Shown: piece after piece, positions 1 to 64,000 of the stretch
How positions within the stretch are numbered: position 1 is the stretch's first letter
Layout of the letters: each line of letters begins with the position of its first letter
DNA from: Diaporthe sp. PMI_573
Lineage: Eukaryota > Ascomycota > Sordariomycetes > Diaporthales > Diaporthaceae
Assembly: GCA_021399435.1 (NCBI GenBank)
Contig: JAJTUP010000006.1
Span: 1,364,001 to 1,428,000 of the forward strand
DNA length: 64,000 bases
Reading direction: 5' to 3'
The notes under the pieces: generated by a model
Told to the model about the DNA's origin: nothing
What the model saw: the letters and a program-made list of their open reading frames with translations, nothing else
Databases searched by the model: none
Position numbers and translations under genes: made by a program

Positions 1-1143
1 TTTGTTGTCGTAGAAATTGGGGTTGTGCGTGCCGCCTCGCGTACTTCTGGTTGCGTGCGAGACCTGACGCTCCATAACGGGTGCAGAAGGGACGGAGTCG
101 GTGCCTTCTTCGCCTTCCTCGTGTTCCTCCGGACCGCTCTCCGAAGGCGATGAGACCACACCGTCCTTGGATTTGTGTCGAAGCATGTACTTGTGGGCAG
201 CAAGCGCAGCGTTGTTGTAGGTCATCGACAGCTCCTTGTCGGTGAAAAGCTTGTCGATACTGTAGATTGGGCCGGTGCTCTTTCCGAAGCGCAATCTGTC
301 ACTCTGCCAGACAGGGGTGATGTTGTTTGTATCCAGGGTCCGTCGTTGAGGCACTGGCGATCCATCGTCATCATTGGCGTTCCTCTTTCTCTTTTTGTTC
401 TCTGAATATCCGGGCATTTCTTCCATCTCTCTCCTAAGTCGGGTGGTTCTCTTGCCATGCGTGCCCCCGGGGCTAGCAGGGTTGGTCATGCTGAACTGAT
501 TCGGGTGAAGAAGCAATGCAGACGCATCGCTAATCTCGAGTGCCTCCTTTTCTTTGCTGAGGCGATATTTCTTGCCTGCTATGGTATTGATCAAACGATC
601 GCGGACGGTGGAAGCCAGTGAATGATGCTCTCGCCTTGCCTGGAGAACTTTGTAATTGTACACATTTCGATGTTCCTGACATTTGCGGTCGTATTCAGCC
701 TGGCAGATTTATTAGCCCACTTGTGCGTTGCATCGGCGGTCTCAGCTTGCACCGCATACCTTGTGCTTGGTGATTTCGTAGTCACGCTCCTCAACAAGGT
801 CTTCTATGTCATGGACAAAGTCTCGAAACCTTGGGCCAGCCATCTCAAGTAGAGTCCGCGCAGTAGCGGGGTCTGTGTTTCCCAGCAGGGCGGGATCGGT
901 TTGCTCCAGATCGAGGGCCTCGAGAGGGCGTTCGCAGTAAGGGTCAACTCGCATTATGAGGTTGGTATCGAGCTGGATCTTTTGCAATTGCTCGCGGTAG
1001 GCAGTGTCGCGGCCTCTCGAGAAGTTCTCGGACATCTGTTGAAGTCGGTCGTGTAAGAGTTGGCGCTTCCTCTCGCGCTTGGATTCATTGCGAGCTGGAG
1101 GAGCAGCCTCATGCGGCGCTGACACAGCTGAGTTCGTAGCCAT
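1..1143 (-). CDS. sds3: Sds3-like histone deacetylase complex subunit (3' end off window)
   Basis: Probable Sds3-family subunit of a Rpd3/Sin3-type histone deacetylase complex, acting in the nucleus as a scaffold for repression. Exons: 760-1143 and 1-699, with an intron at 700-759 (donor GTATGC, acceptor CTGCCAG) that keeps the frame. The protein opens with a basic helix (SKRERKRQLLHDRLQQM) and a coiled-coil stretch rich in Glu/Arg, as in the family. The second exon carries the family-typical blocks SDASALLLHPNQFSMTNPAS and YSIDKLFTDKELSM, plus a basic nuclear-localisation stretch (NKKRKRN). The frame is open upstream as far as 1290, but only from a TTG; the ATG at 1143 in good context is taken as the start. 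The gene is divergent from lsm1. The stop codon lies beyond base 1. Assignment rests on remembered family blocks, not a search. Confidence 0.85.
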
Positions 1144-2057
1144 CTTGTAGTCGGGTCTGGAGACAACCTGTCTGTTGTCTTTGGAAAGGACGGGGCTCGA
1201 GGGTCTTGATCTTGTAAAGGTGTCGTATGTCGCTGAGGAAGAAGCGAGTTGGTGGGGATTGCGACCGCGGACAGCCTTCCTGTAAGACAAGTCCGGGTGG
1301 TAGGAGTGAGTGACTTATGAGCTCGTTGTCAGTGGATGCAACGTGCGAGCCGAAGTGCAAGAGGCGTTCTTCAGGATTCAGTCCTGCGTTGTGTGCTGGA
1401 GGGGGTGGTTGGAAACAGGCAAATTCAAGAGAACGAGGACATATGAGAAGAACTCCGGAAACAGTGCAGTAATGCGGGAGGAAGTCAGAGTGTTTCCAGC
1501 CGTGGTAATCTAGAACAAGACTTGAACTGCCGGCTCATGCTCGCAAAGGAACATCCAATTGTCTAAGATGGGAGTGGAGAGTCGGAGGTGAGGAAAACGC
1601 AGGCGAGCTCAGAATACTCCATCTCGTAGGTAGGTGACCAGCCGGGGGGGGCTGGTCAGGGTCACCCGGGCATCATTGCGACCAAGGCTCGACTGCCTCA
1701 CTACCACAGTAGAGAGCTACAAACTCCTTAGTCAATGCCTGAGGCTTTCATTGGCTGCGAGACCCATGGCAACGGAGGATCGGCTGACTTAGGTCCGTTA
1801 TCGAAAGTGACGTACCTCGGCGATAGCGAGTCCAAGCCCCACGGCGACTCTTGCGACCAGACCCCAAGCAGCCAGTCGTAAGCGACTTTCTGCAATGCGA
1901 GAGCTTGAACTCCCGATATTCGTCGCAACATCAGCAGCACAAGGCGCCACGGTCTGGGAGTGCTTCTGTCCGCCTCTTTTCTTTCCTCCTCACCTGCCCA
2001 TGGACAGACTGCCTTCCTACTATACTTCGAACAAAGATCAATGCTCATGAAGTAACA
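1144..2057. other. Intergenic region between divergent sds3-like and lsm1
   Basis: About 0.9 kb that must hold both promoters. It contains a run of eight G near 1645 and pyrimidine-rich stretches just ahead of lsm1. No convincing gene or RNA was seen. Confidence 0.5.
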
Positions 2058-2750
2058 ATGGAGCACCTTGCCCTCAATGATCCTCCTGGCCAAGGAGGCG
2101 GAGCTCCTCCTCCAGGGCCCGGTCCCCAGGGACCTCCCGTGCTTGGTAGAGCTCCTCCTCCGCCTCAACAACTGCCCGTGCAGATGTTCACAACCTCGGC
2201 ATCACTTCTCGACCTGACTGACAGTAAGCGCCCGTGCCAAGTGGCCGATTCATTCTATAGGCGAGGCTGACAACCGCTTCAGAGAAGCTGATGGTTGCGT
2301 TGCGCGACGGCCGAAAATTGCTGGGGATTTTGCGAAGCTGGGACCAATTCGGTATGGTGATTCAACTGGGCAGGTGCAGCACAACGGGATGGAGTTAACA
2401 CTGGGGCTACAGCGAATCTGGTTCTGCAGTCTACTGTGGAGAGAATCTTCGTGACACCCGACGCGGTCCCTGCGGATCACCCCAGCGCGCAAGAGAAGCG
2501 AGGCATATACGCGGACTACCAGCGAGGAATGTATCTCGTCCGCGGAGAGAACGTGATGCTCCTCGGCGAGATCGATTTGGACAAAGACGACGACCCACCG
2601 CCGGGATATGACAAGGCCGATCCCGACCTGGTCGAGAAGCTTGCGAAGCAGAGGAAGGCAGAGGAAAAGATTAAGGAGAAGAAGAAGCAGAAGAATCTCT
2701 CTGCTCTCGGCTTTGAGGGTGAGACCATGGGCGATGCCATCATTCTGTGA
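2058..2750 (+). CDS. lsm1: LSm1, mRNA-decapping Sm-like protein
   Basis: Subunit of the cytoplasmic Lsm1-7/Pat1 ring that binds deadenylated mRNA 3' ends and promotes decapping in P-bodies. Exons 2058-2223, 2283-2351 and 2413-2750 give 190 aa. The Sm1 motif reads LMVALRDGRKLLGILRSWDQ, joined across the second intron to the Sm2 region ANLVLQSTVERIFV. The N-terminus is Gly/Pro-rich (GGGAPPPGPGPQGPP), a common addition in filamentous fungi. The C-terminus has a charged helix (KAEEKIKEKKKQKN) typical of Lsm1 rather than Lsm8. Splice sites are GTAAGC/CTTCAG and GTATGG/CTACAG. The start is an ATG in AACAATGG context. Identification is very secure. Confidence 0.96.
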
Positions 2751-3219
2751 GTTGGCTTCGTTACACGAGGTCATCGCTGGTTGCGAAACAAGCTCTGCAA
2801 CCAGTGTTTATCGCCGGTTGGCTGCACGAGCAGAATATATTGTGAAATGCTCGGGCAGCCATTCACGCGGACGACCTGATTGGGCCTTCGAGTAGGTCTT
2901 TTGGCGGCCGGCTCATGATACGATGAGAGGTATCATTATGATTGACCAGGCCTCTGGTTAAATATCTCAAACCATGGCGCCTCAGCACGCGCCGCAAACA
3001 TGCATCATACTTGCGAGAACATCTCTACGTGCGCGATTAGAGTGAGCCGAGCTCTGATTGCAGTACCACTTTCAGCTCGTTGGACCCAATTCTAAGTCAG
3101 GCGAATGGGGAAAGTCTAGGAAATGAACCAAATATTGCTCGCATGCTCGTCACTCAACATTCAAAAGACCGAGTCGTCAAAGCTCCGAAACTGGTTCTTA
3201 TTCCCGGATGCCGCCTACG
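2751..3219. other. Intergenic, convergent 3' ends
   Basis: Space between the convergent lsm1 and glycosidase genes. It holds their 3' untranslated regions; nothing else recognised. Confidence 0.5.
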
Positions 3220-5590
3220 CTACATTCCAGGAGTGAAGCCCTCGACTTTCACATCCCACTCTTCCGGGAAATGCGGGCCCGGCTCTTCATCCCACCCCCC
3301 TGCCATCATAGATGCTGCCTCAAGTTAGCTTTGATCATAGTCCGAGCACGACAAAATCAACAAACTTTTCTGTGCAACGGACTACGAAATCAGAGCAGGA
3401 ATGGGCTTGTACGTACTAGCAAGCAGCAGAGATGCAGCATTAGGAAAGTAAGGCGTCGGAACACGAGACCCTCCTACTGGATATCCTGCATCGTCGAACT
3501 GGAAGACGGGATGCAGAAGATACGCAATGGCCTGTTCTACATCGCCCAGCCTCATAGAGTTCATAGCCAGCAGGGAAAAATCCCATCCGTAAGAGTCTTC
3601 CAAGTCCCAGAGCTCTAGAATCTTGTCGGCGGTGTTTCGGACGATCGTCAGGTTCAAGCCTGGCCCGCTCATCGGAGGCGGCAGCCAGCCGTAAATTCCG
3701 GCCATTGCTGGGTGCTGTGTTGGCTGATATCAGCGACTGATGGCAGTGACAGACGCATCAGCTCAGAAGTGGCCAGTGCTACTCACATCATTTGTAGTTG
3801 CGTTATCGCTCCACATGTTCGGAATGCCTTCATACACAGGATATGTGTCGTCCACCACCGGCAAAGGCGCAAGCTTGTCCCTAATAGTGAACCAATCCTC
3901 TGGGACAGACTGCCCCTGGCGCTCTTTCCATGCGATAGCAATATCAAGTCCAAATCGCCAGTATGCCAGTTCAAAAGTCGGGTTGATTGTTGCGTTCGGA
4001 TTCGTGTTTTCCGAGACGGGATATATCGGCGGCCCAAGGTTGTACGCACCGGTTGAGTTGTCAAGCCACGGAAACGAGGCCATGAAGTCGGCCGATGCTG
4101 TGAGGATCTCATCCCACCTCTCCAGAGTTGTGTCGTTGGGAAAAGAACGGTATTCCACCTCGGCGAAGTACATAGGATGGGGTTGCTGCCAGATCAACAG
4201 GGAATTGATCTCTCCCGGTGCGCTTCGCCCGCTCGGGTCTGTCATCTTCCCCCAGCGTGCGCCTCTGTAGCCCTGCTTGGCAGCCCTCTCGAATGAGGAA
4301 GGGAGAAATTGGTCGTACATATTGGGCATGCTCCTCCACATCAGGTCAAAGTGGTTCCAGCGGGCGAAGTGAACGAGATGCCAGAAGACCATCTCAAGGT
4401 GGAATTTGCCGTACCATCCGTTGTTAACAAGCCCCGATTCCTGTGGCGGGTAGGAAGATGCCGAATTCACAGCCAGGAGATACTGCGACAGGATGATCCG
4501 TCGCTGGAGCTCGGTGGCATTCGCCGAGTCGGTGGATGTCAGGTCTATGAAAGATCCCGAGCTCCAATACGACTCCCACCAAGCCGTTGACTTAGTGATC
4601 AAGTCGTCAAGAGAAGTATGGGCTGTCGCTCCATCTGGGGAGAAGCTTGCAATCATATCCAGCTTTTCTGACCCAGAGATGGTAAGGAAGTATCGATGAG
4701 TGCCATCCTCTGGTGCCGTGATCTTTCCGTCGCCATCCCATTGTGTCGCCAGATAGTAGCTGTTGTCATCCAGTGTATGTTTAATCACGGCCTGGTTGCC
4801 CTCACTTTCAAGTGATGTTGAGTGATTGCTCGTTGCATTCCACACTCCTACGAAAGGAGCATCAAACTTGTTGCGATCTGAATATGGGAAGTCAAAGAAC
4901 AGGCCGAGAGTACCAGTAGAGAGCAAATCAGACTCGACTTTTACTCCGATGGTGTCACTATCTGGTGCTGCTCGGACCTCAACTGTGATCTTGTTTCCGT
5001 TATATGTGAAATTCGAGTAAATTGTTCCGGACCACAGATCAAGGACTTGTGATTTATCCTGGAGATCGTCTTCACTGACATTTTTACCGCCAAACCATAA
5101 TCCTATGTTTCCTAGGTTCAGCCTCTGGGGGTTCTGGATCAGCCAAGTCGATATATCGTTCTCGCCAGGATTCGGCTGTGCGTAGTTGACGAGTTGCCCA
5201 TCCTCAGAGAAATTCAGTGGTGGAGTCCACCAGTCCATCCCAGTGTAGTCTTGTATCAATCAGTACACTACAGCCAATATCGGAGGGAGAGGGAACCCAT
5301 TTCTCACCATTAATAGAAGTCTGATTCGGGGTTGTTGGCAATGAGAAATTATGCCAGCCCCAAGTAGACATGGTTGCAAAAGGCTTGAAGGTCTGGAGGC
5401 CCGTCACATCCACGCCAAAGGCAAAGTTGCCATTCCCAACTTGCAGAGGTGTTGTGCTTGAACTCGCATTTCGACGGACATTGTACGCATGAACCACTTG
5501 TTGTCTTTGTATGGGTGATGAGGACTTGACCCAGGCAAGATGTAGAATAAATAGGAGCAGCCTGAGATTACGCATGGCGCATAAGATCAT
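3220..5590 (-). CDS. Secreted six-hairpin glycosidase-like protein
   Basis: Secreted carbohydrate-active enzyme of the fungal six-hairpin (alpha/alpha toroid) glycosidase superfamily; the substrate cannot be read from the sequence. Exons on the minus strand: 5308-5590, 3787-5249, 3417-3714 and 3220-3314, giving 712 aa. Introns use GTGAGA/ACAAG, GTGAGT/CACAG and GTACGT/GGCAG. A signal peptide is clear (NLRLLLFILHLAW); a second ATG at 5575 could also start it. Family-like blocks include DYTGMDWWTP, RGARWGKMTDPSGR followed by LLIWQQPHPMYFAEVEYRSF in the toroid domain, and near the C-terminus DSYGWDFSLLAM then SMMAGGWDEEPG. Several N-glycosylation sequons are present. The short last exon is needed to restore the GGW block. 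It is divergent from mob1. Confidence 0.82.
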
Positions 5591-6757
5591 GTCTGCCCTT
5601 GAACTGGACCCGGCAAAGGTTTCGAGAGAGCTATGCTCTCGTTTGATCCCTCTCGGTGGTTACTGTCTAGGTGTCGTAATGTTCTCGGGCCGAGCCAAAA
5701 ACCAGAGAAGTACTATGTCGGTGAGAGGGTGTGAAGATACTGTAGAATGAAATGACAGATCGGCAACATCGACGGTCATGAGAAGGAAAAGTATCCAGGC
5801 ACCAATTCAAAAGAGATCGACACTCATAGCACAGTTGAAATCCAACCCGTTATACTTGCTAGGACCGTTCATCCCAATAGTCCAATCCCGGGACTCCGGG
5901 TCGCTGTCATGCTGGGCCATTCGCGCATCGTTGACCCGAGACTACGGATCGGCACCGGGGACGAGGGGCGACAGGCATTATCGAGAGTTTGTGACTTTGG
6001 GACTGATCTTGGGCACCCCACATCCGATTGAGGCTATTCAAACTAATCCAAACTAATTCAACCGGTGGACATGGAAATGCGGAGAATCTGGGGTGCATTG
6101 CAGCTTGGTTGATCGATCCAACGCTGCTCCACCACGGACATCTCGAATGCTCGAGTCGCGGGGAACACATCGAACATGGTGGAGCAGATCAAGCCAGGAC
6201 TTAGCATGCTTCACCTAAGAGTGCCTGGCGCGAGGAGGCAGGCGTGAAGTGAACTCAGCGTCGAGGGCCGCGCGGTTGAAGATGCCAGTGCCAATCCGAC
6301 CACCTGCCAGCCTGCGCGGGGCTCCAGCATGCGCTATGACCACTGTGCCCACCCTGGTGTCGGCCCCTGAACCCGGGCGGCCGCCACGTCTTTAGCACGC
6401 GCCGGAGCAACGCCAACCGCTGCTGTTGTTGTTTATTCCTTGAGATAGATTTCATCATAGCCTGGCTCCAATTGTTTCCCAAGGCGCTCAGCTTGTCGTA
6501 CGGCCACAGTCCGATCTCACCACCAGAAAATCCCCAGACAGGCTGTATTTACCATCATCTGTCTTGGGAAACAGAAGCAGCTTGTTCCAAGACTTGACCG
6601 TGCCGGTCATCTGAACTTAGGTATGATCATACGCCCAACCAGGCCCAAGGGACGACCAGGCAAGTCCCTTTTTGGATGTGCCCCACTGACATTGGAGAGT
6701 TGTGAAGCCCGAATCTACCCATCCCCGACTCGTGTCTCGCGACGATCAGAGGTCACG
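5591..6757. other. Intergenic between divergent glycosidase and mob1
   Basis: 1.2 kb shared upstream region. A dense GC patch lies around 6270-6420. No gene with supporting structure was found; the short open frames lack family features. Confidence 0.45.
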
Positions 6758-7588
6758 ATGACTTCCTTTATCGCTACCGTGTATGTCGCCCCCCCCCCCC
6801 AACGCCGCCCAACCTTTTGACTCTGCGGAGCCCGGAGACCGCCCACCAGCGAGGACTGTAGGCTTACATACGGACAGGAGCAACAACCGGCGGAACCAAT
6901 TCCGACCACGACCCGGTGGCAAGCAGGGAACAACCAGTTACCAGCTGCGACAATATGCCGAGGCCACTCTGGGAGGCGGCAGCCTCCGCAAGATCGTGAA
7001 GCTGCCCGAGGGCGAAGACGAGAACGAGTGGTACGCGGTCAACAGTAAGCACTCCTCAGAGCAACGCACCGCCGCGCAAGAGTCCACACGCCCATGCTGA
7101 TGACCCCCTTACCGAAAGTGGTGGATTTCTACAACCAGATCAACCTGCTATACGGCGCCATCACGGAGTTCTGCTCGCCCCAGTCGTGCCCGGAGATGAA
7201 GGCGACCGACGAGTTCGAGTATCTCTGGCAGGACAACGAGAACTACAAGCGCCCGACCAAGATGCCCGCGCCGGCCTACATCGAGCAGCTCATGACCTGG
7301 GTGCAGAGCACCATCGACGACGAGGCCGTCATGCCCAGCCGCATCGGCGTGCCCTTCCCCAAGACCTTCCCCTCCCTCGTCCGCCAGATCTTCAAGCGCA
7401 TGTACCGCGTCTACGCCCACATCTACTGCCACCACTACCCCGTCATCCGCGAGCTCGGCCTCGAGCCCCACCTCAACACCAGCTTCAAGCAGTACGTGCT
7501 CTTCATCGACGAGCACAACCTGGCCACCGGCAAGGACTTCTGGGGCCCGCTGGGAGACCTGGTGGACAGCATGCTGCGGAGCGACTGA
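6758..7588 (+). CDS. mob1: Mob1 kinase activator
   Basis: MOB-family coactivator of NDR/LATS kinases (Dbf2-like) in the mitotic-exit/septation-initiation network, acting at spindle pole bodies and the septum. Exons 6758-6780, 6878-7044 and 7119-7588 give 219 aa. The protein shows the almost invariant family blocks [35 protein letters not shown] and [14 protein letters not shown]. The zinc-binding set is complete: C-SPQS-C after ITEF, and the two His of HIYCHHYPV. The very short first exon (seven codons and two bases) is supported by donor GTATGT and by the family N-terminus MTSF. Intron 1 contains a run of 12 C (6789-6800). Length matches the family. The second junction (AAAG acceptor at 7118) is chosen by frame. 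Confidence 0.95.
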
Positions 7589-8171
7589 TGAGGCCGGGGT
7601 TGTACGATAAGCGCGATTTGGGATTTTTGTGTTCTTGGAGCTGGCGTTGGGGCAAACGGTTCTGTGCTTGTGATCAAGGGTGTAAGAGTTAATGGAAGCA
7701 GGGCTGGATGGAGTGCTCAGGGTGGCAGGCATTTCCTTCAGTTGCCTGCGGAAGAGGCCCGTTCCGGAGCTCACAACAAGCTGCAGACTGGATTGATAGA
7801 CCGCAGCATGTCATGTTCCTGAAACCACGAGGACTTAGATCTTAAGACATAAAAGTCATCGCTGAATCCTGCTCTCCTGATGCCATTCCCAAGCATATCT
7901 CGTAGCAAGGAACACCACATTTCCGGCCGCACCTATACTGGTGTCTATTCATTCAACCCATCATGGTCAAACAGTCACATTGTCGCAAAGCAAAGCTGAT
8001 GAGAGGGGTCTCGGTAGCGAGAATAGGACGTGGGATATATGATCTCTCTATTTTGGCTCAATTCAACAACAGATGCTGGTCAGTATCGTCGGCCCGGAGG
8101 CTCACTGGTAATCCCGTGCACCTCCCGTGGTCGCCTTCCCGTGCCCCCTTCGTCTCACATGAAAAGGTAAT
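7589..8171. other. Intergenic, convergent mob1 and OSCP 3' ends
   Basis: Holds the two 3' untranslated regions. No gene seen. Confidence 0.5.
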
Positions 8172-9190
8172 TTACAGGGTGTCGGTCAGGAGCTTGTTCA
8201 TCTTGGCGATCTTGGAAGAAACGGAGAGGTCGATGGTCCGGTCCCCGATCTCAACAACCAGGCCGCCGACGATGTCAGCGTTGACCTAGTCGCGTCAGCA
8301 TATCATTGATTCCCCGGGGTGTTCATTCTTGCTTCCTACCTCGTTGGTGACCTTGAGCTTCTTGCCTTGGCCGACGTAGGAGGACTTGGAGACGGCGGTC
8401 TCAAGTCGGCTCAGGGTCCGGTTGTCCAGGGGCTACATGCACGGCATTGCGTCAGCACAATGTTCACGCCTCAAACGCTCCATCCCGCCGTGATACAGAG
8501 CCGTCATTCGAATGTGCCCGTCTGAAAGTGCACGTAGAAACCCTCGTTCCTCCCTCCCGTGTGGTAGCACACATACCGTAGCGCTCGTAACCGTCATCTC
8601 GACCTCACCGCGCGCAGCGCTCATCAGCTCGCCGAACTTGGAGCAGACGCCTCCCAGGAGGCCCAGGCGGTTGTTCTCGGCCAGGGTCTGGAGGAAGTTC
8701 TTCACGGTAGCGTTGGTGCCAGCGGTCTTCTCGAGCTCGGCGACGATGGCGGACTTGTCGGCGGGGGTCAGGGTGGGGGCATCGAGGATGGTGGCCAGCC
8801 TCGCGTCCTGGGAGACCAGGTTGCCCAGCTTACTCAGGGCGGTGGCGGTCGGGTCGACAGAGGAGGACTTGACGGCCGCGGTGTACTGTTTGTTTAGGCA
8901 AAATGACGCATTAGCTTCAGAGCGCTCTGCCCGGCTGGCCCACGGTCCCGGCGCATCAATTGCACGATTGCCATCTCCCAGCCGATACTGGAATCCCTCC
9001 GACTCGCGATCAATCCGGCGCGGTGACGTACCAGGGCAGTGGCATAGGTGCCATCGACGCCGAAGAGGGCGACGGGAGGCTTGACGGGCTCGGTGGCGGC
9101 GGCGGCGGCGTAGAAGCGAGCCTGCGAGGCAATCGCCCGCGAGGGAGCTGCAGCACGAGCTGAGCGGAGCAGGGCCTGTCTCGACAACAT
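8172..9190 (-). CDS. atp5: Mitochondrial ATP synthase OSCP subunit (subunit 5)
   Basis: Oligomycin-sensitivity-conferring protein, the peripheral-stalk subunit that ties F1 to Fo on the matrix side. Exons on the minus strand: 9032-9190, 8577-8885, 8340-8432 and 8172-8285, all in phase 0, giving 224 aa. Residues 1-30 form an Arg/Ala-rich mitochondrial presequence (SRQALLRSARAAAPSRAIAS). Mature sequence begins near PPVALFGVDGTYATAL. The N-terminal helical domain includes VKNFLQTLAENNRLGLLGGV, and the C-terminal strand-rich domain includes DIVGGLVVEIGDRTIDLSV and ends at KMNKLLTDTL. Donors are GTACGT, GTATGT and GTAGGA. Length fits fungal OSCP. Confidence 0.96.
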
Positions 9191-10842
9191 GGTGACTGTG
9201 GGGGAAGGGTCTTGGATCGGAGGTCGTCGAGATTTCAATTGACGAACTTGGTCCGAGACGGAGCTGCGACGTCTTCGGCAAAACGGGAGTGGGCCTGTTT
9301 CTGCCTCAGGCCTCAACACCTTGGCCGTGTTATGTAAGCATAAGCACCGCAATGCAGCATTCTGGATCCGACCCCAATGCGCTTGGCAACAGCGTCGTTC
9401 TATTAAATTCAACAGACCTGCCAGATCATAACTCACTGTTGACAAGGTCTGACGGTGCCAAATTTGTGGGCTTGAGGGCGTGTTCTTACATACGTACTTG
9501 AGAGTGAACCTGCCTCGAGCCGTAGGAGCCCACCAGCAATGACAAAATCCTGGCACGACTTAATCTGTGCAGACTGCTTTACTCTGCCCCCCAATAGGAT
9601 AACCCTGCGGGATAACTTTTACGATGAGCTTTTGCTCCAGCCTTTTGACCTCTAGCATAAGCTGATCTAAGAACACTCCCTCTGAAAGAAAAAAAAACAT
9701 CTTATGGGGTGTGTTTATCTAGGATAACCTCCTCTCGGGGAATATGCGGTCAGGCCGCATATCAAGGTCAAGGCAACGGCTATCCAAGACAGGCAGCGGG
9801 CAAGCTACCATTGAGCCAACAGCCACTTGGCATTAGCTTCGCGGCTGGTATATTAGCCTATGTATAATGAACACATGTAACGGCTTTCTTTCGTAAGTGG
9901 GTGCCAGTCTCTCTACCGGTATGAGGTACCGTAGCTCAAACATTGCGGTCCCAATCATATTCATGCTACTCAGTTCAAGATTTTATTGGACTTTGGATCA
10001 CGTATGCGCAATCGGTAGAAAAAGGCAATGGCTACTGAACATGTCCAAGGGCACGTTTTGAACGTAACTAGGAATGTGGTGACTTTTGATCGCAACACGT
10101 TGCTGCGAATTGCACTTGCAACACCTTTCCGTTTGTCTCCCTTGGCTTGGCTGTGACAGCGACTGTATACCATGAGTCCAATGTAGAGCAAGAGACGAAA
10201 TTTGAGATGATCAAAGGGTTGTCGCCCGCAAACAGTTGAGGAGCAGTGCGATCGTTGGCTCGGAACTACCCAGGGGTAGAGTCGATCATGATGAGGTTAC
10301 CCAACTTGGACTAGCAAGGTTTATCGAGTATGGCTTCTTCAATTGCAAGCGGATTATCTTTCTTGTCGACAAAAGACAGGTATTGTCATTTGAGACAGGC
10401 CAATACTGATTTTCCGCGCGGGGTCTTGTGCGGAGTTGCGCGTACACTGCCAACGCTCGGCGCAACTACCCAGGACAAGCCCGAAGACCCCCTTGATATT
10501 TTGGGTCGCCTGATTTGGAGTAACAGCAATGAAACACTTCTTTACTGACCTGCAGCCGCTTGCTAGCTCTGGTGTACTGTTCGTGTCCGTCTTGGGATGG
10601 TGATCCGCACCGAGGAAGAAGCCACCTGCCTCATATAGACATGACCGAATTACCGTGAACTGGTGCCGACTTACAATGTGCAATATGGGCTGGGGTTTCT
10701 GGGAGCATTCCCGGCGTGGGAATATTTGTGAAGGCCGCGACTTCTCGAGCAGGTGAAATATAAAAAGAACCAGTTGAACCACACACGCTCAGAACATTCG
10801 ATGTCAGCATCTGGTTTTAGTCCAGGCCTCATACCACAAAAA
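9191..10842. other. Intergenic, AT-richer
   Basis: 1.65 kb between divergent OSCP and the CE5 esterase. It has an A-run (9688-9696) and AT-rich stretches, but no frame with recognisable protein structure and no tRNA that folds. Confidence 0.45.
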
Positions 10843-11759
10843 ATGCAGTCCAAGTCGGTTGCGATCATCTTGTCGGCTCTCTCGTCCGTTCTTGGACACC
10901 CAACTCTTGGTAGTCGCCAGGCTCAAGACTGTGATGCCGTGCACGTCTTCCTTGCGCGAGGAACCAGCGAGGACTACCCCGGCCGACAAATCAACGTCGT
11001 GAATGCAGTCTGCGATGGTATAAGCAGTTGCGGTTATGAAGATATCCTATACCCTGCCTCTTTCGTCCCGGACTATTGCACATCTGTCGGCGAAGGGGTG
11101 GTCAATGGGACAGCTCAGATCACTGCTTACGCAGCCCAATGTCCTGATGCACAGCTAGTCTTGTCAGGCTACTCCCAGGTCAGCATGTGATCCAGTCGTA
11201 TCCTCAGAGATTTCCTCCGCTGATTACGGTCTACAGGGTGCTCAAGTAGTGGGCAACATCCTCGGAGGTCAAGCTGGTGGTTCCACGGGCTGTACTACCC
11301 AGACTTCTACCGGATTGGACCCTTCGTCATCGCCGGGAGCTCAGAGTGAGTTTATATGTTGACAAACTCTGGGTTCTACAAAGCTGATTTTCCCTGTTAG
11401 TCGTCGCGGCTGCTTTCTTTGGCGATGTGACACATACAGCCAATCAAACGTATAATGTTGAATCCGGGGCTCCCTTCAATGGAGTAAGTGCGAATCTTCT
11501 GATCCTTGATAACCATCCGAACTGGACCCATCAGACTTGCCCCGTAGCAGCCAACAGCAGCTAATGTGACCCAAAGATCTATCCCAGGACAGGGACACAG
11601 CTCGAGCGCCTCAACGAGTATTCCGACAAGCTTCGGTCGTGGTGCCTGGCAGAGGACCCCGTGTGCGCTCAAGGTAGTGATGGGGCTGCTCACACTAGCT
11701 ACTTCAACCTTTTCTCGAAGGAGACTGGAGCATGGGTCCAGACGAAACTGACGTTGTAA
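10843..11759 (+). CDS. CE5 family cutinase / acetylxylan esterase, secreted
   Basis: Secreted serine esterase of carbohydrate-esterase family 5, acting on plant cutin or acetylated xylan. Exons 10843-11178, 11237-11345, 11401-11483 and 11577-11759 give 236 aa. Residues 1-18 (AIILSALSSVLG) form the signal peptide. The catalytic Ser lies in GYSQ|G at about residue 111, with intron 1 inside the motif. Asp is in AEDPVC near 207 and His in AHTSYF near 215. Cys pairs flank the active site as in the family, and CDAVHVFLARGTSEDYPG is the typical first strand. Donors are GTCAGC, GTGAGT and GTAAGT. An in-frame ATG at 10801 would put sequence ahead of the signal peptide, so 10843 is preferred. Acetylxylan esterase is somewhat favoured by the GTSE block, but the substrate is not proven. 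Confidence 0.9.
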
Positions 11760-12216
11760 CACATTCTTCAAAGAAGGTCTTGCTTCTTTGGGGTGATTCA
11801 TAACCGAAACGAAGTAGTTGTATTAAATGTGACTTGATTCGTTGGTGACCATCATGAGAGCAACATTTGTTAGTCTTCTCATAGGACCGCTATGTTTGCC
11901 TGCATCAGTCGCTTGTATATGATTGAGCGAGTGGTAATAATTAACACCAAAATAGTTCAAATCGCGATTCTTCCTAAAGGAAGAAGTAAGGACGCCACTT
12001 GGAATCGAACTTTGGCCTTCCAGGCCGACTGTCTCAACTATGATCCCCCCATTCCATGTCACATCAGACCTGCCCATCCCCAAGCCCCACGAGAGTTGGT
12101 GCTGGCTATGTATTGACTCTTGATCCATGTGTTATAAAAGTTCAGGAAATTGGGTCGTCCAAGGAAGATATTGTTCAGAGATCAAGAGGTAGATTAAGCT
12201 ATCATGGAGACAGCGC
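11760..12216. other. Intergenic, convergent 3' ends
   Basis: No gene. A box-B-like sequence occurs on the minus strand near 11995-12010, but no tRNA cloverleaf can be drawn around it. Confidence 0.4.
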
Positions 12217-12603
12217 CTAGTTCGGTCGCAGAATCTTGTCTAGCGGCTTGATCTTCTCAGTCATGCGGGCGGCCGACTGAGCGCCTGTCTGGGTCTTCCG
12301 AAACCCAAGATCTTCTCGCTCGCCGCCGGGTGAAGTAAATCGCGCCATCGTGAAATCTGGGTCGTCGGGGACAGGCAGCTTTGGTCGCACACCAGGATTG
12401 TCTCTCGGCAATGCCTTTTTGCTACAGCAGAAGGGACGTGTTAAAATTCGAATTACAATCATACAGTACGCTCTGGGACGGAAACCGCCACGATACATGA
12501 AATGCCGTGTCGAAGACAAAGATCAAGCAATGGAGACCAGAATCGCCGAAACGTACTCAGGCCTAAAATTATGTACTGCTTGATTGGAAGAATTCTTGTC
12601 CAT
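12217..12603 (-). CDS. Small unknown protein (83 aa)
   Basis: Not recognised. Exons 12557-12603 and 12217-12421 are joined by a 135-nt intron (donor GTACGT, acceptor CTGTAG) in matching phase. This gives 83 aa, basic and Pro-rich, starting MDKNSSNQAV and ending KPLDKILRPN. The middle reads RPKLPVPDDPDF then FTSPGGEREDLGF. There is no signal peptide, membrane segment or Cys. An unspliced reading from ATG 12498 would give 93 aa instead. The ideal donor and clean phase favour the spliced form. It lies between the CE5 esterase and a long gene-poor stretch. Confidence 0.45.
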
Positions 12604-14820
12604 GCCGTTTGCCAAGGCTGGTGGTCAGAGTTGCTATTCACAGAGCCGCAACTTGGAGCAAGCGATGGCGACGGATTAAACACGGTGTGATCTCCAGTAC
12701 TTCGGAAGAAGTAGAAAGGGCAGAATGTACAGGTTAACAAGAAAATCGCGGATTGATAACCGTAAGGAAGCAGAGTAGAGGTTGTTGACGAAGAGGAGCA
12801 AGGCCAGATATTCCAGGGCGTAAAATGATCGGCACTTTAAATAGATCGACCCATCTTTGAGGACCCGGCATACTTCGATGATTGAATTCAAGTACTGGCA
12901 TTGGAATCGAGGCTTTACAATGATCTCAGAGAAAGCTTGCGGTTTGATGGGACGGACGGCACCACCACGGCCACAGTGCCACAGCGAATAGTTAGAACTA
13001 GACAGTCAGTATCCAGGCCCAAAACCCAACTGCTGCAACTAATGAGGAATGTACATTTCAACGCCATGGAACAGTCGGATATGTGTTCGGAAAAGCTCGT
13101 CATGTCATCCTGCGTCGGTGCATTGATGCTAAACATTTGACCACGAGGCGTGCCCTTGACGGCTACCTGCTTTCGATAGTTGGGATGCATTTTCTTGGAG
13201 CCTTGATGGCATTTCCAAAAGCCCATGCTGATTCCGAAAACGGGGTCGGTCACTGGATGTGCGCAAGTGAAATCGATTGTATAAACAATGCAGTATGACG
13301 TCGGCGCTCTCCACAGTTACCCGCGTGGAGATCGAGCTGCACGCGAGCCTCGCGACGAGGCCAGGCACTTGGTGGCGTCGTACGGGTTTCGACTGCTGTC
13401 ATCCTCTCGTGTCACAATGCCTTCGACTGGGACCCCATCGAAAGGATGCAATGACATCATGGGCAGTAGTGGAATTGGAAGAGGCAGGTCGGGACCTCTT
13501 TGCAGGGCAGCCAGAGTGCAACGGTGGACGGAAGCCTGCATGGGTAGAATATCGAAATAACACATGTCCCTGGAGGAAAACTCCACTCAGTACATAAAGA
13601 TTCCTCGTATGAGGGATGACGAGTGGGATGGTACCCCACCAGGAAATAGAATATAGTTAGTGGTTTGCAAACTGCGAACCGAGTTGTTGTCTCTCTCGGC
13701 GTATCCGCGATAACTCGTGTCACACTCTGTCGCCCAGCACTGTCAACAGACCTGCACCTCGACATATAGATTAGCTTTCGGTAGATTCCGTCAAAAGATG
13801 CAACTCCAAGCCACTGATGTGTTCATGCCTCATTATTGACCTAGTCCCCTCCTCTACGCGATGTTGTGCATCCCATGCTAGGTGGGGACCCGTTTCATCT
13901 GACGGCGTCCGAAGTTACGGAGGCTCTTAGCACAGCACCACTTATTTGCTAAAGCTATTCGTCACACTGACAAAAATGTGACATTGATTTACTTGAAGAT
14001 ATGTCCGACGTGCTTATCGCCAGGGCGGATGCATCGCATCAATGATGGCTTGAGCGGGTTCATCCTATGTTCATTGTGTTTCCAGGCTTTTAGGTTGACT
14101 CAGGATGCGGCAGCCGGACTGGAAACCAACTTCGACAGGAGGGCACCTGCTGGAGTACTCATCCATTGCGTCGAGAGATTGAGAAGCAATTGGATAAGAC
14201 ATCTACATTCGCCGCTTTGAGCTCATGTTACAGATTTTCTTGCCAGCTTGGAGAGTTCAAGAAGGGACTGCTAAAGTACGAGAGAAATTCAAAACTTTGG
14301 GAAACACTGGCGGATCACAAGGCTATCTGACACGAAGCGAGTCTGAAGAGCGAGGTGGGTGGGAGGGAAAGAAAAGAAGAAGGCAGCTGTCTTCCTTCAC
14401 GAACAAACCCCAGAGTCGAGGGAGTGCCTTTGAGACAACAGCCCGATTCCGACACAAGGTACACTCATTTCATTTGCAACACGCCCAGCAGACACGCCGC
14501 TGCGAGCAACCACGTCTGTAGCATCGAACAGGGGAAGTGGCCGGTGCATTCAAACAGAAGGTGCGCTCTGTGCCTCTGCCACAATCAGACCTCGGGGGTT
14601 GTACGTAGCCATACGCACGCCCACTTCAAAAACAAACATCACACAATTCACACGACCCAGTCGTCCATTCCACAACACCTCGCCTCTAATTGGCACCCCT
14701 CATGCGCGATCATTTCGCATGTGTGCGCTGCTGCCTCATTGTTCCGAAGACGCGTACAAGCCAGATCAGATTCAAGCTCGTGACCTACCAGCCGGGCGAT
14801 TTCCACTCCTAACGTCGAAT
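12604..14820. other. Gene-poor stretch
   Basis: 2.2 kb with many short open frames on both strands but no protein-like composition or splice-supported structure. The last 250 bp, rich in CAC/ACA, look like a 5' leader for the acetyltransferase. Confidence 0.4.
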
Positions 14821-15475
14821 ATGGTGGACAAATTCTGCTTTCCCTCGGGAAAGCTGTCCAATGAGCTCGTGGAGCTGACGCCGTTTTCGGTAGGTCAGCA
14901 ACCCCGTCCTGGGCGTCAGATGTGGCCGCTGACGAGGCGTGTAGCTGCCAACACATGCTCGAGACCTCTACGAACGCTCAAAGGGCCATCCAGAGCTGTA
15001 TGCACAGTACCCACAGGGCCCATACGACAACTATGAAAGCTTCATAGCGTCGTTTGCCTGCGGTCTCCTTGCCCAAAACAATGAAACCCTGGCATTTACC
15101 ATTATCGACAAGACGAAGAACTTCCTGGCTGGTGTCACAGCTTTCGTGGATGCCGATCCTGTGGGGCGATCCGTCACAATTGGAACATTGTTCATTCTAC
15201 CGCCGTACCAGCGAACACATATCGCAACCAACACCATCGGCCTAATGCTCCAGTATGCACTCACTCCGCACTCTGATGGTGGATTGGGGTTGATCCAAGT
15301 GAAGTGGAGACTATGTTCGCTCCACAAAGGCTATGCCAGGGTCGCTGAGAGAATGGGGTTCAAGTATGAAGGAACAGAGAGGTGGTTCCGGCTGATCAAA
15401 AACGGGGTCGCTCGAGGCAAAGTGGGCAATGGGAGGTCCCCACCTCCCAGCAGCGAGGAGGGGGATGTGTGGTAG
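14821..15475 (+). CDS. GNAT-family N-acetyltransferase, C-terminus cut by TAG
   Basis: GCN5-related N-acetyltransferase of the RimJ/RimL-like (Acetyltransf_3) type, using acetyl-CoA on an unknown small molecule or protein. Exons 14821-14889 and 14945-15475 give 199 aa (donor GTAGGT, acceptor GTGTAG). Typical blocks are KLSNELVELTPFS at the N-terminus, GTLFILPPYQRTHIATNTIG (strand 4 and CoA loop) and YARVAERMGFKYEGTERWFR (strand 5). The gene reads into an in-frame TAG at 15473-15475. The same frame then continues for 26 codons to a TGA at 15554-15556, and that tail contains SMCWDD, the usual C-terminal signature of this family. The ancestral gene therefore probably ended near 15556. An intron removing the TAG would need a poor donor (GTGGGC). 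Confidence 0.8.
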
Positions 15476-16356
15476 GATAGGACGACCAATTCTATGTGCT
15501 GGGATGACTTGGGTTGGAGGCAGCCGTTTGAGCACCCTGGCCGCGATGATGGTTGATGCGGACGGCGGCGTAATCATTGCTCCATTCGATGGTCGGATGG
15601 TACAACTCCACGGATGCCGAACGGTGTAAAACTATTGGTTGTTCACCGAGCTTGGAACACCACTGAGCTCCTCTCGGCTTCAAGCTGCAAGCAAAGAACT
15701 CGAGGGGGCCGACCTGTATTTCCAGTCCTGTTGCTACGATTGGCAAGCAACACTCAGTCTTCATATGGCCTTTTGTCTTCAAATGGCTTTTCCTCCCTTT
15801 ACAGTATTATCGGAGGATTATACGGCAACCTTCTGTGATTTCTGAGGGCTAATTAGGAAGTTGTCTTGTATGTCAGCATGCCAATAACATCAAAAGGTAC
15901 CTTGCTCTCATCCATCCATATCACGGGACTTCCCCAAGTAAAACTGCTGAATGTATTACCATTTCGAGATTGTACCCTAGAACAAATTTTCCAGCAGGTG
16001 ATGTTTAAGTCACACTCAATCACTGTGGTCCATGACTACAAGACTCTACTCATAACAACAACCACAGGGTATACTACCTGTTTTGCATACGTAGAGTCGG
16101 TGGCGTAACACATTGAGCCTTAGAGGACAGTTATCAAAGCCTTCAAGTGAGTAGAAAGAAGTCTATAAATGTCAAAAATATGTAAGTGTAGAAATTAAAT
16201 ACAGCCCATCTTTCCCCCTAATGCCCCGAGAATGAAACATGCGCCGCACAACAGATCAAAGTTCTAGAATTGCTTCGCAGCCCACGCATCTATACCTGCA
16301 CGAAATGACCGCTGGAAAAATGAACACCCTCAAATCTACCAATCGCCTGGTCCCAA
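15476..16356. other. Intergenic; start holds the cut-off GNAT tail
   Basis: 15476-15556 is the out-of-translation tail of the acetyltransferase. The rest is AT-rich, with no gene seen. Confidence 0.5.
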
Positions 16357-16911
16357 TTAGAAGCCGCCGTTGGGGTTTGGGTTAGGAATGACAGCGCCTC
16401 CCTGAACCACCGGAGGGACGACTGAAGTGCCCGTTTTGGCGGCCAGAGCCTTGTGGGCGGCCAGGGTGTTGGGTCCGTCGAAGTTCTGGTTGATGACGCC
16501 AGTCATTCCGTTCTGGCAGTGGTTGCCCGTAGTCTGGGCACAATAGTACCAGATGGGAGTCTTGTCCTTGACGACGATCTGGAAGACGTTGGGGGCCTGT
16601 GGGCCCTCTGTGGGCTGGAAGCCGCTGAAGAAGGGCTGGGCGAGGGAGGCGTCCGGGACGCAGGGCTGGCCGAAGGAGGACTGGGCGACCGAGTGGTTCT
16701 TGGGAAGGAAGTGCCACTCGACGATGTCTCCGATCTCGGCGACGACGTTTTCTGGGTCGAAGAGGAGGGCGCCTCCGCGGCCGGCGACGACTGAGTGGGT
16801 GACGCCGGTGAGAGCGGTTGTCTTGTCCGGGCTTGAGGATGTAGTTGTGGTTGGCAGAGCGGTGACAGCAGCCGCAGCGGCAAGGATAGTGATCAGATTC
16901 TGGGCGAACAT
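16357..16911 (-). CDS. Secreted cupredoxin-fold extracellular protein
   Basis: Single-exon secreted blue-copper-like protein of 184 aa, of the type common in plant-associated ascomycetes ('extracellular serine-rich protein'). Residues 1-19 (NLITILAAAAAVTALP) form the signal peptide, followed by a short Thr/Ser-rich linker. The cupredoxin domain includes VAEIGDIVEWHFLPKNHSV, then FGQPC and the ligand loop IWYYCAQTTGNHCQNGMTGV with Cys, His and Met placed as in type-1 copper sites. The C-terminal tail is Gly/Pro/Asn-rich and lacks an obvious GPI signal. The exact role (wall association, copper handling or effector) cannot be told from the sequence. Confidence 0.88.
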   Translation of the reverse strand: MFAQNLITILAAAAAVTALPTTTTSSSPDKTTALTGVTHSVVAGRGGALLFDPENVVAEIGDIVEWHFLPKNHSVAQSSFGQPCVPDASLAQPFFSGFQPTEGPQAPNVFQIVVKDKTPIWYYCAQTTGNHCQNGMTGVINQNFDGPNTLAAHKALAAKTGTSVVPPVVQGGAVIPNPNPNGGF

Positions 16912-18082
16912 TTTGACGGAATAAATTCTCGAGTTGGAGTGTTTTTGGGAATTTTAATTAAATATAATTAGAATGAAGAGATTCAAACGTGTTTGTGGTT
17001 CAGAAAGATGCGGTTGCAGTGTTGGTTGAGGATGGTGATGATGATCAGAAACTCACCTTGTTATGGGGCACACATGGCTCTTTTATAATATCATCAACTC
17101 ATCCAAGATCATGTAAACAAAGACACAGGAATCACCCACATCGCAACTCAGCCATTGCTTCCGGAGTCCCGTGGCCGTGGCCGCACGGGTACTGAGTCTT
17201 CCGATCAGCAACGCCGTAGGGCTGAGGCTGAGTGCGGGAACTTTAGACAGCTACTGCGCCTCACCTGTCATCCCAACAACCGCCTACTTCCCGAGGCCGG
17301 GCCAAATTGTTTGCGGCTAAAGTCTATTTCTGGGATGAACGCCAAGTACTTCGGTCTTACAGCTCTTAGCGCCTTAAGCGCGGCCGCTTTGCTGAGCCGT
17401 CCTAGGGCGTCGGCAGTCGTCTTTCCGGACTGCGCTTTAGGCGCAGACGCGCAGACGCGCAGACGCCATCACTTGGCTTTCCGTAAGCAGGCTGCGCTGC
17501 TCATTTTTCCACTTGGCAGCGGCCGCTAGGTCACGAGGACGATGAGCTGGATTATCATATTCATGCATGCGCTCGATGGTGAATTTTCTAGATGACAAAA
17601 GCATGTGCTAATATAGTCTCACTGCAATAATGCAGGGCGTAGAGCTGATCGGAGAATGCCGCTGATATTGGTTTCTGGCACACACAATCTTCCGTGTTTC
17701 CATACCACGTGGAAGCTCAGGTTTAAAGTGACTTCCTAAATGATACTTTTAGTGATGCCCTGTGAAGCCTAATCGTATGGAGCATATTTCAGTTGAATCG
17801 TGTGTCAAGATGGGGTGGGCTGACCCGAGTATTGTCAGCATAACCGCTCAATGTCAGCCCAGCCGCAAAGCCAAGCGGAACTCCAGCATTTGCAGTCAGT
17901 AATCCGTCATTTGAGGTCAGGGCCAGAGTCAAAAAGTGTCAGTCTGTTATCTCAGGGCAGGTAATCTGCTGTGGTGGACGGTAATATTGCCTTTGGAATT
18001 TTCTGTTTAAGCCATAACTATTGTGCTCCTAAACAAAAGCTCAGTCCAACTTTTTCGTCTTGACACAAATTGTGGAAAGAAA
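16912..18082. other. Intergenic between divergent cupredoxin and methyltransferase
   Basis: 1.2 kb. GC-rich island at 17370-17530 containing NotI-like palindromes and three copies of the 8-mer GCAGACGC at 17443-17466. A 64-codon frame at 17335-17529 with a signal-like start is considered under rejected items. Confidence 0.45.
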
Positions 18083-18964
18083 ATGTCTTCCTTTTGGCAC
18101 TCTGTGCCAGGTGCCACCATGGGCCATTGGTTAGCAGATGCCAGCACCCGATCAACCGCGGCAGGGACAGCAATCTACGAGCCGCTCGTCCTTGGCTTTA
18201 TCTACGACAATCTGGTCCTGAAGCTCTACTGTAGCTTTGTGTGGAGGTGTCCCGCCGTCGTGTTGGAGCATCTCTACCGGATCATGATCAACGGTGCGAA
18301 ACAGCGCCGAGAGTCCAAAAAACGAGGGACCCAGGCTCAAGTCAGAATATTGGACATCGGCGTAGCCACTGGCTACTTCATGGCCAAGACTGAGCTTCCC
18401 GAGAACACTTGGGTCACGCTGTTCGATTTGAATCCAAACTGTCTGGAATATGCCTCCACGAGGTGTCGACAAGCCCACGTTGACGTGGTCAACCTTGACG
18501 TCGAGGCTGTCCGTGGGGACTTCCTGGCATCGAGATCCGACTCATCTTCCATACACAACTTGCTCGACCCCGCAAGACCAGATGGCAAAAAATACGATAT
18601 CATATTCACGAACTTTCTCTTACACTGTCTTCCGGGGCCTCCGAAGCGTAAAGCCAAGGCTTTGGCTGAGCTGTCCCATCTGGTCGAGCCGTCCTCCGGG
18701 GTCCTTTGTGGTACGACAATATTGGGAACGCATTCCAGTGAAGCAAGCCATTCCTGGCTCGGTCGATCCATTCTCTTCTGGCACAACTTGCTAGGATGGT
18801 TCGACAACGAGAGAGACAACAGACTAGATTTCGTCCAAGCATTGGAAGGGGCTTTTGAGACTGTCTCTTATCAAGTCATCGGTGCAGTGCTATTTTATGA
18901 GGCGAGGTGTCCCCTGCACAAGGATAAGGTGGGGTCTGTCCAGCCAGGCCATGATGCTATGTGA
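18083..18964 (+). CDS. Class I SAM-dependent methyltransferase
   Basis: Soluble methyltransferase of 293 aa, single exon. The SAM-binding motif I is VRILDIGVATGYF at about residue 88. It is followed by an acidic residue in VTLFDLNPNCLEYA and by motif II/III-like sequence KYDIIFTNFLLHCLPG with VLCGTTILGTH. The start is the ATG at 18083 (MSSFWHSV); the open frame extends upstream only from a GTG. No neighbouring biosynthetic gene indicates the substrate, and no membrane segment or targeting signal is clear. Substrate unknown. Confidence 0.8.
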   Translation: MSSFWHSVPGATMGHWLADASTRSTAAGTAIYEPLVLGFIYDNLVLKLYCSFVWRCPAVVLEHLYRIMINGAKQRRESKKRGTQAQVRILDIGVATGYFMAKTELPENTWVTLFDLNPNCLEYASTRCRQAHVDVVNLDVEAVRGDFLASRSDSSSIHNLLDPARPDGKKYDIIFTNFLLHCLPGPPKRKAKALAELSHLVEPSSGVLCGTTILGTHSSEASHSWLGRSILFWHNLLGWFDNERDNRLDFVQALEGAFETVSYQVIGAVLFYEARCPLHKDKVGSVQPGHDAM

Positions 18965-20582
18965 AGTATTCAACTGGGTGAACACAACCGGACGCGGACC
19001 AGACAAGGGAGACTGAAACCAAGGACTGGCTGTCTTACTGCAGACGATAGAACGAAGCAACTAGATTTATTTACTCGTCTGCCTCCCATCATCAGCTGAT
19101 GGGAGAAGACAAAACCTGATGTCTTATCCACATGGACGTCTACAGTCCACTTGGAAGAGTCAACATCTTGGCAAGGACGCTTCTCGCCTATGGCGGGTAT
19201 CAATATATTTTGAACTCTATTCGTTGCGCGAGTCGACGTTTATGCGCCTATTCTGATCATCTCGAATTTGGTGGGGAGCGGTGTAGCGTTATTCGACTCC
19301 TGACGCATGACTCTGTCGTCGGTGAAGAACGATTCGTTGTCTAGTATTAAGACGGGTCACACGCTTCCATTCTCAGTCTCCTCATCAGGGGTTAACTGGA
19401 TTTTATTTCCTTTTGATCACCTCCAGAGAAAAATATGTCGACCTTTTGCCCCTTTACCGCACCTGTCGTCACGCCTCCGTTTTCGTGGCGTGAATCATCC
19501 GCATCAATGTCTTTCGGCGCCGACGTCTATTACCTCGCTTCACTCTGGGGAATTTCGTTACCCCGTGGAGAGCACTATTCACAAAATGACGATCAGCATC
19601 TCGAGAAACCGAAAGAGGAAACCCAGAAAGGCTACAAACGCGGCCTTGGGAAACTATTACGACGCGCAACAGCGGCAACATTTCGATACGCACAGAAAGA
19701 CTCGTATCGCCGCCACAAAGACAATACATACATTGTGCTACAAGACCTGACGGATGACGGATATCTCGAAGAGACACGGATGTCAACAGGATCCAACCCT
19801 GACTCCGTCATCTCTACCAGCTTCAGATCGAGCTTGAGCATGAAGGCGGAACGCATCATACGCCGAAGACGAAGATAGGTGAAGCGGAGTGGGCTTCTAC
19901 TGGGAAGACTCAGCAACAACATTTTCCGGATTCTCGTCTGGCGCTAGGCGATTGCACTTATATGGAGAGTCAATATCGGCAGCAATGATTCGCCTCTTGA
20001 CAGAGACAATTTGGATATCTTGGAATATCGACTATTGAGGCAGCGAATGGAAAGTTGGCAACAATTCATAATGGGCATAAGGGTACATGGGCAGTCATGA
20101 TGAGAGACGATGAATGAATTTATACACATGGACGGACATAGACTATAATGAAATGATCGGCACTTTAGGAGGATTGACCTTCATCAGACTATTTGAGTCA
20201 TTTTACATCAACTGGCGATTTCTATTTCATTCTGTAGTGATATGGCAGTAAACATAGTTATTCTGCGCTCCAGCTTAGGTTGTATCCGTAAATAGTTTTT
20301 AGACGGGTTCGAATCGAAATCCTCCTCCACAGCTATCAATGTCTGAACTTCGTAATATAATGGGGATTAATTAGAGCAATTGTAATCGGCCCCAATGCAG
20401 AAGCACACACATCCCGTGTGACGACCCATGTGGTGATCTGACAATAGAAGCTCGATCAACGACCTTTCAGTTATGAGAGTTGCAACGTGCTCCGGAACGC
20501 CTCGCTTGTCCATTTGATCATCCAAGCAATTACCCATGCCAGCAAGCGATCAGACAAACCATCCAAATCAAAAGTCTTCCAA
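18965..20582. other. Intergenic, with one weak coding candidate
   Basis: 1.6 kb downstream of the methyltransferase. The only ATG-initiated frame of note is 19435-19878 (147 codons, listed separately at low confidence). The remainder is AT-rich, with no RNA gene seen. Confidence 0.4.
19435..19878 (+). CDS. Doubtful hypothetical protein (147 aa)
   Basis: ATG-initiated uninterrupted frame ending in an Arg run (IIRRRRR). It is very basic in the middle (KEETQKGYKRGLGKLLRRAT) and then Ser/Thr-rich. No domain, signal peptide or homologue is recognised, and the opposite strand is also partly open, so it may be chance. Confidence 0.2.
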   Translation: MSTFCPFTAPVVTPPFSWRESSASMSFGADVYYLASLWGISLPRGEHYSQNDDQHLEKPKEETQKGYKRGLGKLLRRATAATFRYAQKDSYRRHKDNTYIVLQDLTDDGYLEETRMSTGSNPDSVISTSFRSSLSMKAERIIRRRRR

Positions 20583-21519
20583 TTAGTGCCTGGGCTTCTG
20601 GCTCCACTGGCCGTCATACTGGTGGTCTCCAGGCAACTCCACCGGCACCTCCCCATCATTTCCCATCTCATTCGCGCGGTTGTCCCCCGGTGCCTCATGA
20701 ACGTCCTGCATGGCCTGCATTTCGTGTGACTGCTGCTGCGACTTGCGCATACTGATCAGATATGCCTCGCCATCCTCTTCCTCCTTCCTGGCCCCGGCGG
20801 ACCCCGCACCGGCAGCATCTCGCATCCCGGATTCCTCTATCTCTCTTTTGAGTTCCCTCTTCCTCTCCCGCTGCTTGGGTCGGAACCAGAAGAAGTAGGC
20901 TGACACGGCTGCTATAATCCCGAGCCCACAGACGCTGCCGACTACCGCCCCGGCGATGGCACCATCCGAAACGCGGTGGGAGGTCGTGATAGCCGCTGCT
21001 GCTGATGCCGAGGTTGCTGAAGAGGCTGAGGCTGTCGAAGAGGTTGCAGATGAGACATCGGTTGTGCTGAGGGGAGTGCACATGTCTATGCTGTAATAGA
21101 CCCATGTTGTATTGTAGCACCTCGAGATATAAGCTATCTCCGCCTCACCTGAGCATATGTCCTCGGTGCTGTCACTTTGATATATTGTTGCTGCAATGTT
21201 GGGTCAGCATGCGGAACATGTCGTCTGCGACTGACCCCCCGAGCCGCAGAGACTGGAAGGCACACAGGATGGCAGGATTGAGGGGGAGGGACACACGTGT
21301 GCAGCCTTCGTCGAGGACAGTGAACATGAAACCCTGGTATGTTGAATCAGCCACTCCGGCGATGTTCGTACAGAAGCCATCCGGATAGCCATTCTCCCCC
21401 GCAATGCGAGTCTGTGACTTCTGGCAGTTCGCGTCCGAAAAAGTGGTCAGACTGGATGCAACCGTGCCAGCGGCGCTGTAAAGCAGCAGGCACAGTGCGG
21501 TGGGCAGTTGAGACAGCAT
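20583..21519 (-). CDS. Single-pass type I cell-surface protein with Ser/Thr-Ala stalk
   Basis: Fungal cell-surface membrane protein of unknown role. Exons 21236-21519 and 20583-21174 give 291 aa, with an intron from GTCAGT to a CAAAG acceptor chosen by phase. Order of parts: signal peptide (LPTALCLLLYSAAGTVAS); Cys-containing ectodomain with TFSDANCQK, FCTNIAG, CTRVSLPLNPAILC and RCYNTTWVYYSIDMC; a Ser/Ala/Thr stalk of about 35 residues; one membrane helix (GAVVGSVCGLGIIAAVSAYF); then a basic stop-transfer (RPKQRERKRELKR) and an acidic/Gln-rich cytosolic tail. The layout resembles wall-stress sensor-like proteins but no WSC domain is seen. The ectodomain Cys pattern runs through the exon junction, supporting the splice. 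Confidence 0.72.
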
Positions 21520-23523
21520 GTTGACCCGGGCGATGCAGCGGTAAGCCCTAAAGGACTCCTAGATTCGCGGGACGGACCTCCAGGTAGTCATTGAAGGAAG
21601 GAGGGTATGTTTGGGAGGAAAATGAGGGTCAGAGAGAAATAGGTAGGGCAGAGGCACGGTTCGTTCTGGGGGCTGAACCCGGCCGAGGGGTCGCCGGGGT
21701 TCGCAGGAAAGGATGCTTGGCCTGCAGGTGTGACTATTCCGAACTCGTCGTCCCTGCGAGAGCGGGCACATGTGCGCTGCTACCAGCCTACGAGCCCTGT
21801 TGCCGGTCGACCATGTTCGCTCAGCCTCAGGCCAGGTCCGAAAGCTGAAGTCCTTGTCGTGGGTCTCGTGCCACAACAGGGAGGGCAAGACGGAGCAAGC
21901 CGTGTGTTTTGTTTTCCTTTGGCGTCCGGCTCCTGCGGCCAGGTGCCGGTTGGGGTTCTACACAGCACACCCAGGGCCTCACGGTGAGTGAGCCTCGTTG
22001 ATTGTGGGTTCGTCTCAGAACCCCAGTCCTTGGTGCTGTCTGTGAGGGTGCGGATCCGCTTCCCGGGAACACATCCCTGAAGAGCGAGGTTCGCCGCGGC
22101 CTAGTCGCTCAGCTTCATAAGGGCCCGGCGAATAAGGTGCTCGCAAGCACGGGCGGGACGAGGTTAAGCTGTGTGCGACCCCGGCCATCGCCAGCAATGG
22201 CGAACATGATGCCAAATCTTCAAATCTCCCAGCTCTTGGCGGAAGAACAGGGCCCCCCTTTCCGCTGGCGGGATCCGCCCGCCGGCCTCGATTGTGACCT
22301 GTGTTTGGGCAGCTGTTGTGGAACTTTGCGACTTGCTTTTCTTCTCAGATCTCGCTCATCAGCACGAGACCCGGCGGGCGAGATCATTTGGACCCTTGCC
22401 CATGAGGCTCAAAAGTGTGCGTTGACGTCGGTTGCGAATCCCTCTGCCTTCTGCCGTCGAGACGCAGGCCCTTAGGGGTTACAACGGCTGCCGTCGTTTC
22501 CTCCCACGCTTTCGTCTTGTCTTCTTCGCACTAGCTGGACGTTCATTAGCGGGCCTGGCGGGCCGCTAGACACTGCGGCCCGCGGTGTCTAACAAGTGCC
22601 GGTCGTGACGTCCTGGGGCCAGCTTGACCTAGGTAGGTACACTTCGGTGTGGTCTAGTGTGTAGTGTCGGACTACCGCAAGCCTTGCGATGCCTGTACCA
22701 GGAGGCATCCCCATGATAAAATAGGGGCGCGCTGGGAGGTCGGAGCTGTTGTAGCGAGTTCTCTTTCAAGTTGCAGCTACGAGGAATCAAGGCCCACTGC
22801 CACACGCCTCAGTTCCACACATTGGTGGCAACAGAACGCTGGCAAGGTTCATGATCATCGACTAGGTTGTTTCCAAGCACATTGATATGAGTCGCAAGCA
22901 TCCTTCCTCGTGGGCGTCTTTCAAGGCTACGGCTTTCGGAGACGACGCAGGATCCTTCGCAGATTCCCTCTGCTCGTCAAGTGCTTGACGTACAGTTTTG
23001 ACCCCCTCTAGTTCCCTCATCCCTATAATAGCTACTACTTCATGGGGACACTCAGTGGCCATGATACAATGCCACACTTGGTGCGGACAGCAACTTCCGC
23101 CAGTATTGAATCAGGACACATCTTCGTTGAGCTGGGGACGAGAAGCTATTAATGGGCAGTATGACATACGTGGCCCATTTTCAGCCTGAAATTGCTTTCG
23201 CGCGTTGTCCGGCACGCAACACCCATCCCCGACTCATTGAGGCCCATCATGTCGCTCTTGTGACCGAACGATGCAAGCCAACACAAAGCTGCACGAGGCC
23301 CGCTGCCCAGCGCAGTAAATGGTTGCCAATATTGGACCGAGAGGGGCATGGAAAGGGTGCCACCCTCGGCGACGCCAAATTTCTCAGATCAGACCCTAAT
23401 TTCAGCATGTACTTCCAAACACATCTACCTAGGTGCATAAATATGAGCCTGTATGCGGTCAATTGCAAGCAAGAGTCAAGGCCAACATTTCACGTCTAGG
23501 TGCACGGCGGTCCGACTTTGCCT

Positions 23524-23557
<34 letters not shown>

Positions 23558-23878
23558 AATGATTGAAGAGTTTTGAGACCGAGTCATAGTCAATATCGTA
23601 TATCCAAGGAAATCAATAAAATCTGATGAGTTTGGAAAGTGAGATGAAGGAGGAAACAGCGGAAAACACACGGGGGCTGCAACAAAATAACAATAAGGGA
23701 ACCAGTACCTCAACGCGCATGTGACATCCTCCCCAAGAGCAGGGTGTAGGAAATAGGAAAAGAAAATTCACAGGTCATGAGCTCATAATCCACTTCCAAC
23801 GTGAGACAACGTTCCAACGAACTGCTGCATAAGCCCGGGCCGAATTTGAATCAACGCTGTACCGCTTCCAAGCAAATT
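21520..23878. other. Gene-poor, GC-rich then AT-rich stretch
   Basis: 2.36 kb without a supportable gene. 21600-22650 is GC-rich with overlapping open frames on both strands, typical of non-coding GC-rich DNA. A T21-A12 homopolymer block lies at 23523-23555. Confidence 0.4.
23523..23555. repeat. T21 followed by A12 homopolymer block
   Basis: A run of 21 T directly followed by 12 A, forming a perfect 12-bp self-complementary core. It is prone to slippage and sequencing error. Confidence 0.95.
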
Positions 23879-25000
23879 TTACTTCCTCCTCTGGCAAGTA
23901 CCCTTGTCCGTGTGACGTTTCAAGTTGTCCTTTCGAGAGGTCGTGTAGCCACATATCTTGCATCTGTACTCTGCCTCTGGTGCGGAAAGATTGGCCAACT
24001 TGGGGTTCTTCTTGGCCCATGGGCCGTGGTGAGCCCGGATGTGTCTGTCCAGGTCTTTCTTCTCCGCACACTTCTTTTCGCAAACGTCGTGAGGGCATAC
24101 CAGGAAAGGCTGGTGATTACGATCTTGGGTATACTTATATTAGCTGCCTGGTATGAGACTGGGGATGATCATCTCTCAAAATGCCTTCAGGGCTGAGTAT
24201 GCAGGAGGGTTGAGAATGTCCATACAATGTTTTCTGGTAGTAAAAGTCAGCATCAGTAAGTGGAGCCATGGAAAAGAAGCCTGGAGTCGTGGCTTCGTGG
24301 GTGTTCGGCTAGTCTATATGCCAACTTACCTAAGTCTGTGTGGCTTGGAATATTTCTTGCCGCATTTGTCACAGGTGTGTATCTCATCGGATGAGAGTTC
24401 GTCTTCGTTGGAGGAGCTTGGGTTTCCTGGGCTGGAAAGGTGGCTGGTAGTGATGGGGCCGGCAGGGGTGTTCAATGGAGCATTGCTGTTCTCTAGGGAA
24501 TATGGTACTTGGGAATCGTTTTGCATCGGAATTGTGCCCACAAGTTCCGCCATTTCAGCTTCAAAGTAGGATAACGGATCCTCGGCGGTGGCCGTGGAGT
24601 TGTGCGCGGGAAAGTTGTGCTGGATGGTTGGGTCAATGTCAGAGACCTAAGTGCTCATGTCCAAGTCATCAACAGACAGGTTCGGGTAGGGGTTGTTTAA
24701 ATAGCTGGAACCGTTTCCAGAACTTTGAGGATAAACACTGGGTTCGTATTCTGACTGGAAGCGGCCAGAATTCCCATAATCCTGGGCGAGTCCAGTGCTA
24801 CCGGGGACTGCCTGGAGCAGCGTCAGTTGGGGGTCCACACAGGGTGCTTCGGTAAGCCCTCGCTGTCCCATGAGCGATCCGGAGCTGTAATATTCATCCA
24901 GAGGTTCTTGTGCGTAAGTCACCGAGTACTCCTGGTGTGCGCCGTGGCCTGCGCCGTGGCCACGTCTGCTAGACCTATGGTGGTTACGATGGGACGCCAT
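23879..25000 (-). CDS. C2H2 zinc-finger protein interrupted by in-frame TAG
   Basis: Probable nuclear C2H2 transcription factor. The main exon runs 25000-24330 in one frame but meets TAG at 24647-24649; the frame on both sides is protein-like (SVDDLDMST, stop, VSDIDPTIQHNF). The exon ends in the first zinc finger (CDKCGKKYSKPHRL) at a GTAAGT donor. The last exon ends at 23879 and starts between about 24190 and 24130. It holds CPHDVCEKKCAEKKDLDRHI and CKICGYTTSRKDNLKRH with a C-terminal QRRK. The exact acceptor was not resolved: no AG in the right phase joins the first finger cleanly, so a small extra exon or a lesion is possible. The N-terminal half is Ser/Gly/Tyr-rich. It is divergent from the deaminase gene. 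Confidence 0.65.
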
Positions 25001-26088
25001 GGGCGTTTCGGATCCGACAATATCAGTGCTCGACGATGAGACCCAGTCTACGGATGTCACTACTCGTGAGTCTAGAACCCATAAGTGTCGCCGGTGAATT
25101 TACGTACATGTTCAACACTCGGCAATGGTTCCCGAGGCAGCTTAGAGACAAATTCTCCGATCTGCCGAGTCAGTTCCAACATCGAGTGAAACAATTGATT
25201 CTCGAGCACTTACAAATTCTGTAGAGACGCCTCGTGATTCAATACACGCTCGTGGGTAGTGGCAGAAGGACGGGATCAGACTCGCAAGCCTACAATACAC
25301 GATCAGGTTACTTGTGACTCAGAGGAGGGTTTGGAATAAGGGGTCTGAGCCGAAAGTGAATTACAGTGGAGATATACACGAAGGATTCTTGGCTGGTAGC
25401 GCACGCTTAACCGCCGGGTTTCTCGCGATGGTTCCAACGCCGACGCGTGAGGCCCACGACATCCACCGCAGTCAGCAACTATGTCACCCATTTCCATTGA
25501 GATCTGTCAGTTTCGATGCAGGCCGATAAATAATGGTCTGACGGTTGTTTTGTTCTGCATGCGTGGTTGGTTGAGTTGCACTGCCTCAGTCGGCCTCAAG
25601 CATCTCAGCCGACGAGGCAGACTTCCAGAATTGTGTGAAACCAACGTCCAGGGGACGGGAGCTGAACCTAGTCTGATCCTTGTGCTGAGAAGTGTCGGAA
25701 TTAGCCAATAGAATTGGCCCCATAGTAGGCCTCACAGTAGGCCTCACAGTAGGCCTCACAGTAGGCCTCACAGTAGGCCTCACACATGCAGGGTGGAGTC
25801 CCCATATTATTGGGCTGCCTGTACATGCAGGACATCATTGCCAATGTTCTGTTGGGGCCTCCTAGGCGTAATGGCAGAAATCTTGAGTTCGCGACTCGGA
25901 GATGCTTTAGACATCGATTCGCCCATTGTCTATAAATCTGACTAATTTTCCAGCCCATTGAGTGTTCTAAACTTCAGAAAAGGTCAAGACAACACTCGGA
26001 CGCTCTTTGCGGCCAATTGCCTATTGCTTCTCTTCTACAATCCCCTTGGAAACTTGATCCACCAAGAAATTATCGCGAGCCATCGAGA
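25001..26088. other. Intergenic between zinc-finger and deaminase genes
   Basis: 1.1 kb shared upstream region of divergent genes. It contains the 12-bp tandem repeat at 25725-25784. No gene seen. Confidence 0.45.
25725..25784 (+). repeat. 12-bp tandem repeat, five exact copies
   Basis: Unit GTAGGCCTCACA repeated five times without a mismatch, about 300 bp upstream of the deaminase ATG. Each unit contains the StuI-like palindrome AGGCCT. Confidence 0.97.
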
Positions 26089-27883
26089 ATGCCTTATCTA
26101 CAAGGTGAGCTTGTGAGGGATGCATTGAGTGAAAGGAAGCGATGCTCACTCTTGACAGGAACCAGAACACCGAAAAGCGCCTTCGTGCAATTGGGCAAGC
26201 TTCAGAGGCGTTTCTACGAGCCGCTTGTTCTGCTTCTCGCCCTCACACAGGCCTGCATGCATAACTATGCTCCCAGGGTACCGGACTCACTGATCGAGGT
26301 GTCATCACACTCCCCTGAAGAGCTCTTCAAGGACTTTGTCAACAAGCTATGTCAAATCTGCGACAACAAACGTGGTGGCGATGCGGTGACCGCGATTTGT
26401 GTGCTCCAGTATCCAGACCGTGTGCAGTAGTGAGCAACAACTCTCTCCCAATGAACTTCACACATGAATACCCATTCCAAAAATTTCTGAACCCTTTCTT
26501 GCCCCGGACAAGACCCAATGTACTGACGAAATTTCTAGTCGCTTTGCATCAAACCAGCGATCTGAGAACGAGCTCCTGAAGGTAAAGAGCTACCTCGAGG
26601 GAATACTCAACACACTCAGGGGCTACACTCCAGCCTCTTCGCCTCTTCTCATGGCGTCAGTTCTCAGAACCATTGTTGCTTTTAATCGACCGAGACTGCA
26701 ATGGTATATCAAGCGTCTGTACACTCACATTCAAAAATGCCTGGAGACCCCCAAGGTCTCAAACGAGTTGTCTGATAAACTCAGGGAACTCCTAGACCTT
26801 GCTCAAAAAGCGGACAATCGGGAGCTCGAAGATAGTCAATGTGAGTAAATTGTTGTGCAGGCGGGCAGTTAAGGCAGACATGGTGTGACTGACTCTTCCA
26901 AAGTCTTCAAAGCTTGTGCAGATATCATGCTTTTCATCAAGGTCTTCTCAAAGTCTCCTACATACAGTAGCCTACAAGAGAAGGCCAGCTCAGAAAGTGG
27001 AGAGCGTGTACCATGGGCTGAGCTGCGCCATGCTGCGGGGAGACTTCTATCATACTATCAAGCTTCGAAGACCCTCATTGAAGCCAGGAAGAAATGGGAG
27101 TGCCTGTTCTACGAGTTTGAGGTAGACTTTGTCCACTCCTCGACTCTTCTCATCAACCCCGTCAACGACAAGAAGGTCACCGCCGATGAAATTATCGGCC
27201 GCATGACAGGAGACGATACCGAAATGCGGCAGTACAGAGCCCATGCCGAAGAGTTGCAAAGATTCGGTCTAGACAGTGAAATAAAAAAGCAGGTCACAAA
27301 AGGGTTCAAGGCCCTTGTACACGCAGAGGTCCTTATCCTCCAGTCCCTCATCGACGAATTCGGTCCGACAGGCCTGCACCCATCCCTGTTCTTCGAGCGG
27401 CGCAAGTACATTGGGTCGAGCAAACCAACATGCCGCCTCTGCGACTACTACTTCACGGCCTCGGCCACCGGCATCGACATGCGCAAGACCCACCGCAATC
27501 TCTACATCAACTGGAGGGCTCCGGACGTCTACGAGCACCAGGGCGAGGCGGCGAAGAGGCGGAGGCAGCAGGTCCTTATCAAGGTCCTGGATAGGGTCCG
27601 GGAGGACGCGTTCCGCACGCTGGCCGAGAAGGTCCCCGAAAGGAAGCAGTATGATTCAAATACCGATCCCACCTACCCTGCGCTAAACCAAGGCACCAGC
27701 GTTGGCTTTGATGGGGGCTGGTTTCGCGATGACGCTGACCTGGATGATGTTGCAGCGTCGATGTGCCAACTTGATCTGCATGACTCTCCTGCCGAGGGTC
27801 TGGAGGTGCAACCTGGACCATCGTTCAGTGCATCTGCTGGCTTTGATGGAGACGACGATGACGGGGGTGCTCGACTCCTTTAG
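26089..27883 (+). CDS. OTT_1508-like nucleic-acid/nucleotide deaminase family protein
   Basis: Fungal protein with a C-terminal cytidine-deaminase-fold domain of the OTT_1508 type. Exons 26089-26104, 26159-26429, 26539-26840 and 26904-27883 give 522 aa, with donors GTGAGC, GTGAGC and GTGAGT. The zinc-site motifs are present: HAE within VHAEVLILQSLIDEFGP near residue 335 and CRLC within SKPTCRLCDYYF near 372, spaced as in deaminases. The N-terminal 330 residues are mostly helical without a named domain. The C-terminus is acidic and Gly-rich (GFDGDDDDGG). Intron 1 is 54 nt with no stop in frame, so retained forms would still be translatable. Known family members are expanded in fungi and of unproven function; the substrate is not inferable here. 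Confidence 0.78.
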
Positions 27884-28742
27884 GAGACGGAAAATATGGG
27901 AAGGCTAAGAAGATACGAACTGAGGGTTTCAAATTGCTTTTCATCCATTTCTTTAGCAGGAAGGGGGGCAAAAAAAGAGTGCACATTCTACTGTGCTGTA
28001 TACATACCCGAAGCCAACTCACCTTCGTTACAAGCGCACCACATCCTCATACAACTCGGTTCTTCTTTGGCGTATCGTGTGGTATAGCTGACATCTTGTC
28101 TGAAAATTGTTTCGTGAAGGAAGAAAAATTACAAAGTTGGCAGTCACGATAGGTGGGCGGGATAATTGTGCTCCCTTTTTTGCCCCTTGTGTGTTGGCTC
28201 GTTCGCTTTTGAGGTACCGCCCGGATTTGAAGTGCACCGCCAGCACTCGGTTGAAGCAAGCCACAGGCTAGGCTGTATCAGGCAATATGACCTCTTCCAA
28301 GCGAAGTAGATGAAGGTGGAAGAGTGTGCTTGTATCAGATGGTGCGCGTCTTTTTCGAGTCGATCTCGGCCAAAGCAGAAACAGGACTGCGGGCCACGAA
28401 TGAAAAAGCATTTCTTCGACTGACTGATCAGGGTTTCCATATCCAAACCCCTTTCCTGAGATGCATTCATACTAAGCGCAGAGAGAAGCAACCGAAAGAT
28501 GCAAGACACCAAAAATTAAGACCGCCTTGAAATGCACCCCGGTATCGTCCAAGAGACTCCAAAGTAGCAAGCATAACCATACCTCCCCAAGTCAACATGC
28601 CGACGGTATCAGTATTCCCCAAACTGCTCGAGACCCCTGTTGCCATTTCTATGCCCTTCGCCGATAGTATTCCCTTATTTCTTTCCAGAGAAAAGCTTTC
28701 AAATAAAGCCCTTTGTAGATCCACGTTCCCCCCCCCCCCATC
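27884..28742. other. Intergenic, convergent 3' ends
   Basis: 3' regions of the deaminase and Zn2Cys6 genes. A run of 12 C lies at 28728-28739. No gene seen. Confidence 0.45.
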
Positions 28743-31598
28743 CTATTCATTGGCCATACCGATGCTGCTAGAGCTTCCACCATTGTTGAACCCACTCGTG
28801 AATTGCTGACGCTGCCTTTGCTGATACTGATACAAGCTGTCTGCCGAGTCCTGTCTCGAGAACGTCCCAGGCGTAAATGACCCAATTGGGGTCCCCGTGC
28901 CACTGTTGTAGGCCGAGACATGGTTGCTGAAACTGTCGACCAACGGGCTGGTCAGATCATATTCCCAGTCCTGCTGGGGCCCGCCGTTGATGTCGCTCGT
29001 CCAATCCGGAAGCGGCACCGAGGTCGCCAGCGAGGGCATGGAAGCTGGGATGGAGCGCTGACCCGCAGCTACGCTGTTAAGAGCGGTGCTAAAGGCGTTG
29101 ACGTTGTCAGGGTCGAGTAGCGGGTCGCCGAGGAAGGACGAGGTTGACTCTCCGGTGTTCAGGTTGCCACTCATCGAGTACATTTCAGAATCGGGCTCGG
29201 GCTCCTGCTCGTCTTTGACCACCTCCCCGAGGATACCACCCATCTGCTGGCTGCCACCAGTTGAGCCGGTCAGCCACGACATAGACATACTCTCGGGCCC
29301 CAGAATGGGTGATGTGAGTGACGGCGTCAGTGCCATTCTCATCCCGCCCGGTCGTTCCTGGGCGAACATCAACAGTCTTTCAGCGAACTGCGTCCTGCTG
29401 TTCGGTGTCGCGCTGAGTGTGCGTACGAAGAACTCGAGCGGATCAATTGCGGCGCCTTTCCTACCGACTCCGAGTACACCAAGATCCCCGCTTCCGGGCA
29501 GGAAGTCCATCCCATGAACCCACCACTCAGGGAGCCCAGTCCGCTGATTGGGGTTCCAGCAGCACTGGCGCGGTCGACCGCGCCAAGCACATTCATGCAC
29601 CAGGTGCCGATTTCGAAAATTTTCTCGAATATCCCCATGCCGTGTACCTCGACGGCGGTGCTGGGAAGGCTCTGCAGGACGGCAGCTGTTGAGCGGGCGA
29701 TTGCCAGAGGGAAGGCGAAATGCATGCTCTCGTGTGGGGCCGTCCAGCTCAGAAGGCTCTGTCGAAACGAAGCTTGCCATACAATTAGCCTCAGCCACTG
29801 CTGGGTGACTAGCAAGTCAGCCTTCTGAATAGCAGTTGGCTCGGACATGATTATGTCCTCGTCGGCATCGTCGTTGGAGCCGGAGACTGATGGTGCTGCT
29901 GTCACAGGAGCAGAAAAGACTGGGGCTGAGTCCGAGGACGGCGTAGTGGCGCGCGACCGCTGAAGGAAGGAAGGAGGCTGGGCCAGAAGATTCTGGAGAG
30001 CCAGATAGGTTGTCGCACTGACCCGCGGGTCGGATCCCTCGTTCCAAGCCGATACAAAGGACTCGTCCAGAGGCGTGTAAGACGACACCAGCTGCAGAAA
30101 GCCGGCATGAATATCGGGCGACTCATAGGAATGTCGCGTCGTGGGTAACATCGGTGTCTTTTTGAAAGTGATGGGTTTGTTACGCAGAATGGCGAAAGAT
30201 CTGAGCACAATGTTAGACAATACAGCCCAAGGGCACACACAGTGGTTCGATGACTTACCTTTCAGTGACAAACAATATCCAGAAAACCCGTTGCCGGCAC
30301 AGAGCCTCCTGAGGGGATAAGCTAACGTATGTTGAATCATCATGGAGTCCCATGTCTTGAGCCAGGGTGAGTGCTTCTCTCAGATACAACCAAGACTTCC
30401 GGTTTTGATTTATCTCGAAGAAAGAAGTCGACAACCAAAATGAAGATATGACGGCATTCAACGACATATCCTCCATAAAATCGTAGGACTGGCGGTTGGA
30501 CACGCACTCGTCCAGGAAAAAGCGGCCTGCATCTTCCCACGACGCTGGGCCGTCATAGCTGAGGCTCTTTCCGGACATGTGCATGCTTACCAGGGCACAC
30601 AGAGCAAAGACGAGGTTCTTTTCGGACGGTGACATCTGCCTCGTGATCATGGAACGGATGGCTGGCATGTAGAGGACCGGCATGATGGGATAGATGTGCT
30701 CGTAGTAGAGGTCAACACATTGTGGGATTAGGTGAAGGAAGGGTCGGTGGAGAGGCTGGTGCTGATCGGAGGTGAAGATGCTCATTGGTTCTGGCCCATT
30801 GCGAGGATCTGAGGCGTTGTTCCGCCACGAGACATCCTGTGGTAATGCTGTGGACTGATAGGCGGTACGGCCTGGCGGGACTTCAGGTTCTGCACTGTTG
30901 TCCCTGCTTTCTCTCTCCTTCTCCCGCGCTCTCAACTCATTGCTACGCGGGTCAGTCAGTGTCACTTCTGGTAGCGGATACCATTGAATCCAGGAGGTGG
31001 CGTATTGAGGCACACGGCCATGTCCCCATTTGCCCGGGAGGCCTTGCAATATCAGGTCTCACGGGCTGGGGCCGATGGATGTTGAGCAAACAGATGGGTT
31101 GAGGGCAACACACATGACACGGCCATGACCCCTCTTGGGGCCACGCTTTCTGGGAACATGATCCCGTTTGCAAGTCAAGCTGGCATTGAGACACTGCTGG
31201 CACGGAAGCTGTCCGTCGCAGCGAATACCTGAGGAAGGGCTGTCAGCACAACAGGGCCTAGCTATGTGACCGAGGCAAGGTGTGGGAAAACAGCCAGGCG
31301 CACGTTCGGTTGTTCAGGAGGCAAGGCTGTGCATGGACGACAGAGACACACGTGGCAGTGTTGAGGAGCGGCGGAGCGAGAGGGAGGACCGGGACAAGGC
31401 ACACATACGTCGTCTCCTGCAGTGATCACAGACGGTGCGCTTGGACTGCGAGGGCCTGGTGGGCGAGGTGGAGGGGCCGGCAGGGTTGGGGCCGGCAGCG
31501 GCGCCGGCAGGGCGCAGGCTGTTGGCAGGATCGGACTCGGAAGCTGGGACGGGAGGCACGGCGTCTACGAAGTCGGAAGAGTCGTCTTCGGTCTTCAT
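28743..31598 (-). CDS. Zn(II)2Cys6 fungal-type transcription factor, with a frame switch
   Basis: Nuclear regulator with an N-terminal binuclear zinc cluster and fungal-specific middle homology region. Exons: 31409-31598, 31114-31228, 30259-30942, then 30200 down to 28743 with a frame change near 29511. The cluster CDHC(R)4IRCDGQLPCQQC...TC is split by intron 1, and the linker RKRGPKRGHGRVINELRA resembles MAL-activator-type factors. The middle domain holds HLIPQCVDLYYEHIYPIMPV and SFFEINQNRKSWLYLREAL. Frame A ends in GSLSGGFMG and frame B resumes at MDFLPGSGDLGVLG. One extra G in the GGG at 29511-29513 would join them perfectly. A 47-nt intron (29544-29590, donor GTGCTT) also restores phase but removes conserved-looking sequence. 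The C-terminal 200 residues are Ser/Gln-rich activation-like sequence. Confidence 0.8.
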
Positions 31599-33322
31599 CC
31601 TGGGGGCGGAATCAGAGGGGGGAGGGGAGGGGAGGGGCGGGCAGGCGTTCCGTGACCCGTGATTCCGTGATCCGTAAAGGGTGACTAATGTCCGGGGTGG
31701 CGGGATTACAGGGGGATCCGCTCAAAACAAACTCGACATAATGATTGCCGGTAGGGCGGGCCGAGTCATCAAGCGACGGGATGGTTCTGGTGGATGAGAG
31801 ATGGGCGGAGGGTGAGTGAGGCTCCGCGAAGGAGGTGAGAGAAGGTTCTGAGTCTTCAGCGAGAGAAGGAGCGATGGCGGGCGGGCAGGTAGGGCGGAGT
31901 TCTCGGGGCCGGGACCGATTGAGTTCAGGAGGGAGCAGCGCAGGCACGCTGAGGTCAGTTGGTCAAGGCCACGCACTGACTTTACCTTGGCTGGCTGGAC
32001 GATCGGCGTTGGAGGTGGATGGGAGGGTTGGCAGGGTGGATGGGACAGGATGGCGATGGGAGGAGAGCTTGTGCGGCCTTGGTGAGGGAAGATCTGGTCT
32101 GGCTTTGGAGGGGTTCGTTCTCCCACCACCACTTCCCAGTCCAAGTCCTGTCCCCCTCCAAACGCCTGCCCACTGCTCCTAACAATCCTGCTCCTGCACC
32201 TGCACCAGCACCAGCACCTGCACCTGCACCTGCACCTGCTTCCCGTTGCTTGCCCACCCCCTACAGTAGCCTCCTGACCCTCCAGTGCTAAAACGAGCCA
32301 GGTATCTGGCCAAACACCTCGCCGCTCGAGGCTCTCTCCCTGCGGCTGCGTTTTCGTCGCGTTGCGTTCCGGACTCTGGCCGTGCCCTGCTGCAGATAAA
32401 TGCGGGGAAACCAGGATCGCGTCGCATCCGACTCCTGCAACGGGTTGCGACTATTTACTAGCGCCCTCGCCCGATCTGCCCTCCCTGTGGTGTTCCAAGA
32501 GAAGGAAAACTCTTTTCCTGGTGACGGCTGCTCATCAGGTGATGCCGCTGATGCCGCTTGTGCTCGCCGAGATTTGAGGCAGGGTGGGTGGGAGCATCGA
32601 AGGGGGCGATTCCGTGGTCCACGGCGTGGTCACCTCAAATCTCGTCAGTACACATATACTACACTACTACAATGTCACCACAATCACCATATGCCCATAT
32701 ATGCGCGGTACGCTATTGCAGTAAACCAACATGTCACATCTGACTATTTTAGTCTGGCCAGGGCAGCGACTCGCCCGTCTGCCTGCATCTGCCTGCATCT
32801 GCCAGGACTCAGGAGATTTCTCTCGACTCTGATGGAGCCTCCAGAGGGGCCGCCGAGGGGCCACCAAAGGGCACCCCCGTCGGCCAAGTGGCCCTGACAG
32901 GGCAGACGGATCGACCAGAATGGATCTTGCGGTGGCTCGAGCCCCCCTGACAAGAGACCCATCAGGCCCACCCCTGGCCCCTGAGCTTCAGCCGCAAGTT
33001 CTCACGGTATCAAACCACGTAAGTTGCTGGCTCCGCTTGCAGAAAGCTTGATTGGTGCCATGCGTCATGATAGCAGCACTGCGGGCTTCGCCTCAGGAGT
33101 CCTTCTTTGCTCCATCCCGCCTGTCTGCTGAGGCATTTGGGCCGTTTGGTCCGTTTGGTCCGGTCCGGCTTGGCTGAGCCTGACGGTCTAGACGCCCTTG
33201 TTTTGTTTCCGATGTACGGTATGGTATGATAAATCATGTGCTGCGCTGTGCTTGTGCTACACTGTACTGTGCGGTATTGTATTGTATTCTACCACCAGGG
33301 CCGACATCGCCTCGAGACCACC
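31599..33322. other. Intergenic, GC-rich with simple repeats
   Basis: 1.7 kb upstream of the Zn2Cys6 gene and downstream of yos9. It contains purine-rich GGA/GGC tracts (31610-31900) and the CACCTG hexamer array near 32191-32239. No supportable gene; overlapping open frames reflect the low-complexity composition. Confidence 0.45.
32191..32239 (+). repeat. Hexanucleotide CACCTG/CACCAG array
   Basis: About eight tandem copies of a 6-bp unit, CTGCAC with CAGCAC variants. Because the period is a multiple of three, it appears as Ala-Pro or Gly-Ala runs in several frames; not evidence of coding. Confidence 0.9.
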
Positions 33323-34980
33323 TCACAGTTCCTCCTTGAAGAACTTCTCTTCGCTTCCTTCTCCTTCGTCGCCGTCCCCGCTCTCGACCTCGGCTTCGCC
33401 CTCCCCGTCCTCATCGCCCTCGCCCTCCCCGTCGTCCACAATGCCCCGAATCTCCGGCACCTCTCCCGGCACCTCAACCACCTCGAGCGTCCAGGCTTTG
33501 TCCCCCGCGATCTTCTCAATCTCCTTGCGGAATTGTTCTATAGTCTCCGGGTCCAGGTTGCGCTTCTCGAGCCCTTCGTCCGTCATCATCTCCACCTGTC
33601 CGCCCTCGGCCTTGCTCAGGGCTCTGGCAAGTGTTTCGATAAGTGGTTTCGTCGAGGCCCCTTTGCCCGCGACGAATCCCCTTGGTGGCTTCAGCTTGGG
33701 CGGAGGTTGGCCATCGTCCGTGCCATGAAGCTGCTTGCCGCCGATAACGATGCCGCCTATCTCCATGCCGCTAAATTTGTTTATGCCCTGCGCGTCCTGT
33801 TGTCTCTGTGTGGCGTCTTCGCTCTCGGCTCCCTCGCCGGCCACCTCCTGGCCCTGAATAGTGCTCGCCGCCTCCGCGGCCTCGATGCTGTTACGCAGTC
33901 GCCAGGCATTCGCCTCATTTTCCGAGTCGAAGATGCGCTGACAACTGATGGGATGCGCGCGAGTCTCTTTTGGCGGTAAGAACGCTACGTCCTCACACAG
34001 GCGAGGCGTGTGGACCAGCATAAGGTATGAACATGTGGTAATCTCCTTGATCCAACCAATGCGGTCAATCGTCGATCCCGGGTTGCAATGATACTGGATC
34101 TCAATGGTCCTCTCGCGTTCCGTAAGATCGCAAATCGTGCCACCTGCCAGGCGCTGAACTAGGTAGCGCTGGTCGCCCTTGACCTGCAGTTCGGTGTTTG
34201 GCGGAGGCTTGAAGTCGGGTTGCTGGTTATTTGTGTCCGTCTGCAACTCCTTGCTCTGTTTCTTGCTCTTTTTGGTGCTATGAGGTTGTTGAACCCTGCC
34301 CAGAACGTATTCCTGGCTATGTGGATCCCGCGCCGGAAGGCCACCCTTCATGTTAGTAGGGAGCGCATGGAACTGGACGATATCCTGTCCGTAGCAAAAC
34401 TTGTAACTCCACCAGCCTGACACGAAGTAGAGGCACTGGTTCTCAAGATCGCTCATGAGCTCCCAGCCTCGTGTGTTAGCCCGCGCAAGCTCGCGAGCCT
34501 CTTCTGCCTTGGCCAGGTCTGTTGCAGTCTGGTTGGGGGCCGGAGGTGGCGCGAGCACCGGAACGGAACAGAGAAACCTGGAAGGCGGGATATTGATGAT
34601 CTCGAATTCCTCAGACACCTCTGGCATGCCGTCTTCGGGATCGCCATCTTGAACGGAGTCTGCCGCCATGGACTCCCGGGTCTGGCTGGTGAGTTCGGTC
34701 TGCGTAGAGAAGTCGGCAGTGTAGGTGGTTTGGGCGGATCGTGAGGATTCTATGATTTGTTGTGCATCCTTCTCAAGAATTATGGTGTCCGGAAAGACGA
34801 CTTCAAACTGCCGGGTGGTTATCAGAATGCCGATGCGCACCAAGGGGGGGAGCAACCAGAACACAGCGGCGGCTTCTTTACCTGAGGATAAGCCAGCATA
34901 TCATCGTGGATGCTGAATCCAGGTTGCCGGGCCCTGCACAGCTGCAGGCTGGCTAACAAAACAAGGTTGAGCCGGCGCAT
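33323..34980 (-). CDS. yos9: Yos9/OS-9, ER quality-control lectin
   Basis: ER-lumenal lectin of the Hrd1 ERAD complex that recognises trimmed mannose on misfolded glycoproteins. Exons 34882-34980 and 33323-34807 (intron GTAAAG/CGGCAG) give 527 aa. A signal peptide is encoded mostly by exon 1 (RRLNLVLLASLQLCRA). The MRH domain, about residues 155-300, carries the paired Cys and typical blocks NQCLYFVSGWWSYKFCYG, CDLTERERTIEIQYHCNP and TTCSYLMLVHTPRLC. A long acidic tail follows (Asp/Glu/Gly-rich, from VVEVPGEVPEIRGIVDDGEG). The protein ends in KEEL rather than the canonical HDEL/KDEL. Single-domain order and size match fungal OS-9 homologues. Confidence 0.93.
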
Positions 34981-37866
34981 GATGCCGCTGAGCACTGTTC
35001 TGGCTCACATGAATGTTGCGAGATGGACACTTGTTGGTGTACGAGCTAATCGTAGACCTGAGTTGGGTTTAAGGATGTTGGTCCCGACCCGGCGTTGACG
35101 TTTGTTAGCCAGTCCACAGCTGTGAAGTGGCATCAACGGCGCGCACGGACCAGCCGGCCTGTCTGCCCCGGCTGCCCACCGCAGGCTTCGCCTCAACGTT
35201 CGTTCCCTCTACAGTCACCGCACCACCATGTCTCCTATTCAACACTGAATCATCCATTTACATGTCGAATGAAATCCACACTGGACGACGAGGACAGTAC
35301 CCTGATGGCGATTCTCGGTTTCTCGTCAATCCTCGGAATATGTGTTTCCCTAGCAAGTTTCTGATACCTCACATCGAATCCACCAGTTGCACCATCCCAG
35401 ATTTAGCACTCTGCGTCCTGACTCCACTGCATAGAGGAGTCACTGTTGATCCAGAGCCGTCCACAAATACTGTACACAGTGGTGGGTTTGACGAGGCCGT
35501 ATCATCCGAGTAGACATTGCTGAACCCTCAGCCTTGGCATAGATCAAAAGGTGAAGAGGTCATCCTCGACACAAGTAGCGAAATGTCCGCACCCACCAGC
35601 GCTGCTACCAGCCCTCCGTTTTCCGGCCAGAAGGCATTTTAGATCCTGCGTAGCCAGGAGCGTCAGGGCGGAGGATCAAACCAAGTGAGCATCGAATGAC
35701 TTATGCCCAGGTCTGGGCTGCGCAACTCAGTGGAGGAAGGGCCGATATCGAACTTGCAGACAGGAGTGGAGTCATGGAAAGAGCATCTTGCTCGTGGGCC
35801 CTGAGGCAATTTCTCGTTCCTCGGCGGGAGTGAGATGCATTGCAGCCGGTCGATCCGCAAGTGCGAGGGGTGGTGTAATGCTTATGGGCAGGTCCCTGCC
35901 TACAAGCCGTAGCCGGGTCACCTCGTGCGCGGTTATTCTCAACGGCAAGCCTATCACTTTGATGCAATGGTGGATGGATGCGGATCTGACTGATCGGCTC
36001 GGATCATGCCGATTGCGAGTTGGAAGTCCTGCAGAATATCGGTGTATGGATTCCTGTTCATCCCCTAGGTACAGTTCTGCGCGGCATGACAATCACATGC
36101 GGCCCTCAGACAACACATGGGTATGCGCAAGGATTTTTCTCGGTGTATGTACTCTCGAGTCGTGCGGTGACTCAAGGTGGAGAACCCACCTACGGTCTGA
36201 CTTGGCTGTGCTCTCAGAGCACGTCTGACATTCAGGGGCGAGCCGGATATTCTGCAATACGCGTGATGGCTTGTCTTGGTTCAAGCAGGAAACGAGAGGC
36301 GGCATATGTGACGTTGTTGCTGCGGACATGTCAGCTTCTCGCAAGACTAATCTTTACAATTTTGACTGACTGGTTTGCAAATTCACTGCTCGTTCCCTGA
36401 TCTAGACGGCTCCCAATGAATTGAAGATCAAGTCAAGAGAAGTGGAAATAGCTCATCTACAGAACGAAGCCTCTCTAGCCTCCTGGGGGCCATGCCCAGG
36501 TGCCATCTGTCACAAATGGGGCTTTTGTACCCAGTGGCAATCGGTCCTTCGCTGACGTTTCCTTCAACAATGCGAATTTCATGCATGGCAGGCAGTTGGA
36601 CACTCCGATTCATGTGGTCTGGTATTGACGATTCGAGCCAGTCCCGAGGTCAGAACCAGTTCTTCACTTCAAACCCCCTCTCGGCTTTTTGACAAACAAA
36701 TAATCTGCACGTGATAAAAATACGGCAGCAAACTGTGCTCTACAGCGAGAAGAAACATCCGGTCGATCTTCGCAATCGCTTGAAGCCCTGCTGCAGGCAT
36801 GTCGCCTTCTTCCGGAGACTTGCTCTCACGTCTCCAAGCTTGAGGCCCCACAACCACCCATTTGTTGCTTGGTATTGGTGTTGAGTGGTCTCTTCTTCCA
36901 TGTTGGATTCGAAATGTTATGTCTTCTTTTGGAGTTTTCAACGCTACCTTAACAAAACTGTTTCTCTGTCCTCCCCAGCGACATGCGCTGCAGCCAACCC
37001 GATTACTCTTCTCGCAAGCTCCCTGCTTGTGAGGTCGTAGAAATCACTTTAAGATGCCATATTTCGTGATAGTACTCTTTATCCGTTACAAAGACTCAAA
37101 TTTGTTTTGCAATGGCTGGCTGAAGCATCCCTTATCGTCGAGAACCTTCAATTCCAAACGCCGCTCTGTCGAGTCCACGGGAGCGACGACACTCTGGGAA
37201 GTGAACTATGGCAAATTCCCAATATTTCACCAATTATTAGGGAGATTACTAGCCAAACGGGAGCTGTGCTTCTATAATTGGTGATTTGTGTGATTTTCTA
37301 AGCAATGCTTCTCTGTCTGATGCATGGATGACATCTGGACTGATTCAGCAGGCACAATGTTGCGCGACGCTATTATTCTGACTGTACTAAAAAGGACCAG
37401 GAAACTACCGACTTTTGGAGGAGACAAGATTTTTCGGATTGCGCTGCTTGGTGGTTTTGAGAAACATCCAAACAACATGTATCTAATTAGAGACGGCCAC
37501 CTTGGTATAATGAACATGGTCCGCCGACTCGGCGGAGAAACCAAGAACAATGAGAAGGATCTGGCGATTTGATCATGTGGCTGGATAGAAACCTTATTTC
37601 TGGCAAGAGGAGCAGAGGACCCATAAAAGTGGCTGCGCATTGTGTATGTATGATGGGTGATCGAGATGATTGGGGCATATCTAGGTTCAGCGTCAAGTTA
37701 AAGAAAAGGCTACCAACACAGGCCTTCAGCTGTGAGTATGACAGCATGGTGCCTCCGGGGAACCAACACTATTTTCGGCAAGTAAACAACATTTTAGCGG
37801 GAATCCCAGAGTGAAATATATCTGGCAGTGTTTGTTTTGGAGTTACCACAAGGAAACACTTACATC
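34981..37866. other. Gene-poor stretch
   Basis: 2.9 kb without a recognisable gene. Short open frames on both strands around 35100-36400 have no signal, domain or splice support. 36900-37800 is AT-rich and includes the probable 3' side of the decayed TPR gene. Confidence 0.4.
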
Positions 37867-38421
37867 ATCACATCCACACATCATATGCCCCTTGTCCACA
37901 CCCTTGAGACGCATCTCCCGGGCGGCCGGGAAGTTATCTCGAGCCTCCAGCACGCGTGCCATGTTGTCACGGCTCGCAGCAGCGTCGTTGCGCGGGCCGA
38001 TCTCCATGCCGCCGAATGCAAATGTCGTCCCTGACCTTGAGGGCTTTGGCAAACGCGTCTGCGGCCTCGTCGATCCTGCCAGTCTTGAGGTATGTCTCGC
38101 CGAGGCCGTTGAAGGAGATGGCGGCGTGGATGGACTCCTCATCGTGGATTCGAACCTTCGCCTCGACGGCCTTGCTGGCAACTATGTGTTAATCGCCTGC
38201 TACTGGGCCCAAGGCAATAATATACTCTGAAACACTCCAAACACTATGGATGGGAAATTGTGAAAGGAGAAGGCTCGTGCTTACGTGTGCAGTCGGATGG
38301 CCTCGTCGTATCGCTTGGCACGCTTCGCGGCGAGGGCGGCGTTGTTGTTCTTTATGGCTTCCATGGTGTCGGCGATGTCCTCGAAGGAGTCAAGCCCCGT
38401 GAAGGTTCTGTGGAAGTTCAT
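37867..38421 (-). pseudogene. TPR-repeat protein gene with a one-base frameshift
   Basis: Remnant or damaged tetratricopeptide protein. Exon 1 is 38285-38421 (start ATG; FHRTFTGLDSFEDIADTMEA), donor GTAAGC. Exon 2 starts at 38174 after acceptor GCCAG and reads TKAVEAKVRIHDEESIHAAI, then GLGETYLKTGRIDEAADAFA, a clear TPR helix pair. At 38020-38022 (AAA on the plus strand) the frame shifts. The next TPR continues in another frame as FGGMEIGPRNDAAASRDNMA and LEARDNFPAAREMRLKG. Dropping one T of the ATTT would rejoin them. Coding sequence fades after MMCGC at a GTAAGT donor near 37866. Relatives usually continue into a Cys-rich (MYND-like) C-terminus, which is not found downstream. Confidence 0.6.
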
Positions 38422-39298
38422 GTTGTCGGGTGGTCAGTGAAATCGTCGCCGATGATTGATTTGGACCTTGCGAGTTCACGAAATATGTCCCGTACTGTGT
38501 TGCGATCGCAAAGATGTTTGGTGGACCAACCAGACATAGAAACGACTCGCTGCGGAGCGAAGGTCGAGTTTTGTTTATGCGGTGGGTCCGAAGTTGGAAT
38601 CATTTATATGATTTAGTTCGATTTGGCGAGGATACGGTATTCACCATCCTCTCCCCTAAACATACCCGCTATTTGAAGTGAATGTATCGGCGTAAGAGCA
38701 CATGAAAAACCATGGAGAATGGTCCGGGGAAGTGAATCTGTTTCTCTGACAACACAATCACCAATAAACATGTTTCCACAAAGTTGGGCCGAAATGTTTT
38801 CCACGTGAAAGCCTTACTAAGTCAACGTGTTGATAGCGATAGGTGACTAGAGCGGCCTGATATGGGCACCAAGTTCTAGCATCTGACAGCTTGAGGTTCC
38901 CCTGCGATTATTTGGAAGCGAAGCTTCTGACAAAACTATGTAGCTAGAATAGTGCAAGTGCTTGCCCTGGTGCAGTAATAGTTTGGTGAAGTTCGAGGAG
39001 ATTAAGTGCCGCAGGGAGCCCAATAAGGTACTGACTCACGAGATAAACAATTCCCAATTTTTGAGCCTGCAACGAAAGAATGCGTAATGGAATGATCTGA
39101 AGAGACAGAGTCCTTCAACAAGTGCGGACGACATGGGCACAAGACTAGCGACTGCAAAAATGCCTCCAGGGGTCAAGACTTTGAAGACCACCTGAGCACT
39201 GATGTATCGAGTTTGGGAAACTGTTAACTATGTTCCTCGAGGAGCCTAAACAAATAGATAGACAGCCCCCGGGGCCCGGAATCAAGACACTAGACTTC
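38422..39298. other. Intergenic
   Basis: Upstream of the TPR gene and downstream of sda1. AT-rich, with no gene seen. Confidence 0.45.
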
Positions 39299-41518
39299 TC
39301 AAGTGTTGTTGCCCCTTTTCCCGCCCCTCTTGCTCCTATTAACATGATCCTGCAACACCTTCCTGGTCTGCACGAGACTCCTCTTGTGCTTCTGCTTCGC
39401 CTTCCCGATCGTCATCAAGAAGTTCTTCTTCCTGGCCTTCTCCTTGTTCGACGTAGACTTGCCCTCGGCTTCCTTCTTGGACTTCCGGATGGCCTGCGTG
39501 GATTTGTGCTCCTCCCGGTTGGGCTTGCCCTCCTTAGCCAGGGCGACCCTCTCCTCCTTCGTCGTCTTGCGCAGCTTCGCGGGCAGCTCGATCTGTTCGG
39601 CCGTCAGGGGGTCGTCGGCGTGCCGGGCCGCGAGCTCCCGGGCGTGCTTTGAGCGGTTGCCCATAGCCTGGTCGAGGTTGGCTTGCAGGCGCAGCTCTTG
39701 CAGCTTGGCCAGGTCTGCGGGCGTGAGGATGGTGGTTGTGGCGAGCTTGGACATCCGCTCGGCCTCTTCTGCCGCGCTGGGCTTGTCTGCGTCCACAAGC
39801 TCAGGTGCTTCCGATGATCCTTTCCTCTGGCGCTTGGCCGCAGGCTCGTCATCCTCGCCCTCGCTTGACACGGCGATCCAGCCTCCAGAATCGCTGCTGG
39901 CTACAGAATCAACCTCCCAGTCGCTGTCGTCCGAGACATCGGCTTCCTCGTCCTCGTCACTGCCAGCTTCTTCTGGCAGGCCCCTGGCCACACGCTTCCG
40001 CTTCTTTTCTTCCTCCTTCCACTTCTCGAGCAGGTCAAGGCCTTCAATACCACCGGCATCCTGCTCTCCGAACTTTCGCTGTTGCAGTTTTCCAATTCGC
40101 ATGTTCATGGTGGCCTTCTTGCCACGGTCCCTCTTTTTGAGCATCTCTGCGCCAACCTCGCGATACAGAGACATCAGGCCCTTTGCGGCCATCATTGTGC
40201 CCTTGTCCTTGCTCTTGCGGTATTGCACCAAGTCTTGCAGCAGCGTCTCAGTCATAGCCAGAGGCTGACGCACACAGACTTCGCGAATTGAATTCAGGCC
40301 GGCGGCTGCAACTTCCGACGCCGCTGCTTCTGAGACAAATTCGTTCGCGATTTTCATGATCAGAGGCTCCAGAGCGTCGGGTGGAACGAGATCGTGCGTC
40401 GCTTGAGCCAAACATGCCAGAAAGGTTGTAACGGATTGTTGTTTTGGCGTGAGGAATTTGATGAACCAAGAATAAAGACTGATGACGGTGAGTTTGTGCA
40501 AGCCAACCAGCCGAGTGACTAGTTGCAGGACAAGCAACTTGCTCTCCAAGGCCAGCTTCGTCTTGGTGTTCAGCAAGTGCTTCTGAAACAACTGCTCGGC
40601 GAAACCCTGGGGGTCATGAAGCAGATGCAGAGCAGAAAAGTTCAGTGGATGTGGCTGGGATTTCTTGCGCTCTTGCTTCCTGACCTTTTCGACAGCACTC
40701 TTGTATTGCCTTGCTTGCTTCTTGGACTTCTTGTTTATGCCGTGCTGGTGCTGCATCTTCTTGAGGTCGATAGCCTCATCATCACTGCTGTCATCCTCCA
40801 TTTCCTCGCGCTCTTTGTCGCCACCCAGGAAGAACCGGACTCCCCCGACTACGACCTTCTCGCTGTCGGCTAGACATGCCTCCTTCATGACCTGCACTGG
40901 CTTCGCGTCGGTCCATATTTGCCGCCGCCACATCTCGCGTGTCAACCGCACAGCCCACACTCCCTTGGGTGACGTCTTGTCCGAGGTGATGAGGATGGAG
41001 AGCACATTTTGTACCGTTCGGTTGAGAGGGTGGTTTGTGTGTTTCGAGTTCGAGTTGCGCAGGTCACGGACAATCTTCTGGTACAGCACCGCCCTGAGGC
41101 TTTTGCTGGGTGTGGAGACGAGGATCGGAAACAAGGTGGTCAGGAGGTACTCGGAGGAGATGATTTCTTTCCTCCGCAGGAGCACCAGGCTCCCGACCAG
41201 CTTCTCGCGCACGTCTGGGGGAAGGATGGCATGGTGCTGCGTCAGCACCTCCTTGAGGTCGTCTGGAAACGCCTTGGTCTCTTCTTTGAAGCAGTCGGCA
41301 ACGTGAGCGATGAAGTCAACCTTGTCGTGGAAATCCTGTGAGACATCCCTGGTCACATTGGCCGGATTGTCGAGGAAGACATCCTTGGTAGAGAGGTAGG
41401 CCGAGTACTGCCGTTGGAACTCGTCTGCATAACTCTGGGGGTCCGACCGTACTTTGAACTGCAGGCTTGCGAGATCGGCGTCGAGTTTCTCGAGCGCGCC
41501 AACCTTCCTTTTGCCCAT
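39299..41518 (-). CDS. sda1: SDA1, 60S ribosome biogenesis factor
   Basis: Nucleolar/nuclear protein needed for 60S pre-ribosome maturation and export, named for its effect on actin organisation and G1 in yeast. Single exon, 739 aa, the full family length. The N-terminal helical-repeat region includes DPQSYADEFQRQYSAYL and the hallmark LPPDVREKLVGSLVLLRRKE. The central part has KKSQPHPLNFSALHLLHDPQ. An acidic segment follows (GSDEDEEADVSDDSDWEVDS), and the C-terminus is highly basic with nuclear-localisation runs (KKEAEGKSTSNKEKARKKNF, SKRGGKRGN). No intron and no defect seen. It lies next to a mitochondrial-protein gene on the same strand. Confidence 0.96.
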   Translation of the reverse strand: MGKRKVGALEKLDADLASLQFKVRSDPQSYADEFQRQYSAYLSTKDVFLDNPANVTRDVSQDFHDKVDFIAHVADCFKEETKAFPDDLKEVLTQHHAILPPDVREKLVGSLVLLRRKEIISSEYLLTTLFPILVSTPSKSLRAVLYQKIVRDLRNSNSKHTNHPLNRTVQNVLSILITSDKTSPKGVWAVRLTREMWRRQIWTDAKPVQVMKEACLADSEKVVVGGVRFFLGGDKEREEMEDDSSDDEAIDLKKMQHQHGINKKSKKQARQYKSAVEKVRKQERKKSQPHPLNFSALHLLHDPQGFAEQLFQKHLLNTKTKLALESKLLVLQLVTRLVGLHKLTVISLYSWFIKFLTPKQQSVTTFLACLAQATHDLVPPDALEPLIMKIANEFVSEAAASEVAAAGLNSIREVCVRQPLAMTETLLQDLVQYRKSKDKGTMMAAKGLMSLYREVGAEMLKKRDRGKKATMNMRIGKLQQRKFGEQDAGGIEGLDLLEKWKEEEKKRKRVARGLPEEAGSDEDEEADVSDDSDWEVDSVASSDSGGWIAVSSEGEDDEPAAKRQRKGSSEAPELVDADKPSAAEEAERMSKLATTTILTPADLAKLQELRLQANLDQAMGNRSKHARELAARHADDPLTAEQIELPAKLRKTTKEERVALAKEGKPNREEHKSTQAIRKSKKEAEGKSTSNKEKARKKNFLMTIGKAKQKHKRSLVQTRKVLQDHVNRSKRGGKRGNNT

Positions 41519-42038
41519 GTTTTCCGATAGAGTCCTGGTTGAATCAGGACTATCTGGAATTGGCAGTCGAGACCTTTGTTATCCCGGAGGAAATTCTCAG
41601 CAGTAGAACGGGAGCACAAGCGCAGCCAGGGTCCAAAAATTACGGTATCGATAAGCCTGGGCTTATCTTATCTACTCAATTGGCAGCTTGGTCGAGAGGC
41701 ATTCGACCGGGGGCAGCTAGACAGACAGTGGAACCCAAATCAAGCCGCGAGATCCAAAAAAGACGATCTGGTAAGATCGAGATGTTGAATTTGAAGAAAT
41801 GGCCCCATTGACTGAATATTTGGTCATCGCTCGACGTGGTCGGGCTGCAGCGGCAAAACTGGCTCAGATTGGGAGGCAGGACTTGTCCGAGTGAAATGCC
41901 ACAGCACGGAGACGTGGGAAATACAGGATATATCTAACTCTCGTGCTGTGCGCAACTGAACGTGACGATGTGCTCTCCCGTCCTATAGCTGAGCCAGTGA
42001 GTGCACTATAGCAATAATAAACCATCTCCGCTTATTAA
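41519..42038. other. Intergenic
   Basis: 520 bp upstream of sda1 and downstream of the small mitochondrial-protein gene. No further feature seen. Confidence 0.5.
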
Positions 42039-42598
42039 TCAATGCCCATCGACACCTCCCTGCCCCTTCCAGTAATTTTTATCAACCTTGTCTTCTGCTG
42101 CCGGGCTCGCTCGATCGTGCTAAACAGCGGGTTAGCTTGAGCCCTTGGGGCAAGTGAGAAGTGTGCCACGCTGCAACTTACTTTCTTTTCAAACTCGGCG
42201 TTGTGCCTGTCTACTTCCTCCTGCTGCTCCTTGGTAAGCTTGTCCCTGCCTTGACCTGGAATACTGGCGCTGTTGATCTTGGGCTGTGGAGGTGGGTTCT
42301 CAGAACTCGAGAGAGGTTTGCCGCCGCCGGTCCTGCCCTTAGCACCATCCCCGGCTAGGCGGTCATTGGAGGGGTTGTTCCCGGTGTCGACCTCGTCGGC
42401 TGTCTCCGCATGCTCCTTGGCATCCTTCGAGCGAGAGCCTCCGGACTGAGCAGAAGCTTGCTCGGCTTCCTTGGGGGCTGAGGCTGCGTAGTGTCGTCGG
42501 GCCGAGATGGGAAGGGCTACCCCGGTCCTGAATGTGGAGGTGGAGATGGGCGGGACACGGGCGCCCCGGACCCGGACGCGGAGAGCGAGACGATTCAT
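42039..42598 (-). CDS. Small mitochondrial protein of unknown function
   Basis: Exons 42182-42598 and 42039-42119 (intron GTAAGT to GTTTAG) give 165 aa. The N-terminus is an Arg-rich presequence (MNRLALRVRVRGARV) ending near ISARRHYAAS, typical for matrix import. The middle is hydrophilic and low-complexity (Glu/Ala/Ser/Gly). The end is a conserved-looking block: DKLTKEQQEEVDRHNAEFEK, then spliced HDRASPAAEDKVDKNYWKGQ. Reading through the intron also stays open but destroys this block, so the spliced form is preferred. I recall similar short C-terminal blocks in uncharacterised fungal mitochondrial proteins; function unknown. Its ATG is only 18 bp from the left inverted repeat, which therefore must contain its promoter. 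Confidence 0.72.
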
Positions 42599-43547
42599 TG
42601 TGATTGCTGATGCACTAACGTCCGTCCCTGCGTGGCGAAAAACCCTCCGTGCCGAAAAAAATGACAGGTACTTTGATTTTAAACATGTCGAAAATTCCAC
42701 ACATATCGATGTATCGATGTCTCGCAAACTTTTGTAGAAGGTGTATTCTCTAGCCACTCTTGAGCATTCTGAGCCCCTCTTACTAGAAAATTACCTTAGG
42801 GTTATTGTCCTCGCACCAGATCTATTAAACGCCTCCATTGATAGCAAAAGAGAGTTCCGTTAATATGCTTCCACCATCAAGCTCTTATTGCCTATAAAAC
42901 TAATAAAAAGATTGTATTTAAGCTTTAAAGCCTTGGTACTACGTTAGTAATCGTTATGAGCCTTGTGGCTGTTGTGCTGTCCAGATCTTGATAAAATCGC
43001 GACGTGGAATAGTACTTCGGATGAAAGCTAGTGACGATTTTCGATAATGCGATCCAACTTTCACACAGGCCTCTCCGTGTGGCTGATTTGGAATGCGGCT
43101 GGCGCCAGGGATTGGATTACGTGACCAGGGCTGCTCGGCTCTTGGCAAGCCTTTCTGACTGGACCCGAGGTTCAGCCATCCCCGCCCATGCCCACGCAGG
43201 CTTGTGGTGCGGTAGCCGCTCTTTAGGGTGTTGCATAGACTCACTTGTCGAAGACCATGGTATAATCTTCAGCATCATCATCACAACACGAATCGGGGCT
43301 CCGATACCTTTGCTGGCTGATGCTGAGAGCCATGGCTATTCGCTATGATGCACCAAACCCGTGTCCCAGCTCAAGGCCCAGCCGCAAGTAACAGCCCCGA
43401 GGTGGCTACCTGCAGCCTTGCGATAGCCCTGCCTTAGCCGCAACGTACAAGCTCGAGTTACACTCAGTTCTCACTAGAAGAGCGCCCAACTCTCCGGCTC
43501 AAGTCGAAGCCGTGCCCTCCGTACCGAAGTTCTGATGTACATGCGAC
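42599..43547. promoter_or_regulatory. Divergent intergenic region occupied largely by the left inverted repeat
   Basis: 949 bp separate the ATGs of the mitochondrial-protein gene and the NLR. 562 bp of this is the left inverted repeat, so upstream control of both genes probably lies in or next to repeat sequence. The remaining 370 bp before the NLR has no recognisable gene. Promoter assignment is inferred from position only. Confidence 0.5.
42616..43177 (+). repeat. Left copy of ~560-bp inverted repeat flanking the NLR
   Basis: Starts TAACGTCC and ends at GGACCCGAGGTTCAGCC. It matches the reverse complement of 48070-48631 along its whole length, with an 8-bp indel near 42715 and a compensating difference further in. 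In the first 96 bases I count 7 mismatches, 5 of them transitions. Conserved stretches include TGCGTGGCGAAAAACCCTCC and GAGCCTTGTGGCTGTTGTG. It lies between the divergent mitochondrial-protein gene and the NLR. No open frame of note. Confidence 0.93.
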
Positions 43548-46500
43548 ATGCGACTCCTCAAATACAGTCCCGACGGCGAGCTCGCTGTGACGGAGAATCT
43601 GCCCGACAACGAAAATCTCAACTACGCCATACTGTCGCACACATGGGAGTCTGAAGAAGTCACGTTCGAAGACTTGAAAAACGGTGTAGGGAAGAACAAG
43701 GCCGGCTTCCAAAAGATTCGGTTCTGCGCGGAGCAGGCAAAAAGCCACGGCTGTCAACACTTCTGGGTCGACACTTGCTGCATCGACAAGTCGAACCATG
43801 TCGAGCTGAATGAGGCGATCATCTCGATGTTTCGTTGGTACCGCAATGCAGCCAGTTGTTACGTATATCTGTCGGATGTCTCGGTTGCTAGCTGTGGGCG
43901 TAAGCGGAAGAGGAAGCAATCTGAGCCATGGGAACGGGCGTTCCGGGACAGCAGATGGTTCAAACGAGGATGGACGCTCCAAGAGCTTCTTGCGCCAGCA
44001 TCGGTCGAGTTCTTCACACGAGAAGGCCAAAGACTTGGTGACAAGAAATCGCTGGAGCAACCGATCCACGAAATAACAAAGATAGCCATGTCAGCACTTC
44101 GAGGCACCGACCTTTCGCAGTTCGATGTCGACGAACGATTCAAATGGGCAGAGAGTCGCGAGACCACACGTGAAGAAGACTGGGCATACTGTCAACTCGG
44201 CATTTTCGGCGTCTCCATGCCGGCCCTATACGGCGAAGGGAGGGAGAATGCTATTCGCAGACTCAAAGGGGAAACCAGTAGGGAAACCAGTAGTACTCTC
44301 TTCGTTCACGACAAACTCCCTGCCGCCGACGGCGCCGCTTTTGACTCCCAAGCCGAGGATGCCGGCCCGACCTGTCACCGCGACACACGAGTCGATCTCC
44401 TCCGCCGGATCCGCAAATGGGCCGACCAGCCGGGTGACCAGCCCCAGACACACGCCATCTTCTGGCTTAACGGTATGGCCGGCACCGGAAAGTCCACCAT
44501 CTCCCGCACCGTTGCCCGCCACTTCGCAGACCGCCGCCGCCTCGGCGCTAGCTTCTTCTTCAAGCGAGGCGACGGCGACCGCGGCAAGGTGACCAAGTTC
44601 TTCACCACCATCGCCGCCCAGCTTGTTTCGGCGGTACCCGGCGTGGCCGCGCATGTCAAGAATGCTATCGAGTCCGACCCTAGCGTGGTTGGGAAAGCCA
44701 TGCGGGAACAGTTCGAGAAGCTTATCTTCGAACCCCTGTCGAGGATCACACCGGAAGCATCGCAAGCCTCTGGTTTGGTTATCGTCGTCGATGCCCTGGA
44801 CGAGTGTGAGCGCGATGACGACGTCAAGCTCATCATCAATCTCTTTTCTCGCGCCAAGAGCCTAGCGTCTCTCCGTCTGAGAATCCTCGTCACAAGCCGG
44901 CCCGAGCTCCCGATCCGGCTTGGCTTCAGCGCCATCCACGGCAAGTACCAGGACCTCGTTCTCCATGAGATACCGGAGCCTGTGGTCGAGCAGGACATAT
45001 CAGCCTACCTACAGTCTGAGCTCGCTAGAATCCGAGACGAATATAATGCTTCTGTTTCGGAAGAGCGCCAGTTAGCCTCAAGCTGGCCCGACCAATCCAC
45101 CATACAGATTCTCGTCAAGATGGCAGTGCCACTATTTATCTTCGCCGCCACCGTATGCCGCTTTCTTGCCGACCGAAAGTGTGGTAACCCGGATAAGAAG
45201 TTGAAGACGGTCCTAGAATATCGAACGAAAAGCCAGGAATCTAAGCTCGATAACACATATCTACCTGTATTAGAACAGCTGCTGGTCGATCTTTCCGGCC
45301 GCGAGAAGGCACAGGTCCTCGACCAGTTTCGAATGATTATCGGCTCCATCGTTATCCTCGCCAGCCCTCTCTCGACTCATTCTCTAGCGCGGATGCTTGG
45401 GATGTCTACAGACACCATTGACGACATACTAGATTGGCTTCATTCGGTTCTAAGTATTCCTTCAGCATCCGGGTCTCCCGTGCGGCTGCTACACCTATCG
45501 TTCCGCGACTTCCTGCTCGATCCCGAAAAGCGCGAGACGAACCCGTTCTGGGTCGACGAGCAACAGACACATGAGCGGCTAGCCGCACACTGCCTCCGCG
45601 TAATGAGCGGATGCCTACGGACTGATATTTGCGGACTGCAGGCGCCTGGCACACCTCGGTCAACCATCAGCCCCAAAACTGTCGAAGCAAGCTTGCCGTC
45701 TGAAGTTCAGTATGCCTGTCTCTACTGGGTCTATCACGTGGAACAGAGCCAAATTCTGCCTTGCGATGGAGATCAAGTTCATGATTTTCTGTACCAATAC
45801 TTTCTCCAGTGGCTAGAAGCGTTAAGCATTATAGGAAGGGTCTCAGAAAGCATCCGCATCATAAAGACGTTACAATCCCTCGTCAAGGTAAGTCGTCTTA
45901 GTTATTTACGTATTATAAGCTAACTCTAATTCGTATCTAGGTTAATACACAGCTGTTTAACTTTCTAAATGATGCTCTACGCCTAGTGCTTGCCAATACT
46001 TTTATTATTGACTCTGCGCCTCTCCAGCTATACTCGTCTGTACTTGGCTTTGCGCCACAAAGGAGTATAGTACGGGGAAAGTTTGAAGAGATAATTCCTA
46101 GTTGGATTTCGTTACGGCCAGAGGCTGAGACGAACTGGAGTCAATGTCTACAGATCCTTGAGGGCCATAGCGACTCGGTCTGCTCCGTCGCGTTCTCGCC
46201 CGACTTGGCGCTCGTGGCGTCGGGCTCTGGGGATAAGACGGTACGGCTCTGGCGCTGCGATACGGGCGCGTGCGTGCAGGAACTCAAGGGCCATAGCAAC
46301 TCGGTCAGCTCCGTCGCGTTCTCACCCAACTCGGCGCTTGTGGCGTCGGGCTCTGGGGATAAGACGGTACGGCTCTGGCACTGCGATATAGGCACATGCG
46401 TGCAGGAACTTAAGGGCCATAGCAACTCGGTCAGCTCTATTGCGTTCTCGCCCAACTCGGTGCTTGTAGCGTCAGGCTCCTATGACAAGACAGTACGGCT

Positions 46501-47884
46501 CTGGTGCTGTGATACGGGCGCGTGTATACAGGAACTCAAGGGCCATAGCGGCTCTGTCAGCTCCGTCATGTTCTCACCCGACTCGGTACTCGTAGCATCG
46601 GGCTCCTACGACAAGACGGTACGGCTCTGGTGCTATAATACAGGCATGTGCATGCAGGAACTCAAGGGCCATAGCGACTCGGTCAGCTCTATTGCGTTCT
46701 CACCTAACTTGGCGCTTGTAGCGTCGGGCTCCTACGACAAGATAGTACGGCTCTGGCGCTGCGATATGGGCATGTGCGTGCAGGAACTCAAGGGCCATAG
46801 CGACTCGGTCAGCTCCGTCACATTCTCACCCAACTCGGCGCTCGTGGCGTCGGGCTCCTACGACGAGACGGTACGGCTCTGGCGCTGCGATACGGGCGCG
46901 TGTGTGCAGGAACTCAAGGGCCATAGCAACTGGATCAGCTCCGTCGCGTTCTCACCCAACTCGGCGCTCGTGGCGTCGGGCTCTGGGGATAAGACGGTAC
47001 GGCTCTGGCGCTGCGATACGGGCACATATGTGCAGGAACTCAAGGGCCATAGCGACTCAGTCAGCTCCGTCACATTCTCGCCCGACTTGGCGCTCGTGGC
47101 GTCGGGCTCTCACGATAAGACGGTATGGCTCTGGCGCTGCGATACGGGCGCGTGCGTGCAGAAACTCAAGGGCCATAGCAACTGGGTCAGCTCCATCGCG
47201 TTCTCACCCGACTTGGCGCTCGTGGCGTCGGGCTCTGGGGATAAGACGGTACGGCTCTGGCGCTGCGATACGGGCGCGTGCGTGCAGGAACTCAAGGGCC
47301 ATAGCAGCTCCGTCAGCTCCGTCGCGTTCTCGCCCGACTCGGCGCTCGTGGCGTCGGGCTCCTACGACGAGACGGTACGGCTCTGGCGCTGCGATACGGG
47401 CGCGTACGTGCAGGAACTCAAGGGCCATAGCGACTCGGTCAGCTCCGTCGCGTTCTCACCCGACTCGGCGCTCGTGGCGTCGGGCTCCTACGACGAGACG
47501 GTACGGCTCTGGCGCTGCGATACGGGCGCGTGCGTGCAGGAGGAGAACATGGGCGCATCTGTTACCGATCTTTCATTTGAACCCGATGGTTCACGGCTGC
47601 TCACCAGTCTTGGTGCGATTGCTCTACTGAAGCTGCCGTTCGTGGGTCAAGCCGCCGCAAACCACGTATCTGCTGCGCCGGTCGTGCCTGAGTGGAGGAA
47701 CGGACATCGCGTCGGCTACGGCTTCAGTCGAGACCGTAGCTGGATTACGTGGCACGGACATAACTTGCTATGGCTACCGGCCGAATTCCGGCCCGATATG
47801 TCGGCTGTATCGGGATGCACGGTCGTGATAGGTTGCAGCTCGGGAAGGGTCATTTTCATTCGACTTTCATTCGACTCAACATAG
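43548..47884 (+). CDS. HET-NACHT-WD40 NLR (HNWD / het-E-like)
   Basis: Fungal NOD-like receptor of the type that controls heterokaryon incompatibility (Podospora het-D, het-E, het-R are the named relatives). Exons 43548-45887 and 45941-47884 (53-nt intron, GTAAGT/ATCTAG) give 1427 aa. Residues 1-225 form a HET domain: LNYAILSHTW, HFWVDTCCIDKSN and RGWTLQELLAPASVEFF. The NACHT NTPase follows with Walker A GMAGTGKST near 310 and Walker B LVIVVDALDEC near 415. A helical linker runs to about 850. Eleven 42-residue WD40 repeats occupy about 855-1316, and a divergent propeller-like tail ends at 1427. No frameshift or stop is present, so the gene looks functional. It is the only gene within the inverted-repeat pair at 42616-48631. 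HET is expected to be the cell-death effector and WD40 the recognition part. Confidence 0.95.
46163..47548 (+). repeat. 11 tandem 126-bp WD40-coding repeats
   Basis: Eleven head-to-tail units of exactly 126 bp (42 codons), each encoding GHS..SVSS.AFSP..ALV, then ASGS.DKTVRLWRCDTG, then .CVQELK. Neighbouring units are almost identical at the nucleotide level. Changes concentrate at a few codons: after GHS (D, N, G, S), the next residue (S or W), the residue before FSP (A, T, M), after FSP (D or N; L or S), after ASGS (G, Y, H), and in the TGAC/TGTC turn. Confidence 0.97.
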
Positions 47885-48069
47885 AAGCAGTGAACAGCTG
47901 TCTAGGCTTTAGCGTGTCTCATCAACTGTAGTTATATTTTTTTTTTCATAACTTTGTAAAAGAGAGTTCAAGAGTAACGCGCAACTATATAGTATTTTGT
48001 ATTGTAATTCTAGATGGTTCGAGTGGTTTCCATTTGACATCACGACTTGCCTCAAGGCCGGGCCAACTC
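47885..48069. other. NLR 3' flank inside the inverted-repeat unit
   Basis: 185 bp between the NLR stop and the right repeat. It contains a T10 run near 47938 and AT-rich sequence consistent with a 3' untranslated region. Confidence 0.5.
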
Positions 48070-48631
48070 GGCTGAACCTCGGGTCCAACCAAAAAGCCAA
48101 ACAGTTTTGTCACATGAGCCAGCGCCAGGGTCACGTGATTGCACACCCTGGCACCAGCCACATTCCAATCAGCCACAAAAAGTAGCCTGTGTGAGAGTCG
48201 TTTCGCACTAACCAAAATCGTCACTGGCCTTGATCTGAGGTACTGATCTGCGCAGCGATTTTGTAAAGATCTGGACACCACAACAGCCACAAGGCTCGTG
48301 ACAATTACTGGCGTAGTAACAAGGTTCTAAAGCTCAGATATAACCTTTTTGTAAGTATTAGAGGTGATAAGAGCTTGATGGCGGAAGCATGTTGACGGAA
48401 CTCTCTTTTGCTCTTAACGGAGACGTTCTATAGATTAGGCGCGAGAACAACAATGCCAAGGTAATTTTCTGGTAAAAGGGGCTTAGAATGCTTAAGAGTG
48501 GCTAGAGAATACGCCTTATATACAAGCTTGGGAGACGTCGACATGTGTGGAGTTTTTGACATGTTTAAATTCAAAGTACCGGTCATTTTTTTCGGCACGG
48601 AGGGTTTTTCGCCACGCAGGGATGGACGTTA
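48070..48631 (-). repeat. Right copy of ~560-bp inverted repeat flanking the NLR
   Basis: Reverse-complement partner of 42616-43177, ending GGACGTTA at 48631. Same overall length (562 bp). Immediate outer flanks (GATGCAC on the left, AGCAAAC on the right) are not a direct repeat, so no target-site duplication is visible. Confidence 0.93.
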
Positions 48632-50527
48632 AGCAAACCGTGTGCCGACTGTACAGGTGTGGGTATGTGGGCAGTGGGTAAGGTGAGATATGCGGTCGAT
48701 GCTGTAGCTCGGATGCCTGTCGTCTGCGAGGCTGTGCAAGGGCTTAGACGTTCGTTTCGCAGCACTTGGTGAAGAAGAATGTTTTACTTGACGGGCAGTG
48801 GTTGAGTGTTGTAGATTGGGTCTGTGGTGTTGCTCAATGGATGCAATGGAATCAAACTCAACATGCCCCCTTGTTAAAGCCGGTTGGAGCTCTTGCCTGC
48901 TACTCTAATAGCTCTGGACTATCAGTGATGATATCATTCCGTAGACACGAGGGTGATCAATGTCTCAACCCGTCCCTCACTGCGGACCTGAGGCGATGAC
49001 GCAACTCGCTGTGCCGGCAAATACAGGTGCTACAACGGACCAAGTACATAGAACTAGACCAAATCCCGTCTGCCGATCTATCAGCCCAGAAGTAGGTGAG
49101 CAAGGGCGATCTGATGTTTTCGAAGGCCTCCAAAAGGAATACTGTGTAGGTGATGAATCCTAGCCTCAATGTCAGACTGACTGTCCGGCACGGGAAAAGT
49201 GGCTTATGATGGGTGTTCCAACAAGCATATGCACTTCATCTTGTGGAAGTGGTGTGCATGCGCTTCGAAACTCAATTCAAGCTTGGGGGCATGGCCACAC
49301 TGCGGGGCGTCTGTTTGTTTGTCTGTTTGATTGTGATATTTGCAGGTAGGTAGGTACTTTGTTTGCATACCGGCACGCATGTTTTTGACTTGAATGAAAA
49401 CGGTCCCGAGGTCGAAAGGCCGAAAGGTCTAGATTCCAATCATTCTCGGTCAGCGGACAAGGACCTGAGCGAGGTTATCGATCCCACTGATGATACAGGT
49501 TCGTCAAGCCTGCAGGCGGATATGGCTTGCAGTCTGCCCAATGCAGGCCATTTATCCACATCGGCCCCAGCGCCCCTGTCCCTGTGCCGTGACGGATGGC
49601 CGAGGCACTGCTGCCTGCGTCGGGTGGAAGCACGACACCCCCCATGCTCTCGGACAGGTAGGCAGAGCGAGGCCACCTGCTGCGTGACCGCATAATGGAC
49701 TATTCGAAACTTGGGCGGCCTGACTTTCTTACACTTTGGTTTCTGCTAATGCCTGGGTCTAAGTCCATATTGTGTCAATACCTCGACCGCACAGGAGCTG
49801 CTGCACAGGACCACAGGATCCCGAGCAACGCCGTGGCTTCAGTGCTCCGGCCACGGCACCCACCTCTTCCTTCCAATTGCTCGAGGCGTCACGGCTGGCT
49901 GGGATCCAAATTTGGGGGTTTTGGATTGTCAGCAGCATGTGGCCGGAGGCGGAGGAGCTGTATCTCGAGGGAGGAGCAGAGCAGTGTACGCACAGTGTAC
50001 TGTAGGCGTGCAGCAAGGCTTCCCGATCGGAAGGAAGGAAGGGGACAGCCCCCAACCGCTGCCTCCCTCCCCACCCGCCTGGACTTCTGCTAGCGCTCCT
50101 AAGCGATCCGCTAACCTCGAATCAAAAGTTCAGCTCCGACTCCTTCCCACCCCCTCCCGGCTGCACCTTGCACACCCCCCCCTCTTCAGTCCAACCAACA
50201 TGCATCGCAAGTGCCACGGTCCCGCACCAGGGCCACACGAGGCCTGGCAGAGCCTCGCCCTCACATTGTACAATAAACATCCTGCGCCCCTTTGGCCGAG
50301 TAGCAATGCATTTCCTCTGGTCTCCCCGTAGCTGCCAAAATGCTGTGCTGAACTGCAGCCCCAGCCCCAGTGCCCCGATACAAGACTTGTCTCTCTTTGG
50401 ATCCCGCTCTCGACTCTGCTTGCTAAAGTGACCCGTCGTCCCTGCTTCAAAAGCCCTACGGGTCCCTCTCCACTCTCGCCCAGAGCTCTCACTCCCGGCC
50501 CCGAGCGGCACATCGCAGAGCCTCGCC
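48632..50527. other. Gene-poor stretch
   Basis: 1.9 kb between the inverted-repeat unit and the ankyrin gene. A GTTT/GTCT-rich patch lies at 49310-49330 and GTAGGTAGGTA near 49348. The last 400 bp are CCT/CCC-rich, a likely leader/promoter. No gene supported. Confidence 0.4.
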
Positions 50528-52796
50528 ATGGCCGACGTTGCGACTCCCGACTCTGTCGCCGCCAACTCTCCAAGTGGCGGTGGTGCGAGGATCGGCCGGC
50601 CTCCACAATGGACAGAGTCACGGTCCAGGAAACTGGCCAGGCTGTACATGTACACCACCCTGCCGATGGAGAAGATCATCAAGGCCCTCTTTCCCAACGA
50701 CGATGTCAAGTATGAACCCCGCAAAGTTGCTGGCTCCATCTGCTCCCTTCCACGTGCGATGCTGATGACGGCTCAGGAAGAACTCGGCACAGAAGACCCT
50801 GCACAAGATGGTCGGTCATGATCCCCGGCCCTTACGGCCCGTCGACAGGAATGACATGAACACCCGCTTCAAGCTGCTCCACAAACGCAGCCAGCGTCGA
50901 CGCCAGAGCGACGGAACGCCCGTTGACCACGAGGTCGGCGTCATGGCCGGGTTGAAGGAAGAGCTCGGCACCCCGGCTTTCTCAGAAGTATCCCGTTTTG
51001 ACGATTCCGCCACCCTCAGGAGCCCCCAAATGGACATGCGGTTTGACTTTGCCTCACCAAGCACGATGGCTTCAGCCTCGCCGGGCCCTGTTTGGTCTGC
51101 CTTCCCAAAGGACGACGATCAACTTCCCTTTCAGCCTCCCTTTCCCCGCCCGCCTCGTAACGATACAGTCTTCACCACGTCCACTCAGATGAGCACGGAC
51201 AGTATCAAAAGCCTGAGGAACCGTATCAGCGTCTCGACAGTCTTTGCTAAGCAGGTGTCTGTCCTGATGAGCAGGCTCACGATCGGTAGTTCTGAGAACC
51301 TCGGGAACTCGCCATGCCGGACGCCTTCTGATTTCCCAACACATCCGAGCCCAATCCCAAACGGCCCAACGCCGCACCCTGGACTCGCTGTGCCTGGCGA
51401 TTTCATAATCTCCAGGAAGTACGTGTCCCAATGCCATGCGCAGAAACATTTCGTCAAGTCCTCGGGCGTAGATGGTGGCCTCTGCTGGTGTAGCATCGCG
51501 GACGAGACAGCGGATCTCTCCGAGGCCTTTTATATCATCGACAGGGGCGAACTTTGTGATCGGGCAATAAGTGTCCGGCAAGGATCTGAAGACGCATCAT
51601 CTGTGGACCGCTTCGGCAACACTCCTCTACACATCTTCGCCGCATCGGACAGTCAGTCTGATATTGAAACGACATTTCATCTGCTCCAATCCGGGCGCGC
51701 AGATCCCAGCAGGACCAATAACGCACACCAGACGTTTCTTCATGTTCTGAGCCCCATGTGGTTTTACGGCGCGGATGACCTCAACGTCCCCCTATACAGG
51801 CTCTTGAACTTCCTCTACACAAGCCACAAGAACTTGATATATGCCCCCGATGTCTATGGTCGAACCTTTTTCCACCAACTCGATCGCTTCGTGCCCGATC
51901 CCAAAATTATTGAAAACATTAACCAGCACTATTGGTCTTCAATCCCCCGAGACGCATTTGGTATCAAGCCACCCTCTCATGTTGTCGATGCGTCCTTTGC
52001 GCCTCCAAGACGCACCGGCACGACAGCACTCTCGCCCCTGGCCGAAGAGGCCCCAGAGGATGATTTCACGACCAGAGACATGGGTTTAATATCTCTTGTG
52101 ACCGAGGCATACAACAACCCCTTTTTGGAGGATGCTGAAGGCCGGAATGGACTGCACTGCTTAGCAGAGATGCATTTTATCACCAGCAGTCCCAGCAGTC
52201 CAGATCCCAACACCCCAAACCCATCACAACCACCGACCACTAACACCAAGGGTTCACTCAAGCGAAAGCACGGCAGGGACGACGCAGAACGTATCAAGCC
52301 TATCACCCAGAGACTCCAATATCTCCAAGGACTCTTGACGCCGGTGAATCAGACAGCACCACCTGACGTCAATCACTACGACCACAAGGGCAACACCGTC
52401 CTCATAGCCTTCGCAGCACAACTTTCTGACGACCAAGACGACAAGAGCGGTCAGCACATCGGGAGGATTCTGGATTTGCTCATCGCGAAGGGGGCAATAC
52501 TCGACGCACGGAACCGCCAGGGTGAGACGGCGCTCCTGGTCGCTGCGAAACGTGGAAACAAGCAGGTCGTCAGCAAGTTGCTCGACAGAGGTGCCAACAT
52601 CCACGCACGAGACAAGAATGGAAGGGCTATCATGGCTATTATAGATGCACAGATTGCACTTTGTTCAAAGGATCTACCGTCGTACGGGCGATTGGAGGCT
52701 GTCAGAGCAGCAGTGCTCGCCAAGAAGTTGGAGGAGAAGGAGGACGAGCCCAGTTTCTTGGATGAGTGGACCTGGGCTCCGAGACAACAGACTTGA
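50528..52796 (+). CDS. Large ankyrin-repeat protein with Clr5-like N-terminus
   Basis: Exons 50528-50709 and 50777-52796 (donor GTATGA, acceptor GCTCAG) give 733 aa. The first 80 residues form a small helical domain (RIGRPPQWTESRSRKLARLY, then MEKIIKALFPNDDVKKNSAQ) completed across the intron. It resembles, but is not proven to be, the Clr5/HTH domain found at the start of many fungal ankyrin proteins. A Ser/Pro-rich disordered region follows. Ankyrin-like units are visible at DRFGNTPLHIFAA, DVYGRTFFHQL, DAEGRNGLHCLAEM, DHKGNTVLIAFAA and RQGETALLVAAKRGNKQVVS with LLDRGANIHARDKNG. No membrane segment or signal peptide. Likely nuclear or scaffold role by architecture only. Confidence 0.85.
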
Positions 52797-54081
52797 GAGC
52801 TTCTGGGATCACATGAGCACTGATTGTCCTGGGAGGACATCTTTCCGCGACGCTTAGTCGAGGCTGGGTATATATCACCGTCACGGGTCACGATTTGGTT
52901 ATGAGGGATGCTTTTTCTGTACTATACTTTCCTGATGGATACCCCATTTCTTCTCTCTAAAGACATGAACAGGCGTTCTGCAGCTTCTGCTGGATATTTT
53001 CAATCTTCATATCGGGGACTGGCAGGCTATCTGGGGAGGAACAGGTGGCGGCATCCGGTCTTATATTCAAGCGGATATGGATGAGGCGGGACTTTTCGAG
53101 TACATAGCTTGCGCCAAAAACGAGCCAAAATTTTATTCAGGCATCCAGTACTGCTGTTGTCCAATGCAAGCCTAATGCGCTGGGCGTCACCCACAGCGGA
53201 CCCTGTTCTCGGATCATGCGCTCTTGAAGAAGCCTTGCGCACCTGAGCATGCTGCGAGCTGATGGGATTTCGCCTGCAAAGCCCGGCAGCCCTAAGGCTC
53301 TCCATTATTTCCGATGTTGGCTTTCAAGATGGTGTTCTTTCCTCCGGGGAAGAGTCCAACTCTCTTTGGGACCCTGGTCCTGGCTGCAGACCCTGCCTGA
53401 CGATGCCACTGTTGCGGGCCCGACTGAGCTGGGGGCTGTAAGACAAGAGCGGACGTCGTGCGACCTCCATGGAACGGCACATGGAATCATAGGATCCCGA
53501 TTTAGATCAAGGGGTGAATGACATCCTATCAAATGCCAATGGCTTCCTCGTTCAACAATCTGCCGTGGCTTCGGGTTGCACTCGGAGTCTGGCTGAGTCT
53601 GTTATTTTGCTTGCCTCGGAGGTAGTAGCGGGCGGCGATCAACCAGTCAGCTAACACCCTTGTGAGCGATGATCCTGGTCTCTGCGCCACTACTTTCGCG
53701 CTCGGGTTTTGACTGATGCAGATGGGCGGTGCTTACTGGGGACATGTCTCGGAACGTGCTGGATGAAATGGTCGGAGCAGATGTCGTGTGTCTGTCTCTC
53801 CACGACAAAGGGTGCAGATAGGACGCCGGACGATATTTGGGTCTGATGCAGCACCTGAACACGGCCTCTGTGCTCCCATAAAGCAAGGGGAAAAAGTCTT
53901 TTGGTTCATTGATCACACTCATGATCGCTGCGAAATGGCTTATCATACGCACTTGCCCTGAACTCCTCTCAAAGAGCCATACCGGTACTAGACCCGGAGC
54001 TGCTTCGGTTTCCCTCGTCCAGCAATAGAGACGGCGGCAGACATCGAGCTGTCTCTGAGTAACTAGCACAAAAGCTACTAT
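52797..54081. other. Intergenic, convergent 3' side
   Basis: 1.3 kb between the ankyrin gene and the P450 3' end. Short frames on both strands, none with recognisable features. Confidence 0.45.
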
Positions 54082-55909
54082 TCACGATGCTTCGCGCAAA
54101 GTAATATGAACCGGACCTTTGGGTTCCGACAGACCCAGATACTCGTCATAGTCCAGCTCTGGTTCCATGGTCTCTCCTGGCTCAAAATTGAGTACGACTT
54201 GGCTCAGCGCCAGCTTCAGCTCGGATAGCAAGGCTGAGTTTACATCTTGCAGCCTCTGCTGGCCCTTACACATAATTAGCCAGCGGATACTCACTTTTGC
54301 CCAATGCAGTTTCTAGATCCATTAGAGAAGACAACAAAGTGCCGATTCATGGCATGCAAAGCGACCGCGTCGTCAACAAGCCAACGCTCTGGCTTGAACA
54401 GCTCCGGCTGGCTGTAGATGGTTGGATCTGTGCAGTTACCACTGGGCGCTCCAAACGCAAGTCTGTAAAGTACGTGAGCATCCATCTCCTGTGCCGGTGA
54501 GAGGATTGGGTTCTCTTTCAGGAGAGTGAGGGCAACCTTCTCCTTGGGGTATATGGACACTACGACACGCCACCCCCCCCCCCGCCGATACGAGTCTCGG
54601 GTTCCTTCCACGGGGCAGCCATATCGGAGCGACTCCCTGGCGACGGCCTCCATGAATGGCAATTTCTCGAGCTCCGTTACGTCGGGTTGTGTATTGCCTG
54701 CTGGTATCGCCGCATGCAGCTGGCGCTTGAGCTCGCGCCAAAGCTCAGGCTGCTTTGTGAGGTGGAATACTCCCGTGGTGACTTTGATTCATGTTAGTAA
54801 GTCTGTCAAACTCTATCGATGGAGTGACAATGAAGCAAGGAGACCGCAGAAGTACCAGATGATTGTTGAAGACCATCCAAAGCTCTGACGCGTCCTTGCA
54901 TAATTCCCCCAAACAAGATAGCTCATAGGTCACTCACTGGCAGCTGCTGTGGTCCCAGTGCCTGATACGTGCGCACGTATTAACAATCAAGCTGCCTCAA
55001 AATATAGAACTCAGTCCGGCGAAATACGTACCTGCGACCAGCATTAGAGAACCATTAGCTACTCCCCTGCCACGTTCAATCTCGAAGTTGCTTTTCCTCG
55101 CTCTTTCGAGCATGCTCTCGAACAACATCATGCCGTTCGTCTCCCCTCGGGCCTTCTGGTCGATGAATCGGTCCCAACCAATGGTGGAGCCCTAAAAGTG
55201 CGAGGGTGGCACGCCTCGATCAGCACACTGAGATGTCACCAGCTCAGGCGGAGCCGGTACGAAACTCACCTCGGTGACGCGAGCGGCCGACGAAGAAGAC
55301 GACGAAAAGCGTTGCAGGATATTGACCAGAGACTGGAGCAGCGGGAAGAACTGAAAGACCGTGACGAGCTTCGGGAACCGGTCGAACTGGTCGAGCAGCT
55401 CGCTCTGGAAACCCTCGGAATCAAGTGCTCCCTCATCGCTGCCGTAGCTGAAGTAGGACACATTGTCGAGCGTCAGGCACTGCGCCGCACGGCTAAGCGG
55501 AATGGCCCTCTGCGCCCTGATGTGCTCCCACAGCCTCTCGACCCACCTGTGGACGTGCCCGTACAGCTCGTGCTGCAGGCCGACGATGTTCCTGCGGGAG
55601 AAGGCGTGCCACTATTCTTCGACAACAGTTCTGATTCGTTTGAGGGCCGTGCTTTGACGCACCGTGAGCCTGGTGCCATTTCAAAATGCGCACAGAAGAA
55701 TTGCCACTGAAATCTGTGGTGAACAACCAAACGCGAGTAATTGCTGCGAGCCTGGGCCCAGGAATTTTTGCTAGCGGATGGAAGAAGACATTGTATACAG
55801 TCCTCCCGACGGCGTAGATGACCAGCGATGCTACGAAGACAGCAACACCAGCAGTGTTAAGCATATTGGTTTCTTCGATACGCGTTGGAGTGCTAGATGG
55901 CTGGCTCAT
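54082..55909 (-). pseudogene. Cytochrome P450, probably decayed
   Basis: Membrane-anchored P450 monooxygenase sequence, with enough landmarks to be certain of the family. The anchor is NTAGVAVFVASLVIYAVG and the proline hinge KIPGPRLAAITRVW. A C-helix region gives FSRRNIVGLQHELYGHVHRW. The I-helix LMLVAG|TGTTAAA is split by an intron, and the ExxR is EAVARESLRYG. PERW is FKPERWLVDD and the heme loop FSNGSRNCIG. Problems: after WHQAHG near 55685 roughly 70 residues expected before FSRRN are absent, and the bridge contains a TAG or needs a shift. A C11 tract at 54573-54583 sits in the strand after ExxR. About 35 unmatched residues lie between VVVSIYPK and DPTIYSQPELF. The last junction near 54294 is unclear. 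Start is taken at ATG 55909. Confidence 0.7.
54573..54583. repeat. C11 homopolymer inside P450 coding sequence
   Basis: Eleven C on the plus strand (Gly-run codons on the minus). A likely point of slippage or assembly indel in the P450 gene. Confidence 0.95.
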
Positions 55910-57061
55910 GGGCGCCAAGGTGCTACTTTGGAGTGTTTCGTGCTGGTGAGAGCATAAGAACAGTCATTTGATACCAATTTATGATGGGTCAGAGTTGAGT
56001 ACATATGATGGCTGATTTGTGGCTACAATGAGATTGTTTCCGGGGTTGGACATGGAGAGTTTGAGCATGTCTCAAAATGTATACCATCGAGACACTTGTG
56101 AACAATGGGTGCACATTTATCTGTGATAGCCAGTGGGTGAGTATTCAACTGTTTTAAGAAGGAGCGAATATCCTTTTCAACCTGAGTTATAACCGCAAAA
56201 GTACCCTCGGTTGCTGTTAGGCAGAGCAAACATTTCCATCTATGTCGTATTATTGATGGGAACCTAGAAGTCAACATATAACGCCATACGAAGGTAAACA
56301 TACACGAGTCGAAAACGGGCCGGTATTACTGTGCGGAAGGGAACTATGACCGGCTAGAATGAATCTGGAACATAATCGAGCAATTCTCGATCTGAACCCC
56401 GAGATATACGAGCTTTGCTCGGGTGTCTGCTGCGCAGCCACAACATCTATAGCACTCACTATCTAACCTTCTAGAGAATAATCTCCTATGGGACAACCTC
56501 CTATGGGATAACCTCTCTTGGGAAGACCTCTAATAGGAAAATCTTCTGTGGAGCAACCTACTACAGACCAATCAGATAGGAGGTAAGTAAGCCTCAGGGG
56601 CTCCATAATGACGATTTCGATTTTGTTTTCTGAATGTGGCTGTGTCACTGTATTAATGTATGTGAAGGCAACGGTTCGCTTCTCGATAACGAAGTCCAGC
56701 ATCAAATTCGCGGTGTTCCACTCTTTCGCTGTTATTACCTAGGTAGGCTTTTGGACCCAGTTGCAGACCGAGCGAGTCTGGCCGGCTGGAGAACAACGAA
56801 GTCGGTCTCGTGGGTGGATCTTATCGTTCACTCCGACGATTACGGCGCGGGTCCGTTGGCCGGCTCCGTCTTGGACCGACCCAGAAGACGATCTCCGCAC
56901 TACGAGGGCGGGGCGCACGCCGCCATGAACCCCTGCTGCCAGTTCAACAGGCGGCAGCATCATACAAACCAGGTGTTGAAGATCCCAGCAAGCATACCTG
57001 CTCGCGTTGTTAGGAGTCATCTAAAAGCCATACAGAATAGTTCGGTACAGTATAGCCCCCC
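55910..57061. other. Intergenic between divergent P450 and polysaccharide deacetylase
   Basis: 1.15 kb. It contains the 15-bp imperfect tandem repeat at 56483-56572. No gene supported. Confidence 0.45.
56483..56572 (+). repeat. 15-bp imperfect tandem repeat, six units
   Basis: Units begin CTCCTATGGGACAAC and CTCCTATGGGATAAC, then diverge (CTCTCTTGGGAAGAC, CTCTAATAGGAAAAT, CTTCTGTGGAGCAAC, CTACTACAGACCAAT). The 15-bp period gives a five-residue periodicity (PIGGC/PIGDY-like) on the minus strand, but that short frame has no ATG-supported gene structure. Confidence 0.75.
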
Positions 57062-58087
57062 ATGGATACAGCCAAGCCAAGACCACGGCGCATGCGCGTA
57101 TGCTTGTCGGTAGACTTCGACGCCCTCTCCGGCTACCTTGGGACCGGCCACACGCCCGAAAACACCCTCTCGGACTACTCGGCGGGGCTGCTGAGCGCCA
57201 ACGTCGGCGTGCCCCGGCTGCTGAGGCTGTTCGCCAAGTACAGCATCTCGGACAAGGTGACCTGGTTCATACCGGGCCACAGCATCGAGACCTTTCCTGA
57301 GAGGGCGGACGAGATCGCCGCCAGCGGCGCCGAGATAGGGCTGCATGGATACAGCCATGAGGGAGCATACGCTATGACCCCGGAACAGGAGGCCGATGTA
57401 CTGGACCGGTGTACGGAGCTCGTGACGGGACTGCTGCGCGGCAGGAGCAGGGGCGGCGAAGACGGCGGGGCCCAACAGCAGCAGCGGCCTCTGGGCTACC
57501 GGGCACCGCTGTACCAGATCCGCGAGTCCACCGTCGGCCTGCTGCAGCAGCGTCGGTTCCTGTACGACAGCAGCATGAACGCGCACGACTCCCTGCCGTA
57601 CTTCCTGCCCCACCCTTTCCCGCAGGAGACACCCCACGTACCGGACTACAGCAAGCCTGCGCACACGTGGATGCGCCCAACGAAGCTGCCCGCGCAGCCG
57701 TCGCCGGGAACGGCAGAGGCCCAGCGGGCGATGGTCGAGGTCCCTGCGTCGTGGTACACGGAGGACATGACTCCCTTGGGCTTCTACCCGTACACCGCGT
57801 CGACGCACGGGTATGTCGCGACCGACGTGGTGGAGAGGATGTGGTGGGATCGGTTCGAGTGGTTGTGGAAGCACGAGTCGTTTGTGGACGAGGGGCTGGG
57901 AAAGGGGTACGGGTCGATGTATCCTCTGATTTGGCACCCTGAGAGCGCAGGGAGAGCTCACATTGTAGGCATGGTCGATAGGTTTCTTGGGAGATTAGTT
58001 AAGATGGCTGAGTCCAGCGGAGGAGAGATCACCTTTGAGACCATGGCGAGTGTTGCACAGAGCTGGAAGGAAAGGGGCGGGCCGTAA
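57062..58087 (+). CDS. Polysaccharide deacetylase (NodB-homology)
   Basis: Metal-dependent CE4-type deacetylase, 341 aa, single exon, no signal peptide. NodB motif 1 is LSVDFDALSGYLG (first catalytic Asp pair) and motif 2 is LHGYSHEGAY (metal-binding His pair). Motif 3 includes LGYRAPLYQIRESTVGLLQQ, and a later conserved His lies in PLIWHPESAGRAHIVGMVDR. The layout resembles the PgdA/HP0310-like cytosolic group with the insertion VEVPASWYTEDMTPLGFY rather than secreted chitin deacetylases. Lack of introns and high GC compared with neighbours fit, but do not prove, bacterial ancestry. It is divergent from the P450. Substrate could be chitin-like oligomers or a small amide. Confidence 0.88.
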   Translation: MDTAKPRPRRMRVCLSVDFDALSGYLGTGHTPENTLSDYSAGLLSANVGVPRLLRLFAKYSISDKVTWFIPGHSIETFPERADEIAASGAEIGLHGYSHEGAYAMTPEQEADVLDRCTELVTGLLRGRSRGGEDGGAQQQQRPLGYRAPLYQIRESTVGLLQQRRFLYDSSMNAHDSLPYFLPHPFPQETPHVPDYSKPAHTWMRPTKLPAQPSPGTAEAQRAMVEVPASWYTEDMTPLGFYPYTASTHGYVATDVVERMWWDRFEWLWKHESFVDEGLGKGYGSMYPLIWHPESAGRAHIVGMVDRFLGRLVKMAESSGGEITFETMASVAQSWKERGGP

Positions 58088-58259
58088 AGGCACATTTATA
58101 TGAATCCCTGAACAATCACGATGACTACGACTATACTGCAAGATACTCAAGGTTGTGTTATTTGAATTGATATTCGCTCTCTGCCATTAAATATTTTGGT
58201 TACTGTACTGTAGTGTATATGAACAACACCTATTTTACACGAGACACTTGCCTGTCCAG
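58088..58259. other. Short convergent intergenic
   Basis: 172 bp, AT-rich, holding the 3' ends of the deacetylase and permease genes. Confidence 0.5.
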
Positions 58260-60059
58260 TCATTGCTCAACGACCACCCCTTCCGCGGTCTGTAAACGCC
58301 CCTTGTTCAAATCCGCCTCGCTCACTTTTACAAACGCCGGACGGAATGCGGCCTTGTACCCAACGTAGAGTACTACAAATATAATGACACTGATATATGC
58401 CGTGAAAAAGTCCACCGTGCTCCAGGGCATGAAAGCCGTGAAGCCCTGTGTGATCACGATCAGGGTGTTGAAGAACAGGCCGTACCAAGCCAGGTATGGC
58501 TGCAGCGGCGCCCGGTACGGCAGCGAGTGGCGGGGAACACCCTGGGCCTTCATAGCGCGCTGGAAATTGATGTGGGACAGGTTGATGCTGGCCCAGGTGA
58601 TCAGCCCTGCCACGGCGGTGATGTTCAGGAACCAGTTGAAGGCATCGGTGCCGGACGGTGAGAGATTGAGGAAGGCGAGGAGGCCAAATGCCGACGTGAA
58701 GGCCACGGCGTAGTAGGGGACACCGTGCTTGTTGGTCTTGGTCAGAATACGAGGGGCGTGGCCCTCGTTTGCGAGACCCACGACAATACGGCTGCCAGAG
58801 TAGACGACCGAGTTCGCAGCGGATAGCACGGCGGTCAAAAGGACGGCGTTGATAATGTCAGGCAGGATGCGGACTGAGGCGAGGTTTGCGGCGATGACCA
58901 GAGGGGAGCCGGCGGCGCTGGTGCTGCCGTTGGTGAGCTCCGGGTTGTCGTACGGAACTAGGATCCCCAGGAAGAAGATCGTAGACACAAAGAGGAACAG
59001 GATGCCCCAAAAGGTGTTGCGGATAGCAATCGGCACTGTCTTGTGCGGGTTACGAGCCTCTCCTGCACCAACGCCAACGAGCTCTGCACCCTGATACGAG
59101 AAAGCCGCCGTGACGAGGACGCTCCAGAATGATACGAACTTGCCGGTGGCAGGAACCATGTTTTCGTTGTACGAGGCGAACGCGCCAGGGTTCTTCCAGT
59201 AGGTAAAGCCTAGGTATCCCTGGGGGCTTGCACCTGCGTTGATGCAGATCTGCTCGATTTGGTCAGTAAACTTTGAAGTAGGGCGTTTTCAGAGCCTTTC
59301 AGTATCATGAGGCATATCCCACAGCGCAAGTAGTCCCCAAATGATGCCTGTGGGCTCCGGGGGAAAAGTATTATAGTGTTCAAACAGACAGGTACGTACC
59401 GCAAAAATGAGGAATCCGAGAATGGTGATGACCTTGATCGAGACAAACCAATACTCCATCTCGCCGTACCACTTGACAGGAATGAAGTTGATTGCCGTGA
59501 ACATAACCCAAAAGACGGCTATCCAGATGCCAATGCTGATGCTGCTGTTCCAGTACTGGATGATCATGCCGGCCGCGGTCAATTCGAGAGCCCACGTAAT
59601 AGCCCCTTGAAGTATATTAGCCGTGCTTCCACATCCGGCTTAGAGTGCCTCTCAGATCGTTGGTGACATGGCATATCGACACTCACAGCTGAACCAGTAG
59701 AGCCACCCCATCGCAAAGCCCAGCGCCGGGTCGACAAACCGAGCGCTGTACGATGTGAATGAGCCAGCCGTCGGAATGTATGTGGCCATCTCGCCCAGGC
59801 TGGTCATGACCGAGTACAGGATAGTCCCGACGGCGATATACGAAATCAGACAGCCAACAGGACCGGCTGTTGCCAGAGACTCGCCGCTACCGATGAACAA
59901 GCCTGTGCCTACTGCGCCTCCGATGGCGATGAACTGCAGGTGACGACCTGACATTTCCCGCTTCAGCTCATGAGTAGATGCCTCGGTGATGGACTGCTTC
60001 TCCATGTCGGGGCTGGCATCGCCGCGCCCTGCGGCGACTATGGCGTCGGCTTTGGCCAT
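58260..60059 (-). CDS. Amino-acid permease (YAT/APC family)
   Basis: Plasma-membrane proton/amino-acid symporter of the yeast amino-acid-transporter family, about 12 membrane helices. Exons 59687-60059, 59400-59605 and 58260-59249 give 522 aa (donors GTGAGT and GTACGT). The hallmark is near the N-terminus: RHLQFIAIGGAVGTGLFIGS, followed by ATAGPVGCLISYIAVG and TAGSFTSYSARFVDPALGFA. Exon 2 joins to ITWALELTAAGMIIQYW. Exon 3 has SFWSVLVTAAFSYQGAELVG and AANSVVYSGSRIVVGLANEG. The frame runs upstream of 60059, but the ATG there (MAKADAIV) gives the usual short hydrophilic N-tail. Intron 2 is 150 nt, long for this locus. It is divergent from the OPT gene. Confidence 0.95.
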
Positions 60060-62150
60060 GCTGGGCTCGGTCCTCGTGTCTGCTGTGCTGTGCGATTGGG
60101 ACTTGTGGGTGGTATGCGGGACCTGGAACCCGTTGGAGGAGCGGGAATCCGGCGCCCAAATAAATGAGACCTGGTGAGTCACGAGGGTGACGTTGATACA
60201 GGACTTTTTCTTGCCGTGTGGGATCCGGTGGAGAACCAATCCCAACAATTGCCCTGTCCGGATGAGCTTGAGCGAAAGCTACCACCAGGGAGGGTCCTAA
60301 GGGGGCAGAGTCGACCAGAATTGGTGAAGAGGCAACACTTGGACGGCAGGACGACAGAACAGGTATGCACAACCGACGGCAAGGGATTGTCCAGGTGGTG
60401 TGACAGATATATATGAGAGACAGAGCGAGTGGCAGGCAATACACAGTAATAAAGCTTTTCCTTCGCCCTTTGCGGAACAAGCCTGAACGACAGGGTGGTG
60501 GCTGCGCGTGCAAGTGGACTTTGTGGATACGAAGCTTGAAGCTGGGGCTCGTTAGACTGGCACTTGGGCCAGGCCGAGTAGGGTCCGAGGGCGAATGGGG
60601 GGTTTAGCAAAGGTAATAATCTAGATGATCTATCGAGATATTTGCAAAATGTTGTACGCATAGAAACTGGGCTTCCAGGTGGGGTCGTATACCCGTGGTA
60701 GTGGGCGTGCCTCGCAGCTGCCGGCGTGGTGTGATTCTGAACATCATCACCAACGCCAACGCCGTCACCATCACCAACACCCACGACGGTGGCCCTCACC
60801 CGCCCCCCTGCCAGCAGTCGCGTGCCTCACTTGAGATTTCTTCCTTTGAAATTTTCTGTTCCTTGACGGAATAGCCGAATGGCTGGTTCCGGGGGGTTTT
60901 GGCGGCTCAAGGCATCAAAATCGGCGGACTGCGATGGCCTGGGGATCCCAAGGGGCAAGGTGGGTGAGCGGGCAACTGCATTAGCCCAGGCGTCGAGGCC
61001 TGCCTCGCGGGGACGCAGACGTTGGTATCCACAGCGTGCTGCCAAGATCTGCAGGCATGCGTAAGACTCGGACGGGCCAGAAGGGGCATCGATGTACTCG
61101 AAAAGTGGCGCATGGCCAGACTGGGGATGAGAGATGTCCCGGGAATAGCAGGAGAGCAAGGAGTCTCGCGGCGAGATGAAGAGATTTTTCGGGGGGGCAA
61201 CGACGAGTTTTCGCAGGAGGGAATTTCAATGCTGGGCCCCCAGGGCCGTTTCCGTTGCGAGCCACCCAGGCCACCCCGATCCCTTAGGGCGAAAATGAGA
61301 CGTTGCTTCCTCGAGTGGAACCACTTTGGTAACAGAAACCAAAGGAATTGGCCGTCGCGACTTTAAGCTTGTGGGGAGTTGGGGTCTGGGACTCGCACGT
61401 ACATGGCAACAACTGCGATCTGTACTGGAAGCTAGAGTATCTGATGCTAGTCATAGGCTCATGGCCATAGTCGAGGTCACAGTCATGGTCGCAATCCGGG
61501 CCAGGCAAGCAACGCGGCCTGCATTGGGCCGAGCCGGAGCCGAAGCGGTCCTCGACGGGAGCGTGTCGTCGACAAGGCGTTGACAGGGGCCAAGCCGGGG
61601 CAAGGATAGGCAGGGCGAGGCAGGGCGCAGCAGACCCCACCGTGTGTTCAACCGACGGACAATGGGGACAATTGCTTGTCGTGTGCATGGCGTCGAGACA
61701 GCGAGAACAGACATGGACCTGCCAGCCTGCGTGCCTGCTTGTCTTTAGATGCCGCTCAGGCTGTCGTGCAGATTCTGGACACCACAAACATGGACTAGCA
61801 TTTGCAGAACGGAATGGCTTACATAAGCCTGCTCTCATCGGACCGGTGCTATGGCATCATCGTCGCCGTTCTGCCGGTTGCAACGGTCACCGGGCAGGGG
61901 GGGCCCAACCTGCCGGGATTGCTTCTCCCTCTACAATGCCCTCCTCCGTAATGATACGCCGTGCTTAGTGACCTGCTCATGGGCATGTGTGCCGCTGCAC
62001 TTTTGAATCCCATCACTCAACATTCCGAGCTCGAGAGCCTTGCCTTTGACCCCTCCGAGTCCGAGTCCGAGTCCGAGTCCAGGGCAAGACATCCGGCTGT
62101 TGGAGCTATCGACCCGCGGCCCAAACACCCCGAGGATCCTAGCAGCATAT
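60060..62150. promoter_or_regulatory. Shared upstream region of permease and OPT transporter
   Basis: 2.1 kb between divergent transporter genes. It contains a CACCAACGC-rich patch (60745-60790), GC-rich stretches, and a CCGAGT hexamer repeat at 62055-62080 just ahead of the OPT start. A 185-codon open frame on the minus strand (61284-61838) is rejected as composition-driven. Regulatory role is inferred from position. Confidence 0.4.
62055..62080 (+). repeat. CCGAGT hexamer, 4.3 copies
   Basis: Perfect tandem CCGAGT units in the 5' leader of the OPT gene, ending 70 bp before its ATG. Confidence 0.95.
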
Positions 62151-64000
62151 ATGGCTCCCGATAGGGGTCATGATCGCTCCGGCTACGACCGCCTTGGCAC
62201 TGCCGAGGATGATGTGCAAGGAGACGCTCTCGCATCACGACAACATCGTGACGAGGGAGACGCGCTCCGAGATGACGATCAGCACGGCTCACCACCCACT
62301 CCAACTCTCAGGACGGCCAAGGCAGGGCTCGACGTCGAGGGCCGCAGCTTTACCCCACGCGCCATCGCCGCCGGCCTCCTGGTCGGGCTCGTCATCTGCT
62401 TCTCCAACATGTACTTTGGCCTCCAGACCGGCTGGGTCAGCATGATGACCATGCCGGCCTCGCTCATGGGCTTCGGCATCTTCAAGACCCTGTCCCGCCA
62501 CCTGTCCTTCCCCTTCTCGCCCGTCGAGAACGTCCTGGTCCAGACCGTTGCCGGATCCATGGCCATCATGCCGCTCGGCTGCGGCTTCGTCGGCGTCCTG
62601 CCCGCCATGCAGTACCTCCTGAAGCCTGAGGAGCAGGGCCCCGTCAATCTCGGCACTTGGAAGCTTGTCGTCTGGTCCCTGGGGCTGTGCTACTTTGGTG
62701 TGGTTTTTGCCGTCCCCCTGAGGCGCCAGGTCATCATCCGGGAGAAGCTCAAGTTCCCGAGCGGCTTCAGTACTGCGGTGTTGATCAGTGTGCTGCATGG
62801 CAAGACGGGACTGGTGAGGGATGACTCGGCCCCTAAGCACAACCACCAGGAGCGTGTTGTGCCTGAGGGCTTTGGTGGGCGACTCGAGCAGGACGGGCCG
62901 GTACATCCCGTGGACGAGGAAGAAGGCGCGGATATCCGGAAGCAGCAGTGGAAGGCCAATGTCAGGTTACTCCTTACATGTTTTTTCATATCGGGGCTAT
63001 ACACCTTTGCCACTTACTTCTTTCCGGTCTTGAGAGATCTGCCTATATTTGGCGTAACGGCAGCCTCGACATGGCTGTGGACGCTGAATCCGAGCCTGGC
63101 TTATGTCGGGCAAGGCATCATCATGGGACCGGCAACTACAATCCACATGGTAAGCCTTGACTTTTAGAGTGTCAATCGGATCTCTGTGCTGACAATATCC
63201 AACAGCTCCTTGGCGCAGTACTCGGATGGGGCGTACTCTCACCGCTGGCTAAACACCGAGGTTGGGCCCCTGGCAAGATCAGCGACTGGGAGAACGGGAG
63301 CAAAGGCTGGATCGTGTGGACCTCGCTTGCAATTATGCTCGCCGACGCTGTCGTCAGTCTCGGCTACCTCGCCTCGCGACCCTTGCTCCAGCGCCTCACC
63401 AAGGCCGGCGCCAGCTTCCACGAGCGGTGGCAGAACGGGGATACGAGCCTAGGCCAGTTGCTCCCACCCCGTCACCAGGGATACACCACGCTCGGGGCCC
63501 AGGATGACGATATCCCGCCGCCCAGCCCCTCGTCCGACCACCAGCAGCCGGATCGCGAGGAGGAGCAGCACCACTCCATCTCGCACCTCCTGGCTGAGGC
63601 TGACCAGGACGATGCTCCAGCCTCGCAGTTGATTTCGAACCGCACGGTGGTCGTCGGGCTGGCGCTGTCCATCGCCTTCTGCGTGCTCTGCATCCACATC
63701 GTCTTCGGTGACCTCGTGCCCCTGTACGCGACCGTGTCGGCGGTGCTGATGGCGCTGGTCCTGAGCATCATGGGCGTTCGCGCCCTGGGAGAGACGGACC
63801 TGAACCCCGTGTCGGGCATCTCCAAGCTGGCGCAGCTCTTCTTCGCCCTCATCGTGCCGCAGTCCCACCCCACCTCGGTGCTCATCAACCTCGTCGCCGG
63901 CGCCGTTTCCGAGGCTGGCGCCCTGCAGGCCGGCGACCTGATGCAGGACCTGAAGACGGGCCACCTGCTGGGTGCGGCACCCAAGGCCCAGTTCTGGGGC
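62151..64000 (+). CDS. OPT-family oligopeptide/metal-chelate transporter (3' end off window)
   Basis: Proton-coupled oligopeptide transporter (YSL-like OPT group), plasma or vacuolar membrane. Exons 62151-63149 and 63206-64000+ (intron GTAAGC to CAACAG, phase 0). After a hydrophilic N-tail the first helices read RAIAAGLLVGLVICFSNMYF and GLQTGWVSMMTMPASLMGFG. Typical OPT blocks follow: FPFSPVENVLVQTVAGSMAI, LKFPSGFSTAVLISVLHG, WTLNPSLAYVGQGIIMGPAT and, in exon 2, LLGAVLGWGVLSPLAKHRGW. The open frame extends upstream from a TTG at 62040; the ATG at 62151 is preferred. At least 600 residues are encoded and the C-terminal helices lie beyond the window. Confidence 0.93.

What the first reader, a model, noticed from the sequence alone, without database searches (positions are those of the whole stretch)
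42616..48631. An intact HET-NACHT-WD40 NLR enclosed by ~560-bp inverted repeats
Seen: 42616-43177 and 48070-48631 are reverse complements over their full 562 bp, and the only gene between them is the complete NLR. In the outer 96 bases I count 7 mismatches. Known: HNWD genes (Podospora het-D/E/R) drive allorecognition and cell death and expand in fungal genomes, but I know of no standard description of them as inverted-repeat-bounded units. Inference: this may be a 6.0-kb mobilisable or duplicable NLR cassette, either a non-autonomous element with long terminal inverted repeats or an inversion-prone locus. No transposase and no target-site duplication are visible.
Basis: partly seen in the sequence, partly recalled or inferred. 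Interest (0 to 1): 0.88.

Follow-up and report, generated by a model that had tools for sequence, protein, structure and literature searches.

The report
NLR immune gene between transposon ends
In the fungus Diaporthe sp. PMI_573, one complete gene of the family that in other fungi tells self from non-self lies between two inverted DNA ends whose relatives, all starting at the same sharp edge, sit singly at nine other places in the genome, so the gene is likely the cargo of a small mobile element that would need a moving enzyme from elsewhere.

Summary
The inverted repeat is real: 42616-43177 and 48070-48631 match over exactly those coordinates (80% identity, E 5e-144; outer 100 nt 92%), the only inverted pair of that strength in the window, with one intact HET-NACHT-WD40 gene inside. 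It is not a lone local duplication. The arms belong to a family with 11 ends in this 83.7-Mb genome (Diaporthe sp. PMI_573). All begin at the same base (TA, then mostly ACGTC), the 8 arms examined carry two tandem 12-mers in register, and the DNA outside is unrelated (pairwise identity 0.26 outside, 0.84 inside). The terminal ~100 nt are kept better than the rest in 28 of 28 pairs, as expected of transposon ends. At C158, C139, C183 and C217/C109 single arms adjoin decayed HET or TPR gene parts; two copies are 99% identical, gene end included. The NLR is patchy: its NACHT is 90% identical to a Xylariales protein, 58% to the own-genome paralog compared. Best reading: a non-autonomous, TA-flanked long-TIR element carrying an NLR, working like ToxTA of wheat pathogens. 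Unshown: an empty site, a transposase, a second two-ended copy, movement. A composite of two single-ended elements remains possible.

The parts
42616..43177 (+). left arm (TIR); outer end at 42616, read inwards
   Evidence: blastn pair with the right arm, E 4.8e-144; same family as 9 ends elsewhere
48070..48631 (-). right arm (TIR); outer end at 48631, read inwards on the minus strand
   Evidence: nhmmer 526 bits with a profile that includes it
42616..42617 (.). TA at the left boundary (possible TA target-site duplication or last bases of the TIR)
   Evidence: invariant in 9 of 9 ends compared
48630..48631 (.). TA at the right boundary
42631..42642 (+). first 12-mer CGTGSCGRAAAA of the left end (position 16 of the arm)
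   Evidence: positions 16 and 33 (34 in C52) in 8 of 8 arms, at most 1 mismatch
42648..42659 (+). second 12-mer of the left end (position 33)
48605..48616 (-). first 12-mer of the right end
48588..48599 (-). second 12-mer of the right end
43548..47884 (+). HET-NACHT-WD40 (HNWD) NLR gene, 1427 aa, one predicted intron
45888..45940 (+). predicted 53-nt intron (GTAAGT...CTAG)
   Evidence: not supported by RNA data
46161..47541 (+). about 11 tandem 126-bp WD40 units; 300-nt windows 76-91% alike to the reference copy
   Evidence: 11 WD40 stretches
42038..42595 (-). neighbouring gene outside the element, ATG 20 nt from the left arm; N-terminus reads like a mitochondrial presequence (judged from recall)
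   Evidence: no Pfam family

Best explanation
The 6,016-bp stretch 42616-48631 is likely a non-autonomous DNA transposon with unusually long (~560-nt) terminal inverted repeats that carries one intact HNWD NLR gene as cargo. Shown: two inverted arms of one family; a single NLR gene between them; a genome-wide family of ends with one exact outer boundary (TA, then mostly ACGTC), two tandem 12-mers at positions 16 and 33, unrelated flanks and a terminal ~100 nt kept better than the rest; single arms elsewhere joined to HET- or TPR-gene fragments. Inferred: the 12-mers would be the binding site of a transposase supplied in trans; that transposase would cut at both ends and insert the unit at TA, copying TA as in Tc1/mariner elements; the NLR would be spread as cargo, and its patchy distribution would reflect such moves; the protein is predicted to work as other HNWD receptors do, sensing with the WD40 repeats and signalling cell death through HET. 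All other copies found are single-ended, so the family is probably inactive or nearly so in this strain.
For: Arm pair E 4.8e-144, the only such pair in the window. DNA searches with either arm find 7 places (7 of 7 candidates scored), each matching from arm base 1. Patterns bring 4 more ends, C109, C183, C217 and C38: one search gave 11 hits (reversed-pattern control 1), one search gave 12 including the doubtful C195 (control 0), the RIP-tolerant one search gave the same 11 (control 0). Mean pairwise identity of 9 ends (duplicates C147 and C109 left out): 0.264 over the 30 nt outside, 0.842 over the first 25 nt inside. First 100 columns better kept than the rest in 28 of 28 pairs, e.g. winL-C139 0.88 v 0.60, winR-C217 0.79 v 0.56. 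Two tandem 12-mers in register in 8 of 8 arms. C183 and C217: 872 bp 99% identical including coding DNA of a TPR gene end, 0.30 over the 60 nt outside. C158: 5' flank and first 43 codons of a related HNWD gene, then an arm in right-arm orientation, as in an internally deleted or rearranged relative. C139: a TPR gene end running towards the arm. Patchiness: P0001 is a one-member cluster; NACHT 230/255 identical to Monosporascus sp. MG133 (Xylariales) but 142/246 to the PMI_573 paralog P0060. Control gene SDA1, 1.1 kb from the element, has unnamed clusters of 49 and 10 members at 95%.
Against: No second copy with both ends: all 9 ends elsewhere are single, by pattern over the whole genome and by blastn/nhmmer in the 1-20 kb fetched around each. 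No transposase between the arms and none found with these ends. No empty site: no related genome was available. TA may simply be part of the TIR. A 562-nt TIR is far longer than the 20-169 nt quoted for Tc1/mariner (PMC12506042). The arms are only about 80% alike, so any insertion is old, or the arms have different histories. The better-kept terminus is weak for the RIP-affected C143 (e.g. 0.79 v 0.77 with C158). At C52, C38 and C147 no NLR piece was found on the inner side (C147 has a Tf2-1/chromo retroelement ORF there); at C143 only a DUF6604 gene.
Confidence: 0.66

Rival explanations
1. Composite: two separate single-ended pieces of the family happen to lie in opposite orientation on either side of an NLR. 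The right arm came with the NLR (as at C158 and C139), the left arm is the remnant of another copy.
For: Every other copy found is single-ended, and where a gene is recognisable it runs towards the arm, as for the window's right arm; the window's left arm is the only arm seen at the 5' side of a gene. The two arms are no closer to each other than to arms elsewhere.
Against: Eleven ends in 83.7 Mb; two within 6 kb, with outer ends outward and one gene between, is unlikely by chance. No trace of a second gene end in the left spacer 43131-43547: against the fetched loci its only match (E <= 0.5) is C158's HNWD 5' flank.
Confidence: 0.14
2. A single-ended mobile element: the ~500-nt arm is the one constant end of a Helitron- or LINE-like element that drags upstream gene parts along, and the window holds two insertions.
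For: One constant end and variable inner junctions at all 9 places outside the window; a PIF1-like helicase piece (a domain of Helitrons, recalled) adjoins the TPR gene part at C183.
Against: Helitron ends (TC...CTRR, recalled) are absent. Inner junctions abut other transposon-like DNA: a DDE_1 remnant with its own copies elsewhere at C158, a Tf2-1/chromo ORF at C147, an ORF that I read as hAT-like at C217 (no family search run). That suggests decay rather than a mechanism. It leaves the window's inverted pair unexplained.
Confidence: 0.11
3. The arms are ordinary flanking or regulatory DNA of NLR genes, spread by segmental duplication or ectopic recombination.
For: Arms tend to lie 3' of NLR-type genes; C52/C147 and C109/C217 are plain segmental duplicates.
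Against: Homology stops at one identical nucleotide at independent loci with unrelated flanks. In 19 further loci of the best HET-NACHT matches in this genome (match and 1.5 kb each side) no arm is seen, only one 26-nt match at E 0.04, and none of the 11 ends lies on those contigs.
Confidence: 0.05
4. An inversion switch: the arms recombine and flip the NLR.
For: Inverted geometry only.
Against: About 80% identity; no recombinase gene in the unit; the flip would not alter the gene, which keeps its own spacer on each side.
Confidence: 0.02

Closest known systems
ToxTA (formerly ToxhAT), 14-kb transposon carrying ToxA in wheat-pathogenic Dothideomycetes (PMC12506042, passages read)
   Same: A cargo gene between terminal inverted repeats, TA at both ends, no transposase firmly assigned, patchy across distant fungi
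   Different: ToxTA has 74-bp TIRs, a TA duplication shown against empty sites, and also travels inside a Starship; here TIRs are ~560 nt, the cargo is an NLR, and no empty site or movement is shown
Tc1/mariner superfamily (Fot1/pogo-like elements of fungi)
   Same: TA at both boundaries, inverted ends; subterminal repeated motifs occur in some members (recalled)
   Different: No DDE transposase inside; TIR 562 nt against 20-169 nt quoted in PMC12506042
HNWD / NWD allorecognition genes of Podospora anserina (het-D, het-E, het-R; PMC1805685, passages)
   Same: HET-NACHT-WD40 order, highly alike tandem WD40 units
   Different: The term 'inverted repeat' does not occur in that paper's main text; one pseudogene (NWDp3) is preceded by a transposon relic
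Starship elements with NLR cargo (PMC12134995, passages)
   Same: A mobile element carrying an NLR (one sesA-NACHT-WD40 gene in a Gaeumannomyces element)
   Different: Starships are large and led by a tyrosine-recombinase captain; here 6 kb and one gene
MULE / Pack-MULE elements (recalled)
   Same: Long TIRs and captured genes
   Different: 8-11-bp target duplication not seen at this insertion

Membership tests
HNWD NLR genes | HET + NACHT + WD40 repeats in this order | tested here: met
   PF06985 5e-12, PF24883 1e-31, PF05729 1.5e-6, 11 WD40 stretches
HNWD NLR genes | highly alike tandem WD40 units | tested here: met
   126-bp spacing; ten of the eleven 300-nt windows 76-100% to the reference, the first, at the array edge, 62%
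HNWD NLR genes | triggers incompatibility / cell death | not testable with these tools
   needs genetics
Non-autonomous TIR transposon | inverted terminal repeats with exact outer ends | tested here: met
Non-autonomous TIR transposon | several copies with the same ends and unrelated flanks | tested here: met
   11 ends, 9 outside the window, 7 of them independent after removing the duplicates C147 and C109; these copies show one end each
Non-autonomous TIR transposon | other copies with both ends | tested here: not met
   no opposite arm by blastn or nhmmer in the DNA fetched around the other ends (about 1-20 kb each), nor by pattern in the genome
Non-autonomous TIR transposon | empty site in relatives | not testable with these tools
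   no related fungal genome held
Tc1/mariner | TA target-site duplication | tested here: inconclusive
   TA at 9 of 9 ends, indistinguishable from TIR without an empty site
Tc1/mariner | DDE/D transposase between the ends | tested here: not met
   the NLR is the only gene recognised inside; short ORFs on the other strand overlap it and were not scanned
Tc1/mariner | TIR of 20-30, at most ~169 bp | tested here: not met
   562 nt; range from PMC12506042
MULE / Pack-MULE | 8-11-bp target-site duplication (recalled) | tested here: not met
   flanks CTGATGCAC and AGCAAACCG share no such repeat (read by eye)
Starship | tyrosine-recombinase captain at the 5' edge | tested here: not met
   no second gene recognised in the 6-kb unit; neither the window's other genes nor the genome were searched for captains
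Helitron | 5' TC, 3' CTRR hairpin, no TIRs (recalled) | tested here: not met
   both outer ends read TA, mostly TAACGTC

The most novel reading that the evidence does not exclude
A transposon lineage specialised in NLRs: one set of long terminal ends repeatedly carries allorecognition or immune receptors of different build (HET-NACHT-WD40 and TPR-type), moving them within genomes and between fungal orders, so that part of the fungal NLR repertoire is supplied by a dedicated mobile element.
Probability: 0.3. Interest if true: 0.85.

Novelty: new variant of a known kind. Interest (0 to 1): 0.6.

Why it matters
Fungal NLR repertoires differ strongly between related species; a survey of 4,613 Sordariales NLRs found the variation only weakly tied to genome defence against repeats and pointed to clustering as one factor (PMC12258605, passages). 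A small element that carries a whole NLR would give a direct route for gain and loss of receptors and would put an allorecognition gene, which can isolate its carriers from others, on mobile DNA. The arms also give a ready probe (the TA-flanked end and its two 12-mers) for testing other genomes.

Tried and rejected
Inversion switch: rejected as above. DDE_1 remnant at C158 as the element's own transposase: rejected, because its DNA has copies elsewhere (C196, C30, C141) whose homology ends about 130 nt before the HET piece and begins where another repeat stops. Arms as a standing promoter of HNWD genes: rejected (19 paralog loci). Arms as a known RNA: no Rfam match at 42500-48750. C195:224624: only the terminal 18 nt match, left out of all counts. 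A 17-mer with 3 mismatches to the end near the HET gene at C188 (L036) and a 15/16-nt match between the C158 spacer and 48038-48053 (E 0.8) are treated as chance. RIP as the cause of arm divergence: 59 transitions against 28 transversions between the arms, CpA/TpG contexts only mildly frequent; inconclusive. Arm tree: support 24-87, so no claim on branching order. Literature: eight searches of the open-licence PMC library listed no paper that by title or abstract start describes an NLR within a TIR element; subscription papers are not covered.
Full report
Where it is. The window is part of contig C174 of an 83.7-Mb, 217-contig fungal genome. The NLR protein matches at 100% a protein of Diaporthe sp. 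PMI_573 on a contig of the same length, 1,836,676 bp, so that is the organism.

The observation. Arms 42616-43177 and 48070-48631 are inverted repeats at exactly the stated coordinates (80.1% over 573 columns, E 4.8e-144; the only inverted pair at E <= 1e-5 in the window). The outer 100 nt are 92% and the inner 375 nt 81% complementary. Inside is one gene with HET, NACHT (NPHP3_N) and 11 WD40 stretches, open over 1427 aa with one predicted 53-nt intron. GC3 of its two parts (0.64, 0.72) is in the range of four other genes of the window (0.63-0.73).

The arms are a family with one exact end. DNA searches of the genome with either arm gave 7 places (7 candidates, 7 scored), every one matching from arm base 1. 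Patterns of the terminus added C109, C183, C217 and C38: one search gave 6 hits (control 0), one search gave 11 (control 1), one search gave 12 including C195 (control 0), and a pattern tolerant of C-to-T and G-to-A change gave the same 11 (control 0). The C217-type arm as query found only C109, C183 and C217; a C139-arm query found 6 of the 11 and nothing new. C147 duplicates C52 (99.8% over 1496 bp, flank included) and C109 duplicates C217 (identical over 1226 bp, flank included), so 7 loci outside the window are independent. C195 has only the terminal 18 nt and is not counted. nhmmer with a profile built from 8 of these arms aligns them over up to about 495 positions in register (C139 to 445, C158 to 466, truncated C147 to 339); the arms in the profile match it by construction, while C183, C109 and C147 were not in it.

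Why these are transposon ends. Over 9 ends, mean pairwise identity is 0.23-0.26 in the 60 nt outside and 0.84 in the first 25 nt inside; TA is invariant at the boundary. Two 12-mers CGTGSCGRAAAA stand at positions 16 and 33 (34 in C52) in 8 of 8 arms, with at most one mismatch each. In 28 of 28 pairs the first 100 columns are better kept than the rest, strongly between distant members (C139-winL 0.88 v 0.60; C217-winR 0.79 v 0.56; C38-winL 0.73 v 0.56) and only slightly for the RIP-affected C143 (0.79 v 0.77 with C158). For C183 and C217 the inside is 99% identical for 872 bp while the outside is unrelated from the TA outward (0.30 over 60 nt): a recently copied unit with a sharp end. The other end of both copies is lost, beside an ORF that I read as hAT-like (C217; no family search run) and a PIF1-like piece (C183).

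What lies inside the other copies. C158: the 5' flank and first 43 codons of an HNWD gene (70% at DNA level to the window over 274 columns), then about 230 nt, then an arm in right-arm orientation; upstream is a DDE_1 remnant that has its own copies elsewhere. C139: a WD40 fragment and a TPR ORF that ends about 235 nt before the arm match, which here reaches only model position 445; in the window the stop is 241 nt from position 495, so the two spacings are not strictly comparable. C183 and C217/C109: end of a TPR gene, about 131 nt from the arm. C143: a 746-aa ORF without Pfam match, preceded by a DUF6604 stretch, running towards the arm. C52: the inner-side frames scanned have no Pfam family (not every frame was scanned). 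C147: a Tf2-1/chromo retroelement ORF beside the truncated arm. C38: no frame above 80 aa in the 2.6 kb read on that strand; C38 and C143 are AT-rich with RIP-like indices. So at 4 of 7 independent outside loci (3 lineages, since C183 and C217 are one) the arm adjoins HET- or TPR-gene parts. That the TPR pieces are NLR C-termini is inference: at C183 TPR_12 and TPR_10 exceed their cut-offs and TPR_NPHP3 does not, at C139 TPR_12 and TPR_10 do and DUF7779 does not, and no nucleotide-binding domain was found there. For scale, the genome has 272 first-look candidates for NPHP3_N, 150 of them scored; at an assumed few kb each this is some 2% of the genome, so the association is probably not chance, but this is a rough estimate.

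Age and history. The window's arms differ from each other as much as from other arms (winL-winR 0.829, winR-C158 0.838, winR-C52 0.828), so they are not a recent local duplication. This fits an old two-ended element and also fits a composite.

Patchy cargo. In two searches the window's NLR stands alone in its 90% cluster; the next are metagenome proteins (75-79%) and Monosporascus sp. MG133 (73-75%); the only other Diaporthe entry named in the 120 best is a PMI_573 paralog, P0060, at 52-53%. The best paralogs in the genome itself are 54-57% over long stretches, up to 66% over HET alone. By region, NACHT is 230/255 identical to Monosporascus, another order, and 142/246 to P0060; HET is 190/245 and 143/244. 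The neighbouring housekeeping gene SDA1 has unnamed clusters of 49 and 10 members at 95%, presumably Diaporthe, and Cytospora at 86%; no Monosporascus is named among its 120 best, which reach down to 67%. Only about a quarter of proteins carry names, so unnamed Diaporthe orthologs cannot be excluded, but no listed hit other than the protein itself exceeds 79%. The pattern fits horizontal movement, or very old retention with many losses.

Insertion context. The left end lies 20 nt from the ATG of a minus-strand gene whose N-terminus looks like a mitochondrial presequence (judged from recall of such sequences). If the element inserted there, that gene's former upstream DNA is now 6 kb away, so the left arm would have to act as its promoter, or the gene is silenced. 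This is untested.

Mechanism, shown and inferred. Shown: the ends, their boundary, their motifs, their spread, the single intact NLR. Inferred: a trans-acting transposase recognising the tandem 12-mers, insertion at TA, spread of the NLR as cargo. The closest worked example is ToxTA, a TA-flanked, TIR-bounded, probably non-autonomous carrier of one important gene (PMC12506042, passages). NLRs are also known as Starship cargo (PMC12134995, passages). In eight searches of the open-licence library I saw no listing that describes an NLR within a TIR element of this kind.

Limits. No related fungal genome could be searched, so no empty site, strain polymorphism or second two-ended copy could be sought outside this genome. 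Genome searches give lower bounds. DNA around the other ends was read only for about 1-20 kb.

Noticed in passing
window 42038-42595 (-): Neighbouring gene with a mitochondrial-presequence-like N-terminus starts 20 nt from the left arm; the arm may have replaced its promoter.
   Followed up: partly
P0001-P0006: A small, patchy set of HET-NACHT proteins (NACHT 86-90% identical to the window's) from metagenomes, one Monosporascus and this Diaporthe; against Monosporascus the WD40 part diverges far more.
   Followed up: partly
L041:2151-2396 and 3300-3545 (G000 C37): Another HET-gene paralog has a 249-column, 76% inverted repeat on its 3' side, with no match to these arms.
   Followed up: no
L046:2352-3200 (+) (G000 C183): One open frame fuses a PIF1-like helicase piece to a TPR gene end, a possible chimera at a truncated copy.
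   Followed up: no
G000 C143:806600-807221 and 812279-812900: 622-nt, 84% inverted repeat near the C143 arm, and a 488-column repeat whose other copy (798052-798537) ends just outside the arm.
   Followed up: no
G000 C195:224604-224624 (-): Terminal 18 nt of the arm match exactly inside an open frame, with no further homology; chance or a residual footprint.
   Followed up: partly
window 49145-49187 and 51646-51688: Short 43-nt, 77% inverted repeat downstream of the element.
   Followed up: no
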